A stretch of DNA of 64,000 bases from Virgibacillus sp. SK37 (GTDB lineage: Bacteria > Bacillota > Bacilli > Bacillales > Amphibacillaceae). Positions 1 through 64,000 of the stretch are shown piece by piece (the stretch's first letter is position 1; every line of letters begins with the position of its first letter). The stretch covers positions 1,659,911 to 1,723,910 of the forward strand of contig NZ_CP007161.1 in NCBI RefSeq assembly GCF_000725285.1, in the 5' to 3' direction. Made by a program: the position numbers and the translations under genes. The notes below the pieces were generated by a model, which saw nothing but the letters and a program-made list of their open reading frames with translations, did no database searches and had not been told where the DNA came from.

Positions 1-762
1 GGTGCGACGGAAATCACGGTAATTAATCGTACATTGGAAAAGGCTGAAGCGTTAGCTGAAAAGTTTTCAGCAAAAGCAGATCACTTCGATAATTTGCTTC
101 CTGTTTTGCAAAAAGCAGATATACTAATTAGTTCAACAGGGTCAGAAGAACTTGTGCTTACAAAACAGTCTTTGGCTGCTATTCAGAAGAAAAGAAAGGG
201 AAATCCTTTATTTCTCGTAGATATTGCTGTGCCAAGAGATTTAGATCCGCATATTGGCGAGCTTGAGAACGTATTTTTATACGATATTGATGATTTACAA
301 CATATTGTGGATGAGAATCTTCAAGCGAGAAAAGCAGCTGCTGAGCAAATTGAGATTCAAGTTGAAGAAGAAATTGTGTTATTTAAAGAGTGGTTAAAAA
401 CTTTAGGAGTAGTTCCTGTTATTTCCGCGCTTCGCCAAAAGGCTCTTTCTATTCAAGCAGAAACGATGAAAAGTATTGAACGAAAGATCCCGGATTTAAC
501 AGTAAGAGAGAAAAAGGTATTGAATAAGCATACTAAAAGTATTATTAATCAGCTTCTTAAAGAGCCGGTTACACAAGCAAAGGAACTGGCTGATAGTAAA
601 AATGCAGATGAGTCATTAGCATTGTTTGTCAATATTTTTGGTATTGAAGAAGAAGTGAAAGAAGAGTTAGCTAAACAAGTAGTTAAAAAAAAGAATAATA
701 ATGAAGAAAACAACGAGAAAGAAGTGTCCTTTCCAAATATTAGTCCATTAACTACTTTTTAA
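1..762 (+). CDS. hemA: Glutamyl-tRNA reductase, C-terminal part (5' truncated by window)
   Basis: The reading frame is open from base 1, so the gene begins upstream of the window; 253 residues are visible. The family reduces glutamyl-tRNA(Glu) to glutamate-1-semialdehyde, the first committed step of C5 haem synthesis. What is seen is the end of the NADPH-binding domain ([18 protein letters not shown], then [10 protein letters not shown] and [12 protein letters not shown]) followed by the helical dimerisation domain. The last 30 residues are lysine-, asparagine- and glutamate-rich and look like a variable tail. It heads a hem cluster whose order hemA-X-C-D-B-L is that of Bacillus, which makes the assignment very safe. 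The catalytic cysteine lies upstream and cannot be checked. Confidence 0.97.
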
Positions 763-780
763 GCTGAAAGGATTCTAACT

Positions 781-1605
781 ATGTTCGAATTAAAATGGGT
801 TTATGAATTTATTTTAATTATTTATGGCTTAAGTTTGGTTAGTTACTTCCTTGATTTTATCCAAGATAACCGGAGAGCAAATCGGATTGCTTTCTGGTTA
901 CTTAGTATGGTTTGGGTTATTCAAACCCTTTTTTTATTGCTTGAAGCAGTCATAGAAAGAAATTTTCCAGTAATTACCCTAAACGATGGCCTGTTTTTTT
1001 ATGCTTGGGTACTTGTTACAATATCCTTAATCGTTAATAAGCTGTTTACGATTCATTTTATCGCTTTTTTTACTAATTTATTTGGTTTTTTTATTATGTT
1101 ATTTCATATCTCGACAGTTGCTCAAAATGACATGAAAGCAAATGGCATCCAACTGGTGCATGAAATTTTGGTCAGCCATATAACATTAGCAATCGTATCT
1201 TATGGTTTTTTTACTGTATCTTTCTTAATTTCTGTAATGTACTTAGTTCAATACAAGTTGCTCAAGAAGAAAAAAGGATTTAAGTGGATGTGGCGATTTG
1301 GTGATTTAAATAAATTGGACACCTTTTCCTTTCGAGCAGTAACAATAGGAGTACCTTTACTGTTAATAGGGATTATACTTGGTTTCGTATGGGCATACTC
1401 TTCCAGCGCGGAGTTTTATTGGTTTGATCTCAAAACAATAGGGTCTATACTTGTATTAGCTGTGTATATATTATATTTAATCTTACGACTGGTAGGGGGC
1501 TACAAAGGGAAGACGATAGCAATTTACAATACCGCTGCGTTCTTAGTTCTTTTAATTAACTTCTTTTTATTTAGCTTGCTATCAAATTTTCATTTTTCAT
1601 TTTAG
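781..1605 (+). CDS. hemX: HemX-like cytochrome c assembly family membrane protein
   Basis: This 274-residue, very hydrophobic protein has about eight predicted membrane segments. It lies 18 bp after hemA, in the place hemX occupies in Bacillus. HemX belongs to the CcsA/cytochrome c assembly family; in B. subtilis it lowers the cellular level of HemA. Visible features are a short N-terminus, a charged cytoplasmic loop around residues 160-180 (KLLKKKKGFKWMWRFGDLN) and closely spaced C-terminal helices. The assignment rests on context and on the membrane profile rather than on a catalytic motif. Co-transcription with hemA and hemC is expected from the 10-20 bp gaps. Confidence 0.9.
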   Translation: MFELKWVYEFILIIYGLSLVSYFLDFIQDNRRANRIAFWLLSMVWVIQTLFLLLEAVIERNFPVITLNDGLFFYAWVLVTISLIVNKLFTIHFIAFFTNLFGFFIMLFHISTVAQNDMKANGIQLVHEILVSHITLAIVSYGFFTVSFLISVMYLVQYKLLKKKKGFKWMWRFGDLNKLDTFSFRAVTIGVPLLLIGIILGFVWAYSSSAEFYWFDLKTIGSILVLAVYILYLILRLVGGYKGKTIAIYNTAAFLVLLINFFLFSLLSNFHFSF

Positions 1606-1616
1606 GAGGAGTTTAG

Positions 1617-2546
1617 TTGCGTAAAATAGTTGTTGGCTCAAGAAAGAGTAACCTTGCATTAACACAAACAAATTGGGTGATTGACCAGTTGAAAAAAGCT
1701 GGGGTTGAAAATGATTTCGAAGTGAAAAAAATTGTAACAAAAGGGGATAAAATTCTTGATGTCACCTTGTCAAAAGTAGGAGGAAAAGGCCTATTTGTGA
1801 AAGAAATTGAACAAGCTATGTATAATAAGGAAATAGACTTTGCCGTTCATAGTATGAAAGATATGCCTTCAGTTATGCCAGAAGGACTTGTAATTGCATC
1901 GATCCCTGATCGGGAAGATCACCGAGATGCTTATATTGCAAAAAACAACATCCCATTTCATGAACTTCCTGCAGGAGCTATTGTTGGTACAAGTAGCTTA
2001 CGGCGATCTGCTCAGATACTTGCAGAGAGACCAGACGTATCTATTAAATGGATCAGAGGTAATATTGAAACTAGATTACGGAAGCTCGAGGAAGAAGATT
2101 ATGATGCCATTATTTTGGCGGTATCTGGATTAAAACGCGTTGGATTAAGTGAAGAGTTAATAACCGAATACCTCGAACCGGAAGTTTGTGTCCCCGCTGT
2201 AGGTCAGGGTGCTTTAGCTATTCAATGTAGAGAAGATGATACGGAGATGCGCACATTATTGGAAAAGTTAAATAATGCGTATACTACCAAAACTGTGGCT
2301 GCAGAAAGAACCTTCTTGCGTTTGTTAGAAGGAGGATGCCAGGTTCCTATTGGGGGGTACGCTTATTTGGAAGGCGAAGAAATTATCCTAACTGCATTAG
2401 TTGGCACCCCAGATGGAAAAACAATATTAAAGGAAGAAGTGCGAGGAAAGGATCCCGAAGTAGTTGGAGAAATTGCAGCAAACCTTTTAATTAAGCAGGG
2501 TGCCAAAGAGATAGTGGAAAAAGTTAAAGAGGAATTGGATCAATAA
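1617..2546 (+). CDS. hemC: Hydroxymethylbilane synthase (porphobilinogen deaminase)
   Basis: HemC joins four porphobilinogens into hydroxymethylbilane in the cytoplasm. The 309-residue length is typical. The N-terminus ([19 protein letters not shown]), the segment [10 protein letters not shown] and the arginine-rich [10 protein letters not shown] are family hallmarks. Cys241 in [12 protein letters not shown] is the expected attachment site of the dipyrromethane cofactor. The start is TTG at 1617, preceded by AGGAGG about 6 bp upstream; no ATG lies near. The stop overlaps the hemD start by one base (TAATG), which suggests translational coupling. Confidence 0.98.
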
Positions 2547-3307
2547 TGAATGTGTCCTTACAAGGAAAAAAAATACTTGTAACTAGAGAAGAAAACCAAG
2601 CAAAAGAATTTGCTGACTTAATTTTGGAGCATCAAGGAACTCCCATTGAAGTTCCTCTCTTAACTGTTTCTTGCAAGGATCAAAAAGATAATCAAGAAGT
2701 TTTACAATCCATTTCAAATTATGATTGGATTTTCTTTACGAGTGCTAACGGGGTAAAATGTTTTTTTGAATTGGCGCAGAGGTATCTGGACCCGGAAAAT
2801 GGATTTCCTGCTAATATTGCCGTAGTTGGTCATAAGACAGGGAACGTATTAAAAATGTATGGGTATAGTGCTACGTTCACGCCCTCCGTTTATAACGCAG
2901 AAATAATGGGAAGTGAATTTTTAACAGAATATCCCGAACCTGGGTCTATTCTCCTTGTAAGAGGAAATCTTTCCAGAGATATACTTCCAAACTTTTTTTT
3001 CAATAATGGTTTAAATTTTGAGTCCATAGAAGTATATGAAACATCTTATAATTTTCTGGTCAAAGAGCAATTGAACAACCATCTGGAAAAAAGCCATATT
3101 GATTTTATTACATTTACAAGCCCCTCAACGGTGCAGTCATTTTATAAGATGGCTGCTAAAACAGAAGGCTTTAAATATGCGTGTATTGGCACAACAACTG
3201 AAAAAAAAGCCAGGGAATTAGGGTTATCTCCTATCATATCTCCAGGTGAATTTACTATTGAAGAAATGATAAAAAGTATAAGCAAATATATTTCTATGAA
3301 AGGATAG
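2546..3307 (+). CDS. hemD: Uroporphyrinogen-III synthase
   Basis: HemD cyclises hydroxymethylbilane with inversion of ring D to give uroporphyrinogen III. The 253-residue protein has the two-domain HemD pattern: KILVTREENQAKEFADLI at the N-terminus, DWIFFTSANGVKCFFE near residue 65, and DFITFTSPSTVQSFYKM near residue 190, followed by CIGTTTEKKARELG. HemD sequences diverge strongly, so position between hemC and hemB adds much to the call. The ATG overlaps the hemC stop by one base. Confidence 0.95.
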   Translation: MNVSLQGKKILVTREENQAKEFADLILEHQGTPIEVPLLTVSCKDQKDNQEVLQSISNYDWIFFTSANGVKCFFELAQRYLDPENGFPANIAVVGHKTGNVLKMYGYSATFTPSVYNAEIMGSEFLTEYPEPGSILLVRGNLSRDILPNFFFNNGLNFESIEVYETSYNFLVKEQLNNHLEKSHIDFITFTSPSTVQSFYKMAAKTEGFKYACIGTTTEKKARELGLSPIISPGEFTIEEMIKSISKYISMKG

Positions 3308-3313
3308 ATAGTC

Positions 3314-4294
3314 ATGAGTAACATGCCGGAATTTAAGCGACATCGCAGATTAAGATCTTCAGCTGCTATGCGTTCCATGGTAAGGGAAACACATGTAAGA
3401 ACAGAAGATTTAATTTATCCTTTATTTATTTTGGAAGGAGAAAATACGAAAAATGAAGTACCTTCCATGCCAGGTGTTTACCAAATTACAATGGACATTC
3501 TAAAAGAAGAGGTAAAAGAAATTCATTCCCTTGGAATAAAATCAATGATTCTTTTTGGTGTACCTGATGAAAAAGATGAACAAGGAACAGGTGCTTATAT
3601 AAAAGATGGGATTATCCAGGAAGCGACTCGTGTTATTAAAAAAGAAGTTCCTGAAATGTTAGTAATCGCAGATACTTGTCTTTGTGAGTATACTTCCCAT
3701 GGTCATTGTGGAGTAATTCATAATCATGACGTAGATAATGATGAATCACTTGCACTATTGGCTCAAACTGCTGTCTCCCAGGCTGAGGCGGGGGCAGATA
3801 TTATTGCCCCATCCAATATGATGGATGGGTTTGTAGCAGTAATTCGCCAAGCGTTGGATGAAGCAGGGTTTACACATATACCGATCATGTCCTATGCAGT
3901 AAAATATGCATCTTCTTTTTATGGGCCGTTTCGTGATGCCGCAGATAGCACTCCGCAATTTGGAGATCGAAAGAGCTATCAAATGGATCCGGCAAACAGA
4001 TTAGAAGCTATGCGAGAGGCAGAATCAGATATGCAAGAAGGTGCTGATTTCTTGATTGTAAAGCCAGCTTTATCCTATCTTGATATTGTTCGTGATGTAA
4101 AAAATAAATTTAATGCACCTGTCGTAGCCTATAATGTCAGTGGTGAATATTCAATGGTTAAAGCAGCAGCATTAAATGGATGGATAAACGAAAAAGAATT
4201 AGTACTTGAAAAGCTTACTTCCATGAAACGAGCTGGAGCAGACTTAATCATTACCTATTTTGCCAAAGATGTTGCTAAGTGGTTGAGTGAGTAA
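3314..4294 (+). CDS. hemB: Delta-aminolevulinic acid dehydratase (porphobilinogen synthase)
   Basis: HemB condenses two 5-aminolevulinates to porphobilinogen. The 326-residue protein carries the cysteine-rich metal site [15 protein letters not shown] at about residues 118-132, implying a zinc-dependent enzyme. Lys197 ([15 protein letters not shown]) and Lys250 ([12 protein letters not shown]) match the two active-site lysines; Lys250 is the expected Schiff-base residue. It starts 6 bp after hemD and ends 34 bp before hemL, within one operon. Confidence 0.98.
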
Positions 4295-4328
4295 GATTCA
4301 CATTATACTTAAACTGGAGTGAGAACCT

Positions 4329-5618
4329 ATGAAGAACTTTGAAAATTCACTAGACGCATACAAAGAAGCCGTTGATTTAATGCCTGGTGGTGTAAATTCT
4401 CCTGTGCGTGCATTTAAATCTGTTGGCATGTCACCAATTTTTATGGAGTCCGGAAAGGGATCCAAAATTGTAGATATTGATGGAAATGAATATATAGATT
4501 ATGTGTTAAGCTGGGGACCACTTATCCTGGGTCATGCCGATGATCGGGTAGTAGAAAAATTAAAAAATGTAGCAGAAAAGGGCACTAGTTTCGGTGCACC
4601 AACTAAGTTGGAAAATGAATTGGCAAAACTCGTTATCGATCGAGTGCCATCTATTGAGATGGTTCGAATGGTTAATTCAGGTACAGAAGCAACGATGAGT
4701 GCATTACGATTAGCTAGAGGTCATACTGGAAGAGATAAAATTTTAAAATTCGAAGGAAATTATCACGGACATGGTGATTCCCTATTAATTAAGGCAGGGT
4801 CTGGAGTCGCAACACTTGGATTACCTGACAGCCCAGGTGTCCCGGAATCAATTGCTAAAAATACGATTACTGTGCCATATAATGATATGGAAAGTGTTCG
4901 TTATGCATTTGAGCACTATGGTGAGGATTTAGCTGCCGTTATTGTAGAGCCTGTATCTGGTAATATGGGAGTAGTTCCACAAAAAGACGGTTTCTTACAA
5001 GAGTTGAGAGAAATTACTGAAGCTAACGGAACAGTCCTAATCTTTGATGAAGTAATGACTGGTTTCCGTGTCGGATATAATTGTGCACAGGGACACTTCG
5101 GAGTAACGCCTGATCTGACTTGTCTTGGGAAAGTGATTGGTGGAGGTCTACCTGTAGGGGCATATGGCGGCAAACGTGAGATTATGGAAAAAGTGGCACC
5201 TACGGGGTCCATTTATCAAGCGGGCACCTTGTCAGGAAATCCATTGGCTATGACAGCGGGTTATGAAACGCTGCGTGCTTTAAATGAAGAATCTTACAAA
5301 GAAATAAATAAAAAAGTAGATAAGTTAATTGATGGGTTTAAACAAGCGTCAGAAGAGTATAATATCCCTTTACAGATTAACCGTGCTGGTTCTATGGTCG
5401 GTGTATTCTTCACTAACGAAGAAGTAATCAATTATGAAACAGCGCAGACCTCCAATCTTGATTATTTTGCGCAATATTATAGAAATATGATTGAAGAAGG
5501 TGTTTTCCTTCCGCCTTCTCAGTTTGAAGGTTTATTTCTTTCCACTGCCCATACAGACGAGGATATTGAGAAAACGGTTAAAGCGATTAGAAGTGCCTTT
5601 TCTAAAATTGAAAAATAA
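4329..5618 (+). CDS. hemL: Glutamate-1-semialdehyde 2,1-aminomutase
   Basis: HemL is a PLP enzyme that converts glutamate-1-semialdehyde to 5-aminolevulinate, the substrate of HemB. The 429-residue length is typical. [16 protein letters not shown] and [18 protein letters not shown] are family N-terminal signatures. [11 protein letters not shown] holds the cofactor-binding aspartate, and Lys268 in [17 protein letters not shown] is the PLP lysine. The start has a GGAGTGAG ribosome-binding site. A strong terminator follows, marking the end of the hem operon. Confidence 0.98.
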
Positions 5619-5643
5619 AATGAAGTCAACCATCAATCATACA

Positions 5644-5680
5644 CTAAAAGCTATTCCTTAATTAAGGGATAGCTTTTTCT
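5644..5680 (+). terminator. Rho-independent terminator of the hem operon
   Basis: A nearly perfect 13-bp stem (AGCTATTCCTTAA / TTAAGGGATAGCT) is followed by TTTTTCT. It lies 26 bp after the hemL stop and separates hem transcription from the sporulation genes downstream. Confidence 0.9.
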
Positions 5681-5699
5681 AATGATTAAATGATTTAAA

Positions 5700-5728
5700 G
5701 CATATCTTGTTTAAGGAGAACATATAGA
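5700..5728 (+). promoter_or_regulatory. Candidate sigma-E promoter for spoVID
   Basis: GCATATC (5700-5706) and CATATAGA (5721-5728) are separated by 14 bp. This resembles the mother-cell sigma-E pattern (ATATT-like -35, CATA-like -10). It lies about 50 bp before the preferred spoVID start. The same arrangement, xCATATC-N14-CATA, occurs before spoIVFA, another gene expected to be sigma-E dependent. Confidence 0.6.
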
Positions 5729-5779
5729 TAATTAAGACATATAAGTTTAAGGAAATATATGTTGAAGGGAGGAAGTCGG

Positions 5780-6859
5780 TTGGCAAACGAAAGTTCAGTT
5801 TTCAGTTTTGAGTTGAACGAGTCCCTTTATTTTGAAAAGGGACAGGAAGTTTCGGAGATGAGAGGGATTTCACTTGATCCAGAAATCTCTATACAACCAT
5901 TTAATGAATACATCTCCATTCGCGGTGTTATTGAATTGCAAGGGGAATACGTAAAAGAATCCCAAATAGAAGATAGGGAAAATCGATTAGACTATGATAC
6001 ATTTCAGTCAAAGCGTTTTGTAGAAAGGATCATGGATAACGATGATGGAACCTTGGAATTTACACATCGATTTCCAGTAGAGATTTCTGTACCCACATAT
6101 CGTGTAGAAAACTTGGAAGAGGTAAGGGTATATATTGAGTCTTTTGATTATGAGTTACCAGAGAAAGACCACTTAAAATTCTATTCTACCGTACAAATCC
6201 ATGGTGTTAATCAACTTGTAGAAAGTGTAGAAAACCGAAGTAACAGCGAGGAAGTAGAACAGGAAGAAGAGTCATCTGAGGGGGTAAGGCAGGAAACATT
6301 TGAATTTGAAATAAAGCCAGACAATGAGTCGACGAATGAATTGGATGCTGCAGATGAAGACCAAGAAATTCCAGATCTTCCGACATCACTAAGGGATGAT
6401 GAGACTAGTGAGGAAGGAGAAGAAGAAAATAACATAGAAGAAGATGATAAAGGAAACCGATGGAAGTATAAGGAAACAAAAACACTAACACAGTTTTTTG
6501 AAGATTTATCTTCTAAAGAAGAACTAAGTGTCGAGGATCAAGAAGTCCCTACTTCGAATATGTCAGATGATTCTCCTTCAGTTTCCTATGATTCGCCGTC
6601 AACATCACATGAAATAATGGAGAGTAATACTAGTCGTGAAGTTGAGGATGTGAGTTATTTGTCTGATATGTTCCGGCACTCAGAGGAAGAACAATATTCT
6701 AAGATGCGACTCTGTTTTGTGCAGCCAAATGATACGATTGAAACAATTGCTGAACGTTATCAGATAACAACTCTGCAACTGATTAAACAGAATAGGTTAG
6801 ATGAAGAATATGATGTCTCTGAAGGGCAATTACTATATATTCCTCATACGAAAAAATAA
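5780..6859 (+). CDS. spoVID: Stage VI sporulation protein D, spore-coat morphogen with C-terminal LysM
   Basis: SpoVID drives encasement of the forespore by the coat and partners SafA in Bacillus. An N-terminal beta-rich domain (FSFELNESLYFEKGQEVSE, then IQPFNEYISIRGVIELQGEY) covers about residues 1-150. A long, very acidic and serine-rich linker (about 155-300) follows, and a single LysM domain (CFVQPNDTIETIAERYQITT) ends the protein. I prefer TTG at 5780 (359 residues): GGGAGG lies 7 bp upstream, whereas the in-frame ATG at 5759 has no ribosome-binding site. Position between hemL and ysxE is as in B. subtilis. Confidence 0.94.
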   Translation: MANESSVFSFELNESLYFEKGQEVSEMRGISLDPEISIQPFNEYISIRGVIELQGEYVKESQIEDRENRLDYDTFQSKRFVERIMDNDDGTLEFTHRFPVEISVPTYRVENLEEVRVYIESFDYELPEKDHLKFYSTVQIHGVNQLVESVENRSNSEEVEQEEESSEGVRQETFEFEIKPDNESTNELDAADEDQEIPDLPTSLRDDETSEEGEEENNIEEDDKGNRWKYKETKTLTQFFEDLSSKEELSVEDQEVPTSNMSDDSPSVSYDSPSTSHEIMESNTSREVEDVSYLSDMFRHSEEEQYSKMRLCFVQPNDTIETIAERYQITTLQLIKQNRLDEEYDVSEGQLLYIPHTKK

Positions 6860-6864
6860 AAATG

Positions 6865-6892
6865 GACCCCTTGGTTTTAAAATCAAGGGGTC
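6865..6892 (+). terminator. Hairpin between spoVID and ysxE
   Basis: A 9-bp perfect stem, GACCCCTTG / CAAGGGGTC, closes over an AT-rich loop that extends the pairing with one G-T pair. No U-tract follows, so it may attenuate or stabilise mRNA rather than terminate; ysxE begins 24 bp later. Confidence 0.5.
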
Positions 6893-6915
6893 TGCTACAT
6901 AGGTGGTGAGATTAA

Positions 6916-7929
6916 TTGGAGCATATTTATAAAGTCTTACGTAACTATAAAGTATATCCACTGCATGTTAATAAAATAACTGGTCGCTTATATAAGATTT
7001 CTGATGGGAATAAGGAATATGCATTAAAGCAAGCAAATTTACCCAAGGAAACTTTTTCGATGTGGGAGGGGGTGTACCAGCAAGCGTATAGTAAACAGTT
7101 GACAGAAATATTACCTATTTACCTTTCCAACAGCGGGTCCTTATATACAATGGTTGATGGTCATACATATTATTTGCAGCCATGGTTGGAGCCCAGAGAC
7201 GCTGTTGAAAGAAGTGAAGAGATTAATCCGTTATATCGGGCAATCGGCCGAATTCATGCAAAAACCAAAATCTTTAAGACTATTCCTATGCAAAAAGTAA
7301 AAGATAGTTTCATGGAATATAGAACATTTTGCTCTCAGTTGAAAAAGAAATTATATACAGCTGTAGATGCTTTCGAACAAAGTCGATATATGTCACCATT
7401 GGAGCTTCAGATCTGCACGCATTTTCGCGACATAGATCATGCATTTCAGAAAATAGATGAGCGGATTATGGAGCTGAATGAAATTGAAGAAAAAGATCAA
7501 CAATGGGATAGATGTGTATGTCATGGGAATTTGGCATTAGCACATAGCATACACACTGATCAAACCTATCTGCTTAATTGGGAAAGAGCACATATGGATA
7601 ATGCGATAATGGATTTGTTATCATTCTTTGAAAATGAGACTTGGAGATATAATACACCTGTTGATGAATTAATTGAGTCTTTTTCCACTTATTATCAAGA
7701 GAACGAGCTTTCAAAAACAGAACTACTTATTCTGTCTATATACTTGCTTAACCCATCTCCTTATTTGGAGTTGGTAGATAAATATATGACGGATCCATCA
7801 AATGATACGATGGTCAACCAAGTAAAGAATGTACAATTTACATATCGGAAGATTATATTTGCTTTAAAATGGACAGAGCATGTGGAAAGAGAATTCGAGT
7901 CTATCTCCTTGGATGACCTTGAAAGTTAA
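6916..7929 (+). CDS. ysxE: YsxE-like spore coat protein of the CotS/aminoglycoside-kinase fold, active site degraded
   Basis: This 337-residue protein follows spoVID as ysxE does in B. subtilis; the family is a spore-coat branch of the CotS/choline-kinase-like proteins. The TTG start has AGGTGGTGA about 7 bp upstream. The N-lobe (YKVYPLHVNKITGRLYKI, then EYALKQA) retains a lysine. The catalytic loop expected as HGDxxxxN reads H203-G-N-L-A-L-A-H: Asp is replaced by Asn and Asn by His. The expected metal-binding DxD region reads N221-W-E. It therefore looks like a pseudokinase with a structural role. This differs from the related kinase at 28789-29742, where both motifs are intact. Confidence 0.88.
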   Translation: MEHIYKVLRNYKVYPLHVNKITGRLYKISDGNKEYALKQANLPKETFSMWEGVYQQAYSKQLTEILPIYLSNSGSLYTMVDGHTYYLQPWLEPRDAVERSEEINPLYRAIGRIHAKTKIFKTIPMQKVKDSFMEYRTFCSQLKKKLYTAVDAFEQSRYMSPLELQICTHFRDIDHAFQKIDERIMELNEIEEKDQQWDRCVCHGNLALAHSIHTDQTYLLNWERAHMDNAIMDLLSFFENETWRYNTPVDELIESFSTYYQENELSKTELLILSIYLLNPSPYLELVDKYMTDPSNDTMVNQVKNVQFTYRKIIFALKWTEHVEREFESISLDDLES

Positions 7930-8114
7930 ATCCACTCTAAATAAAAGGCAACAAATAATCCCACTAGCAGGCCAAGAAGTATGACATCAAAGGTTGTGGG
8001 CAGTAAGAGTGTACGGATTAATTGAAATAGTAATATTGGCAAAGTTACTCTTTCTATAATAATAATACATTTTCTTCCCCATGGCGGGAGTTTATATCGA
8101 TAGTAGCGAGCCAT
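7926..8114 (-). CDS. Small two-helix membrane protein, unknown function
   Basis: The 62-residue protein begins MARYYRYKLPPWGRK, a basic N-terminus, followed by two hydrophobic segments at about residues 17-35 and 41-60. AGAGGTGATG lies just upstream of the ATG on the minus strand, which supports translation. It is convergent with ysxE, and the two stop codons share the palindrome TTAA. I do not recognise a characterised family. Its role cannot be inferred from context. Confidence 0.7.
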   Translation of the reverse strand: MARYYRYKLPPWGRKCIIIIERVTLPILLFQLIRTLLLPTTFDVILLGLLVGLFVAFYLEWI

Positions 8115-8197
8115 TTCATCACCTCTTCATTCACTTTTCTTTACTTATATAATAAGATATGTATAAAGATAGCTGTTCTGTGCAACTATATTAACAG

Positions 8198-8226
8198 TTG
8201 ACGATTGAACTTGTTACCTATAAAAT
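8198..8226 (+). promoter_or_regulatory. Candidate sigma-A promoter of the valS leader
   Basis: TTGACG (8198-8203) and TAAAAT (8221-8226) are separated by 17 bp. This places transcription start near 8233, upstream of the T-box stem I. Confidence 0.65.
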
Positions 8227-8232
8227 ATAAAA

Positions 8233-8525
8233 AGATGATGCTAGTTGAATAATGGATTTAAATGCAATGAATGGGAAGAGTACAATATAATTACCTATAA
8301 GAGAGGGAAGTATTAAGCTGAAAACTTCCTAGGACAAATTATATTGGAAGGTCGCCCTTGAGCTGCTTCTTTGAAAATATAATCAGAGCTGATTATACAT
8401 GTAGAAGAATGCCGGTGAGTAACCGTTACTGAACATGAGTGTACAAGTGTATTTCGCTTGTAAACAAAGGTGGTACCACGGAAATATACCTTTTCGTCCT
8501 TTTACAGGATGAAAGGGTTTTTTTG
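8233..8525 (+). ncRNA. T-box riboswitch leader of valS, specifier GUC (Val)
   Basis: The T-box sequence AAGGTGGTACCACGG is at 8467-8481 and is followed by the terminator hairpin (CCTTTTCGTCCT / AGGATGAAAGG, then T7) at 8489-8525. Stem I includes an AGTA motif near 8279, a pairing CAATATAATT / AATTATATTG, and the specifier loop GAAG-GTC at 8347-8353. GTC is a valine codon in the register usual after GAAN. Uncharged tRNA(Val) should favour the antiterminator and allow valS transcription. Exact 5' end is inferred from the promoter. Confidence 0.95.
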
Positions 8526-8555
8526 TTTTTAATAAAAACATGCTAGTTTAATTAA

Positions 8556-8699
8556 GTTCTTATGGGTGTATGGCCGTGACCAGCTTCAACACTTACTTAT
8601 TCGGAATCTTAAGCAATAATTCTACATGTCAAAATGCACCATAACGATTTCTTGCTTAAGTTTGGCGGGGATAATCAGGGCGTTGCCATTTTTGTTCTT
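8556..8699 (+). repeat. Diverged dispersed repeat within the valS 5' untranslated region
   Basis: This segment resembles 55745-55876: both begin GTTCTTATG, share CCAGCTTCA near the start, TTCTTGC-TTAAG-TTGGC in the right half, and end in CGTTGC/CGCTTGCGCTTTT-like sequence. Internally CTTAAGCAA (8608-8616) and TTGCTTAAG (8652-8660) form an inverted repeat. It resembles short non-coding repeats common in Bacillaceae. It sits between the T-box terminator and the valS start, lengthening the leader by about 150 bp. Confidence 0.7.
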
Positions 8700-8755
8700 A
8701 AATGTGTTTAGCCAAATGTTTGACAAAGACTTCAAAATGAATAAGGAGGTTTTCC

Positions 8756-11404
8756 ATGATGAGTGAAAAACAACAAAATTCTCTACCTACAAAGTATAAC
8801 CCTCAGGAAGTTGAAAAAGATCGCTATCAGTTTTGGCTTAAAGGTAAGTTTTTTGAGGCTACTGGAGATAAAGATAAAGAGCCATTTACAATCGTTATTC
8901 CACCTCCAAATGTAACAGGGAGATTACATTTGGGGCATGCTTGGGATACAACTATGCAGGACACCATTTCAAGGATGAAGCGTATGCAAGGCTATGATGT
9001 GCTATGGTTACCAGGAATGGACCACGCAGGGATCGCTACCCAAGCCAAAGTAGAAGCAAAGTTGAAAGAGCAAGGTACAAGTCGTTATGATTTAGGAAGG
9101 GAAAAATTTCTTGAAACCGCTTGGGAATGGAAGGAAGAATATGCTGATTTTATTCGTTCCCAGTGGGAAAAACTGGGGCTTGGCTTAGACTATTCAAGAG
9201 AGCGATTTACTTTAGATGAAGGATTGTCAGAAGCAGTAAAGGAAGTATTTGTTAAACTGTATGAAAAAGGGTTAATTTATCGTGGGGAATATATAATTAA
9301 CTGGGATCCCAAAACAAAAACTGCTTTATCTGATATTGAGGTAATTTATGAGGAAGTTCAAGGAAAGTTCTATCATTTACGATACCCAATTAAAGATAGC
9401 GATGAAACAATTGAGATAGCCACTACTCGTCCAGAAACAATGCTGGGAGACACGGCAGTGGCAGTACATCCAAAAGACGAACGTTATCAGCATTTAATTG
9501 GCAAAAAGGTTGTATTGCCTATTGTTGGTCGTGAAATTGAAATAGTGGCTGATGAATATGTAGATAGGGAATTTGGGTCTGGAGCTGTTAAGATTACCCC
9601 TGCACATGATCCAAATGACTTTGAGATTGGAAACAGACATAATCTGGAACGTGTTTTGGTAATGAATGAGGATGGCACCATGAATGAAAACGCCGGTAGC
9701 TATAAAGGTCTTGATCGATTTGATTGTCGTAAAAAGATCGTCCAAGATCTACAAGCACAAGGAGTCCTATTTGATATAGAAGATCATACACATCAAGTTG
9801 GTCATTCAGAGCGTAGTGGTGCTGTCGTAGAACCTTATTTATCCACCCAATGGTTTGTAAAGATGCAACCATTGTCAGATGCCGCTATTGACCTGCAGAA
9901 TACCGAAGATAAAGTAAACTTCGTGCCTGATCGATTCGAAAAAACATATTTGAACTGGATGGACAACATACGAGATTGGTGTATTTCGCGCCAACTATGG
10001 TGGGGCCACCGTATTCCTGCTTGGTACCATAAGGAAACAGGTGAAATATATGTTGGTAAAGAATCTCCCCAAGATATTGAGAAATGGGTACAGGATGAGG
10101 ATGTTTTGGATACATGGTTCTCCTCTGCACTTTGGCCGTTCTCTACGATGGGATGGCCAGATATAGAGGCAAAAGATTTTAAACGCTTTTTCCCAACAGA
10201 TGTATTAGTGACAGGCTATGATATTATATTTTTCTGGGTAGCTCGTATGATTTTTCAATCCAAGGAATTTACAGATCAAAAGCCATTTAAAGATGTTTTA
10301 ATTCACGGTTTAATTAGAGATGCAGATGGAAGGAAAATGAGTAAGTCTCTTGGAAATGGAGTCGATCCTATGGATGTTATCGAGAAATATGGAGCAGACT
10401 CGCTTCGGTATTTCTTATTAACTGGGTCTACCCCAGGGCAGGATCTTCGTTTTCATTGGGAAAAAGTGGAGGCGACATGGAACTTTGCGAATAAAATTTG
10501 GAATGCTTCTCGCTTTTCATTAATGAATATGGAAGACTTCAGCTATGAAGATATTGATCTGTCAGGTGAAAAAACTATCGCTGATAAGTGGATATTAACT
10601 CGTTTAAATGAGACTATCGAGCATGTAACAAAGAACACGAATAAATATGAATTTGGAGAAGCTGGTCGGTATTTATATAATTTCATTTGGGACGATCTAT
10701 GTGATTGGTACATTGAAATGGCAAAGTTACCATTATATGGTGAAGATGAAATTAAGAAGAATACAACAAGATCTGTGCTTGCTTATGTGCTAGATCAAAC
10801 AATGCGCATGCTTCATCCATACATGCCATTTATCACAGAGGAAATTTGGCAGAAGTTACCACATAAAGGCGCATCTATTACTGTAGCAAATTGGCCTAAG
10901 GTGAGAGATGAATTTCACGATGAAGAAGCATCGAAAATAATGAAACTGCTCGTATCAATTATAAAATCAGTGAGAAATATACGAGCAGAAGTGGACACAC
11001 CGATGTCTAAACAAATTAATTTAATTATCCAAGCAGAAAGCCAGTCGGTTATGGATGCTCTGGAAAGCAATCGGGAATATTTACAACGCTTTTGCAATCC
11101 AAGTGAGTTAGTGATAGCCACAAGTGTGGATGCACCTGAAAAAGCAATGTCTGCAGTAATCACAGGTGCCGAATTGTATTTGCCATTAGAAGGATTAATT
11201 GACTTTGATAAAGAAATAGCGAGACTAGAAAAAGAATTGGCTAAGTGGACAAAAGAGGTAGAGCGTGTGCAAAAGAAACTTTCTAATAAAGGATTTGTAA
11301 GCAAGGCACCTGAAGCGGTAGTAGAAGAAGAGAAGCAAAAAGAAAAGGATTATCTTGAGAAGCAGGCGAAGGTTACTGCTAGATTGAATGAATTAAGAGG
11401 ATAA
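8756..11404 (+). CDS. valS: Valyl-tRNA synthetase
   Basis: ValS charges tRNA(Val); it is a class I synthetase with an editing domain. The 882-residue length is typical. The HIGH-type motif is HLGH at residues 58-61 ([15 protein letters not shown]). The editing domain follows ([17 protein letters not shown]), and KMSKS is at 527-531. A C-terminal coiled coil (about 810-880, [17 protein letters not shown]) is the tRNA-binding arm of ValS. AAGGAGGT precedes two adjacent ATGs (8756 and 8759); either could be used. Expression should be controlled by the upstream T-box. Downstream B. subtilis would have folC directly; here two reversed ATP-grasp genes intervene. Confidence 0.98.
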
Positions 11405-11408
11405 TTCT

Positions 11409-11446
11409 AAAAACGGAATCCTATATAGTGGGATTCCGTTTTTTTA
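11409..11446. terminator. Bidirectional Rho-independent terminator
   Basis: AAAAACGGAATCC and GGATTCCGTTTTTTT form a strong stem with A- and T-tracts on opposite sides. It serves valS on the plus strand. It overlaps the 3' end of the convergent ATP-grasp gene on the minus strand. Confidence 0.9.
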
Positions 11447-12257
11447 ATTTCTCCTGGATATGGGAAATATACGTTTTAACTATGTTTAAATCTGTTACAG
11501 CACTTAAAATCCTTGAACCCACCACATCCTCTATCTCATTAAAGAGAAGGTCTCCTCTTTTATCAAATAAAAAATCAATTCCTACCATATCAAAATCAAA
11601 ATTATCAACTATATGTTGAACCATAGAAACTTGTTCATTGCTTAGATGGAAAAGGGATGCTGTACCACCAAGCTTATAGTTTGCACGAAAGTCGTTGTTG
11701 CTTTGTCTTAGAACTGCCCCGATAATATTGTTTCCTACTACAAATACACGCAGATCCTTTCCTAGCTGCACATTACAAGACTGTATTATATGATTATTAG
11801 TAGTCATTTTGGAAACCTTGTCCCATTCTTCTTGATTTTGGATAAAATATACTTGTTTTCCTCCTCTACCTGAAACTTCCTTCACCACACAAGGAAAAGG
11901 CAAGGGGGATTTTTCTGGTAAGTTTTTATTTTGTGGAAAAATAGTATCCACCATTGGGATGCCTAGATTTGCAATGTGATGATGGGATAAGGCTTTGTCA
12001 TTACAAATATGAGAAACAGTAGAAGAATTACAACAAAGAATCCCACAAGCTTCTAGTTGTAGTTGAACCATTGTATCTATTGTTCGAACAACTGCAAAGT
12101 CAGGAAGACGGATCGGTTTTTCTCTAACTAAAATTGTTCGTTGGTTATTAATTAATCCCATCGTCATTTCTTCTCTTATAATGAGGGTAAGGGAAATATT
12201 TTGGCTAGCTGCTTCTTCCAAAAAACCATTTAATGTAGGAGCTGTTTTGGTTTGCAT
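11421..12257 (-). CDS. RimK-like ATP-grasp ligase, second gene of a tandem pair
   Basis: ATP-grasp enzymes form amide bonds, often adding amino acids to a carboxylate through an acyl phosphate. This 278-residue protein shows the RimK-type pattern: CNDKALSHHHIANLGIPMV (about 87-105), PFPCVVKEVSGRGGKQVYFI with the ATP-binding lysine and glycine loop, and NDFRANYKLGGTASLF. The C-terminal metal site reads NEIEDVVGSR, so the usual ExN is ExE here. A stop codon directly precedes the ATG at 12257, so the N-terminus cannot extend; it may be slightly short. It lies 44 bp downstream of a related gene. Substrate is unknown. Confidence 0.85.
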   Translation of the reverse strand: MQTKTAPTLNGFLEEAASQNISLTLIIREEMTMGLINNQRTILVREKPIRLPDFAVVRTIDTMVQLQLEACGILCCNSSTVSHICNDKALSHHHIANLGIPMVDTIFPQNKNLPEKSPLPFPCVVKEVSGRGGKQVYFIQNQEEWDKVSKMTTNNHIIQSCNVQLGKDLRVFVVGNNIIGAVLRQSNNDFRANYKLGGTASLFHLSNEQVSMVQHIVDNFDFDMVGIDFLFDKRGDLLFNEIEDVVGSRILSAVTDLNIVKTYISHIQEKLKKRNPTI

Positions 12258-12301
12258 CTATCCTATTATATATTAGCCATCCTGTTACCATGTTAATAAC
12301 C

Positions 12302-13198
12302 TCATTCTTGAATTGACTTATTTAATATATAATCCATTATAAAATCTGCTACATTTATACCAGTACAGTCATACATATTTCTTATATGTGCATTGGAGTT
12401 AATTTCACAAATTAATGGGCTTCCATCTTCCCCATACAATAAGTCAATTCCTGCAAAATCTGCTCCAATTGACTTTGTTGCTTGTACAGCCATCTCACGT
12501 TCTATTTTTGATGGGGTGTATGCTTCCATTGTGCCTCCAGCAGAAACATTTGCTCTAAAATCGTTTGTTGACGCTCGTTTCATTGCTGCAACTACTTCAT
12601 TGCCGACTACTTGAAGCCGCATATCTCTTCCATAACTTGATGAAATAAATTCTTGAAAGACAAATGCTTTTCCCAGTAATTCATTCACTTTGTCCCATAG
12701 CTCCTCGCTAGTGTGAACTAAATATACTTGTTCACCAAAAGAGCCAAAAGCCTCTTTTACTACCATTGGAAAACCGAGTGATTTTATAGCATTGTTAATT
12801 ACATTCTCATCTGGTTGGGCTGTAATAAAAACTTTCGGATATACGATTGTTTTCGGTATTGGTAATCCTGTTTGCGCTAAGCACTGATATGTGGCAATTT
12901 TGTCATCACTAACTTCAATTGCTTGAGAAGAATTAAATACGCGCAATCCCATTAATTCAAGTTGTTTTGCCAAGTATATATCCTTGTCAGCAAAAACGAC
13001 GTAATCAGCTATTTTCTCACTTGGTTTTTTAAGTAGCCCTGACTCTCCTGGAACAAGGTAGGGGTTAAGTTCATTATTTTTGTAAATAGTTGTTTCACTT
13101 CCTCTTGCATAAGCGGCTTGCTGGATCCACTCAGCATAATCAAGAAACTTATTTCCTGATAAACTTCCATTATATATGATCCATCCATGTAAATTCAT
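12302..13198 (-). CDS. RimK-like ATP-grasp ligase, first gene of a tandem pair
   Basis: The 298-residue protein begins MNLHGWIIYNGSLSGNKFLDY, then has DDKIATYQCLAQTGLPIPKT, the ATP-binding segment FPMVVKEAFGSFGEQVYLV, RDMRLQVVGNEVVAAMKR and TNDFRANVSAGGTMEAYTP. The metal site CEINSNAHIRNM keeps the canonical ExN, unlike its neighbour. The order resembles RimK/LysX-type ligases that add glutamate or similar residues to a peptide or small-molecule acceptor. AAGGATAAGG precedes the ATG. The pair is transcribed opposite to its neighbours valS and folC. No carrier protein or precursor peptide is visible nearby, so the substrate is open. Confidence 0.88.
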   Translation of the reverse strand: MNLHGWIIYNGSLSGNKFLDYAEWIQQAAYARGSETTIYKNNELNPYLVPGESGLLKKPSEKIADYVVFADKDIYLAKQLELMGLRVFNSSQAIEVSDDKIATYQCLAQTGLPIPKTIVYPKVFITAQPDENVINNAIKSLGFPMVVKEAFGSFGEQVYLVHTSEELWDKVNELLGKAFVFQEFISSSYGRDMRLQVVGNEVVAAMKRASTNDFRANVSAGGTMEAYTPSKIEREMAVQATKSIGADFAGIDLLYGEDGSPLICEINSNAHIRNMYDCTGINVADFIMDYILNKSIQE

Positions 13199-13259
13199 AG
13201 TCCTTATCCTTTCTGTTATACTTACCTACAGTATAATAATTTAGAAATGTGGTGTACAT

Positions 13260-14540
13260 ATGTTTCAGAGAATTGAACAAGTGGAGGCCTTTTTTTCTTC
13301 TAGAGCAAACTTAGGAATTAAACCTGGTCTTTTCCGAATGAAAAAGCTTCTCAAAGAAGTGGGGAATCCACAAGATAAAATTAAAGCAATACATGTTGCT
13401 GGTACAAATGGAAAGGGCTCTACCATTCAGTTTATTCAGCGAGCATTAACTGCCAACGGATACAATGTAGGAATATTTACTTCCCCAAGTATATATGGGT
13501 TGCCAGGTCACATTCTTGATGGAGATGTACCTATTAAGGAACAAGTCTTTCTTTCTCTATTTAATAGGTTATACCCTGCCATTGAAATTTTAGATAATAA
13601 AAAAGAGATGCCAACCGAATTCGAGATATTGACAGTAATTGCCTTTATGCATTTTCACGACAGCAAAGAAATTGCAATCATTGAGACAGGGATGGGGGGG
13701 AGAGAAGATACAACGAACTGTTTTCTCCCAATCCTATCCATTATAACAAACATAGCAAAGGACCATACGCATTTTTTAGGTGGTACTATAAAAGAAATCG
13801 CCTATCATAAGGCAGGAATTATAAAAAAGGACATTCCAGCAATTATAGGGGAAGTCCCAAAAGAAGCTGAAATGGTCTTAAATCAAGAAGCGAAGAATGT
13901 GCAAACAGGAGTATATCAACTAGGAAAGGATTTTCATTATCATAATATTATAATAGACGGCAATCATCAATTTTTCTCTTGGAACCGGGAAAGGCAGCAG
14001 TATAACCTATCCATTCAAATGCAAGGAAAACACCAAGTCCAAAACGCATCACTTGCTTTTATGAGTATATATTTACTTAAACAAATGAACTATTCTATTG
14101 ACATGAATAAAACGATGGAAGCATTTAAAATATCCAAGCTACCAGGTAGGTTTGAAATGGTCAATATTCACCCACCTGTGATTTTAGACGGCGCACATAA
14201 TATTGCAGGTATAGAGACTTTTATTGATACGGTTAAAGCATTGTATCCAAATAAGACGAAGCACTTAATATTTGCTGCATTTAAGGATAAAGACTTCTCT
14301 TTAATGCTAGAAAGGTTAGAAACCAACTTTTCTTCTGTAACACTTACTTCTTTTGAGCACCCACGGGCAGCTAAAGCCGTAGAACTTTATGAAGTGACGA
14401 ATCATAAGCATAAATTTCTAACTGAGAATTGGGAGGACGCAATAAAAAAAATAACATATAGAGAGCACATCTATTTTATTACTGGATCACTGCATTTTAT
14501 ATCAAGAGTTAGGGAATTTTTTAGAAATAGAGAAAGTTGA
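13260..14540 (+). CDS. folC: Bifunctional folylpolyglutamate synthase / dihydrofolate synthase
   Basis: FolC adds glutamate to dihydropteroate and to folates. The 426-residue protein has the Mur-ligase-like P-loop GTNGKGST at 48-55, FTSPSIYGLPGHILDG, the segment EIAIIETGMGGREDTTN, and the C-terminal DGAHNIAGIE. The ribosome-binding site is weak. A TATAAT at 13232-13237 may be part of its promoter. B. subtilis places comC next; no prepilin peptidase gene occurs here. Confidence 0.97.
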   Translation: MFQRIEQVEAFFSSRANLGIKPGLFRMKKLLKEVGNPQDKIKAIHVAGTNGKGSTIQFIQRALTANGYNVGIFTSPSIYGLPGHILDGDVPIKEQVFLSLFNRLYPAIEILDNKKEMPTEFEILTVIAFMHFHDSKEIAIIETGMGGREDTTNCFLPILSIITNIAKDHTHFLGGTIKEIAYHKAGIIKKDIPAIIGEVPKEAEMVLNQEAKNVQTGVYQLGKDFHYHNIIIDGNHQFFSWNRERQQYNLSIQMQGKHQVQNASLAFMSIYLLKQMNYSIDMNKTMEAFKISKLPGRFEMVNIHPPVILDGAHNIAGIETFIDTVKALYPNKTKHLIFAAFKDKDFSLMLERLETNFSSVTLTSFEHPRAAKAVELYEVTNHKHKFLTENWEDAIKKITYREHIYFITGSLHFISRVREFFRNRES

Positions 14541-14643
14541 CGGTTTATGCGAAATTATTTATTAGTAATGTGACAATTTACGTCTTACTTTTTATCTTTC
14601 CTATGCTAGAGTAAGTATATTAATTCTAGCGGAGGTGAGCGAA

Positions 14644-15561
14644 ATAGATAAGCAAAGAATGATAACTGTATGGGAGAACGGTAAACCAGTAAAATTAAAG
14701 GTAAAAGAGACAAGCGGTAAGAACTCCAGCCAGTTATTTAAAAAAGAACAAGCAGCTGCTATTCAAGAAGAAGACGAATCTGTACCAACATTCGCTAGAT
14801 TAACTACGAATACAAATAAAAATATGGCGAACAAAATAAAGCGGAAATATTTAAAACCTGTTGTTATTCCAATTTTTTCTGCACTCATAATAGGCTCTGT
14901 TCTAGGACTAATAATGCTAAAAATGTTTGTAACACTGGATAGTGAGCCAACTTCAGGGGGTGGTGACATTCCTATTTCTACAGTAGAAAAAGACAAAGAG
15001 GACCAGAAGGCACAAAAAGGTTCATCATTGGTGCAGCTAGAAGGCGTACAGGCATACGTGCTTCAAGCAGGTGTATTTAATGAAGAAGCAAATGCTGTGG
15101 AATGGAAAGAAAAGTATGCTAACAAAAAGATACCTACTATAGTGTGGGAGAAAAATAAGCAATTTTATTTATTTGCAGGAATAGCTGAAACAGAAGCACA
15201 AGCTAACCATTTACGTCAGCAATTACAAAAAAACGAGTTAGAAGTATATGTAAAGGAATGGCAGACGGCAGGCATTGAAACTGATTTATCCAATGCAGAG
15301 CATCAATGGTTGGAAACTTTTCAGAGCGAATGGAATAAATCTTTAAAATTATTATCCACAGATGAAAAGCTTGAAATAAAAGCATGGAAAAAAATAGTTG
15401 ATGCTTTTCCGAAAGATACAGAGGATTTATCTCAGTTGAATACACATATAGTAGAGAATTTAGACAAGTTAAGTGAAGACAATAACAAACAGGTACAAGG
15501 AATTTTATTATCTGTATGGCATACGTATGAAAAAACGATAAAAAAATTAGAATCAAAATAA
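14644..15561 (+). CDS. spoIIB: SpoIIB-like SPOR-domain membrane protein, probable AUA start
   Basis: The protein has a basic cytoplasmic N-terminus, one membrane segment at about residues 78-102 (VVIPIFSALIIGSVLGLIML), and a SPOR domain (VQAYVLQAGVFNEEANAVEW to about residue 205). SPOR domains bind denuded septal peptidoglycan. In B. subtilis spoIIB lies in the same folC-to-radC interval, which supports the name, though sequence similarity is low. GTG at 14635 lies inside the perfect Shine-Dalgarno sequence GGAGGTGA (14631-14638) and so cannot use it. The next in-frame ATG, at 14659, is 20 bp away. ATA at 14644 has ideal spacing and gives (M)DKQRMITVWENGKPVK, 305 residues. The start is inference. 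Confidence 0.8.
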   Translation: MDKQRMITVWENGKPVKLKVKETSGKNSSQLFKKEQAAAIQEEDESVPTFARLTTNTNKNMANKIKRKYLKPVVIPIFSALIIGSVLGLIMLKMFVTLDSEPTSGGGDIPISTVEKDKEDQKAQKGSSLVQLEGVQAYVLQAGVFNEEANAVEWKEKYANKKIPTIVWEKNKQFYLFAGIAETEAQANHLRQQLQKNELEVYVKEWQTAGIETDLSNAEHQWLETFQSEWNKSLKLLSTDEKLEIKAWKKIVDAFPKDTEDLSQLNTHIVENLDKLSEDNNKQVQGILLSVWHTYEKTIKKLESK

Positions 15562-15592
15562 AAAATAGGCTAAATTTGCCTGTTTTTTTATT
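15562..15592 (+). terminator. Rho-independent terminator after the SPOR protein gene
   Basis: A short stem, AGGC / GCCT extended by A-T pairs, is followed by TTTTTTT. It begins immediately after the stop codon. Confidence 0.7.
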
Positions 15593-15740
15593 TTGCTAAA
15601 TTTCTAAAGGGGAATTTCTTAAATTACCTTTAGGAATACATTAAATACATCGACGTTCTGCATAGTAATTTTTCTATTTCCTGATTTGTTCTATATTGAA
15701 TTGATGTCTATGATATAGCTACGGAAAGGAGGGATTTATA

Positions 15741-16430
15741 TTGGTAATGGAACCATTAATGATTAAAGATGTTCCTAAGAACGACAGACCAAGGGAAAGA
15801 TTAATGAACCATGGGGCGAATCATTTATCTAACCAGGAGTTACTGGCCATTTTACTCGGAAGCGGGACGAAAGAAGAGTCAGTGATGGCGCTCGCTAACC
15901 GTGTACTTATGCACTTTGAAGGTTTGAAATTATTAAATGACGCAACCATCGAGGAATTAACAGCAATTAAAGGAATAGGTAAGGCAAAAGGAGTTCTCAT
16001 ATTATCTGCTATCGAACTTGGAAAAAGAATGAGCCGCTATAAGCCACTGGAAAGATACGTCATTCGCTCCCCGGAGGATGGAGCAGATTACGTAATGGAA
16101 GAAATGAGAAGCCTTCATCAAGAGCATTTTGTAGTTTTGTTTCTTAACACGAAAAATCAAATTATCCACAGACAAACCATCTTCATAGGCAGCCTTAATG
16201 CTTCGATTGTACATCCACGAGAAGTATATCGTGAAGCTGTAAAACGTTCCGCTGCTTCAATTATTGTAGCACATAACCATCCATCCGGGGACCCAACTCC
16301 ATCACAGGAAGATATCCAGGTAACCAGAAGATTGACTGAATCAGGAAAAATGATTGGTATTGAATTATTGGATCACCTTATCATTGGAGATAGGAAATTT
16401 GTTTCCTTAAAAGAAAAAGGCTATTTATAA
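15741..16430 (+). CDS. radC: RadC-family JAB/MPN protein
   Basis: The protein has 229 residues. An N-terminal helix-hairpin-helix region (LNDATIEELTAIKGIGKAK) precedes a JAMM domain whose metal motif HxHx7SxxD is intact: H178, H180, S188 and D191 in AHNHPSGDPTPSQED. The biochemical function of RadC remains unclear despite its DNA-repair name. TTG at 15741 is preferred to ATG 15747 because AAAGGAGGG lies 7 bp before it. In B. subtilis maf precedes radC; maf is absent from this interval. Confidence 0.95.
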   Translation: MVMEPLMIKDVPKNDRPRERLMNHGANHLSNQELLAILLGSGTKEESVMALANRVLMHFEGLKLLNDATIEELTAIKGIGKAKGVLILSAIELGKRMSRYKPLERYVIRSPEDGADYVMEEMRSLHQEHFVVLFLNTKNQIIHRQTIFIGSLNASIVHPREVYREAVKRSAASIIVAHNHPSGDPTPSQEDIQVTRRLTESGKMIGIELLDHLIIGDRKFVSLKEKGYL

Positions 16431-16601
16431 TAGAACAATTCTCCATATGATTAAGTTTGAGATACAATTATTGACGATATGTCAGTAATATAAAGTGCTT
16501 AAAAAGGGATGACATTTCCCTAATTTTTTGTTTATCAAGTAAAATGGGGACTGTAATTAGTCTAAGCATAATATCTAAGTTATTAGAAGAATAAATATCA
16601 T

Positions 16602-16634
16602 AGAGGCTCTTAAAAAAATCATAAGAGCCTTTAG
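16602..16634 (-). terminator. Hairpin downstream of the small minus-strand gene
   Basis: AGGCTCTTA (16604-16612) and TAAGAGCCT (16622-16630) form a 9-bp perfect stem. It lies about 40 bp after the stop of the minus-strand gene at 16672-16896. T-tracts are weak on both sides, so terminator strength is uncertain. Confidence 0.55.
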
Positions 16635-16671
16635 TTTGGTTATTCATCAAAACCAGTGTTTGACCACGTGA

Positions 16672-16896
16672 TCATGTCATTGTAAAATCGTTAATACGAT
16701 ATTTACTAAAATGCTTCATCACATACCCTTTTTTCACCAAACCATATATATACTTTCTAATGTAGTTTTGTGTCAAAATATCATCGCTTATTTCTTCAAT
16801 TCTTATAAAGTGATTTTTATTTTTTTCAAGCTGAACGAGGATGCTAATTTCAAAGAGATTTAATTTATCTTTTAATGCAACATTAAAAATATCCAT
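16672..16896 (-). CDS. Small winged-helix-like protein, unknown function
   Basis: The 74-residue protein begins MDIFNVALKDKLNLFEISILVQLEKNKN and continues with RIEEISDDILTQNYIRKYIYGLVKKGYVMKHF in two helical blocks; the second resembles the recognition helix and wing of small DNA-binding proteins. TGGAGG stands 9 bp before this ATG; an ATG two codons upstream (16902) is closer to it. Composition is extremely AT-rich, more so than the neighbours. It lies alone between radC and mreB, in an interval without a gene in B. subtilis. The fold is an inference and I do not recognise the family. Confidence 0.6.
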   Translation of the reverse strand: MDIFNVALKDKLNLFEISILVQLEKNKNHFIRIEEISDDILTQNYIRKYIYGLVKKGYVMKHFSKYRINDFTMT

Positions 16897-17104
16897 TAAC
16901 ATGAACCTCCAAATGATATAATTATTAATAGCATTTAGTTTAACAAAGGAATGTAACAAAAGTGTGGTAAAAAGATGGAAATTTAGTTAAATTTAATGAA
17001 ATAATTATTTTTAATGTGAGAGAAGTAGAAACAACCTGAAATATGATACTTATAATACTATCTATTTTATAATTTTTTTCGTATAATTATATAGAAACAC
17101 GCAC

Positions 17105-17145
17105 ATAAGCGCCATTTTCATTATATATAAGAAATTGGCGCTTAT
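17105..17145. other. Long hairpin in the radC-mreB gap
   Basis: ATAAGCGCC-ATTTTC and GAAATTGGCGCTTAT form a stem of about 15 bp with one mismatch around TATATATAA. No T-run follows on the plus strand. The gap from 16897 to 17277 otherwise holds no gene. A TGTGATAAT sequence at 17183-17191, about 90 bp before mreB, could be its extended -10. Confidence 0.6.
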
Positions 17146-17277
17146 TCCTATGGATAGTTACATTTTACTTTTTTCTTTCGTATGTGATAATATACGTGCA
17201 TGTTTGTAACACATAAAATGAGTCGATATAGTTAAGCTAAATAATATACAGTGTTTGTTTTGGAGAGGAAGATATTT

Positions 17278-18318
17278 TTGGGATTTTTTAATTTTTCACA
17301 GGATTTGGGAATTGACTTAGGTACTGCTAACACGCTGGTTTTTGTCAAAGGAAAAGGTGTGGTGGTTTCCGAGCCTTCCGTGGTAGCTAAAAATAATCAA
17401 ACTGGTGATATTGAAGCAGTGGGGAGTTCTGCACGTAATATGATTGGTAGAACACCTGGTAACATAACAGTCGTAAGGCCTATGAGAGATGGCGTTATTG
17501 CTGACTATGATACAACTGCTGCAATGATGAAATATTATATTAAGAAAGCAATGAAAAATCGTTCTATGTTTGCGAAAAAGCCAAATGTAATGGTATGTGT
17601 GCCATCTGGAATTACGATGGTAGAAGAACGAGCAGTAATTGATGCAACAAAACAAGCTGGCGCTAAAGATGCGTTTCCTATTTCTGAGCCATTTGCAGCT
17701 GCCATTGGTGCAGGTTTACCAGTATGGGAGCCTACTGGAAGTATGATTGTAGACATCGGCGGAGGTACGACAGAGGTTGCGGTTATTTCACTGGGGGGTG
17801 TTGTAACAAGTAAATCGATTCGTACAGCTGGAGATGACATGGATGAAGCAATAATGAACTATATTCGTAAAAATTATAATTTAATGATTGGAGAAAGATC
17901 TGCGGAATCGGTGAAGCTTGATATTGGTGTAGCTGGTGAAGTAAAAGAAGATATTGAAATGGATATCCGCGGTCGTGATTTATTAACCGGCTTACCTAAA
18001 ACTATAACAATTACCGCTAGTGAAATAGCAGGTTCTCTAAACGATACGGTAGAGGCGATCGTTGAAGCGGTTAAAAATACGTTGGAGGAAACTCCGCCTG
18101 AATTAGCAGCTGATATTATGGATCGGGGTATCGTTTTATCCGGTGGGGGTTCCTTGTTGAAAAATATCGATAAAGTAATTAGTGATGAGACAAAAATGCC
18201 GGTTTTTGTAACCGATGATCCACTTGAGAGTGTGGCAATCGGTACTGGTAAATCTTTGGAATACATTCAACATTTCCGTTCCCATCCGAATGTATCCGCT
18301 CATCCTATAACTAAGTAA
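17278..18318 (+). CDS. mreB: Rod shape-determining actin homologue MreB
   Basis: MreB filaments move under the membrane and guide lateral-wall synthesis. TTG at 17278 is chosen: GGAGAGG lies about 8 bp upstream, and the result begins (M)[20 protein letters not shown], as MreB proteins do. This gives 346 residues. The actin-fold phosphate loops [11 protein letters not shown] and [19 protein letters not shown] and the adenosine motif [12 protein letters not shown] are present. It heads the mreBCD-minCD cluster. Confidence 0.97.
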
Positions 18319-18330
18319 GCTGGTGTCCAC

Positions 18331-19218
18331 ATGGCATTTTTTCGTAACAAGAAATTATTCATCATCCTAATAGGGGTGATCGTCCTGGTTGCATTAATTG
18401 GTTTCTCGCTGAAAGAGAGAAGCAACCTGACTACAGCTGAGCAATTTGTGAATGATACTGTGGGATGGGCGCAGCATATCATTTATGCTCCAGTTGAATT
18501 TGTTTCAGATATATTTACAAATATTGACGACTTTAGGGATACTTATAAAGAAAATCAAATCCTTAAAGAGAAGTTATCTCAGTATAAGGGCCTTATTTAT
18601 GAAGTGCAGGAAATAAAGGAAGAAAATAAAGAACTGAGAAATTTACTTGACTTAAAAGAATCAGAGTCCTTACGTGATTATGAACCGATTCAGGCAACCG
18701 TCATGTCACGGTCTCCGGAGAGATGGATTGAGCAGGTAACTATTAACAAGGGAAAACAAGATGGGGTCAAGGCTAATATGGCTGTAATTACGGCAGATGG
18801 AATGGTAGGAAAGGTCCAGACACCGTCTCAATTTACCTCAACAGTTAAATTGTTAACAGGCTTTGATCAATTTAATCGAATATCTGCTACAATCTCTAGA
18901 GAGAAGGATGAAGGTAAGGATATTGTTGGAATGATTGAAGGCTTTGATGAAGAAAGCAATTCACTATTATTTCGAATTATTGAAAAGTCAGATAAGGATG
19001 TGAAAGAGGGGGAGTTAGTGTTCTCCTCTGGTATGGGTGGTGTTTTTCCGGCTGGACTACCAATTGGTACTGTAAAGGAAACAGCCCCAGATAAGTATGG
19101 ATTAACAAAAACAGCCTTAATTGAACCAGCCGCTGATATGTATGAAATTAATCAAGTAATGGTGGTGGACCGTTCCATAGCAACCGACGAGAAGACGGAA
19201 GATAAGGAGGAGGAATAA
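18331..19218 (+). CDS. mreC: Rod shape-determining protein MreC
   Basis: MreC is a bitopic membrane protein that links MreB and MreD to wall synthases. The 295-residue protein has an N-terminal membrane segment (LFIILIGVIVLVALIGFSL, about 8-27), a coiled coil around 80-112 (EVQEIKEENKELRNLLDL) and the extracellular beta-barrel pair starting near ATVMSRSPERWIEQVTINKG. An acidic tail ends it. The stop overlaps the mreD start (TAATG). Confidence 0.96.
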   Translation: MAFFRNKKLFIILIGVIVLVALIGFSLKERSNLTTAEQFVNDTVGWAQHIIYAPVEFVSDIFTNIDDFRDTYKENQILKEKLSQYKGLIYEVQEIKEENKELRNLLDLKESESLRDYEPIQATVMSRSPERWIEQVTINKGKQDGVKANMAVITADGMVGKVQTPSQFTSTVKLLTGFDQFNRISATISREKDEGKDIVGMIEGFDEESNSLLFRIIEKSDKDVKEGELVFSSGMGGVFPAGLPIGTVKETAPDKYGLTKTALIEPAADMYEINQVMVVDRSIATDEKTEDKEEE

Positions 19219-19757
19219 TGAAACGTTTATTTTTACCTTTTTTTCTCTTTTTATTTCTTGTTTCGGAGGGTGTCGCGTTGGAACTCCTACCCTCAAGTTT
19301 AATTACTGGAAATCTATTAATTGTTCCACATTGGGTGTTCATATTCTTGATCCTCATCGCTATTTTTTACGATAAGGAAGATACATATTATTCAGTATTA
19401 TATGGGTTTATTTTCGGATTACTGATTGATATTGTGTATACAGGAGTACTTGGAGTGTATATGTTTTCTTATGCGCTTGTTATATATGTAATACATGGGT
19501 TCAAAAAAATGTTACATGGGAATATCTTTGTGAGCATCCTTTTAGGAATAATTGGGTTATCTTTAGCAGATATTGCTATAAATATTATTTATACAGTTGC
19601 TGGTATAGCGAGCATGGTCTGGAAGGATTACTTATTATACCGTTTACTACCTACGTTACTATCGAATCTGGTGTTTCTACTGTTTCTATATCCGATCTTT
19701 GTTAAACGCCTTACAAGATGGGGAAGAGATCAGCTATTCAGTAACAATTCGCTATAA
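19218..19757 (+). CDS. mreD: Rod shape-determining membrane protein MreD
   Basis: MreD has 179 residues and about five to six membrane segments, including IVPHWVFIFLILIAIFYDKE and GFIFGLLIDIVYTGVLGVYM, both typical of the family. It works with MreC in the elongation complex. The GGAGGAGG ribosome-binding site lies in the end of mreC and the genes overlap by one base. Confidence 0.95.
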   Translation: MKRLFLPFFLFLFLVSEGVALELLPSSLITGNLLIVPHWVFIFLILIAIFYDKEDTYYSVLYGFIFGLLIDIVYTGVLGVYMFSYALVIYVIHGFKKMLHGNIFVSILLGIIGLSLADIAINIIYTVAGIASMVWKDYLLYRLLPTLLSNLVFLLFLYPIFVKRLTRWGRDQLFSNNSL

Positions 19758-19778
19758 ATATAATGAGGTGAGCTTATC

Positions 19779-20465
19779 ATGCTTGATAAGAAGCAGTTAA
19801 TCACGATCAAAGGGACTAGAGATGGGTTGACATTGTTCATAGATGAAGCTTGTTCATATGATCTTGTAGTCAATGAACTAAATGCAACAATTGCGGAAAG
19901 TAGTCCTAAAGAAAATGAACCTGTTGTATCTGTAAAGGTCCAATTGGGAAACCGATTTATAACAGAACAGCAGAAACAGGAAATAACAGATATTATAACA
20001 AAAGACCATCGTTTTATCGTTGAATCTATTGAATCATCCGTGATCCGCAGAGAAGAAGCATTAAGATGGCAAGAGAATAGTGAGGTACAAGCTGTCAGCC
20101 GAATTATTCGCTCAGGGCAAATTCTTGAAGTGACTGGGGATCTACTATTAATTGGAGATGTTAATCCTGGTGGCAAAGTAGTAGCTACAGGAAATATTTA
20201 CATAATGGGTAATTTACATGGCATTGCTCATGCAGGTTCCAATGGAGATAGACTGGCTTTTATTGCAGCCTCTTTTATGAAACCGAATCAACTAAGAATT
20301 GCTGATTATATAAGCCGTGCACCGGATTACGAAGCAGATGGTGTTTATATGGAATGTGGTCTTATTGATGAAGAACAGGATAAAATAGTAATTGATCGAC
20401 TGCAGGTTCTTTCGCATAAACGACAAGTATTAAGCGGGTTTGAGAGGAGAATGCAAAATGGGTGA
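19779..20465 (+). CDS. minC: Septum-site determining protein MinC
   Basis: MinC inhibits FtsZ assembly away from mid-cell. The 228-residue protein has an N-terminal domain (KQLITIKGTRDGLTLFIDE) and the C-terminal beta-helix (RSGQILEVTGDLLLIGDVN, PGGKVVATGNIYIMGNLHG), which binds MinD. AATGAGGTGAGC serves as ribosome-binding site. The 3' end overlaps minD by 8 bp, consistent with coupled translation. Confidence 0.97.
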   Translation: MLDKKQLITIKGTRDGLTLFIDEACSYDLVVNELNATIAESSPKENEPVVSVKVQLGNRFITEQQKQEITDIITKDHRFIVESIESSVIRREEALRWQENSEVQAVSRIIRSGQILEVTGDLLLIGDVNPGGKVVATGNIYIMGNLHGIAHAGSNGDRLAFIAASFMKPNQLRIADYISRAPDYEADGVYMECGLIDEEQDKIVIDRLQVLSHKRQVLSGFERRMQNG

Positions 20466-21255
20466 AGCTATAGTCATCACTTCCGGTAAAGGTGGTGTCG
20501 GTAAAACAACTACATCTGCAAATATAGGAACAGCTTTGGCGCTTATGGAGAAAAAAGTTTGTTTAATAGATACCGATATTGGCTTACGAAACCTTGATGT
20601 TATAATGGGACTGGAAAATCGCATTATTTACGATATTGTTGATGTAATCCAAGAACGTTGCAAATTAAAACAAGCACTAATTAAGGATAAGCGGTTTGAC
20701 TATCTATCTTTGTTGCCGGCAGCTCAAACAAGTGATAAATCTGCAGTAACAACCGATGGAATGAAACAAATTATCTCAGAATTAAAGCAGGAATATGATT
20801 ATATAATAATAGATTGCCCTGCTGGAATTGAACAAGGATTCCAGAATGCTGTGGCGGGAGCAGATAAGGCAATTGTAGTAACTACCCCTGAGAAATCTAG
20901 TGTAAGAGACGCAGATCGTATTATAGGCCTATTAGAAAAAGAAGATATGGAGTCGCCAAGATTAATCATTAATCGCATCCGTAATCACATGATGAAGAAT
21001 GGAGATATGCTTGAGATTGACGAAATTATACAAGTACTCTCCATTGATTTGATTGGAATTGTGATTGATGACGATGAAGTTATAAAAGCATCTAATAAGG
21101 GAGAGCCCGTGGCACTTCAACCAAACTCCAAGGCCTCCATTGCATATAGAAATATTGCAAGAAGGATCCTTGGTGAAACTGTGCCTCTTCAATCATTAGA
21201 AGATGAAAAAGGTGTTTTATATAAAGTGAAGAAATTTTTCGGAATGAGAGCTTAA
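20458..21255 (+). CDS. minD: Septum-site determining ATPase MinD
   Basis: MinD is a membrane-associated ParA-type ATPase that recruits MinC. The ATG at 20458 gives 265 residues and the family start MGEAIVITSGKGGVGKTT, with the deviant Walker A at residues 10-18. The switch segment DYIIIDCPAGIEQGFQNA is present. The C-terminal VLYKVKKFFGMRA is the amphipathic membrane-targeting helix. GAGAGGAG precedes the start, within minC. Confidence 0.98.
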   Translation: MGEAIVITSGKGGVGKTTTSANIGTALALMEKKVCLIDTDIGLRNLDVIMGLENRIIYDIVDVIQERCKLKQALIKDKRFDYLSLLPAAQTSDKSAVTTDGMKQIISELKQEYDYIIIDCPAGIEQGFQNAVAGADKAIVVTTPEKSSVRDADRIIGLLEKEDMESPRLIINRIRNHMMKNGDMLEIDEIIQVLSIDLIGIVIDDDEVIKASNKGEPVALQPNSKASIAYRNIARRILGETVPLQSLEDEKGVLYKVKKFFGMRA

Positions 21256-21349
21256 TCCTTCGTACGTATTAAGTTAATTGTTTGCAATTGCAACATTCCT
21301 CGATTTGCTCCGTTTGATATATATAAATATAGGCAGCTTAGGTTTAGGA

Positions 21350-21389
21350 GAAAGGTGAAGGGAAATAAGACAACCCTTCACCTTTTTTT
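21350..21389 (+). terminator. Rho-independent terminator after minD
   Basis: AAAGGTGAAGGG and CCCTTCACCTTTTTTT form a 12-bp stem with a T7 tract. It closes the mre-min operon and directly abuts the candidate spoIVFA promoter. Confidence 0.92.
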
Positions 21390-21417
21390 CATATCTGTAG
21401 CATTTCGTACATAGACT
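21389..21417 (+). promoter_or_regulatory. Candidate sigma-E promoter for spoIVFA-spoIVFB
   Basis: TCATATC (21389-21395) and CATAGACT (21410-21417) are separated by 14 bp, the same layout as before spoVID. The spoIVF operon is sigma-E dependent in B. subtilis. The -35 begins at the last T of the preceding terminator. Confidence 0.6.
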
Positions 21418-21448
21418 TGTACAAAAGATGTGAAGGAATGTGAGGACA

Positions 21449-22219
21449 ATGAGCAGAGGAGTCAAGAAAGTTCGCCAATCAATTGAGGAAAGAAAAAAAC
21501 TTCGTGGTTTACCTTATCAGCAGCAAGGAGCTAAGAGACCAATTAAGCCATCATTTCCCCAAGATGAAGAAAAACACGGCTATTTTCCAGTAATTGCTGA
21601 AACCACCATATCGGATAAAAGCCAAAATAAAGTAATGACTGGGTTTATTCTCAAAGGAATGTTGTCCATTTTATTGTTTTTCGGGGTGGCGTTTGTATGG
21701 AATACAAATGCAACTGGCTTTGAAGCACCAAAGGAATGGACAAGTGCTGTGTTAAAGGAAGAATTCCCCTTTGCAAAAGTTCAGCTATGGTACCAAGACA
21801 CATTTGGAACTCCGTTAGCACTGACCCCAGACACAGAGAAACAGGATGAAAGTAACCAGATACTTTCTCTACCAGTACATGGCGATGTAGCAGAGAATTT
21901 TCAGGTGAATGGAAAAGGCATAAAAATACAACCTGGAAAAGCAGGCAATGTCGTTACACTACGTGAAGGAGTAGTGATATTTGCGGGAAAAGATAACGAA
22001 ACAGACAACACGGTTATCGTGCAACATGCAGATGGGAGTAAATCTAAATATGGTTATTTAAGCTCAATCGATGTACACCTTTATCAATTTATTAATAGTA
22101 ACGATTCAATTGGTAAGTTTTCTCCCACTGGTGAAAATAAGACAGTGTATTTCTCCATCGAGAAGGACAATGAGTATATAGATCCTGTTCAAGTAATCAA
22201 GGTGGACCAACTTGATTAG
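21449..22219 (+). CDS. spoIVFA: Stage IV sporulation protein FA, M23-like regulator of SpoIVFB
   Basis: SpoIVFA anchors and inhibits the SpoIVFB protease in the outer forespore membrane. The 256-residue protein has a basic, helical N-terminus (MSRGVKKVRQSIEERKKLRG), one membrane segment at about 70-86 (GMLSILLFFGVAFVWN) and a C-terminal M23/LytM-like domain (GNVVTLREGVVIFAGKDNE, VIVQHADGSKSKYGYLSS) lacking the full metal-ligand set. ATG 21449 matches the homologues' N-terminus; a GTG three codons earlier is the alternative. It overlaps spoIVFB by 8 bp. Confidence 0.93.
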   Translation: MSRGVKKVRQSIEERKKLRGLPYQQQGAKRPIKPSFPQDEEKHGYFPVIAETTISDKSQNKVMTGFILKGMLSILLFFGVAFVWNTNATGFEAPKEWTSAVLKEEFPFAKVQLWYQDTFGTPLALTPDTEKQDESNQILSLPVHGDVAENFQVNGKGIKIQPGKAGNVVTLREGVVIFAGKDNETDNTVIVQHADGSKSKYGYLSSIDVHLYQFINSNDSIGKFSPTGENKTVYFSIEKDNEYIDPVQVIKVDQLD

Positions 22220-23069
22220 ACACTTTCCGAGAATACACATTCACCCTGTATTGATGATCTTTGTTATACTTTCTATGCTTACAGGTACATTTATGGAATT
22301 ATCAATCATTTTAGCTATCGTTCTATTTCATGAATTAGGTCATTATATTGCTGCGGTTGTACACAACTGGCGTATAAAGCAAATTATGCTCTGGGTCTTT
22401 GGTGGTGTTATGGAGGTAGATGAGCATACAACAAGACCTATTAGGGAAGAAGTAATTGTTACTCTAGCAGGGCCGTTTCAGCATCTGATAATTTATTTTG
22501 GGTTAATTGTTTGCAATGAATTCCAATTGCTGCCAAATTCGGTGTTGGATTTGGCATTTTATTATAATACAACGATTTTGTTATTCAATTTGCTGCCAAT
22601 CTGGCCGTTAGACGGCGGTAAGTTACTACTTCAATGTCTATCATTTGTTTTTCCATTTCAAAAGGCTTATTATTCAACTTTATTAATTTCTATGATAATA
22701 AGTATAATTATTTTAGTCATCCAAATAACCTTCTTTCCATTTACGTTAAGTGCCTTTTTACTTCTTTTATTCTTATTTATGGAAAACAAAAATGAATGGA
22801 AACAACGATATTATGTTTTTATTCGTTTCTTAATGAGCAGGTATTATAATGGACCAAGCAAAATAGGTAGGAAATCAATCGTAGTTTCCCATGAGACAAA
22901 GGTTCTTGATATCTTTTCAAAATTTTGGCGTGATCGCAAGCATGCTATCTATGTTGTTTTTCCAGGAAACAGGCGTAAGTCGATTGATGAAAATGACTGT
23001 CTACACAGTTTCTTCCATGACAAAAATTATTCTAAGACAGTAGGAGAGATTACAGATTATATGACATAA
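22212..23069 (+). CDS. spoIVFB: Stage IV sporulation intramembrane metalloprotease FB
   Basis: SpoIVFB is the site-2-type protease that processes pro-sigma-K. The 285-residue protein has the zinc motif H40-E-L-G-H44 in a membrane helix and the second ligand Asp134 in NLLPIWPLDGGK. About six membrane segments are followed by a C-terminal CBS-like domain (SIVVSHETKVLDIFSKFW). The TTG start lies inside the end of spoIVFA, with GGTGGACC upstream. The presence of FA and FB implies regulated sigma-K activation. Confidence 0.96.
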   Translation: MIRHFPRIHIHPVLMIFVILSMLTGTFMELSIILAIVLFHELGHYIAAVVHNWRIKQIMLWVFGGVMEVDEHTTRPIREEVIVTLAGPFQHLIIYFGLIVCNEFQLLPNSVLDLAFYYNTTILLFNLLPIWPLDGGKLLLQCLSFVFPFQKAYYSTLLISMIISIIILVIQITFFPFTLSAFLLLLFLFMENKNEWKQRYYVFIRFLMSRYYNGPSKIGRKSIVVSHETKVLDIFSKFWRDRKHAIYVVFPGNRRKSIDENDCLHSFFHDKNYSKTVGEITDYMT

Positions 23070-23089
23070 GGAAATTTCCTTTTCACTTG

Positions 23090-23117
23090 TTGACAGAGTC
23101 TCGTTTCTTATGATAAT
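23090..23117 (+). promoter_or_regulatory. Sigma-A promoter of the rplU operon
   Basis: TTGACA (23090-23095) and GATAAT (23112-23117) are spaced by 16 bp, giving a start near 23124, just upstream of the L21 leader. Confidence 0.75.
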
Positions 23118-23127
23118 ATTAGTACGT

Positions 23128-23212
23128 TATTCATCGTAGCACCAGTGCTACAACCGCGCAGAAAAGGTCTTAAACTCATTACGAGTACCTTGATGGCGAG
23201 TCTGAGTTAATT
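23128..23212 (+). ncRNA. L21 leader, ribosomal protein autoregulatory RNA
   Basis: The segment contains GTAGCACCAGTGCTAC (a perfect small hairpin), then CAACCGCGCAGAAAAGGTC and two further pairing blocks around CTCATTACGAGTACCTTGATG. This matches the known leader upstream of rplU in Bacillota, in which CCGCGCAGAAA is conserved. It probably binds L21 to limit expression of rplU-prp-rpmA. Identified by motif and position, not by a covariance model. Confidence 0.85.
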
Positions 23213-23227
23213 AAGGAGGTGCAAGAT

Positions 23228-23536
23228 ATGTACGCAATTATTGAAACAGGTGGCAAACAAGTAAAAGTTGTTGAAGGACAAGAAATTTATGTAGAAAAAG
23301 TTGCAGCAGATGCAAATGATTCTATTACATTTGACAAAGTACTTTTCGTTGGTGGAGATGATGTTAAAGTAGGAGCTCCATTTGTTGATGGTGCTACTGT
23401 TACAGCTAAAGTTGAAAAACATGGCCGTCAAAAGAAAATCACTGTTACGAAATTTAAGCCAAAGAAAAACTACCATCGTAAACAAGGTCATCGTCAGCCT
23501 TACACTAAACTAGTGATTGACAAAATCAATGCATAA
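23228..23536 (+). CDS. rplU: 50S ribosomal protein L21
   Basis: The 102-residue L21 begins [20 protein letters not shown] and ends with the basic [21 protein letters not shown] region. AAGGAGG lies 8 bp upstream of ATG 23228; an upstream GTG overlaps that site and is not used. The order rplU-prp-rpmA is the normal Bacillota arrangement. Confidence 0.99.
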
Positions 23537-23550
23537 TAAGGGATCTGAAT

Positions 23551-24185
<635 letters not shown>

Positions 24186-24192
24186 TTTATAA

Positions 24193-24226
24193 AAAACCCT
24201 AGCTGATTTCTCGGCTAGGGTTTTTA
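24193..24226 (+). terminator. Rho-independent terminator after rpmA
   Basis: AAAACCCTAGC and GCTAGGGTTTTT form a strong stem with a T5 tract. It ends the rplU-prp-rpmA operon. Confidence 0.93.
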
Positions 24227-24282
24227 TATTGGGCAGCATAATATAGGATTAGGGATATTAAAGTAATTCATAATTTAGATAT

Positions 24283-24745
24283 ACTGCGACGTAACTAAGA
24301 ATATAGAGGCTGCGTAAATCACCGCTACGGGGAAATATTCCGCTTTCCGCGGGCGGCTGATGAGCCTCCTCACGCTACGCGTTCCGGGGTCTCATCTAGG
24401 CCTCTCCTCCCGCAGGAGTCTCCATATTTCCCCTTCGCTACTATTTCCTATTATATCTACGCAGAAAAATTGCGTTCACATAGATCCAGAATATGCTGTG
24501 TACGAGTTGATTGGAGTGGAACGCGGCGACTCCTGCCGGAATAGCATGAGCTGAAGACACTAAACGGAGCGTAGCGGAGGAAGCGGCTGAAGCCATGCCG
24601 GGCGGCAAAGAAGCCACTGTGAGGTAACGAACAGATGTCGCACTTGTACCCGGAGGTGTGAAAGCGTCCGCATGCAACGAAAATCAATGGGGCACTTCTA
24701 CTCAAATATTTCACTGAGCTTTTCATCACAAAGTTACGTCGCAGT
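24283..24745 (-). mobile_element. MITE-like element, copy A
   Basis: A 463-bp non-coding element is bounded by perfect 14-bp terminal inverted repeats ACTGCGACGTAACT (24283-24296) and AGTTACGTCGCAGT (24732-24745). It is related to copies at 38611-39058 and 43694-44178, and lies in the opposite orientation to both. Internal blocks recur, such as CACCTCCGGGTACAAGTGCG, GCTCATGCTATTCCGGCAGG and GCCGCCCGCGGAAAGCGG (complement here). A partial, diverged TIR-like sequence, ACTGCGAAGTAA, lies just outside at 24754-24765 and forms a small hairpin with the end. It is GC-richer than its surroundings and encodes no transposase. The rest of the rpmA-spo0B gap (to 25010) shows no gene. Confidence 0.85.
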
Positions 24746-25010
24746 TTACTCCAACTGCGAAGTAAATGAAAGTGTGTGAGCGAATGTTTATAATTTAACA
24801 AGTTAATTAGAATGAGAACCGTCGAAATCTATGGAGAGTAAACGTAATTCTTCATTTCAAATAACAGATGTTAGCTGGAGATGTAAGCCTAAGGAAAATT
24901 GAGATTAATTTTTTACTTTACTTCTGTGTTTGCTATCTAGCAAGATTTTGAACAAAACATGAACTTTCCTTTTTTTTCTGCTATACTTTTACTAATATGG
25001 AGGGAGAAAG

Positions 25011-25538
25011 ATGAACGAGGAACAGGTCGTAAAATTACTGCAACATTATAGACATGACTTAATGAATCATCTCCAGCTCATTCAAGGCTATTTAAGTATG
25101 GGGAAAATAGAAAAGGTAGAATCTAAAGTTCAAAGTTGCTTTAATCATTATGATGAGGAAAGAAAATTAATGAGTCTAAACGCACCTTCGTTGTCTTTAT
25201 GGGTAATTGAGTTTAACAGTAGATATGAGTATTTGCGTTTGGAATACAACATTCATGTCCAAAATAAAAACTTAAATCAAATAGATAAAGGGTTAAAGGA
25301 CCAGCTTGAAAAAATCATTTCTTGTATTATTGAGGAATCCGATGGAACTGAGCTAATAGAAATTTCACTTCAGCTTGATGAAGCGGAAGAAAACACGATG
25401 ACCAAAGTATTTTTATGTATTAAGATCAAAGTAAATAAAGAAGAAATTAAACAAAAATTGAAATCCATGGATTGGGAGTATGAACAAAATATCTCCGTAA
25501 ATAATGAAGGGATAGCTTGTCAGTTTCTTATTCCATAA
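25011..25538 (+). CDS. spo0B: Sporulation initiation phosphotransferase Spo0B
   Basis: Spo0B relays phosphate from Spo0F to Spo0A at the start of sporulation. The 175-residue protein opens with the helical-hairpin sequence YRHDLMNHLQLIQGYLSMGK; His15 is the phospho-acceptor by comparison with the family's RHDxxNxLQ motif. The C-terminal half is a degenerate kinase-like domain without an ATP site. TGGAGGGAGAAAG precedes the ATG. The position between rpmA and obg is that of B. subtilis. Confidence 0.94.
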   Translation: MNEEQVVKLLQHYRHDLMNHLQLIQGYLSMGKIEKVESKVQSCFNHYDEERKLMSLNAPSLSLWVIEFNSRYEYLRLEYNIHVQNKNLNQIDKGLKDQLEKIISCIIEESDGTELIEISLQLDEAEENTMTKVFLCIKIKVNKEEIKQKLKSMDWEYEQNISVNNEGIACQFLIP

Positions 25539-25555
25539 GTGTATGAGGTGAAAGT

Positions 25556-26836
25556 ATGTTTGTAGATCAGGTAAGTGTTTATGTGAAGGCTGGAGACGGT
25601 GGAAACGGTCTAGTGGCATATAGGCGAGAAAAGTATGTTCCAAAGGGCGGACCAGCTGGTGGTGATGGCGGTAACGGTGCTGATATCGTTTTTAAAGTTG
25701 ATGAAGGGTTAAACACACTAATGGACTTTCGTTATAACCGTCATTTTAAAGGTAAGCGCGGGGAAAACGGAATGAGTAAGACCCAACATGGGAAAAATGC
25801 TGCTCCGCTCATTGTGCCTGTTCCTCCGGGTACCACAGTGGTTGATGAAGAGACAGAAGAAGTTATCGCAGATTTAACTACCCATGGTCAACAGGCGGTA
25901 ATTGTAAAAGGAGGCAGAGGAGGTCGTGGAAATACCCGCTTCGCAACTCCTCGCAATCCGGCTCCAGATATGGCAGAAAACGGGGAGCCAGGACAAGAAA
26001 GAAATATAAAAGTCGAACTAAAATTGATTGCAGATGTTGGACTTGTCGGCTTCCCGAGTGTGGGAAAGTCTACATTTCTGTCTGTAGTCAGTGCTGCCAA
26101 ACCCAAAATTGCGGATTATCATTTCACGACACTTGCACCTAATCTCGGGGTCGTGGATACAAGTGATCAAAGAAGCTTTGTAATGGCCGATTTACCGGGC
26201 TTGATAGAAGGTGCCCATGAAGGGATAGGTTTAGGTCATCAATTTTTAAGACATGTAGAGAGAACCAGGGTAATCGTGCATGTAATTGATATGGCAAGTA
26301 CAGAAGGTAGAGATCCTTATGAGGATTATCTTAAAATTAATAAGGAATTAACCCAGTATGATATGAACTTAATGAAAAGACCACAGATAATAGCTGCTAA
26401 TAAAATGGACATGCCAGGCGCTTCCGAGAATTTAGAGCTATTTAAGAAGAAAATAGACAGTGAAATTCCTGTTTATGAGATTTCAGCTCTTACTAAAGAT
26501 GGAGTAAGAGATATCTTGTTTGCAATTGCAGATATGCTTGAACGTATTCCAAAGATCGCTCCGGAATTAGAAGAAAACGAAGAAAAAGTAATCTATCGAT
26601 ATCAAAAAGAAGACGCACCATTTCAAATTAGCAGAGATGATGACGGGGCTTATGTTTTGAGTGGAGATAAAATCGAAAAGCTTTTCAAGATGACTGATTT
26701 TGCCAGAGATGAAGCAGTTCAACGATTCGCGCGTCAACTTAGAGGTATGGGAGTTGATGAAGCTTTGAGAAAACGAGGAGCAGAGGATGGAGACACGATC
26801 CGATTATTGGATTACGAATTTGAGTTTATCGAATAA
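25556..26836 (+). CDS. obg: GTPase Obg (CgtA)
   Basis: Obg is an essential GTPase of ribosome assembly with links to stress and sporulation. The 426-residue protein has the glycine-rich Obg domain ([35 protein letters not shown]), the G1 motif GFPSVGKST at 165-173, [12 protein letters not shown], the NKMD motif (AANKMDMPG) and a C-terminal OCT domain. It begins 17 bp after spo0B, so the two are probably co-transcribed. Confidence 0.98.
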
Positions 26837-26878
26837 TTATTTCAAAATATAGCTTTTATAGGAATAGGGGGAGAGGTT

Positions 26879-27733
26879 TTGTCTATCTCAATAGGATATT
26901 TAGGGCCTAAGGGAACATTTACAAAATTGGCAGTGGACATTGCTTTTAATGGGGAAATTAAAGAAGGTTTTGGGACTATTCCAGAATGTATTGATGCTAT
27001 AGAGGAAGATAAAATAGATATCGGTGTTGTGCCACTGGAAAATGCTATTGAAGGTACAGTGCAATTGACAGTAGACTATCTTGTACACCAAGTGAGGCTG
27101 CCAATTATGGCGGAAATTGTTGTTCCAATTGAGCAACATTTATTAGTCCATCCTGACTTTTCCGGTTCTGTTGATGATATAAAGGAGATACATTCACACA
27201 GTCATGCTATTGCCCAATGTCACCAATATATACACAAGCAAATCCCAAATGGAAAGATAGAATACACCTCTTCGACTGGGAAAGCTGCCGAGATAGTAAG
27301 TGAACAATTTAAACCTATTGCAGCGATTGGTAATAAGCTTGCAGCAAAAGAATATGGCTTACGAATTTTCCAAGAAAATATACATGATTATCCAAACAAC
27401 CACACTCGTTTTATTGTACTTTCAAAGCAAAAAGAATTAGTACATATTAAACATGAAGCTACTGCAGAGAAAACAAGCCTGTTAATAACATTGCCCAGTG
27501 ACTTTGCTGGGGCCCTTCATCAGGTATTGGCGGCTTTTGCATGGAGAAAGATGAACCTTTCTAAGATTGAATCCCGGCCAATGAAAACTGGATTAGGGAA
27601 TTACTTTTTTATTGTGGATGTAAATCAGCAGTATGATGATGTATTATTCCCTGGAGTAAAGGCTGAACTAGAAGCACTTGGCTGCAATGTAACTATTCTG
27701 GGTACATACCCTGTCTATCAGTTAAATGTTTAA
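26879..27733 (+). CDS. pheA: Prephenate dehydratase
   Basis: PheA converts prephenate to phenylpyruvate in phenylalanine synthesis. The 284-residue protein begins SISIGYLGPKGTFTKLAVD and carries GVVPLENAIEGTV, SSTGKAAEIV and NHTRFIVLSK. A C-terminal ACT domain holds the phenylalanine-binding ESRP (KIESRPMKTGLGNYFFIVD). The TTG start has GGGGGAGAGG upstream. B. subtilis has pheB between obg and pheA; it is absent here. Confidence 0.97.
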   Translation: MSISIGYLGPKGTFTKLAVDIAFNGEIKEGFGTIPECIDAIEEDKIDIGVVPLENAIEGTVQLTVDYLVHQVRLPIMAEIVVPIEQHLLVHPDFSGSVDDIKEIHSHSHAIAQCHQYIHKQIPNGKIEYTSSTGKAAEIVSEQFKPIAAIGNKLAAKEYGLRIFQENIHDYPNNHTRFIVLSKQKELVHIKHEATAEKTSLLITLPSDFAGALHQVLAAFAWRKMNLSKIESRPMKTGLGNYFFIVDVNQQYDDVLFPGVKAELEALGCNVTILGTYPVYQLNV

Positions 27734-27743
27734 TATTGGAATT

Positions 27744-27786
27744 AATAACCGCTCACTATGTGAATAGAGGGCGGTTATTTATATTT
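27744..27786 (+). terminator. Terminator after pheA
   Basis: AATAACCGC and GCGGTTATT pair over an 18-base loop, followed by TATATTTTATT. The T-tract is interrupted but the stem is strong. Confidence 0.75.
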
Positions 27787-27878
27787 TATTAAATATGTTT
27801 CAACATTTATCCGTTACATGCATATGTTGATAGAGAGTAATTAGCCCAGAGTTATTTATGAAAGGAGTTTGGTTCGTC

Positions 27879-28796
27879 TTGAAAATACACATTGTTCAAA
27901 AAGGAGATACTTTGTGGGAAATCTCAAAAAAATATGGAGTGGATTTTGAAGAGGTTAAAAAGCTTAATAGCCACCTATCAAGCCCAGATATGATTATGCC
28001 TGGCATGAAGATAAAGATACCTAGTTCTTCAAAGACAGTAAAGAAGACGCAGATGCCAAAAAAGGAAATGCATAAGGAAAAAGTAAAACAGCCCTATAAG
28101 GATGTTTCGCCTAAACCTTTACCAGTGATAAAAGAGGATGATAAGGAGAAAAAGAAAATGGTTAAGCCAGAAATGCCTATGAAGCCATTACCTCAGATGC
28201 CGAAAATGCCAGAAATACCTACACAGCCTATTGTACAGCAGCCAACATTTGAACAAGAATTTCAAAATTATACTACAATCAATTTTCCGGAAATGCCTTA
28301 CTATAGTCATGAGCACCACGAATCCGTATCTGATGAATCACCTGTAGATATGCCAGTAGCCCAACCTGCACCAGCTCATTTTATACCAATGTGTTGTCAT
28401 TTTGTTCATCCGTGTTATCCATCAACACCATTCCCAATGATGGCTAATGTTGCAAGTACACCAATGATGCCAATGGCTGGTGGAATGCCAATGCATATGC
28501 AGCCACAGCAGCAACCGCAACATAGTAATTTAGGTGGTTGCGGTTGTAATGATCAAAACAACTATTCCAATGTTGGTTATCAAGCCCAGAATCATCAATT
28601 CCAGAATACACACCACAATATGGCACCGCCAACACCTAATTTCCAGTCACCTTATCATGGGAATACAATGTCTCAGACAGATCTTTTTCCACCACAATAC
28701 GAAGCCAACAATATGAATAATAATTATCCTATGCCACCTGGGTATCCGTACCAGGGTTATAATCGAGAGAATGAGGAAGGATCAGAAAATGAATAA
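27879..28796 (+). CDS. safA: Spore-coat morphogenetic protein SafA (LysM)
   Basis: SafA directs inner-coat assembly and binds SpoVID. An N-terminal LysM (KIHIVQKGDTLWEISKKYG to about residue 48) is followed by a lysine/proline/methionine-rich linker and a C-terminal half rich in Q, N, H, M, P and cysteine (MCCHFVHPCYP, GGCGCN), typical of cross-linked coat proteins. TTG at 27879 is preferred (305 residues): AAAGGAG lies 11 bp before it, and SafA starts directly with the LysM. An in-frame ATG at 27858 precedes that site. A sigma-E-like pair (CAACATT at 27801, CATATGTT at 27821) is possible upstream. It overlaps the next gene by 8 bp. Confidence 0.92.
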   Translation: MKIHIVQKGDTLWEISKKYGVDFEEVKKLNSHLSSPDMIMPGMKIKIPSSSKTVKKTQMPKKEMHKEKVKQPYKDVSPKPLPVIKEDDKEKKKMVKPEMPMKPLPQMPKMPEIPTQPIVQQPTFEQEFQNYTTINFPEMPYYSHEHHESVSDESPVDMPVAQPAPAHFIPMCCHFVHPCYPSTPFPMMANVASTPMMPMAGGMPMHMQPQQQPQHSNLGGCGCNDQNNYSNVGYQAQNHQFQNTHHNMAPPTPNFQSPYHGNTMSQTDLFPPQYEANNMNNNYPMPPGYPYQGYNRENEEGSENE

Positions 28797-29742
28797 GAAA
28801 AAGGGAAGAGACGAGATTGTTCATCGTCTCTCTTCTTTTTTATATATTGAGGGAGGATTAGAAGTAGACGTTGCTGTTATTATTAAAAAAAATGTTTTTA
28901 AAGTAATAGGCAAGTCGGGTAAGCAATTTATTATAAAGCGTCATGCACAAAAAAACATAGTCGATCAACAGTGGCAGTTTTTTAATAACTTTTCGAACAA
29001 ACCAGTGGTCCCGTTTGTCGCTTTCCCTAATGGCCGAAAAATTATTAAAGAAAATAACCAGTTTTGGACTATAGCACCTTTCATCGAAGGAGGCCATTTA
29101 AATTACAGATATAGGCGGGATCGAGAAAGTGCGGTAGCTACACTTAAAAATTTTCATGATCGAGCGGAGAACATATATATTGAACAACCTTTGATTAAAA
29201 ATAATATCATAATAAGATGGTATAAAAGATTGGAAGCTTTTAAAAAAATAAATAATGTATTTGCTAAATATGGTTTGAAAAATTTGCATAAGGATATAGT
29301 ACAAACAACGGTAAATCAATTTTATCTTTTATCACATTATTCTTGGGATGACTACGATTATTCGGGAAGAAAAGAAGGAACATGGATTCATGGGGATGTA
29401 GCTTCTCACAATTTCATAAAAAATAATGCTGATGAAGTCTTTATGATTGATTTTGACCTATTAGAATGCACTTCACCTATATATGATTATATTCAACTAG
29501 GCCAACGATTTTTGCCATATATAAATTGGAATCTTGACGAATTATTTTCATACCGGATGGTTCATGATGAGGAGTATAAGTTATGGTTGGCCGCTATTAA
29601 TGTACCAAGTGATTTAATGAGGGAAACGCTACACATTATTTCTGCGAAACCAGCAGCAGTTGGAAATCATTTAAAACAAATGGAAAAACAGTGGATCAGA
29701 CGCAAAGAGTTTTCAAATTACACAAACAAAGTGATACAATAA
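28789..29742 (+). CDS. CotS-family kinase-like protein (aminoglycoside phosphotransferase fold), motifs intact
   Basis: This 317-residue protein belongs to the CotS/YutH group of spore-associated kinase-like proteins. It has a conserved-looking N-lobe (FKVIGKSGKQFIIKRHA). The catalytic loop H201-G-D-V-A-S-H-N208 and the metal motif D221-F-D are both complete, so activity is plausible. ATG 28789 is chosen because GAGGAAGG lies 8 bp upstream; it overlaps safA by 8 bp and is surely co-translated. B. subtilis has coxA directly after safA; here this gene and nadE intervene. Substrate unknown. Confidence 0.85.
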   Translation: MNKKKGRDEIVHRLSSFLYIEGGLEVDVAVIIKKNVFKVIGKSGKQFIIKRHAQKNIVDQQWQFFNNFSNKPVVPFVAFPNGRKIIKENNQFWTIAPFIEGGHLNYRYRRDRESAVATLKNFHDRAENIYIEQPLIKNNIIIRWYKRLEAFKKINNVFAKYGLKNLHKDIVQTTVNQFYLLSHYSWDDYDYSGRKEGTWIHGDVASHNFIKNNADEVFMIDFDLLECTSPIYDYIQLGQRFLPYINWNLDELFSYRMVHDEEYKLWLAAINVPSDLMRETLHIISAKPAAVGNHLKQMEKQWIRRKEFSNYTNKVIQ

Positions 29743-29773
29743 ACATCGGATCTTATATAAAGGAGCGGATATA

Positions 29774-30517
29774 ATGGAAAAGCATGTTGAAAATATTGTG
29801 CAATGGTTAAGAGACCAAGTCGATCAAGCAGGAGTAAATGGCTTAGTAGTTGGGGTAAGTGGTGGATTAGATTCCGCTGTGGTAGCTCACTTAATTAAAA
29901 GAGCTTTTCCGGATGAGTCCTTAGGTGTCTTAATGCCAATTCATACGAAAGAAGCAGATTTAAACCATGCAAAAAAAGTAGTCGAAGGCTGTGATATTAA
30001 TTCACTCACCATTGATTTATCAAATACACATCAAACAATGTATGACCAGATCAAAAGTCAATTGAGGCAAAGCAATACTTTTATTGAAGAAAATGACCAA
30101 CTGGCTGATGCGAATTTAAGAGCAAGATTAAGGATGAGTACACTCTATGCATTAGCAACCAATTATAATTACTTAGTTGTGGGCACAGACAATGCCGCTG
30201 AGTGGTATACAGGATATTTTACCAAGTACGGAGATGGAGGAGCAGATATCCTTCCTTTGGTTGATTTCACCAAACAGGAAGTACGAGATATGGCTGCATA
30301 TCTTGGTGTTCCAGAAGAAATAGTTCAGAAGAAGCCTAGTGCTGACCTTTGGGAGGGGCAGACAGACGAAAATGAAATGGGTACTACTTACGATAAAATT
30401 GATGCTTATATAATTGGAGAAGAGATCCCAGAAAAAGATAAAGAAGTTATTGATGCCCTTCATAGAAGAACCGAGCATAAACGGAACCCATTACCTCAAT
30501 ACAAACGAAATAAGTAA
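29774..30517 (+). CDS. nadE: NH3-dependent NAD synthetase
   Basis: NadE amidates deamido-NAD. The 247-residue protein lacks a glutaminase domain, so ammonia is the nitrogen donor. The PP-loop SGGLDS is at 29-34; later motifs are GTDNAAEWYTGYFTKYGDGG and KKPSADLWEGQTDE. A GGAGCGGAT ribosome-binding site precedes the ATG, 32 bp after the kinase gene. The location inside a sporulation cluster suggests co-transcription with safA. Confidence 0.96.
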   Translation: MEKHVENIVQWLRDQVDQAGVNGLVVGVSGGLDSAVVAHLIKRAFPDESLGVLMPIHTKEADLNHAKKVVEGCDINSLTIDLSNTHQTMYDQIKSQLRQSNTFIEENDQLADANLRARLRMSTLYALATNYNYLVVGTDNAAEWYTGYFTKYGDGGADILPLVDFTKQEVRDMAAYLGVPEEIVQKKPSADLWEGQTDENEMGTTYDKIDAYIIGEEIPEKDKEVIDALHRRTEHKRNPLPQYKRNK

Positions 30518-30583
30518 TTTCCTTTACTTTACAGTGTAAAAAAATCTCTCGGATCCAAACTATTGGAGAAGGGAGGTTTTATT

Positions 30584-31147
30584 ATGTTTAAATATAGCTT
30601 AATACCAGGTGTAGCCCTACTGGCATTGACCATTGGCTGTACAAATGATAATGAGGAATCGGTTGAGAATAAAGCAAATCCTAACACACAGCCAATGCAC
30701 TATGAAACTGATCAAGAACAAAAAGAACGATTAAATTACGATGAACCAAGTATTGGAGAACAGGGGGGCTATCCACAAAGTGAGCAACAACAAGTAAATG
30801 ATGCAGATTATAAAAGCGGATATTCCGATGCATTTACCAATGAGGAGGCAATGTTGCTATCTCAAGAACTTCAGAATAAAAAAGATATTATCCAGGCTCA
30901 AGTGGCAGTGACGGATAAGCGAATTATCGTTGGAGTGATGCAAAGGGAACATACAGATCACCTTGCTGTAAATAAGATTGAATCCACCATAAGAGAAATC
31001 CTTCCTAATACAAAAAAAGAAATTATTGTATATACGGATGATATCCATTGGGATCGTATGAAAAATTTAGATGCTCGATTAAAAGCAAAAAATCGAGGAG
31101 ATGATTTGGAGAAAACAGTGGAGGATTTTTTAAATAGTAAAGATTAA
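30584..31147 (+). CDS. YhcN/YlaJ-type sporulation lipoprotein (CoxA-like)
   Basis: The 187-residue protein has a signal peptide with the lipobox LTIGC, making Cys19 the lipidated residue. After a polar Q/N/E-rich linker, the C-terminal domain (VAVTDKRIIVGVMQREHTD, then NTKKEIIVYTDDIHWDRM) is the YhcN/YlaJ fold found in spore cortex and forespore lipoproteins such as CoxA. The position near safA supports a CoxA role but does not prove it. ATG 30584 follows GGGAGG by 7 bp; a TTG seven codons upstream lacks this. Confidence 0.85.
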   Translation: MFKYSLIPGVALLALTIGCTNDNEESVENKANPNTQPMHYETDQEQKERLNYDEPSIGEQGGYPQSEQQQVNDADYKSGYSDAFTNEEAMLLSQELQNKKDIIQAQVAVTDKRIIVGVMQREHTDHLAVNKIESTIREILPNTKKEIIVYTDDIHWDRMKNLDARLKAKNRGDDLEKTVEDFLNSKD

Positions 31148-31173
31148 ACCTTTGTATAACAAAGGTTTTTTTA
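31146..31173 (+). terminator. Rho-independent terminator after the lipoprotein gene
   Basis: AAACCTTTG and CAAAGGTTTTTTT form a 9-bp stem with a T7 tract, beginning at the stop codon. Confidence 0.88.
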
Positions 31174-31231
31174 CTTTTATCCCTTTTTTTGGTATAGTAA
31201 TAAAGGAAATTTCTAGAGAGGAGAATGTCCT

Positions 31232-31963
31232 ATGGCTGGTCATTCTAAATGGAAGAATATACAGAGAAGAAAGAATGCACAGGATGCTAAAAAAGGAAAA
31301 ATCTTTATGCGACATGCAAAAGATATATATACTGCAGCAAAGCAAGGGGGCGGAGACCTTTCCACAAATGCTTCATTAAGATTAGCGGTGGAAAAGGCTA
31401 AAGCTGATAATATGCCTAATGATAATATCGACAGAGCAATTAAAAAGGCAACAGGTACCCTAGATGGTGCGAGCTTCGAGGAACTTACTTATGAAGGATA
31501 TGGCCCAGGTGGGGTTGCTGTCATCGTACATGTTTTAACTGACAACAAAAACAGGACAGCTGCAGAAGTTAGACACGCTTTTAAAAAGAATGATGGAAAT
31601 CTTGGAGAGAATGGAAGTGTCTCCTTTATGTTTGATCGAAAGGGTTATATCGTGATTTCAAATGAGGAAGGCAAAATTGATGAGGACGAATTAACGTTGG
31701 AAGCCTTAGAAGCTGGAGCCGATGATATTGTTACACAGGAGGATGGATACGAGATTTATACTGCTCCTGAGGCTTATCAGGAAGTTGTAGATTATCTAAA
31801 TGAGAAAGGATACTCGATTGAAGACTCAGAAGTGACTTTAATTCCGCAAAATTATAATAAACTATCCGAAGAAGATACAGGTAAAATGTTTACTTTAATT
31901 GAGACCCTCGAAGAAAACGAGGATGTGCAAGATATTCACCATAATTTAGATGAAACAGAATAA
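31232..31963 (+). CDS. yebC: YebC/PmpR family protein
   Basis: The 243-residue protein begins [21 protein letters not shown] and contains [21 protein letters not shown] and [13 protein letters not shown], all strict family signatures. YebC-family members have been described as DNA-binding regulators and, more recently, as factors that help ribosomes through proline stretches. AGAGGAG precedes the ATG. It is monocistronic, bounded by terminators on both sides. Confidence 0.96.
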
Positions 31964-31976
31964 GTTTTGCTGAATG

Positions 31977-32015
31977 AACTTCTATCCTTTATATCAGGGA
32001 TAGAAGTTTGTTTTT
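31977..32015 (+). terminator. Rho-independent terminator after yebC
   Basis: AACTTCTATCC and GGATAGAAGTT pair, followed by TGTTTTT. Confidence 0.9.
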
Positions 32016-32057
32016 AGAGGATGAGAAAGCTCTTATTATGTTATTTTATGAATAGTT

Positions 32058-32128
32058 GATTCAAGCACCAGTATCCATCTCTTATAGCTCTAAGTTATCT
32101 CGCATTCTATAGACGTTGGTGCCTAATC
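32058..32128 (+). other. Imperfect long inverted repeat upstream of ruvA
   Basis: GATTCAAGCACCAG (32058-32071) pairs imperfectly with TTGGTGCCTAATC (32116-32128), enclosing TATAG/CTATA. A separate near-palindrome, AACTAG-TT-CTAGTT, is at 32154-32167. The 287-bp gap between yebC and ruvA otherwise holds no gene. Function unknown; no clear LexA box (CGAAC-N4-GTTCG) is present. Confidence 0.45.
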
Positions 32129-32250
32129 ATATAGATAAAACGAGTGTAAGTCAAACTAGTTCTAGTTAAAAAGATACCAATAGCTCAATAGTTTTACTAT
32201 ATGGGTGCATATGGTAAAATGATGTAAGGTAACATGGAGGAGAAATTTAA

Positions 32251-32865
32251 ATGATTGCATACATAAAAGGTAATCTTACATACATACAAGATGAATCAGT
32301 TATAGTAGAGGTACAAGGAATTGGTTACGAGATTATTTGTGCCAACCCATTCGTTTTTCAACACTTGCTTAACAAAGAAGTTCAGATTAGCACCTATCAT
32401 TATGTGAGAGAAGATATCCAGGTTCTATACGGCTTTAAAGATGAAGAGCAAAAGTATTTGTTTACCAAGTTAATCTCCGTCTCGGGTATTGGCCCAAAAG
32501 GTGCATTGGCAGTACTTGGAACAGTTAATGTTGCTGATTTTGTCGGTGCAGTAGAACGGGAAGATGACAAATATCTAACAAGCTTTCCAGGAGTAGGAAA
32601 GAAGACGGCCAGACAGATAATATTAGATCTAAAAGGAAAGTTAACCACGATGATTTCCATTTCTCACCCAGAGTCTGATCATGAAACACAACAACTAGAA
32701 GAAAATCAGCATTTTGCAAAATTGGATGAAGCCAAGGAGGCCTTAAAAGCATTAGGATATACAGATCGTGAAATTAAATCAGTCCTACCTAAACTGCCTG
32801 ACGACCAAAATAACTCTACTGACACAATAATCCGTAAAGCATTAGCATTACTAATGAAAAATTAA
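32251..32865 (+). CDS. ruvA: Holliday junction helicase subunit RuvA
   Basis: RuvA binds Holliday junctions and loads RuvB. The 204-residue protein has the OB fold (MIAYIKGNLTYIQDESVIVE), paired helix-hairpin-helix motifs (VSGIGPKGALAVLG, FPGVGKKTARQIILDL) and the RuvB-contacting C-terminal domain (ALGYTDREIKSVLPKL). GGAGGAGA precedes the ATG. ruvB follows after 16 bp. Confidence 0.98.
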   Translation: MIAYIKGNLTYIQDESVIVEVQGIGYEIICANPFVFQHLLNKEVQISTYHYVREDIQVLYGFKDEEQKYLFTKLISVSGIGPKGALAVLGTVNVADFVGAVEREDDKYLTSFPGVGKKTARQIILDLKGKLTTMISISHPESDHETQQLEENQHFAKLDEAKEALKALGYTDREIKSVLPKLPDDQNNSTDTIIRKALALLMKN

Positions 32866-32881
32866 GAAGGGGGGATACTAA

Positions 32882-33883
32882 ATGGAAGACAGAATGGTAA
32901 CGGGTGAATTACAGAATGAAGATGCCTCTGTGGAATTAAGTCTGCGTCCAACCATATTAAAGCAATATATTGGACAACAGAAGGTAAAAGAAAATTTGAG
33001 TATTTTCATCCAGGCTGCCAAGATGCGCGAAGAGCCGCTTGACCATGTGCTACTGTATGGCCCCCCGGGTTTAGGGAAGACAACGCTTGCTGGCATTATT
33101 GCAAATGAAATGGGCGTGCAATTTCGTTCGACTTCAGGACCGGCTATAGAACGTGCAGGAGATCTTGCTGCCATACTCTCTTCGTTGGAACCTGGGGATG
33201 TTCTTTTTATCGATGAAATACATCGATTACCACGATCTGTGGAGGAGGTTTTGTACCCGGCAATGGAGGATTTTTTTCTTGATATTGTTATAGGAACTGG
33301 GCCAAGTGCTCGTTCTGTGCGAATTGACTTACCTCCGTTTACCCTAGTTGGTGCCACAACTAGAGCAGGTTTGCTCTCTGCTCCGCTAAGGGATCGATTT
33401 GGAGTGCTAAGCAGATTAGAATTTTATGAAACAAAAGATTTGTGTGCAATTGTTGAGAGAACTGCTGAAATTTTCCAAACCAGCCTTAGCAAAGAGGCGG
33501 CTATAGAGGTAGCCAGAAGATCCAGGGGTACTCCCAGAATAGCAAATCGCTTATTAAAACGGATACGTGATATTTCCCAAGTAAAAGGCGAAGAAGAGAT
33601 CAGTTTCCCAACAACGAAGCTTGCTTTGGAAATGCTACAAGTGGACGATGAAGGCTTGGATCATATTGATCATAAGTTACTTAAGGGGATCATGGAAAGT
33701 TTCCAAGGAGGCCCAGTTGGTCTGGATACCATCGCAGCTACCATTGGGGAAGAATCGCAGACGATAGAAGATGTTTATGAACCATACTTACTGCAGATTG
33801 GCTTCATTCAACGTACGCCTAGAGGAAGAGTTGTTACACCAAAAGCTTACCAGCATTTTGGGGTGAAAGAGAATGAACAATGA
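32882..33883 (+). CDS. ruvB: Holliday junction ATP-dependent helicase RuvB
   Basis: RuvB drives branch migration with RuvA. The 333-residue AAA+ protein has Walker [10 protein letters not shown] at 60-68, Walker [10 protein letters not shown], the sensor region [18 protein letters not shown] with its arginine finger, and the winged-helix C-terminus ([20 protein letters not shown]). GAAGGGGGG precedes the ATG. It overlaps the next gene by 11 bp. Confidence 0.99.
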
Positions 33884-34076
33884 ATTAGGGAAAATATTTC
33901 TTTTTCTAGGTATGGTATTTCTAATTATTGGTCTGATTTGGACATTTTTAGGTAAATTACCAGGTGACATCAGCTTTAAAAAAGGTAATATGTCATTTCA
34001 TTTTCCCATAATGACTTCTATAATTATAAGCATTATTTTAACCATAATTTTATTCATTATTGGTAAGTTTAGATAG
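33873..34076 (+). CDS. DUF2905 family small membrane protein
   Basis: The 67-residue protein has two membrane segments around the motif [19 protein letters not shown], the hallmark of DUF2905. The start lies in the end of ruvB, with GGGTGAAAG upstream. It is often found between ruvB and queA in Bacillota. Function is unknown. Confidence 0.88.
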
Positions 34077-34096
34077 CATATGTTAGGAGATTCAGC

Positions 34097-35122
34097 ATGA
34101 ATATTGAAGATTTTGATTTTGATTTACCAGAAGAGTTAATTGCACAAACACCACTAAAAGAACGAACAGCTTCTCGATTGTTAGTACTTGATCGTCAAAC
34201 GAAAGAAGTGGATCATAAACATTTTACAGATATAAAAGATTATCTTAAAAAAGGAGATTGCCTCGTATTAAATGATACAAAGGTATTGCCTGCCCGGTTA
34301 TATGGTATAAAAGAAGATACAGGGGCCAAAGTAGAAATTCTTTTATTAAATCAATGTGAAGAGGATACATGGGAAATACTTGCAAAACCTGCTAAAAAGA
34401 TAAAGATTGGTACAACGCTTGTTTTTGGGGAAGGGAAATTAAGAGCGACCTGTACAGATATAAAAGAGCATGGGGGACGCATCCTTGAATTTTATTATAC
34501 AGGTATTTTCTACGAGGTACTTGATGAGTTAGGAGAAATGCCTCTTCCACCATATATTAAAGAACAGCTGCCAGAAAAGGAGCGATATCAAACCGTTTTT
34601 GCCAGGGAGGAAGGTTCCGCTGCGGCACCGACTGCTGGTTTACACTTCACTAAAGAACTATTAGAAGAGATTGAAGAAATGGGTGTAACTATTGCGTTTA
34701 TTACTTTACATGTAGGATTGGGAACTTTTCGGCCTGTAAGTGTGGAGAATATTGATGACCATGAAATGCATTCGGAGTTCTATCATATGTCTACAGAGAC
34801 TGCAGACATATTAAACCAGACAAAAAAATCAAATGGTAGGATAATCTCCGTAGGCACCACTTCTACCCGGACCTTGGAAACAATTGCAAGAGATCAAGGA
34901 GCTTTTAAGGAAACTAGCGGGTGGACGGATATTTTTATTTATCCACCATATGATTTTAAAGCAATTGATGGATTAATTACTAATTTTCATCTTCCAAAAT
35001 CAACCTTAATCATGTTAGTAAGTGCATTAGTAGATAAAGAAACTATACTTCATGCATACAAAGAGGCTGTTCAAGAACGATACCGTTTTTTCAGCTTTGG
35101 GGATGCCATGTTAATTTTATAA
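34097..35122 (+). CDS. queA: S-adenosylmethionine:tRNA ribosyltransferase-isomerase
   Basis: QueA makes epoxyqueuosine on tRNA, after Tgt inserts preQ1. The 341-residue protein begins [25 protein letters not shown] (split by domains) and carries [27 protein letters not shown] and [10 protein letters not shown], all diagnostic. It forms an operon with tgt, 18 bp downstream. Confidence 0.98.
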
Positions 35123-35137
35123 AAAAGGAACGAATAA

Positions 35138-36280
<1,143 letters not shown>

Positions 36281-36316
36281 TTGCATAGTTTACTAAACAG
36301 AAGGAGGGGAAAATAA

Positions 36317-36574
36317 ATGGATATGCTGATTTCTTTATCACCAATCATTTTAATGTTTGTGATTTTTTACTTCTTATTGATTCGCCCACAGCAAAAAAGA
36401 CAGAAACAAGTGAAACAGATGCAATCTGATTTGCAAAAAGGTGATTCAGTAATTACGATTGGCGGGTTTCATGGTGTTGTTCATGCCATAGATGAAAGCA
36501 CAGTTGTGATTCAAGCGGGCGACAGTACTAAGCTTACATACGACCGTTCTGCTATTAGAGAAGTTAAAAAATAA
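36317..36574 (+). CDS. yajC: Preprotein translocase subunit YajC
   Basis: The 85-residue protein has one N-terminal membrane helix (LSPIILMFVIFYFLLIRP) followed by QQKRQKQ and the small cytoplasmic domain with LQKGDSVITIGGFHGVV. YajC associates with SecDF. AAGGAGGGGA precedes the ATG. Here secDF lies about 5 kb downstream. Confidence 0.96.
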   Translation: MDMLISLSPIILMFVIFYFLLIRPQQKRQKQVKQMQSDLQKGDSVITIGGFHGVVHAIDESTVVIQAGDSTKLTYDRSAIREVKK

Positions 36575-36590
36575 TATTTCTAAAACATAA

Positions 36591-36627
36591 AAGAAGTTAA
36601 TGCTTATAATTGCATTAACTTCTTTTT
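36591..36627. terminator. Bidirectional terminator between convergent yajC and TIGR04086 genes
   Basis: AAGAAGTTAATGC and GCATTAACTTCTTTTT form a 13-bp perfect stem with a T-tract on the plus strand and A-rich sequence on the other side. Confidence 0.9.
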
Positions 36628-36645
36628 ATTTGCTCTTCTCTCTAA

Positions 36646-37023
36646 CTATTCTGTTTTGGTACCTAGCGTGTTTACCCCAACAATTCCACCAAGTACTGCT
36701 GCTGAAATATATGCTAGATGGTGGATGGATTGTTCTAAGGAGAAACCTTGTTGATATCCTAAGTATTGAACCAGGAATGTAAATAATGTGAAACCGAACC
36801 CTGTCACACCACCAATAATCCAGCCTTTTGCTTTTCCTTTAGCACCAGCAACAAGCCCCCCAATAAATAGGGATATAAGGCCGATTCCTAAGGTAACCCA
36901 AGATAGTATAGGGTCATTGAAGGAAGTGAACCGAAGTAATAATGCTAAAAAGATACTTGTTATTAGAATGAGACCCAGAACCATAACCAATCCATAAACT
37001 ACTGCAGTAAGCTGCTTTGTCAT
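36646..37023 (-). CDS. TIGR04086 family four-helix membrane protein (YrzE-like)
   Basis: The 125-residue protein has four membrane segments, with the conserved loop GGLVAGAKGKAKGWIIGG between the second and third. The family is confined to Bacillota and usually lies beside yajC; no function is established. GGGGGGATG on the minus strand provides the ribosome-binding site. Confidence 0.85.
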   Translation of the reverse strand: MTKQLTAVVYGLVMVLGLILITSIFLALLLRFTSFNDPILSWVTLGIGLISLFIGGLVAGAKGKAKGWIIGGVTGFGFTLFTFLVQYLGYQQGFSLEQSIHHLAYISAAVLGGIVGVNTLGTKTE

Positions 37024-37151
37024 AACATCCCCCCTAAAGTTTGTCCTTCCATTACTAGCTTATTCACCAATAAATAAAATAGAAGAAAATATTTTAGGCT
37101 GTACACTCATATAGTTATAGAAGCATGCTGTATATGGAAAGCAGGTGTATT

Positions 37152-38441
37152 ATGGACATAATTCTAGCATCACTTATCTTTATTGTTAGCTATATCTTTA
37201 TTATGACTGAAAGAGTTAATCGGGCGGTAGTTGCTCTCACTGGAGGAACACTTCTATTAGCAACAGGAATATACAGCCCCCAAAAAGCATTTATGAACTA
37301 TATTGATTGGAACACGATTGCATTACTGTTTTCAATGATGGTACTTATATCAATTACAGAAAAAACGGGGTTATTCAGTTATATTGCAATTCGCTTTGCT
37401 CAAAGAGTAAAAGGAAAGCCTATGCCATTACTTATGGGAGCAAGTATATTAACAGCTCTTGGATCTGCTCTTTTAGATAATGTCACCACTGTTTTAATAT
37501 TTGTACCCATCTTGTTAAAAATTACAAAACTATTGAAGCTTCCTTCCTTCCCTTATTTGCTTGCTATTATTTTTAGTTCGAACATAGGAGGAACTGCAAC
37601 GTTAATTGGTGATCCACCAAATATTATGATAGGACAAGCTGTTGACCATCTGACATTTTTATCTTTTATCTTACATGCAGCCCCTTTGGCCTTAATAATT
37701 TTTCTTTTATTTCTTTTTTTGCTTTATTTCATATTTAGAAGACAACTTACAAAATCAAATATTAATAATGAGGAACTTTATAAAATTGATGCCAAAATGT
37801 ATTTGAAAAAGACACCATTGCTCTACAAATCAGTTTCTGTCTTGTTATTAACTATATCAGGATTTATGCTACATACAGTATTACATACGGATTTAACAAT
37901 TGTCGCATTGTCTGGTGCCGTTTTATTATTATTTTTAACTGAAAAAGAATTGCCTACAGAACGCGTTTTTCAAAAGGTAGAGTGGGTCACTTTGTTTTTC
38001 TTTATTGGTTTGTTTTCCTTAGTAGGTGGTTTACAGGAAGTAGGGGTAATAGATGAAATGGCTAGAGCAATTGTTGTATTGACAGAAGGGGATTATGTAA
38101 GAACTACTATGTTAATTTTATGGGTCTCTGGATTGTTCTCCGGAATAGTTGATAACATTCCATTTGTGGCTGCAATGATTCCTGTAGTAAAGGAATTTGA
38201 AAGCTATGGTATCGTACATTTGGACCCTATGTGGTGGGCATTGTCACTTGGTGCTTGTTTAGGTGGAAACGCTACGTTATTAGGCGCATCGGCAAATGTA
38301 GTCGTTGCAGGTATGGCTGAAGGAGAAAATGAGAAAATTTCCTTCATACGTTTTATGCTATATGGCTTTCCCCTTGTATTTATTTCATTAATAGTTGCAA
38401 CCATTTATATATATTTTCGTTATTTAATATTCTATATGTGA
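37152..38441 (+). CDS. ArsB/NhaD-type membrane transporter
   Basis: The 429-residue protein has about 11 membrane segments and the ion-transporter signatures ALLDNVTTVLIFVPI, SSNIGGTATLIGDPPNIMIG and, near the C-terminus, DNIPFVAAMIPV and GNATLLGASANVV, an internal duplication typical of the ArsB/NhaD group. Such proteins export arsenite or exchange Na+/H+; the substrate cannot be told. No ars genes are near, so a sodium or organic-anion role is as likely. ATG 37152 is preferred for its fit to the first helix; the in-frame ATG at 37125 is possible. Confidence 0.88.
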   Translation: MDIILASLIFIVSYIFIMTERVNRAVVALTGGTLLLATGIYSPQKAFMNYIDWNTIALLFSMMVLISITEKTGLFSYIAIRFAQRVKGKPMPLLMGASILTALGSALLDNVTTVLIFVPILLKITKLLKLPSFPYLLAIIFSSNIGGTATLIGDPPNIMIGQAVDHLTFLSFILHAAPLALIIFLLFLFLLYFIFRRQLTKSNINNEELYKIDAKMYLKKTPLLYKSVSVLLLTISGFMLHTVLHTDLTIVALSGAVLLLFLTEKELPTERVFQKVEWVTLFFFIGLFSLVGGLQEVGVIDEMARAIVVLTEGDYVRTTMLILWVSGLFSGIVDNIPFVAAMIPVVKEFESYGIVHLDPMWWALSLGACLGGNATLLGASANVVVAGMAEGENEKISFIRFMLYGFPLVFISLIVATIYIYFRYLIFYM

Positions 38442-38506
38442 TAAACTTTTCTTATTAAGAAATTCTACACGTATTCCAGCAGATAATAAATGGGTTGCGG
38501 CAATTT

Positions 38507-38551
38507 AAAGAGTCTCCTGCTCTTCTTAGAGATAAGCAGGAGACTCTTTTT
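38507..38551 (+). terminator. Strong Rho-independent terminator after the ArsB/NhaD-type gene
   Basis: AAAGAGTCTCCTGCT and AGCAGGAGACTCTTTTT form a 15-bp perfect stem with a T-tract. Confidence 0.95.
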
Positions 38552-38610
38552 AGATAGGGGACCAGAGAATTGAAAACAAAACAGCTTCATTTAATACGCA
38601 ATTGGAGGAA

Positions 38611-39058
38611 AATGCGACCTAACTTGGCTTATAAAAAGCTCAGTGAAATATTTGAGTAGAAGCGCCCCATTGATTTCCGTTGCATGCGGACGCTTTCACA
38701 CCTCCGGGTACAAGTGCGACATCTGTTCGTTACCTCACAGTGTCTTCTTTGCCGCCCGGCATGGCTTCAGCCGCTTCCTCCGCTACGCTCCGTCCAGGGT
38801 CTTCAGCTCATGCTATTCCGGCAGGAGTCGCCGCATTCCACTCCAATCAATTTGTATCTGCTTTAAACCATAAATAGCGGGTTAATATCTAACCACTTTA
38901 CCAGTGTAGGAAAAACACGAAGACTCCTGTGGGAAAAGCAACAGCTGAAGATCCCGCAGGAAGTGGTTTTCTTCCGAGGAAGCTGAAGCGTTGCCCACGG
39001 AAAGCGAAATGTTTTTTCCGAAACGGTCGCTTAGAGTACTATCAAGTTACTTCGTAGT
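38611..39058 (+). mobile_element. MITE-like element, copy B
   Basis: This 448-bp element has terminal repeats AATGCGACCTAACT (38611-38624) and AGTTACTTCGTAGT (39045-39058), each 12/14 to the perfect TIR of copy A. Its left half shares long blocks with copy A (complement), such as GCATGCGGACGCTTTCACAC, GCCGCCCGGCATGGCTTCAG and GCTCATGCTATTCCGGCAGG. The right half contains GACTCCTGTGGGAAAAGC and CCCACGGAAAGCG. Sequence similarity continues about 20 bp outside both TIRs. It fills most of the gap between the terminator at 38551 and spoVB. The remaining 39059-39236 shows nothing recognisable. Confidence 0.82.
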
Positions 39059-39236
39059 TTATCTATTTTGCGAATTATTACATAGCCATGACCTATCGTT
39101 TATAGTCTAGATAAATTCAAGCTTTTGCCGGAAAGGCAGATAAAGCATTTTGTTGAGGTAAATTGCCATTGACTACCACTAGTCGTTCGTAGTTAGACTG
39201 GCCTCTTACTTATAGCTTCATTCTTCATACCTGGTG

Positions 39237-40787
39237 TTAAATCCATCTCTTAATAAAAGGAATTTGGTGTAATTCTTCTTTCGTAATAAACCGCAGAGAA
39301 AATAAGAAGAAGATATAAATACCTGTTAAGGTGATTAAAGTAATTAAAAATAGAGCTGGATTTTCGGTTCCCCATGGAAATACTTGTTTTATTATACTTC
39401 CAGCTAGCCAGGTTAAGCCAATTAAAGTTACCATTTTAACTATATCTTTAAAAGGAAGTGTATATTTAATCATTTTTTGCAGTGTAATCAAATGAAGTAA
39501 AGTTACTAGAACCACACCTACAGACATAGAAATCGCTACCCCCATAATCCCGAATGCAGAATTGGAAGCCAGGAGAAACAGAATTGTTAACTTGCAAACT
39601 GCTCCAATTAAAGAATTCCACATTGCCGGTTTTGCAAAATCCAATGCTTGTAGTGCTGCTTGTAAAGGAGCTTGGATATATAGTAATATAAAAAAAGGTG
39701 CCATTAAAAGGATAAATTTACTAGCATTTGCAGTACCATACATAAACGTTAAAATGGTATCCGAGAATAAAGTTAAAACGATCGTTGCCAAAGCGCCAGA
39801 TGCAAATGAGATACGAATAGACTGATGGATTCGATAGTGAATTAACTTGTTGTTAGAAGATGCATCTGCCTCTGATAGTGATGGAACCAGCGCTACAGAA
39901 AGAGATTGAGTAATAAATGTTGGTAAGAATAAAAGTGGTAACACGTAACCAGTTAATTCTCCATATTGCTTGGTTGCTAATGAACTGGATATACCGGCAA
40001 TAGCTAAACTTTGTGCTACCAGTATTGGCTCCATAAAATGGGTTAAGGACCCAATCATTCGGCTGCCTGTACTTGGAAGTGCAATAGAAAATAATTCTTT
40101 AAGCGTTTGGGAACTGGTTTTTAAATAGGAAAAGAACTGTGATCTTATTTTTACTAATTTCTTTTGTTTAAACATGTGAAGCATGTAAAGAAGACTAACA
40201 AATTCCCCTAGAATTACACTGAACATGGCTCCGGCTGCAGCATACTCCACACCGAAGGGGAGTAACAGCTTTACAAAGAATGCTACACAAGTAATACGCA
40301 CAATTTGCTCAATTACTTGAGAGTAACTTTGAGGCTTCATGTTTTGCCTTCCTTGGAAATAGCCTCTGAGCACAGAGGAAATTGCTATAATAGGAATAAT
40401 GGGGCTAATTGCCAGTAAGGGATATAGTGTGCGGCTGTCAGTCAATAGCTTTGTAGCAATAAAAGGTGCACCTAGTATCATTCCTACAGTAAACAGCACA
40501 CTTGAAATGGCGGTAACAATTAAGGAAACCACAAGTATCTGCTTTATTTTTTGTGGATTGTTTTTGGCTTCAGCTTCAGCAACGCGTTTCGATATAGCTA
40601 CAGGTAACCCAAGTTGTGTGAGCGTAAGTACGAGGAAGAATGTCGGCAATGCCATCATATAAAGGCCCACACCTTCTTCTCCCATCAGTCGAGCTACAAC
40701 AATCCTGTTTATAAAGCCAAGAAACCGGGTGATCATACCTGCTGCTATTAATATAAGAGTACCCTGTAAAAAAGTTTGTTTGGTCAT
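39237..40787 (-). CDS. spoVB: Stage V sporulation protein B-like lipid flippase
   Basis: The 516-residue MOP-superfamily protein has about 14 membrane segments. The N-terminus (MTKQTFLQGTLILIAAGMITR) and VVARLMGEEGVGLYMMALP are characteristic of the SpoVB/YtgP group, which flips lipid-linked wall precursors; SpoVB is needed for cortex formation. It lies divergent to comN-secDF, exactly as in B. subtilis, which favours SpoVB over other paralogues. GAAGGCAGG on the minus strand precedes the ATG. Confidence 0.92.
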   Translation of the reverse strand: MTKQTFLQGTLILIAAGMITRFLGFINRIVVARLMGEEGVGLYMMALPTFFLVLTLTQLGLPVAISKRVAEAEAKNNPQKIKQILVVSLIVTAISSVLFTVGMILGAPFIATKLLTDSRTLYPLLAISPIIPIIAISSVLRGYFQGRQNMKPQSYSQVIEQIVRITCVAFFVKLLLPFGVEYAAAGAMFSVILGEFVSLLYMLHMFKQKKLVKIRSQFFSYLKTSSQTLKELFSIALPSTGSRMIGSLTHFMEPILVAQSLAIAGISSSLATKQYGELTGYVLPLLFLPTFITQSLSVALVPSLSEADASSNNKLIHYRIHQSIRISFASGALATIVLTLFSDTILTFMYGTANASKFILLMAPFFILLYIQAPLQAALQALDFAKPAMWNSLIGAVCKLTILFLLASNSAFGIMGVAISMSVGVVLVTLLHLITLQKMIKYTLPFKDIVKMVTLIGLTWLAGSIIKQVFPWGTENPALFLITLITLTGIYIFFLFSLRFITKEELHQIPFIKRWI

Positions 40788-40904
40788 TATGGTCGACCTG
40801 CCTTCTCAAATAATAATTTTTCGTATACAATTATGTATATGCTAAGAAATGGGTCAAGCATGACAAGAAGGGTATAATTATACTCCGGGACAGGAGGAAT
40901 TTTA

Positions 40905-41192
40905 TTGGAAACCATACATACCGTTACTGAGTGGAGAGAAATGGTTCTACCAGCTCTTGAAAGTAAATGTAGCGAATTTCGTTTAATGGGTTATACACAG
41001 GCAACGAGTGAAGATATATGGCGTTGTTTGCTTGAAAAAGTATGGAAGGGTAACCCCGAAAAAAGAATCTATGAAGTGGTTCAGGATATTTTTCATCTGG
41101 GATCAAATATTTATCTAAGTTATTTAACGGTAAAAGCTTATCAGGACGATGATTTGATGGCTTCCATCGCAGCTTTGACAAACAATGAATAA
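40905..41192 (+). CDS. comN: Post-transcriptional regulator ComN
   Basis: The 95-residue protein matches the ComN family in size and in the central ALESKCSEFRLMGYTQATSEDIWRCLLEK. In B. subtilis ComN controls the comE competence message after transcription and sits between spoVB and secDF, as here. The start is TTG with AGGAGG 7 bp upstream. A TATAAT lies about 30 bp before. Competence function is not implied by this gene alone, since comC is missing from its usual place. Confidence 0.9.
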   Translation: METIHTVTEWREMVLPALESKCSEFRLMGYTQATSEDIWRCLLEKVWKGNPEKRIYEVVQDIFHLGSNIYLSYLTVKAYQDDDLMASIAALTNNE

Positions 41193-41250
41193 TGAAACCT
41201 AATAAGAAATTGCTATCGGCAGAATTGAATAATGAGGAGGAAGTTTTCAA

Positions 41251-43503
41251 ATGAAAAACAGAGGCAGAATCGTTGCCTTTTTTCTAATCGTTTTGATATT
41301 TGGAGGATTGATTGGGACAACGGTAACAGGAATTACAAAAGATATAAATCTAGGTCTGGATTTACAAGGCGGCTTTGAGGTGCTATATGAAGTAGAACCT
41401 GTAGATGAGGGAGCAGAAGTAGATCGGCAATTAATGGAAGCTACCGTAGAAACCCTTAATGATCGTGTTAACCGTTTAGGTATTAGCGAGGCAAACATTG
41501 ACATTGAAGGGGAAGATCGAATACGGGTACAACTTGCTGGAGTGGAGGATCAATCACAAGCCAGGGAAATGTTATCTACTTCTGCCAGGCTGTCTTTCCG
41601 CGATGTAAACGATAATAAACTTCTTGATGGCTCTGATATCAAAGAGGGTAGCGCAAAGCAGGATTTTGATCAGAAGACGAATGCACCAATTGTTACATTA
41701 CAACTAAAGGATGCTTCTAAGTTTGCTGATGTAACTACAAAAATTAAAAATATGGGTCCTCCCGATAATTTGTTGGTTATTTGGATGGACTATCAAAAAG
41801 GTGATTCTTTTGAAGAGGAGTCTAAAAAAGAGGATCCAAAATACATTTCTGCACCACGTGTTACAGAAACCTTAAATACTACAGATGTAATGATTAGTGG
41901 AAATTTCACTGTGGAATCTGCAAAGAGACTTGCTGACATAATTAATTCGGGCTCTTTACCTGTTCATATGAATGAAATCTACTCTACAGCTGTAGGAGCT
42001 CAATTCGGTGAACAGGCATTAGACAAAACTGTCTTTGCAGGATTTATCGGTGTAGGACTAGTTATGTTGTTTATTATTGCGGTATATCGTTTTCCTGGAC
42101 TAATTGCTACTATAAACTTAAGTATCTACATTTATTTAATTTTACTAGTTTTTGAATTAATGAACGGGGTGCTGACATTACCAGGTATTGCTGCATTAAT
42201 CTTAGGTGTAGGGATGGCTGTAGATGCCAATGTTATAACATTTGAACGTATTAAAGAGGAATTAAAGGCCGGAAAATCTGTTATGGCTGCATTTAAGGCA
42301 GGGTCAAAAAATTCATTATCTACCATCTTTGATGCCAATCTGACAACATTAATAGCTGCTGTAGTATTGTTCATTTTTGGTACGAGCTCAGTAAAAGGCT
42401 TTGCAACGATGCTTATAGTCAGTATTTTAGTCAGCTTTATTACAGCTGTATTCGGAACAAGGCTTCTGCTTGGTTTGTGGGTTAAGAGCAGAACTCTTTC
42501 GAAGCGACCTGGTTGGTTCGGTGTTAAAAAAGAAGACATCAAGGATATAGCAATGAAGGATAAGGAAGAACCGAAAATCTTCAATAAACAAATTAATGTT
42601 GTTCAGCATCGGAAGAAGTTTTTCTGGATTTCTATTGCCATGGTCGTCTTAGGAATAGCTTCATTGCTTTTATTTAAATTAAATCCTGGAATCGACTTTA
42701 CAAGTGGTTCGAGAATTGAAATCCTTGCAGAGGATTCGATTACTACGGATGAAGTTGAAGAGGGTTTATCTGAATTAGGATTAGAAGCGGAGTCAATAGT
42801 GATTTCCGGTGATAATAAAGATATTGCGGTAACGCGATTTGATAAAGTAATAGAAAAAGAAAAAATTGCAGAAGTAACTTCCTATTTCAAAGATAAATAT
42901 GGTAATGCTCCAAGTGTAAGTGTAGTTTCACCAATTGTAGGTCAAGAATTGGTGAAAAATGCTATTTATGCAGTATCTATTGCTTCCATCTTTATGATTA
43001 TATATGTTACTTTCCGCTTTGAATTGTTTTTTGCAATCACCGCGATTATTGCTCTACTTCACGATGCATTCTTTGTTATTGCGATTTTTAGCTTTACAAG
43101 GATAGAATTCGATATTACGATCGTTGCAGCTGTGTTAACTATTGTGGGTTACTCAGTAAATGATACGATAGTTACTTTCGATCGGATAAGAGAAAATCTG
43201 CAAAATAAACGAGTCAAATCCTTTAAGGAATTGGCAATTATTGTGAACAGAAGCTTAGTACAAACATTGAGCAGAAGTATTAATACAACTGTAACCACAT
43301 TGCTTGCTGTCCTGGCGTTTTTATTCCTTGGTGCTCAATCTATTACCGGGTTCGCTATTGCTTTGACAGTCGGCCTTATAGCTGGTACGTACAGTTCACT
43401 ATTCCTTGCTTCTCAATTGTGGCTTATTTGGAGAGGTAAGATGATTAAGAATAAACCAGTAGATTTTACCAAGAAGAAGAAAGTTGAAGGCCCGCAAGTT
43501 TAA
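41251..43503 (+). CDS. secDF: Fused protein translocase subunits SecD-SecF
   Basis: The 750-residue fusion combines SecD and SecF, each with six membrane helices and a large periplasmic-side loop. SecD signatures include LGLDLQGGFEVLYEV and the helix-4 motif GVGMAVDANVITFERIKEEL. SecF signatures include NPGIDFTSGSRIEI and VGYSVNDTIVTFDRIREN. It uses the proton motive force to pull secreted proteins outward. A GAGGAGG ribosome-binding site precedes the ATG. Confidence 0.98.
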   Translation: MKNRGRIVAFFLIVLIFGGLIGTTVTGITKDINLGLDLQGGFEVLYEVEPVDEGAEVDRQLMEATVETLNDRVNRLGISEANIDIEGEDRIRVQLAGVEDQSQAREMLSTSARLSFRDVNDNKLLDGSDIKEGSAKQDFDQKTNAPIVTLQLKDASKFADVTTKIKNMGPPDNLLVIWMDYQKGDSFEEESKKEDPKYISAPRVTETLNTTDVMISGNFTVESAKRLADIINSGSLPVHMNEIYSTAVGAQFGEQALDKTVFAGFIGVGLVMLFIIAVYRFPGLIATINLSIYIYLILLVFELMNGVLTLPGIAALILGVGMAVDANVITFERIKEELKAGKSVMAAFKAGSKNSLSTIFDANLTTLIAAVVLFIFGTSSVKGFATMLIVSILVSFITAVFGTRLLLGLWVKSRTLSKRPGWFGVKKEDIKDIAMKDKEEPKIFNKQINVVQHRKKFFWISIAMVVLGIASLLLFKLNPGIDFTSGSRIEILAEDSITTDEVEEGLSELGLEAESIVISGDNKDIAVTRFDKVIEKEKIAEVTSYFKDKYGNAPSVSVVSPIVGQELVKNAIYAVSIASIFMIIYVTFRFELFFAITAIIALLHDAFFVIAIFSFTRIEFDITIVAAVLTIVGYSVNDTIVTFDRIRENLQNKRVKSFKELAIIVNRSLVQTLSRSINTTVTTLLAVLAFLFLGAQSITGFAIALTVGLIAGTYSSLFLASQLWLIWRGKMIKNKPVDFTKKKKVEGPQV

Positions 43504-43593
43504 CCTCACAAGACATTTGGAGATAACTAAAACAGTTGATTGAAAATGAATATTAATTAGATGTATAAACACAGAGACTTAGCAATGCACATT

Positions 43594-43628
43594 AACCGAA
43601 CAATCAACATTTGATTGTTCGGTTTTTA
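43594..43628 (+). terminator. Rho-independent terminator downstream of secDF
   Basis: AACCGAACAATCAA and TTGATTGTTCGGTT form a 14-bp perfect stem with a T-tract, 90 bp after the stop. Confidence 0.92.
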
Positions 43629-43693
43629 TATTGTAATTCCAGGAGAACTAAACTTATAGAATTTAGACTCAACGTAATTAATAAAATAGATAA

Positions 43694-44178
43694 ACTGCGA
43701 CGTAACTGTAAGTATTGTAAATTACTGTTTCTAAAAGGTACACTACTAAAATATATTTTAATACGTTTTGATGATCATCAACCGCCATTGATTTACATTA
43801 CAGATGAACGCTTTCACACCTCCGGGTACAAGTGCGACATCTGTTCGTGGCCTCACAGTGTCTTCTTTGCCGCCGGCATGGCCTCAGCCACTTCCTCCGC
43901 TACGCTACGTGCAGGGTCTTCAGCTCATGCTATTCCGGCAGGAGTCGTCATCTTCCATTCCAATCAATTGGAATGGCTTTTCTATTTTAAAGAGCTAGAA
44001 TACAGTCTTTAGCGGAGGGGAAATATGTAGACTCCAGCGGGAAAAGCGAGACTAGCGAGACCCCACAGAACGGAACGTTAGTGAAGTTCGAGGAGGCTCG
44101 CAGGCCGCCCGCGGAAAGCGGAATATTTCCCCGTAGCGGCGACTTACGCAGCCTCTATATTTTTAATTAGGTCGCAGT
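43694..44178 (+). mobile_element. MITE-like element, copy C
   Basis: This 485-bp element starts with the perfect TIR ACTGCGACGTAACT (43694-43707) and ends with AATTAGGTCGCAGT (44165-44178; 12/14). Left-half blocks CACCTCCGGGTACAAGTGCG and GCTCATGCTATTCCGGCAGG match copies A and B. The right half (GACTCCAGCGGGAAAAGCGA to GCCTCTATAT) matches copy A's left half in complement, including CCGCTACGGGGAAATATTCC. About 190 bp near the left end is AT-rich and diverged. It fills most of the secDF-lapA gap; no gene is supported in 43504-44309. Confidence 0.84.
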
Positions 44179-44309
44179 TTCCTCCTACTGTGCCGTAAAT
44201 ATGTGATAACGATTATAGCCCAGTATTTGCAAGGGAGTATTATACTTTTGCTTAAAACATGCTTAATAAGGGTAAATAATGTAAAAGATAAAATATGAGG
44301 AGGGATAGG

Positions 44310-44636
44310 ATGAAAGGACAGTCGTATGTTATTTTAGCTATTGTCTTTATCATAGTTGTAGCGATTTTCGCAGTTAGTAATGTAGAAGCAGTGGATGTAA
44401 ACTATATATTTTGGACTGGAAATTCACCTCTTATCTTAGTGATCTTATTTTCAGTCTTAATGGGTGGAATTATAACTGCTGCTGTAGGAGCTGTAAAGGT
44501 ATTTCGATTACAGAGAGAACTGAGAAGATATAAGCATGAGAATAGCCTTATGGACAAAAAGTTGCAAGAAAATGGTTTAACTATTGAGAAGAGAGATAAA
44601 CATTCTAAAAGTGTCGAAGATTCTACAAACAAATAA
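44310..44636 (+). CDS. LapA-domain (DUF1049) membrane protein
   Basis: The 108-residue protein begins MKGQSYVILAIVFIIVVAIFA, has a second membrane segment (LILVILFSVLMGGIITAAVG) and a cytoplasmic helical tail (VFRLQRELRRYKHENSLMDK). This is the LapA_dom pattern; B. subtilis has YrvD at the same place before recJ. GAGGAGGGA stands upstream of ATG 44310. LapA-domain proteins in enterics act in lipopolysaccharide assembly; the Gram-positive role is unknown. Confidence 0.88.
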   Translation: MKGQSYVILAIVFIIVVAIFAVSNVEAVDVNYIFWTGNSPLILVILFSVLMGGIITAAVGAVKVFRLQRELRRYKHENSLMDKKLQENGLTIEKRDKHSKSVEDSTNK

Positions 44637-44653
44637 TCTGTAAATAATAGTAT

Positions 44654-44698
44654 TTGCCACCCCTGACGCTCTTTTGTATAATAGATTAGTCAGGGGTG
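44654..44698 (+). promoter_or_regulatory. recJ promoter enclosed in a hairpin that covers the recJ Shine-Dalgarno
   Basis: TTGCCA (44654-44659) and TATAAT (44677-44682) are 17 bp apart, with a predicted start near 44689. CACCCCTGAC (44658-44667) and GTCAGGGGTG (44689-44698) form a perfect 10-bp inverted repeat whose right arm contains the recJ ribosome-binding site AGGGGTGA. A transcript from this promoter lacks the left arm; read-through RNA from lapA has both. Confidence 0.7.
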
Positions 44699-44703
44699 AA
44701 CTT

Positions 44704-47028
44704 ATGTTAGAAAGTAAGGCAACATGGAAGCATAATGAAATGAATGAGACAAACATTGACTGGATAGATAGCTCCATTAATGTCTCTCCTATTGTTCAAG
44801 AGCTTCTATTCCAAAGAGGTATTACGGAAGGGAATCAAGCATTACGATTTCTCTCCCCGGATTTAAATGATTTACATAAACCAATTGGTCTTCTATCTAT
44901 AGATAAAGCGGGTAAAAGAGTAAAAGAGGCTATAGCTAAGCAGGAGAAAATTCTTGTTTATGGCGACTATGATGCCGATGGGGTAAGCTCTACTACTGTT
45001 TTACTGAAAACCTTGCAAGAACTAGGTGCCAATTGTGATTATTATATTCCGAACCGTTTTACAGAGGGATACGGCCCTAATGAAGATGCTTTTAGGTTAG
45101 CACATGATAATGGGGCAAAACTGATTATCACTGTAGACTGCGGCATTGCTTCCGTCCAAGAAGCATTAATTGCTAAAGAGCTAGGTATGGATTTGATAAT
45201 CACAGATCATCATGAGGTACAAGAGAAGATGCCAGACGCTTATGCCGTCATACATCCTAAATGTTCGCCGGATTATGCTTTCCCGGAATTGGCAGGGGTT
45301 GGCGTCGCCTTTAAATTTGCCGAACATTTACTCGGCTACTTTCCTAGTCATCTTTTAGAATTTGTTGCAATTGGTACGATAGCTGATATGGTCCCACTTG
45401 TCAGTGAAAATCGTATTCTTGCATTTCATGGATTAAAATCACTCACTACTACAACAAATCCAGGTATTAAGGCATTGAAAGGACGCTGTAACATAGAAGG
45501 TAATGTCACGGAGGAGGATGTAGGATTTTTAATCGGTCCCCGTATTAATGCAGTAGGTAGACTTCAAAATGCAGATTTGGCAGTACAACTACTGATGACA
45601 GAGGACCAGGAAGAAGCGGCCTATATTGCCGAAAAAATTGATTCTATTAACGTTGAGCGACAACGAATTGTCAATGATATTGTAAAAGAAGCTGAGGCAA
45701 TGGTTAATACAACTGGTAGAAAAGGTATTATTGTTGCTGCAAAAGAAGGATGGAATGAGGGAGTATTAGGTATTGTAGCTTCTAAGCTTGTTCGAAAATA
45801 TGACCGCCCTGCTATTGTTTTGGCTGTGAAGCCGGAAACATCAGAAGTGAAAGGTTCAGCGAGAAGTATTCCTGCTTTTGATTTATTTAAAAATTGTATG
45901 AAAGTAAGGGAACTGTTCACACATTTTGGGGGGCACGCCCAAGCAGCTGGTATGACATTACCAATGGATAATCTCGACCAATTACAAGAGGAATTAAACC
46001 ATATTATTGACAATCAGCTTACTGAAGAAGACTTCAGACAAGCTATTGAAATAAGCCAGAGCATCTCAGTAAAAGATATAAGTGAGACGTTAATTAACGA
46101 TATTGCGCGTTTAGCTCCTTTTGGAATGAAAAATCCAAAACCTGTATTTCATCTAGCCCATGCTCCATCAGATGTACGGCAAATTGGCAGTAAAAAGAAT
46201 CACTTAAAACTTCAATTTAAAGAGGAACAGGTTAATCTGGAGGGGATTGGTTTTGGATTTGGGCATCTATACCCTTTATTTACACCGAACACCCCTGTCT
46301 CTATCGTAGGTGAGTTGGGTATAAATGAGTGGAATGGGTTAAAAAAACCACAGATTGTTTTGCAAGATCTGGCAATAGAGGAATGGCAGTTATTTGACTG
46401 CCGCGGAAAAAAAGATGCTGATGTGTCTCAATACATCTCACTAACTAACCATAATTTAATCGTACGTAATAATAATGAACAATACTTACCTGGAATCAAT
46501 CAGATTACCTATCAAGAAATTGGAACTGATTTGCCACCGATAGATACACTGTACATCTTAGATCTACCTGAATCGCTTGATGAACTAAAAGAATTGGTTC
46601 AAATTACCCGACCAACTAACATTTACGCTGGTTATCACATAGAAAACAGTGTTTACTTAACATCATTTCCAACTAGAGAAGATTTTAAGTGGCTTTATGC
46701 CCTGTTGTTGAAAAGAAAACAAATCAACATGAAAACAGAGTTAATTGAACTTGTGCAAATGAAAGGATGGTCAAAGGAAAAATTGGTATTTCTTTCAAAA
46801 GTGTTTTTTGAATTGGAATTTGTTAAAATAGAAAATGGTATCATTACCGTTGTGGAAAAGCCAGCCAAGAAAGACTTGAGTGAATCTAAAATATATCAAA
46901 AGAGACAGTATAAAGCTGAAATGGAAAGATTACTATATTATTCAAATTATGAAGAATTGAGAAACTGGTTCATACAATGTATGGATTATGTAGATAGCCC
47001 CAAGGAGGAACTAGCTCATGGATTATAA
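44704..47028 (+). CDS. recJ: Single-stranded-DNA-specific exonuclease RecJ
   Basis: RecJ is a 5'-3' exonuclease for recombination and mismatch repair. ATG 44704 gives 774 residues. Motifs of the DHH family are [23 protein letters not shown] at 168-170 (LIITDHHEV), the region [10 protein letters not shown] and [12 protein letters not shown] of DHHA1. A C-terminal extension of roughly 200 residues is typical of Bacillus RecJ. It overlaps apt by 11 bp. Confidence 0.97.
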
Positions 47029-47530
47029 ACAGTACGTAAAAATAGTTGAAAATTGGCCTAAACAAGGGATCCAATTTAAAGATATTACACCACTCATGGA
47101 TAACGGGAAGGCTTTTAAATCAGCAGTTGACGAAATTGTTGATTTCGCTAAAGAAAAACAAATAGATATTGTGGTGGGTCCGGAGGCGAGAGGATTCATT
47201 ATTGGTTGTCCGGTTTCTTATGCACTTGAGGTAGGTTTTGCTCCAGTGCGTAAAGAAGGAAAGTTGCCTCGTGAGGTAATTAAGGTTGACTATGGCTTGG
47301 AATATGGTTCAAACGTATTAACTATTCATAAAGATGCCATTAAACCTGGCCAACGTGTGCTTATTACGGATGATTTACTTGCAACTGGAGGCACAATTGA
47401 AGCAACAATTAAATTGGTAGAAGAGCTTGGAGGAATTGTTGTCGGCTGTGCTTTTATTATAGAGTTAAGCTATTTGGATGGAATGGATAAGTTAGAAGGC
47501 TACGATGTACTTACATTAATGAGCTATTAA
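47018..47530 (+). CDS. apt: Adenine phosphoribosyltransferase
   Basis: Apt salvages adenine to AMP. The 170-residue protein has [19 protein letters not shown] and the PRPP-binding motif [24 protein letters not shown] lies in the recJ end before the ATG. Location between recJ and relA is as in B. subtilis. Confidence 0.98.
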
Positions 47531-47553
47531 TCTCCTGAGAATGGAAACTGAGA

Positions 47554-47590
47554 GGTCTGAGTGATGAAAGTTAATTTCATTCAGACCTAT
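47554..47590 (+). terminator. Hairpin after apt, probable terminator
   Basis: GGTCTGA...TGAAA pairs with TTTCATTCAGACC; the following TATTCTTATATT is T-rich but interrupted. The rest of the 294-bp apt-relA gap is AT-rich, with no gene. Confidence 0.6.
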
Positions 47591-47713
47591 TCTTATATTA
47601 TTTTTAGAGAGCCTATTGTTAGTTACAGTTAAGGCATTAATGTGGTTAGGTGAACAAAATATATAACGGTAAAGCCCACATTATCTCATCTCAGCAAAAA
47701 AATATTTTTTTAA

Positions 47714-47743
47714 TTGTACATATGGATGGAAAAAGAATATAAT
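47714..47743 (+). promoter_or_regulatory. Candidate sigma-A promoter of relA
   Basis: TTGTAC (47714-47719) and TATAAT (47738-47743) are 18 bp apart, giving an untranslated leader of about 75 bases. Confidence 0.55.
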
Positions 47744-47824
47744 CAATATTATAATTTTCTTTTTATATAAATTATAAATAAACATTCAGGGGATTTAAAG
47801 AACAATTCCAGACAAGGTGATTCG

Positions 47825-50029
47825 ATGGCTAAAGAAGATATTTTAACAATTGAAGATATAGTAAAGAAGGCGAAAGGCTATCTTTCTGATGATGATATCA
47901 CGTTTATTAAGCGTGCCTATGAGTTTGCAGAGAGAGCACATGCTGAGCAGTTCAGAAAATCCGGCGAGCCTTATATTATACATCCCGTTCAAGTCGCAGG
48001 GATTCTTGTAGACTTGGAAATGGACCCAGAGACAATTGCTGGAGGTTTTTTGCATGATGTCGTAGAGGATACCTCTATAACTGTGGAAGAAATCGAACAA
48101 GCCTTTAATCATGAAGTAGCTATGCTTGTTGATGGTGTAACCAAACTAGGGAAAATTAAATATAAATCAAAAGAGGCAATTCAAGCCGAAAATCACCGTA
48201 AGATGTTTGTGGCTATGGCAAAAGATATAAGGGTTATATTAATAAAGTTGGCGGACCGTCTACACAATATGCGTACTTTAAAACATTTGCCACCAGAAAA
48301 ACAACGTCGCATTTCAAACGAAACGCTGGAAATTTTTGCACCTTTAGCACACCGTTTAGGTATTTCTACTATTAAATGGGAACTTGAGGATACAGCGTTA
48401 CGATACTTAAACCCCCAACAATATTACCGCATTGTCCAACTGATGAAGCAGAAGAGAGACCAAAGAGAATCATATATTGAACAAGTAATGGAAGAAGTAT
48501 CGAAACAACTGCAAGAAGTTAATATAGAGGCCGAGATGTCGGGAAGGCCGAAACATTTATACAGTATTTATCGAAAAATGGTAAAACAGAACAAGCAATT
48601 TAATGAAATATATGATTTGCTTGCTGTAAGAATCCTGGTTGACAGTATCAAGGACTGTTATGCTGTTTTAGGTATTATTCATACATGCTGGAAGCCGATG
48701 CCTGGAAGATTCAAAGATTATATTGCAATGCCTAAGCCTAATTTGTATCAGTCTTTGCATACCACTGTTATTGGACCTAAAGGGGACCCATTAGAAGTAC
48801 AAATACGTACAAAGGAAATGCATGAGATTGCTGAATTTGGAATTGCGGCCCACTGGGCATATAAAGAAGGAAAACAAGTTAATACAAATAAAAAATCCTT
48901 CGAAGAAAAGTTGACTTGGTTTAGAGAAATATTGGAATGGCAAAATGAAACCCATGATGCTGAAGAATTCATGGAAACATTAAAGATGGACTTGTTTTCA
49001 GATATGGTATATGTTTTCACTCCAAAAGGAGACGTAATCGAGTTACCTTCAGGATCCGTCCCTTTAGATTTCGCCTATAAAATTCATACAGAGATTGGAA
49101 ATAAGACTATAGGAGCCAAAGTAAACGGTAAGATGGAGCCATTGGATTATAAATTAAAAAATGGTGACATCATTGAAGTGATGACATCTAAGCATTCCTA
49201 TGGCCCATCACAGGACTGGTTGAAAATAACCCAAACATCTCAGGCAAAAAGTAAAATTAAGCAGTTCTTTAAGAAGCAACAACGAGATGAAAATATTATT
49301 AAAGGTAAAGAAGCGGTTGATAAGGAAATTAGGGCGCTTCAATTGGAGCCTAAAGAAGTATTAACACAAGATAATCTTCAAAGGGTGTTCGAGAAATTTA
49401 ATTTTTCGAGTGAGGAAGATATGTACGCTGCAGTAGGCTATCAAGGAATTACAGCAGCTTTAGTTACTACTCGACTAACAGATAAAATCCGACAGACGAA
49501 GCAAAAAGAGCAGGATTTGGCCAAGTCAATTGAAGAGGCAAAAACCGCTGATATCAAAAGCAAAAAAGCTCATAAGAGAGACTCCGGGGTCCAAGTGGAG
49601 GGTGTAGACAATTTACTGGTCCGTTTGGCTAAATGCTGTAATCCTGTGCCAGGTGACCAAATTCTGGGTTATATTACGAAGGGACGTGGTGTATCCGTCC
49701 ACAGGGCAGATTGTCCTAACGTCCAAACAGAAGAGGCAAAAGAACGTTATCTACATGTAGAATGGGAAAGCAATCAAACTACAGAAAAACAATACCATGT
49801 AGATTTAGATATTTCCGGATATGATCGGCGTGGCCTTGTCAACGAAGTTTTACAGGCAGTGAATGAAACAAAAACAAACATAACATACGTGACTGGCAGA
49901 TCGGATAGAAATAAAATGGCTATCGTTCAATTAACGATCCTAATTCATAATACAAGTCATTTACGTAAGGTAGTGGAAAGAATTAAACAGATAAAAGACG
50001 TATATACCGTAACCCGAACGTTACAATAG
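47825..50029 (+). CDS. relA: Bifunctional (p)ppGpp synthetase/hydrolase
   Basis: This RelA/SpoT-type enzyme controls the stringent response. The 734-residue protein has an intact HD hydrolase site (GFLHDVVEDT, His77-Asp78), the synthetase domain (GRPKHLYSIYRKM, YHD-equivalent NEIYDLLAVRI, PKPNLYQSLHTTV), a TGS domain (YVFTPKGDVIELPSGSVPLD) and a C-terminal ACT domain. The intact HD residues make it bifunctional. dtd follows after 30 bp. Confidence 0.98.
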   Translation: MAKEDILTIEDIVKKAKGYLSDDDITFIKRAYEFAERAHAEQFRKSGEPYIIHPVQVAGILVDLEMDPETIAGGFLHDVVEDTSITVEEIEQAFNHEVAMLVDGVTKLGKIKYKSKEAIQAENHRKMFVAMAKDIRVILIKLADRLHNMRTLKHLPPEKQRRISNETLEIFAPLAHRLGISTIKWELEDTALRYLNPQQYYRIVQLMKQKRDQRESYIEQVMEEVSKQLQEVNIEAEMSGRPKHLYSIYRKMVKQNKQFNEIYDLLAVRILVDSIKDCYAVLGIIHTCWKPMPGRFKDYIAMPKPNLYQSLHTTVIGPKGDPLEVQIRTKEMHEIAEFGIAAHWAYKEGKQVNTNKKSFEEKLTWFREILEWQNETHDAEEFMETLKMDLFSDMVYVFTPKGDVIELPSGSVPLDFAYKIHTEIGNKTIGAKVNGKMEPLDYKLKNGDIIEVMTSKHSYGPSQDWLKITQTSQAKSKIKQFFKKQQRDENIIKGKEAVDKEIRALQLEPKEVLTQDNLQRVFEKFNFSSEEDMYAAVGYQGITAALVTTRLTDKIRQTKQKEQDLAKSIEEAKTADIKSKKAHKRDSGVQVEGVDNLLVRLAKCCNPVPGDQILGYITKGRGVSVHRADCPNVQTEEAKERYLHVEWESNQTTEKQYHVDLDISGYDRRGLVNEVLQAVNETKTNITYVTGRSDRNKMAIVQLTILIHNTSHLRKVVERIKQIKDVYTVTRTLQ

Positions 50030-50059
50030 TTATGATATTTTACAAAGGGGTACAATATA

Positions 50060-50506
50060 ATGAAAGCAGTAATTCAGCGCACGAAAGAAGCTAGTGTGCA
50101 GGTTAATAATGAAGTGGTTGGAAGTATTGATTATGGTTATGTAGTCTTATTGGGAGTTACCCATGAGGATACGGAAGAGGATGCAAAATATCTTGTGAAT
50201 AAAATAATTAATTTGCGTGTTTTTGAGGATCAAGATGGCAAAATGAACTTATCATTAAAAGATGTGGACGGAAGTATCCTTTCTATCTCTCAATTTACAT
50301 TATATGGGGATACAAAAAAGGGAAGAAGACCTAATTTTATACAGGCAGCTAAGCCGGATGCTGCAAAATCCCTTTACGAACTATTTAATCAATTGATAAA
50401 AGATCAAGGTATTCCGTTAGAAACAGGTGTTTTTGGGGAAATGATGGACGTGCAATTAATAAATATTGGGCCTGTTACACTAATTATTGATAGTAAAGAT
50501 AAATAA
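50060..50506 (+). CDS. dtd: D-aminoacyl-tRNA deacylase
   Basis: Dtd removes D-amino acids mischarged to tRNA. The 148-residue protein begins [21 protein letters not shown], has the active-site [17 protein letters not shown] and the C-terminal GPVT signature ([10 protein letters not shown]). It is the standard partner of relA. Confidence 0.98.
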
Positions 50507-50535
50507 GACTGAAATAATAGCCACACAAAAACACG

Positions 50536-50594
50536 AGCCGAAAACTATTCGAAGCTTTTTAGCTATAATTCGAAATAGTTTTTGGCTTTTTTTA
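50536..50594. terminator. Large terminator between dtd and the amidase gene
   Basis: AGCCGAAAACTATTCGAA and TTCGAAATAGTTTTTGGCT form an 18-bp stem with one bulge, followed by T7. It can serve the convergent amidase gene too. Confidence 0.93.
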
Positions 50595-50654
50595 CTTACA
50601 ATTAAGCTTAGTAAAGCGGGGGCTCGGCATTTATTTTTATTTAAGTCACTCTTG

Positions 50655-51689
50655 TTAATTACAAAAGTAGTTGTTCAATCCATTTATAATACCGGCAACG
50701 ATTTTTTCTTGATATGCTTGTGTGGTTAAAAGTTGTTGACTCTCTTTGTTAGATATAAAACCTAATTCTAAAAGAACTGCCTCGTTTCTATTTTGTCTCA
50801 ATACATAAAAGTCTTCCTTATGTACTCCCCGATTATTTGCGCCTGTTATCTTAATTAACGCTGATTGGATCGCTTGAGCCATTTCCTTACTGTCCTTCAA
50901 AAAATAATAGGATTGTATGCCTGAAACGTCGGGTAAATCAGCTACACTGTTATAGTGCAGGCTAAGAAAGGCTTCCCCACCAGAAATATTTGCTATGCTT
51001 GTCCTGCTTGCAAGTGATATAAATTCGTCATTTAGTCTTGTAAGAGTGACATTAGCTCCAAGCAAGATAAGCTTCTCTTTTAATAGCTCTGCGGTTTTGT
51101 ATGCAAGATGCTTTTCCTGTATTCCGGTTATACCAATGGCTCCAACATCGCGACCGCCATGACCAGCATCAATAACAATCGTCTTATTTTTCACATTTGT
51201 ACACCGGGATTTTTTCTCTTTCAGAGCAATACGTTCATGTATATAGCCTCTAGTTTGCTCGCTTTTCACTTCATACCATCCATTATTATACGATAATACC
51301 TCAAAGTCATCGCCCTTTTTAGCAAAAGAAGTAATTGAATGGTCGGTGGAAGGACCTTCTCTCAGATGAACTTGATCATAAGCTATTTTTAGCTGATTAA
51401 CAGTTGGCAGCTGATTTTGCACATTGATGTAATCTAGAGAGACCCATCCACTCTTATTTTCTAGCTTGATTTTTACCCAATTTTTCTGTTGTTCCAGTAT
51501 GGGGTAGATTTCTCCTTTATGTACCTGATCTATTTTAGAATGGCTCTCCTCGGGGCCATTTCTTACATTTAGATAATTTGTCTTAATTAATGCTTCTTCA
51601 GCAAGAACAGAAAATGGAAGTAAAAGTGTAGACAATACAACTATAAGAGTAAGAATACTTCTTAATGACTGCAATAGAACAACCCCCAT
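50655..51689 (-). CDS. N-acetylmuramoyl-L-alanine amidase with two SH3b domains (YrvJ-like)
   Basis: The 344-residue secreted protein has a signal peptide (SLRSILTLIVVLSTLLLPFS, cleavage near VLAEEA). Two SH3b repeats follow (NYLNVRNGPEESHSKIDQV and DQVHLREGPSTDHSI), then an Amidase_3 domain from TIVIDAGHGGRDVGAIG through EAFLSLHYNS to AVLLELGFISNKES, with the His/Glu zinc residues present. It cleaves stem peptides from wall glycan. ATG 51689 is chosen; AAAGGAAAG lies 9 bp upstream. The position between dtd and hisS matches yrvJ. Confidence 0.93.
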   Translation of the reverse strand: MGVVLLQSLRSILTLIVVLSTLLLPFSVLAEEALIKTNYLNVRNGPEESHSKIDQVHKGEIYPILEQQKNWVKIKLENKSGWVSLDYINVQNQLPTVNQLKIAYDQVHLREGPSTDHSITSFAKKGDDFEVLSYNNGWYEVKSEQTRGYIHERIALKEKKSRCTNVKNKTIVIDAGHGGRDVGAIGITGIQEKHLAYKTAELLKEKLILLGANVTLTRLNDEFISLASRTSIANISGGEAFLSLHYNSVADLPDVSGIQSYYFLKDSKEMAQAIQSALIKITGANNRGVHKEDFYVLRQNRNEAVLLELGFISNKESQQLLTTQAYQEKIVAGIINGLNNYFCN

Positions 51690-51798
51690 TATATAAAACT
51701 TTCCTTTAAGTATAATAAATTCACTGTTCTTTGGCAAAAATAAAAAAATAACCTTGGATACCTGCTTGTGATGTGGGTGAAGTGGAGGAGGGACCCAA

Positions 51799-51972
51799 TT
51801 GCGAACAAATGATAAACAATGGAATGCTGGTAATAATAAGGAAATCTTTGGTGTAAACCTTCACCGCTTTGTAGAAATTGAGGCGGATAGTAGTCATATG
51901 GAGATTGCTCAAGAATTAGGGATTACTCTTGGTGAAGTAAAGACTTTAAAGAAAAAGATTACTCGCTCTTGA
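51799..51972 (+). CDS. 57-residue HTH-like protein upstream of hisS
   Basis: A TTG start at 51799 is preceded by GGAGGAGGG with 6-bp spacing. The product begins (M)RTNDKQWNAGNNKEIFGVN and ends in EIAQELGITLGEVKTLKKKI, a clean helix-turn-helix resembling region 4 of sigma-70 proteins. The N-terminal part (NLHRFVEIEADSSHM) is probably helical. I recognise no characterised homologue. The gene diverges from the amidase gene, and its TGA stop lies inside the -35 hexamer of the hisS promoter. The strong ribosome-binding site and coherent HTH make it a real gene. Confidence 0.78.
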   Translation: MRTNDKQWNAGNNKEIFGVNLHRFVEIEADSSHMEIAQELGITLGEVKTLKKKITRS

Positions 51973-51997
51973 CATTAGTCTCTGTAAAGATTATTAT
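51969..51997 (+). promoter_or_regulatory. Sigma-A promoter of the hisS-aspS T-box leader
   Basis: TTGACA (51969-51974) and TATTAT (51992-51997) are spaced by 17 bp; a TATAAT at 51995-52000 would give 20 bp. Transcription should start near 52004. Confidence 0.7.
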
Positions 51998-52003
51998 AAT
52001 AGT

Positions 52004-52272
52004 CATTCAATAGTACAATGTTAACCTATACATTAAACCGTCGATAGAAAAAGTAATCAGAACTCAAATGGAAAGAGAGAGAATGTCATTGGCTGAAAGC
52101 ATTCTTGCATATTGGACTGATGAAAGACATTCTGGAGGATTTATATCGAAATCAAAGTAGATATAAACGTTTTGCAGGCGTTAACTGTGAAGAGCGGATG
52201 CAATTTGCATCAACTAGGGTGGCAACGCGGGTTAACTCTCGTCCCTTATATTATAAGGGACGGGAGTTTTTT
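52004..52272 (+). ncRNA. T-box riboswitch leader of hisS-aspS, specifier GAC (Asp)
   Basis: The T-box sequence AGGGTGGCAACGCGGG is at 52216-52231. The terminator AACTCTCGTCCCTTA / TAAGGGACGGGAGTTTTTT spans 52234-52272. Stem I has an AGTA motif near 52050 (AAAAAGTAATCAG) whose ATCAG pairs with CTGAT at 52118-52122. The specifier loop then reads GAAA-GAC-AT, so GAC (52126-52128, Asp) is in the same register as GTC in the valS leader. A His codon CAT overlaps at 52128-52130. Confidence 0.94.
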
Positions 52273-52298
52273 GTATGGAAAAAACGGGAGGTATTACA

Positions 52299-53567
52299 AT
52301 GAGTTTTAAAGCACCAAGAGGCACAGTGGATCTTTTGCCTAAGGACTCTAAAAAATGGCAATTTGTTGAAGGGAAAATTAAAAATATTTGTGATCGATTT
52401 CACTTTGAAGAGATTCGTACACCGCTTTTCGAACATACAGAGGTATTTCAAAGAGGTGTAGGCGATACAACTGACATTGTGCAAAAAGAGATGTATACAT
52501 TTGAAGACAGAGGTGGAAGAAGTTTAACACTGCGTCCAGAAGGAACCGCTCCTGTAGTTAGAGCATTCGTAGAAAATAAGTTATTCGGGGACCCAAATCA
52601 GCCGACTAAGCTATACTATTTCGCTTCTATGTTCCGTTATGAACGTCCACAAAAAGGAAGAATGCGGCAGTTAAATCAGTTTGGGGTTGAAGTGCTTGGC
52701 AGTGCTAACCCTGCTGTAGATGCAGAAGTTATTGATCTAGCAATGACTTGTTATAAAGAGCTAGGGCTAAAATCATTAAAACTAGTTATTAATTCATTAG
52801 GTGATCACGAAAGCCGAAATAATCATCGTCAAGCTTTAATAGAACATTTTGCCCCTCATAAAGACGAATTATGCACTGATTGTCAATCTCGTTTACAACA
52901 GAATCCACTAAGGGTGCTTGATTGTAAAACAGATCGCGATCATCCAGCTATGAAAACAGCACCATCTATTCTAGACTATTTAAATGAGGAGTCAAAAGGC
53001 TATTTTGAGCAGGTGAAAAGCTATTTAACAACAATGAATATTGAGTATACAATTGATCCGAAATTGGTTCGTGGGTTGGACTATTATAACCATACTGCCT
53101 TTGAAATTATGAGTGAAGCAAAAGGTTTTGGTGCAATTACCACATTAGCCGGTGGTGGTAGATATAACGGACTTGTAGAGGAGTTAGGGGGTCCAGCAAC
53201 ACCTGGAATCGGCTTTGGGATGGGTATTGAAAGACTCCTGATGGCCTTAGAAGCAGAAAATATTGATATTCCTGTTAATAATGAGTTGGATTGTTATATT
53301 GTAGCCTTTGGTGAAAATGCAGAAAATGAAGCTGTTCGAGTTACCCACTTACTTCGCCAATCTGGTATTCAAGTTGATAAGGATTATCAAGGTCGTAAGC
53401 CAAAAGCTCAATTTAAAGCAGCTGACAGGCTAAAAGCAAAATTTGTTTTAGTGCTAGGAGAGTCAGAATTGGAAAAACAAATTATGAATGTGAAAACGAT
53501 GGAAACAGGTGAACAAATAGAGGTGCCACTAGCACAACTGGCACAATTCATTAAAGGAAAATTGTAG
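52299..53567 (+). CDS. hisS: Histidyl-tRNA synthetase
   Basis: HisS is a class II synthetase. ATG 52299 follows GGGAGG by 7 bp and gives 422 residues beginning [20 protein letters not shown]. Motif 2 region [19 protein letters not shown], the histidine-specific [17 protein letters not shown] and motif 3 [15 protein letters not shown] are present. An upstream in-frame ATG at 52275 lies in the T-box terminator's tail and is rejected. aspS follows after 11 bp. Confidence 0.98.
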
Positions 53568-53578
53568 GAGGAAATTAC

Positions 53579-55348
53579 ATGAGTGTAAGACAAATGGCAG
53601 GGAAACTTGGAAACGAAAACGTCGATTACTCGGTTTTACTTAAGGGATGGGTACAAAAACGTCGGGATTTAGGTGGTTTAATCTTTATAGACCTTCGCGA
53701 CAGATCAGGAATAGTACAAGTAGTTTTTAATCCTGATCATTCTGCAGAAGCCTTAAAAATTGCTGAAACAATTAGAAGTGAATATGTTGTAGAAGTAATT
53801 GGAAATGTAGTGAAAAGAGATGAATCGACCGTAAACAAATTAATGGCTACTGGAGAAATAGAAGTACTTGCAACAGAAATTAAAATATTAAATAAAGCCA
53901 AGACTCCCCCATTCCCAATCCAAGACGATATTGATGTAGCAGAGGATATACGTTTAAAATACCGCTATATGGATATGCGTAGAAGTGGTCTTCAAGAGAC
54001 ATTTAAATTGCGCCATCAAACAACACAGACTGTCAGAAACTTTTTAAATGAGAATGGATTTCTTGAAATGGAAACACCTATGCTAACAAAGAGTACGCCA
54101 GAGGGAGCTCGGGATTATTTAGTGCCAAGCCGTGTGCATCCTGGAGAATTCTATGCTTTACCACAATCTCCACAACTATTTAAGCAATTGATCATGATGG
54201 GTGGTTTTGAGAAATATTATCAGATTGCACGATGTTTCCGTGATGAAGATTTAAGGGCAGATCGGCAGCCTGAATTTACTCAGATTGATATTGAAACCTC
54301 CTTTATGTCGAGCGATGATATTATGAATATGACAGAAAAAATGATGAAACAGGTAATGAAGGAAGTGAAAAACATAGACATTACACTGCCTTTACCTAGA
54401 ATGCCTTATGATGAAGCTATGAGTAGATATGGTTCTGATAAACCGGATACTCGTTTTGGTATGGAACTCATTCATGCCACAGAAGTGTTAAAAAATTCCA
54501 ACTTCAAGGTATTTCAACAAGCAATTGAAGCTGGTGGCATCGTTTGTTTATTAAATGTAAAAGGAGAAGCCGCTAATTTCTCCCGGAAAGATATCGATAA
54601 ACTAACAGAATATGTTAAAGTTTATGGCGCCAAAGGGCTTGCTTGGCTTAAAGTAGAAGGCGATGAATTAAAGGGACCTATTGCTAAATTCTTAACAGAG
54701 GAAGAAATCCAAGGATTAAAAAATACTGCAGCAGCAGAAGATGGTGACCTTTTGTTATTTGGTTCGGATAAAACTTCCATTGTATACGATAGTCTTGGGG
54801 CACTTCGTATAAAACTAGGAAAGGATCTTGAATTAATTGATCAAAGTAAATTTAATTTTCTTTGGGTAACAGATTGGCCATTGTTGGAATACGACGAGGA
54901 TGCTAAGCGATATTTTGCAGCACATCATCCATTTACTTCACCTGTTGAAGAGGACATAGAAAAACTAAGTATTGACCCGGGAAGTGTTCGAGCAAATGCA
55001 TATGATTTAGTCTTAAATGGATATGAATTGGGCGGAGGCTCAATTAGAATCTATAAAAAAGAATTGCAGGATAAAATGTTCAGTGTATTAGGGTTTTCAG
55101 AAGAAGAAGCACAAGCCCAGTTTGGCTTCTTACTTGAAGCCTTGGAATATGGAGCCCCCCCACACGGAGGCGTGGCTTTAGGATTAGACCGTATTATTAT
55201 GCTATTGGCCGGCAGCACAAATCTTAGGGATACAATTTTGTTCCCGAAAACAGCTTCAGCTACAGACTTGTTAACAGATGCGCCTAGTACTGTAAGTAAT
55301 GATCAACTTGGCGAGTTATCTATTCAAGTACAAAAGAAAAATGACTAA
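53579..55348 (+). CDS. aspS: Aspartyl-tRNA synthetase, bacterial type
   Basis: The 589-residue AspS has the N-terminal OB anticodon-binding domain ([20 protein letters not shown]), class II motif 1 and 2 ([39 protein letters not shown]), the bacterial GAD insertion and motif 3 ([16 protein letters not shown]). It shares the T-box with hisS. GGAGGAAA precedes the ATG. Confidence 0.98.
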
Positions 55349-55405
55349 CTCCAATGGTTGTTAGGTAGTTGTAACAAATGTAATGTATATTTGAAGGAAA
55401 AATTA

Positions 55406-55434
55406 TTGAAATGTATTTTTTCGTATGGTAGTAT
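55406..55434 (+). promoter_or_regulatory. Candidate promoter of 6S RNA
   Basis: TTGAAA (55406-55411) and TAGTAT (55429-55434) are separated by 17 bp. Transcription would start near 55441, about 18 bases before the conserved 6S core, consistent with 5' processing. Confidence 0.55.
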
Positions 55435-55458
55435 ATAAATACAATCTAATTAGCAAAG

Positions 55459-55656
55459 TTATCAATCCTGATGTGTTCGTCTATTAAAAGTGTTTGACCG
55501 AACAACATTAAAAAAGGGAGCTCGAATTAGTTTCTATATTGCGTGCATGCCTTGTCCATTGGACGTGAGGAAGCATAATAAATATAGAACAGAGCACCCA
55601 CCTGCTATGAGCGGGATCAAAACTTACAATTAGACGGCACAATCGGGACCTGATAA
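55459..55656 (+). ncRNA. ssrS: 6S RNA (ssrS / bsrA type)
   Basis: 6S RNA binds sigma-A RNA polymerase by mimicking an open promoter. The ends TATCAATCC and GGACCTGATA close the terminal stem. Inside, CCTGATGTGTT, GGGAGCT, GAGCACCCACCTG, GCGGGATCAAAAC and CAATCGGGACC match blocks I recognise from B. subtilis 6S-1 RNA, in the same order. The gene lies downstream of aspS, as bsrA does in B. subtilis, and a terminator follows. Ends are approximate. Confidence 0.9.
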
Positions 55657-55666
55657 CATACATAAT

Positions 55667-55703
55667 AAGAAAAACACCTGTCGAGGCAGGTGTTTTTCTT
55701 ATT
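55667..55703 (+). terminator. Rho-independent terminator after 6S RNA
   Basis: AAGAAAAACACCTG and CAGGTGTTTTTCTT form a perfect 14-bp stem with a T-rich tail. Confidence 0.93.
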
Positions 55704-55744
55704 TATTATAAAGTAAGAGAGTATAGATTTTTTGGCTCTATTAT

Positions 55745-55876
55745 GTTCTTATGCATGAATGGCTATGTCCAGCTTCAGCAAATATCCTCTTCAATAACTC
55801 TTCATGGCAAAGACCGCCAATACAAATTCTTGCCTTAAGCTTGGCAGGGGTGACCAAGGCGCTTGCGCTTTTCCTA
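55745..55876 (+). repeat. Second copy of the diverged dispersed repeat
   Basis: This segment aligns with 8556-8699: GTTCTTATG at the left, CCAGCTTCAGC, TTCTTGCCTTAAGCTTGGCAG in the right half, and GGCGCTTGCGCTTTTCC at the end. It touches the 3' end of the rsfA-like gene. It is non-coding. Its age is suggested by the many differences between copies. Confidence 0.7.
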
Positions 55877-56530
55877 ATTTCCTTGTGCTAATTGTTGCAG
55901 GTTGCCATTTTTATCCATGCGGAATGCAGGGGATGGCATGGTACCCTGATCATCTAATACAGTCATCTTTCTTGCCCGATCCATAATTTGAATAAAGACT
56001 TGATAATCTTCTTGAATAGTAGATAATTGAGCTTCTGTTTGGGCCAGTTGCTTTTCTAACTGATTGACTTGATCATGTAATTTTAAGTTATCCTTTTTAT
56101 ATTGCTCCAACGTATTTTTTGATTGATTGGAAGCATAATAGTCTTTTTTCAAATCTTTAAGAAATCGTATAACGGAATCAATTGTTAATGTACTAGCTGT
56201 TGCTTCACTATATTCAGAATTACTGTCTATGTGAGCTTCTGCAGTCTGTGATAATTCAATAACAGGTTTATTTAATTTTTGACCTGCTGCAGCAACTGCT
56301 CGTTTTTTCTCTTTACGCTGTCGTTTTGCAAGATCGATAGCATTCTCATATTTTGAACGTACCTCTGCATTCCATCGGAAGCCGCATGCAGCTGAAGTTC
56401 TATTTAGCTTATCACCAACTTCTTCAAACGCATTTAATTGCGTGCTTCCTTCTCTAATATGGCGTAGCACCGTCTCTGCTAGTAATAGGTCATCCTCATG
56501 GGACCAAGCGTCTTGCCTAACCTTAACCAT
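55874..56530 (-). CDS. rsfA: RsfA-family prespore transcription regulator
   Basis: The 218-residue protein begins MVKVRQDAWSHEDDLLLAE, a Myb/SANT-like DNA-binding domain covering about residues 1-65 (FEEVGDKLNRTSAACGFRWN). A basic helix (AKRQRKEKKRAVAA) and a C-terminal coiled coil (LKLHDQVNQLEKQLAQTEAQ) follow. This is the architecture of RsfA, a sigma-F-controlled regulator. Paralogues exist, so the gene symbol is less certain than the family. ATG 56530 follows AAAGGAG by about 10 bp. Confidence 0.82.
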   Translation of the reverse strand: MVKVRQDAWSHEDDLLLAETVLRHIREGSTQLNAFEEVGDKLNRTSAACGFRWNAEVRSKYENAIDLAKRQRKEKKRAVAAAGQKLNKPVIELSQTAEAHIDSNSEYSEATASTLTIDSVIRFLKDLKKDYYASNQSKNTLEQYKKDNLKLHDQVNQLEKQLAQTEAQLSTIQEDYQVFIQIMDRARKMTVLDDQGTMPSPAFRMDKNGNLQQLAQGN

Positions 56531-56615
56531 TGTGTTCCAACTCCTTTTTAGTAACAACTTTAAATAGATTTCATATTTTATCTCATAGTCTTACCTGATT
56601 ATGGAGTTTTATACC

Positions 56616-57893
56616 TTATTTTTGTTTATCAGCTTGAATTCTTTCATAAACTTGTTTCATAGCTTGTTCAAATTTCCCTGTATTTTTTGGTTGATAATAG
56701 TGTTTGTTTTTAATAGAATCAGGTAAATATTGTTGGTTAACCCAATTGTTCTCATAGTTATGTGGATATTTATATTCATTTCCTCTTCCAAGAAATGCAG
56801 CACCAGAATAATGAGAATCCTTTAGATGTTGAGGAATTTCTCCTGACTTACCATTGCGAATGTCTGTTAAAGCTGCATCCAAAGCCTTGTATGCTGTGTT
56901 TGACTTTGGTGAAAGGCACAATTCCACAATAACTACTGCAAGAGGGATCCGGGCTTCTGGAAAACCTAATCTTTCAGCTGCCTGGACAGCAGCAACTGCA
57001 CGGGGACCAGCCTGTGGATTAGCCACCCCAATATCTTCATAAGCAGTGACAATCATTCTTCTTGCAATACTGTCTAAATCACCAGCTTCAATCAATCTAC
57101 CGAGATAATGAAGAGCAGCATCTACATCGCTACCACGAATAGACTTCTGAAAAGCGGATAACACATCATAATGGGCGTCTCCATTCTTATCATGTGAGAA
57201 GCTTTTTTTCTGCATACATTCTTCAGCAATTTCCAAACTAACGTTGATTTGATTAAGGGCATCAGCCGGGGTGGAAGAAACAGCTAATTCTAGACCATTT
57301 AAAGCTGCACGCATATCCCCATTGGCACTAAATGCAAAATGTTCCAGTGCTTTTTCACTAATTACGATATCTTGTTCACCCAAACCATTTATTGTGTTCT
57401 TTATTGCTCTTTCGATTGCCAGTTTAATATGACCAATGGTAAGAGTATGTAATTCAAAAAGGTGACAACGACTTCTAATAGCGGGGTTTATAGCGTGATA
57501 TGGGTTACTTGTAGTACAACCTATTAGCGTAATTAGATTACTCTCTAGATGTGGCAGAAGGAAATCTTGCTTTCCCTTATCCAGGCGATGTACTTCATCG
57601 AGTATCATCACCATTTTACCTGTCATCTTTGCTTCTTCAACAACAATTTCCATATCCTTCTTTTTATCAGTAACAGCATTGAGTAATTTGTATCGAATTC
57701 CTAAACTTTTGGCAATAGCAGTTGCCAATGACGTTTTACCTGTGCCTGGTGGTCCGAAAAGAATCATAGAAGCTAAACGTTCTGCTTTGACCATTCGATT
57801 TATTATTTTTCCTTCAGCTACCAAATGTTCTTGTCCAATTATCTCATCTATAGAATCGGGCCTCATTCGAAAAGCTAGTGGTTTGTTTGACAT
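56616..57893 (-). CDS. rarA: Replication-associated recombination ATPase RarA (MgsA)
   Basis: The 425-residue AAA+ protein acts at stalled replication forks. Walker A is GPPGTGKTS at 47-55, Walker B MILDEVHRLDKGKQDFLLP, sensor GCTTSNPYHAINPAIRSR, and the tetramerisation domain contains KSIRGSDVDAALHYLGRLIE and IVTAYEDIGVANPQA. It corresponds to yrvN beside cymR in B. subtilis. It is divergent from cymR. Confidence 0.96.
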   Translation of the reverse strand: MSNKPLAFRMRPDSIDEIIGQEHLVAEGKIINRMVKAERLASMILFGPPGTGKTSLATAIAKSLGIRYKLLNAVTDKKKDMEIVVEEAKMTGKMVMILDEVHRLDKGKQDFLLPHLESNLITLIGCTTSNPYHAINPAIRSRCHLFELHTLTIGHIKLAIERAIKNTINGLGEQDIVISEKALEHFAFSANGDMRAALNGLELAVSSTPADALNQINVSLEIAEECMQKKSFSHDKNGDAHYDVLSAFQKSIRGSDVDAALHYLGRLIEAGDLDSIARRMIVTAYEDIGVANPQAGPRAVAAVQAAERLGFPEARIPLAVVIVELCLSPKSNTAYKALDAALTDIRNGKSGEIPQHLKDSHYSGAAFLGRGNEYKYPHNYENNWVNQQYLPDSIKNKHYYQPKNTGKFEQAMKQVYERIQADKQK

Positions 57894-58035
57894 AGTTATC
57901 TTCCTTTTTCTCCATATTAATAGGTGATTCAGTATTCAAAGTATCGTTCAAATGCAAGAAAAGCATCATTCATGCTATAATATCATGTATTATTAGGTAC
58001 GTATAGCAACGTAATTCTAGATAGAGGTGTACTAA

Positions 58036-58455
58036 ATGAAGATTTCAACAAAAGGTAGATACGGGTTAACAATTATGATAGACCTTGCAAAGAAGCACGG
58101 TAATGGGCCTACCTCTCTAAAATCAATTGCAAAGGATAATGACTTATCAGAGCATTATTTAGAACAACTTGCTTCCCCACTGCGGAACGCTGGTTTAATA
58201 AAGAGCATTCGTGGCGCCTACGGAGGGTATGTGTTAGCAAAAGACCCGAAGGAAATCAAGGCAGGGGATATTATTAGGGTACTTGAAGGACCTATTACTC
58301 CCGTTGAAGGCATTGAAAATGAAGAACCTGCCAAGCAAGCTTTATGGATTCGAATCCGAGATGCGGTAAAAGATGTACTAGATACAACAACATTAGAAGA
58401 TTTAATACACTATGAAGATGACGGACCAAAGGAAGCGTATATGTTTTATATTTAA
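58036..58455 (+). CDS. cymR: Rrf2-family cysteine metabolism repressor CymR
   Basis: CymR represses sulfur-assimilation genes and works with CysK as co-repressor in B. subtilis. The 139-residue protein begins MKISTKGRYGLTIMIDLAKK, with the winged helix DLSEHYLEQLASPLRNAGLIKSIRGAYGGY (motif split by wing) typical of Rrf2. It lacks the cysteine cluster of IscR, as CymR does. It precedes a cysteine desulfurase gene, as in B. subtilis. A TATAAT lies at 57975-57980. Confidence 0.94.
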   Translation: MKISTKGRYGLTIMIDLAKKHGNGPTSLKSIAKDNDLSEHYLEQLASPLRNAGLIKSIRGAYGGYVLAKDPKEIKAGDIIRVLEGPITPVEGIENEEPAKQALWIRIRDAVKDVLDTTTLEDLIHYEDDGPKEAYMFYI

Positions 58456-58565
58456 TAGGTGAAAAATGTAAGTATGTACTTTCTTCTTATTGATGTCGTC
58501 AAGATTAGTCATATGCATTCATTCATAGAGAAAAATCAGAAGAAGTATGGAAGGATAGATTAATA

Positions 58566-59708
58566 ATGGAACCCATTTATTTAGATCATGCCGCTACTAC
58601 ACCATTGAATCAAGAAGTCATTGACGCCATGTATCCTGTATACAAGGAGGTGTTCGGTAACCCATCAAGTATTCATTCTTTTGGGAGGAAAGCAAGATAT
58701 TTAGTTGACCAGGCAAGAAGGACAATGGCCAAAAGCATACATGCTAATGAAAGGGAAATCGTCTTTACAAGTGGGGGCACTGAAGCTGACAATATGGCAT
58801 TGATTGGTACGGCAAAATACAATAAGAGTAGAGGAAAGCATATTATTACCTCGGAGCAAGAACATCATGCTATTCTTCATACTGCGCAGAAACTAGAAAG
58901 AGAAGGATTTGAGGTTACTTATTTACCTGTGTACGAAAATGGGAAAATAAGTGTGGAGGATCTGAGAAATTCACTTCGTCCAGACACTGTTTTGGTATCT
59001 ATCATGGCTGCCAATAATGAAACAGGAATTATTCAACCAGTGAAGGAAATTGGCAATTTACTAAGAGATTATTCTGCCTATTTTCACACAGATGCTGTTC
59101 AGCTATTTGGTTTAATGGAAGTGAACGTCCAAGAAATGGGAATTGATTTATTGACTGTCTCGTCTCATAAAATTAATGGTCCAAAAGGAATTGGATTTAT
59201 ATATATAGGAGAAAACGTGAAAGTTGACCCCCTCCAATTTGGCGGGGAGCAGGAGCGGAAACGCCGACCAGGAACAGAGAATGTAGTTAGTGTAGTAGGA
59301 TTCCAAAAAGCAGTAGAATTGGCTATGGATTATCGTGAAGAAAGAAAGAGGCTTTATCAGTCTTATAAAGATTTATTCTTAGAGGAATTAAAAAATAACA
59401 AAATTAACTTTTTAGTAAATGGAGAGTATGATTCTACAATTCCTTCTACTGTGAATATTAGTTTCCCGGGAACCAATGTAGAAGCATTGCTAACTAACTT
59501 TGATTTAAGTGGGATTGCTGCTTCAAGCGGAAGTGCTTGTACTGCGGGATCTGTAGAACCATCTCATGTATTGTCTGCCATGTATGGTGCCAATAATGAT
59601 CGAACGATAAACTCTATTCGATTTAGTTTTGGAAGTCATAATTCAAAAGAAAATGTCATAGAGGCAGCGGAACGAGTTGCGAAAATCGTTCATCGCTTAA
59701 CTTCTTAA
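58566..59708 (+). CDS. Cysteine desulfurase (YrvO-like), sulfur donor for MnmA
   Basis: The 380-residue PLP enzyme releases sulfur from cysteine as a protein persulfide. The PLP lysine is Lys202 in VSSHKINGPKG, and the active-site cysteine is Cys325 in SGSACTAGS. The N-terminus PIYLDHAATTPLNQEV is typical. Position 15 bp before mnmA indicates a role in 2-thiouridine synthesis, as for YrvO in B. subtilis; iscS/nifS names are also used. Confidence 0.96.
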   Translation: MEPIYLDHAATTPLNQEVIDAMYPVYKEVFGNPSSIHSFGRKARYLVDQARRTMAKSIHANEREIVFTSGGTEADNMALIGTAKYNKSRGKHIITSEQEHHAILHTAQKLEREGFEVTYLPVYENGKISVEDLRNSLRPDTVLVSIMAANNETGIIQPVKEIGNLLRDYSAYFHTDAVQLFGLMEVNVQEMGIDLLTVSSHKINGPKGIGFIYIGENVKVDPLQFGGEQERKRRPGTENVVSVVGFQKAVELAMDYREERKRLYQSYKDLFLEELKNNKINFLVNGEYDSTIPSTVNISFPGTNVEALLTNFDLSGIAASSGSACTAGSVEPSHVLSAMYGANNDRTINSIRFSFGSHNSKENVIEAAERVAKIVHRLTS

Positions 59709-59723
59709 AAGGATTTGATATAA

Positions 59724-60836
<1,113 letters not shown>

Positions 60837-60851
60837 TAAGGAGTTTTACTT

Positions 60852-61514
60852 GTGGACAAAAATAAAGAAGCTATTCAATTGATGAAAGAGAACAAACTGG
60901 AGGAAGCTGCGACTCTATTGACATCCTATATTGAAGAAAACCAGGATGATCCGGTAGGTTATATCAATTTTGGTAATTTGTTGGTACACATGAAGGATTA
61001 TACACGAGCCGAGCGTTTTTTTGAAAAAGCTATTGTACTTGATGAATCTGCAGCTACTGCCTATTACGGACTAGGGAATACGTATTTTGAAAAATCCATT
61101 TATCCAAAAGCCCAAGAAAACTTTCAAAAAGCTATTGACCTTGGCTTGGAAGAAGCAGATGTCTATTATATGTTAGGCATGAGTTTCCGTCATGAGGAAC
61201 ATTATACGTTAGCCATTCCTTTTCTTCTTCGTGCTACAGAGCTTGCACCTGAAGATGAAGAAATTTTATTTCAATATGGGCTTACTTTAGCGCAAAGCAA
61301 TCATATTGGAGATGCAGAAAAAGTGTTTAATAACGTGTTAAAAATAAATAAAGAGCATAGTGATGCTTATTATAATTTAGGGGTCATTTCTCTCTACCGG
61401 GAAGAAGCCAACGAAGCATTGGCACATTTTGAAAAAGCTTTATCCATTCAACCGGAGCATGTGCTTGCTGCGAACGGAAAAAAAAATGTTGAAAGTTTTC
61501 TAAGCGAACAATAA
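60852..61514 (+). CDS. Tetratricopeptide repeat protein (YrrB-like)
   Basis: The 220-residue protein is built almost wholly of TPR units, for example PVGYINFGNLLVHMKDYTRA, AATAYYGLGNTYFEKSIYPK and SDAYYNLGVISLYREEANEA, about six in all. B. subtilis has YrrB between mnmA and recD2. TPRs mediate protein contacts; the partner is unknown. Start is GTG, with AAGGAG upstream. Confidence 0.92.
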   Translation: MDKNKEAIQLMKENKLEEAATLLTSYIEENQDDPVGYINFGNLLVHMKDYTRAERFFEKAIVLDESAATAYYGLGNTYFEKSIYPKAQENFQKAIDLGLEEADVYYMLGMSFRHEEHYTLAIPFLLRATELAPEDEEILFQYGLTLAQSNHIGDAEKVFNNVLKINKEHSDAYYNLGVISLYREEANEALAHFEKALSIQPEHVLAANGKKNVESFLSEQ

Positions 61515-61533
61515 GCAATTGGGGTTGTTGCAA

Positions 61534-63846
61534 ATGGATACGGAAAAACAATCGATAGTGGAGCAAGGTTATGTGAAAGGTGAACTTTTGCATACGATTT
61601 TTCATAACGAAGCGGAACATTTCTCAATTGCTAAAATTAAAGTGATTGATACGAATGAGGATTTCAAAGAAAAAGAAATAATAGCCAAAGGTTATTTCTC
61701 AAATCTACAGGAGCAAACAGCCTATCTTTTCTATGGACTCTTTGAAAATCACCCTAAATTCGGACTTCAATACCGGGTTACTTCTTATAAAACGTATATT
61801 CCAGATACAACTGAGGGGTTGATTGCTTATTTATCAAGCGATTTATTCTATGGTATCGGGAAGAAGACGGCTGGTAAAATAGTTCAGCATTTAGGGGAGA
61901 ATGCAGTTTCGAAGATTTTAAATGATCGTAATGTGTTAAACGGTGTTCCAGGATTGAGTAAAGATACTGCAGATTCACTTGCTCAAAGCCTTCAGGAAAA
62001 TCAAGGCTTTGAGCATATTGTTGTCTATTTAGCCAAATACAATATTGGCTTAAAGATGGCACAAAAAATCTATCAAGAATATAAAGAGGATGCAATAACG
62101 ATTCTTGAAGAAGATCCATACCAATATGTTTTCGACATAGAGGGGTTTGGATTTCAAACTGCAGACCAAATAGCAGGCCAGAGAGGGCTCTCGCCTACTC
62201 ATCCTAATCGTATCGGTGCTGGTTGTATATACACATTGCAAAAAAGTGTACAGGATGGGCACGTATATTTGCCCATATCTGTTTGTGTGGAGAAAGTTTT
62301 GGATTTGTTATCTGCTCATTCGCTTTCGATCGATATTATTACAGAAAGGTTAAAAGAATTAAATACAACTAAATCTGTGATTATTCTGCAGGATCGTGTT
62401 TATTTGCCTTCTCTTTATTATGCTGAAGATGGGTTTGCTTCCCAGTTAAATCGGATCATAAGTAAATCTATGGAGCATGAAACACCTCTTGCTGAATTGA
62501 TGAAAATTATCGGTGATATAGAGGAAACAGAAATTTTAAGCTATGGAAAGGAACAGTTTTCAGCTATAAACCAGGCCGTGCATTCAAAAGTGTTAATACT
62601 TACAGGTGGACCAGGAACGGGGAAAACAACGGTTATTAAAGGAATAATTAAGGCTTTTTCCACCATCCATAATTTATCTCTTGATACACATGAGTATAAG
62701 GATATGTCTGAATTTCCATTTATACTGACTGCGCCTACTGGCCGTGCTGCCAAAAGACTTACAGAATCAACTGGTCTACCTGCAGTAACAATACACAGGT
62801 TACTGGGATGGGATGGAAAAAGTGGGTTCAATAAGACAGAAGACGAGCAATTAAGTGGAAGGTTTCTGATCATTGATGAGTTTTCCATGGTTGATATTTG
62901 GCTCGCCAATCATTTATTTAAAGCAATTCCTGAAGACATGCAAGTATTAATAGTTGGTGATGAAGATCAATTACCATCTGTGGGCCCTGGCCAAGTGTTA
63001 ACGGATTTGTTAGCGAGTGACGTGCTCCCCTATGTGCAATTAACGGATGTATATCGACAAAAAGAAGGGTCGAAGATTATTCAGCTTGCACACCAAATCA
63101 AAAATAATGAACTAATTCAACTAGAAAATGATAAAGATTTTAGTTATATTCCTTGTTACGAACATCAAATGATTGAAGTTATTACTACAATTATTTCCAA
63201 AGCTATCTCCAAAGGGATTGATGTCAAGGATATTCAAGTACTTGCACCAATGTATCGCTCTCTTGCTGGTATTACTATGATTAATAGAGAACTCCAACAA
63301 TTAATTAATCCAAGAGATAAGAGAAAAAGAGAAGTAAAGTTTGCTGATACTATATTCCGAAAAGGAGACAAGGTAATCCAGCTTGTAAACCAGCCAGAAG
63401 ACAATGTATTTAACGGTGATATTGGGGAAGTCGTAGCTATTTTCAGAGAAGATGAAAACACGGATAATGTGGAACAACTAGTGGTCCTATTTGATGAGAA
63501 GGAAGTAGTTTATGAGCGTAAAGATTACGTGAATATTATGCATGCTTATTGCATATCAATTCATAAATCTCAAGGAAGTGAATTTCCTATAGTTATTATG
63601 CCAGTAGTTTCTGCATATCGCCGTATGTTAAGGAAAAACTTACTTTATACCGCAATTACCAGAAGTAAACAATCACTTATAATATGTGGGGAACAAGACG
63701 CATTCCTGAGAGGAGTGCAAACAATGGATACGAATAAACGGTATACAACGTTGAAGGAACAATTATTAGAAAGAATACAAACTCAAGCTAATAAGTTGGA
63801 CGAATCGCTAATAGAAGATGACATTTCTCCGTATGATTTTATGTGA
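61534..63846 (+). CDS. recD2: RecD2-type 5'-3' DNA helicase
   Basis: RecD2 is the stand-alone RecD-like helicase of bacteria lacking RecBC. ATG 61534 gives 770 residues; an in-frame TTG at 61519 is the alternative. An N-terminal OB/helix-hairpin-helix region (LFYGIGKKTAGKIVQHLG, NGVPGLSKDTADSLA) precedes Walker A GGPGTGKTT at 358-366, Walker B LIIDEFSMVD, GDEDQLPSVGPGQVL and the C-terminal AYCISIHKSQGSEFP. It corresponds to yrrC. Confidence 0.96.
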   Translation: MDTEKQSIVEQGYVKGELLHTIFHNEAEHFSIAKIKVIDTNEDFKEKEIIAKGYFSNLQEQTAYLFYGLFENHPKFGLQYRVTSYKTYIPDTTEGLIAYLSSDLFYGIGKKTAGKIVQHLGENAVSKILNDRNVLNGVPGLSKDTADSLAQSLQENQGFEHIVVYLAKYNIGLKMAQKIYQEYKEDAITILEEDPYQYVFDIEGFGFQTADQIAGQRGLSPTHPNRIGAGCIYTLQKSVQDGHVYLPISVCVEKVLDLLSAHSLSIDIITERLKELNTTKSVIILQDRVYLPSLYYAEDGFASQLNRIISKSMEHETPLAELMKIIGDIEETEILSYGKEQFSAINQAVHSKVLILTGGPGTGKTTVIKGIIKAFSTIHNLSLDTHEYKDMSEFPFILTAPTGRAAKRLTESTGLPAVTIHRLLGWDGKSGFNKTEDEQLSGRFLIIDEFSMVDIWLANHLFKAIPEDMQVLIVGDEDQLPSVGPGQVLTDLLASDVLPYVQLTDVYRQKEGSKIIQLAHQIKNNELIQLENDKDFSYIPCYEHQMIEVITTIISKAISKGIDVKDIQVLAPMYRSLAGITMINRELQQLINPRDKRKREVKFADTIFRKGDKVIQLVNQPEDNVFNGDIGEVVAIFREDENTDNVEQLVVLFDEKEVVYERKDYVNIMHAYCISIHKSQGSEFPIVIMPVVSAYRRMLRKNLLYTAITRSKQSLIICGEQDAFLRGVQTMDTNKRYTTLKEQLLERIQTQANKLDESLIEDDISPYDFM

Positions 63847-63919
63847 GAAGAGAGGTATATATATACAAAAAACGGGTTAGCATAACATAATAAAGTACAA
63901 CAAAAGGAGCTTTATATGT

Positions 63920-64000
63920 ATGCGATGCCCAAATTGTAACGGAAGAGACTTAGGAAAGATTGGTATGCAACAATATTACTGTTGGACATGTTTTATTGAG
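63920..64000 (+). CDS. Zinc-ribbon protein, N-terminal part (3' truncated by window)
   Basis: From ATG 63920 the frame stays open to the window end and reads MRCPNCNGRDLGKIGMQQYY then CWTCFIE. The two CxxC pairs form a typical zinc ribbon. AAGGAG lies about 11 bp upstream. An ATG at 63916 in another frame meets a stop after six more codons. Short zinc-ribbon proteins follow recD2 in several Bacillaceae, but the family cannot be named from 27 residues. Confidence 0.65.
   Translation, partial: MRCPNCNGRDLGKIGMQQYYCWTCFIE

Follow-up and report, generated by a model that had tools for sequence, protein, structure and literature searches.

A promoter nested in a Shine-Dalgarno-covering hairpin upstream of recJ in Virgibacillus sp. 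SK37 and other Bacillales: a probable silencer of read-through RNA

Gene order and features of the recJ locus

The window (the whole 64,000-nucleotide stretch analysed) carries, in this order, secDF, a terminator-like hairpin, a lapA-like gene, recJ, apt and a relA-like gene. Names for secDF, apt and the relA-like gene are what we take them to be from their sequences. The features are:

43594-43624, plus strand: terminator-like hairpin, 14 pairs followed by a T-rich tail, between secDF and the lapA-like gene
44250-44275, plus strand: SigB-type promoter GCTTAA-N14-GGGTAA of the lapA-like gene, a likely source of read-through
44310-44636, plus strand: lapA-like gene (LapA_dom, PF06305), upstream neighbour of recJ
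44654-44659, plus strand: recJ -35 box TTGCCA, sharing its last two bases with the left arm
44658-44667, plus strand: left arm CACCCCTGAC, inside the promoter and present only in read-through RNA
44677-44682, plus strand: recJ -10 box TATAAT, in the hairpin loop
44688-44689, plus strand: predicted transcription start, 6-7 nt after the -10, placed from the promoter position
44689-44698, plus strand: right arm GTCAGGGGTG, covering the Shine-Dalgarno sequence (SD)
44692-44699, plus strand: recJ SD AGGGGTGA, with the ATG at 44704
44704-47028, plus strand: recJ, single-strand DNA exonuclease, with domains DHH, DHHA1, RecJ_OB and ssDNA-exonuc_C

The lapA-like gene is co-directional with recJ, and by its position its RNA could run into recJ: its stop codon (44636) lies 17 nt from the recJ -35, and 67 bases separate it from the ATG. 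An earlier note on this DNA had placed the recJ promoter within a perfect 10-bp inverted repeat whose right arm contains the SD, and both points were confirmed: the arms are 10 nt long, 100% complementary and 21 nt apart. In the stem the SD pairs with bases upstream of the start predicted for recJ's own RNA. The leader could form a duplex of -12.3 kcal/mol with a 16S tail.

The sigma-A promoter of recJ (TTGCCA-17 nt-TATAAT) displayed 11 of 12 consensus letters and tied for the best score among the 12 promoter-like sites of a 3-kb stretch. Shuffled sequences contained 9.5 such sites on average, so the promoter scan by itself proves nothing. Terminator-like hairpins in the same 3 kb were likewise near expectation (two found, 1.9 expected from shuffles).

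The SigB-type pattern had its sole match in the window at 44250-44275, with 0.04 expected, and a SigB gene is encoded in the window genome. The motif is clear in near relatives as well, a similar one preceding lapA in V. halodenitrificans, and the script pattern, applied without a chance control, matched 31 of 140 lapA upstream regions. SigB was rejected on this count as a general reason for the hairpin; in the window genome, insulation of RecJ from stress-induced read-through is its likely, inferred purpose. B. subtilis yrvD is presumably located directly before yrvE/recJ and presumably corresponds to the lapA-like gene. It belongs to a core list of 146 SigB-controlled genes, in a paper whose main text contains neither recJ nor yrvE (PMC7824861). 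For B. cereus, YrvE (RecJ) is listed in a table that deals with how SigB and Bc1009 affect the protein profile (PMC9912610).

Two further observations concern the neighbourhood. An interspersed repeat occupies 44015-44165, between secDF and the lapA-like gene; it has 42 matching stretches in the genome, itself included, of which 14 are 92-100% identical over most of its length, the others being shorter or mostly 74-79% identical. The apt start codon overlaps the recJ end (47018-47028). Judging from this overlap, apt may be coupled to recJ translation, and silencing of recJ could lower apt too.

Folding and chance controls in the window genome

RNA spanning 44640-44720 folded at -27.1 kcal/mol (z -5.04), and none of 200 dinucleotide shuffles was as good, while a transcript from 44688 was of ordinary structure (z -0.22). 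Opening the SD was calculated to cost 18.1 kcal/mol in read-through RNA versus 0.7 in RNA starting at 44688. The proposal in the earlier note that recJ's own RNA would leave the SD free and read-through RNA would fold over it is thus supported in silico.

Background values were obtained from 424 kb of the genome (the window plus 18 further stretches), with 324 script-called genes having an SD. Promoter-like sites nested as at recJ were encountered in 31 of these genes. Considering SD pairing alone, recJ was within the top five; considering the duplex between promoter spacer and leader, it was the strongest (-22.3 kcal/mol), the next gene reaching -12.1. When only the spacer of the window was shuffled, the observed pairing was reached in none of 200 trials. 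The exact element was present once in the genome. A covariance model run against the same genome returned a confident match only at recJ (E 1.8e-18; next match E 0.1). The idea of a regulon of such hairpins was rejected from this search together with the searches of other genomes given below.

Conservation across Bacillales

RecJ searches gathered 218 recJ upstream regions, 190 of them distinct and representing the window's family plus 46 other families of the order (47 Bacillales families). For the window's family 146 genomes were searched, part of which were fetched, and 127 loci with a -10 entered the tests. Eleven loci from covariance-model searches brought the total to 201.

Promoter and arms were retained in most of the 190 distinct regions. 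A nested -10 matching at least five of six positions was found in 194 of the 201 loci. Arms were called weak when weaker than -14 kcal/mol, a cut that was set by us, as were the terminator thresholds used below; a cut at -12 and a continuous test agreed. Loss of the left arm in close relatives had been named in the earlier note as evidence against the hairpin. The nearest named relative found, V. halodenitrificans JCM 12304 (RecJ 90% identical), keeps both arms, and in the window's family the arms were strong in 116 of the 127 loci having a -10. At the recJ gene of V. halodenitrificans JCM 12304 (L002 3501-5821) the RecJ match fell into two pieces that overlap (residues 1-110 and 101-774), and the length they span is not a multiple of three; this apparent frameshift is either real or made by the assembly.

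Across 189 loci, the mean probability of an unpaired SD was 0.12 in read-through RNA versus 0.63 in recJ's own transcript. It was below 0.3 in read-through RNA at 172 loci and above 0.6 in own RNA at 124. Against dinucleotide shuffles of the 50 upstream nucleotides, z -2 was reached in only 118 of the 189 loci. The mean cost of opening the SD in read-through RNA was 14.4 kcal/mol in loci free of an intergenic terminator and 6.4 in loci with one; in own transcripts it was about 2 kcal/mol. One locus (L056) displayed a differently placed stem, in which CCCTCC pairs with GGAGGG of the SD region (by eye).

Beyond the order, the covariance model also gave RecJ-associated matches in four genomes (L233, L236, L239 and L244), which suggests that the element is older than the order.

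Covariation and exchange of arms

The right arm varied between families (e.g. GTCAGGGG, GGTCAAGGGG, GGTTGAGGGG and GGTTAAGGAG) and the left arm changed to match. MAFFT alignments misplaced some rows, and one of them was used only to seed the covariance model. Out of 100 loci given to the model, 81 matched on the recJ strand at E 0.05; the 19 loci without a match were left out of the pair counts. In the resulting alignment of 85 matches, four rows of which were antisense matches of the palindrome, two-sided changes occurred at all 14 pairs. Two-sided cells numbered 93, compared with 44.8 in shuffles, and the covariation score was 0.267 versus 0.181; neither value was attained in 500 shuffles, and slid versions scored 0.013-0.132. 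The proportion of paired cells (74.6%) was little above that of column shuffles (68.5%), and the version slid by +2 equalled it with 75.9%, yet on 435 cells versus 1164.

Because the model alignment leans to structure, an alignment-free swap test was used in addition. It comprised one locus per family from 48 other families of the order and the class and included the 11 loci from model searches. Own arms paired at -18.0 kcal/mol, compared with -13.7 and -13.6 for swapped arms, and were better in 39 and 32 of the 48 families (p 4e-8 and 2e-4). For the 127 loci of the window's family the values were -20.2 for own arms and -17.9 and -17.8 for swapped ones. Of the 190 loci, 96 have the window's spacing; their 89 distinct sequences, taken as a gapless, unfitted set, displayed 85% paired cells versus 37-56% when slid.

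Decay of the arms

Decay of the arms was expected at loci with an intergenic terminator or without lapA, because read-through should be absent there. A script looked for terminators in the interval from the upstream stop to the -35 at 183 of the 190 loci, giving 27 loci with and 156 without; the 11 loci from covariance-model searches were not included. Weak arms were found in 20 of the 27 terminator loci but in only 10 of the 156 terminator-free loci (Fisher p 7e-14), mean arm energies being -11.6 and -20.9 kcal/mol, respectively. The effect was similar in the window's family (9 versus 118 loci) and outside it (18 versus 38 loci). It held for the medians of families other than the window's (17 with a terminator, 31 without; p 4e-5) and for independent contrasts on a tree of RecJ from 74 full-gene loci (r 0.39, p 0.0007), on which parsimony counted 11 terminator changes and nine weak-arm changes. 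In genera holding both kinds, terminator loci were weaker-armed in five of six; genus g11 differed by only 0.3 kcal/mol, its sole "no terminator" member being L028, whose terminator was missed. The promoter spacer paired better than its own shuffles in 5 of 27 terminator loci versus 136 of 156 terminator-free ones.

The -35 was not lost together with the arms. TTG was kept in 17 of the 20 weak-arm terminator loci, and four or more of the six letters in 19. Conservation of the left arm for the promoter's sake was rejected on these grounds. So the left arm appears, from this comparison of loci, to be kept for pairing and not for the promoter, mainly where a silent read-through RNA would be useful.

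A slight difference in the -35 itself was also seen: it matched the consensus more closely in the 27 loci with a terminator (mean 4.3 of 6, 25 loci at four or more) than in the 156 terminator-free loci (mean 3.9, 121 at four or more), which looks as if hairpin duty costs promoter strength.

Loss of lapA had a comparable effect. In the window's family no lapA hit was found within 900 nt in 8 of 127 loci; at six of these the secDF end was found upstream, its stop 140-275 nt before recJ. Weak arms occurred in six of the eight lapA-less loci versus five of the 119 lapA-bearing ones (p 2e-6). The two tests share three loci (L154, L170 and L177), which are three of the eight lapA-less ones.

Seven loci without a -10 of at least five of six letters (L013, L037, L047, L050, L075, L118 and L215) were left out of the terminator test. 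A terminator was called in L037 and in none of the other six. Counting all seven as weak-armed would change the proportions to 21 of 28 and 16 of 162. Their SD was not hidden in read-through RNA (mean unpaired probability 0.48 in the six scored, versus 0.11 in the 183; p 9e-5). In six of the seven, lapA ends 26-60 nt upstream and no terminator was called, as if recJ in such loci relied on lapA read-through.

Some loci ran contrary to the pattern. Strong arms were kept in seven of the 27 terminator loci, e.g. L083, with a terminator 61 bases before the start; some of the terminator calls among strong-arm loci may not be real terminators. Weak arms were displayed by the 10 terminator-free loci mentioned above, several of which lie behind a long upstream gap, lack a lapA hit or have a terminator that the script overlooked. 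Among the last is L028, counted as terminator-free although two terminators are visible by eye, a count that thus stands against the present reading. At L183 the arms are strong although no lapA hit was found. Overall, the upstream stop was at most 100 nt from recJ in 138 of 183 loci, and 131 of those 138 had strong arms.

The terminator between lapA and recJ in L204 (ACCCTTGATACACTTTGTATAATAAGTGTGCCAAGGGT followed by a T run, about 155 bases before recJ) contains TATAAT and looks related to the recJ hairpin; the terminator of L154 has similar arms.

Proposed mechanism and alternatives

The comparison of loci strongly supports an interpretation in which the element would act as a silencer of read-through RNA built into the recJ promoter; we put the probability of this reading at about 0.8. 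The nested sigma-A promoter would give a message beginning at the right arm, with about 15 leader bases, in which the SD is free and RecJ is made. RNA entering from the lapA-like gene would carry the left arm too and form a 10-bp stem over the SD, and little or no RecJ would be produced from it. RecJ levels would then be set by the gene's own promoter and insulated from transcription of the neighbour, which in the window genome has a SigB-type stress promoter. Arms, conservation, covariation and decay are observations; from them we infer the start site, the translation block and the SigB-driven reason.

That the hairpin serves mainly as transcription terminator of the lapA-like gene, ending read-through rather than blocking ribosomes, is improbable. 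The exchange with ordinary terminators fits this reading as well as it fits a lock on the SD, and a run of at least four T within the last nine bases before the start codon was found in 22 of 194 loci from 13 families. The other 172 loci lack such a run, however, and the window, with AACTTATG after the stem and a long loop of 21 nt, does not have the short-looped stem and U run of an intrinsic terminator. The terminator scan of the 3 kb allowed loops of 3-8 only, and its silence at the recJ hairpin is no evidence either way. In the 22 loci with a T run the hairpin may also stop transcription. More generally, when the loci are compared, the silencing hairpin and the terminator appear to be two solutions to the same need.

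A DNA operator, with a dimeric regulator bound to both arms and repressing recJ, would account for the perfect symmetry and for arm centres that in the window are 31 bp apart, about three turns. The letters of both half-sites should then be conserved, but the arms displayed matched changes between families and many G-U pairs; decay of the arms with a terminator or with lapA loss is not predicted by an operator either, and the genome has the element at a single site. We regard this reading as very unlikely. Equally unlikely is cleavage of lapA-recJ RNA at the stem by RNase III or a similar nuclease, with the recJ portion degraded or released as the outcome: although the stem is stable in read-through RNA, it is short for RNase III, and neither the SD as pairing partner nor the absence of the stem from own transcripts would be explained.

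Returning to silencing of read-through, we consider it likely that the 50-nt unit of promoter, ribosome-binding site and insulator is evolutionarily interchangeable with a terminator, the two seldom occurring together, and that the lock is dropped when recJ loses its own promoter. If this is true, bacteria would safeguard the dose of a housekeeping gene by keeping unwanted RNA from being translated, a strategy both ancient and widespread, and searches for structured RNA would overlook elements having one arm outside the gene's own message. The comparison of loci indicates that the silent state is maintained by selection chiefly at loci where read-through can be expected. This makes recJ a testable case of a gene that yields both a readable and a silent messenger. 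Should this be confirmed, operon predictions and RNA-seq levels would mislead about recJ in many Bacillales, and synthetic constructs could use the compact unit as a gene insulator. The question is also raised why RecJ must not follow its neighbour, which is apparently under stress control in the window genome.

Relation to known systems

Read-through RNA of the IS10 and IS50 transposase genes folds and hides the transposase start signal. The recJ element would be alike in hiding a start signal in read-through RNA; the insertion sequences differ in that the structure lies at the ends of a mobile element and serves another purpose.

Closest in architecture is I-TevI of phage T4, where long upstream transcripts form a hairpin over the ribosome-binding site while a promoter immediately upstream of the gene gives transcripts too short for it; such sequestration is reported there for other T4 genes, soc and e among them (PMC2988022). 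As at recJ, the promoter is inside the sequestering hairpin. The T4 cases are phage genes with late promoters and a timing purpose, whereas recJ is a host housekeeping gene with a sigma-A promoter, is widespread in the order, and uses its -35 and spacer as an arm of the stem. For sigG of B. subtilis, a related bacterium, it is proposed that a large hairpin prevents read-through RNA from spoIIG from being translated; this hairpin is unable to form in RNA from the sigG promoter (PMC5942855). Read-through RNA would again be silenced and own RNA free. The sigG gene is developmental, its stem has 20 or more pairs and the block is called proposed in that paper; the recJ element, in contrast, is a compact unit of 50 nt with evidence from covariation and terminator exchange.

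The mechanism is thus already known from T4 and proposed for sigG, and the recJ hairpin is a new, widely conserved case, unusual in combining a housekeeping gene, wide spread and exchange with terminators. No publication on a recJ read-through hairpin was found in the literature searched. In two papers on new structured RNAs recJ is absent from the main text; another mentions it only in connection with an archaeal S15 leader.

Occurrence beyond recJ

Rfam yielded no match overlapping the hairpin in 44200-45000; three weak matches elsewhere were all on the other strand and below the gathering score. The covariance model matched in 128 of 199 genomes of the order and, at E 0.01, in 35 of 299 genomes of the class, tallies that are not counts of recJ elements because some matches lie outside recJ. 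No RecJ was found in 10 of the 29 loci taken from the class-genome matches (L223-L251). Nine further short stretches gave a weak RecJ hit in four cases and none in five. Inspection by eye of 13 non-recJ matches uncovered no full promoter-in-hairpin unit before a gene; many were plain stem-and-T-run terminators.

Two matches outside recJ deserve description. L243 (1501-1532) is a long palindrome free of mismatches, CCTGACCCCTTTAGTATAATAAAGGGGTCAGG, whose centre resembles TATAAT and whose flanks extend it. L245 (1501-1592), from a genome of another order, displayed an SD-covering hairpin, in which ACCCCTATAC pairs with GTATAGGGGT, before an unrelated ORF of 80 residues.
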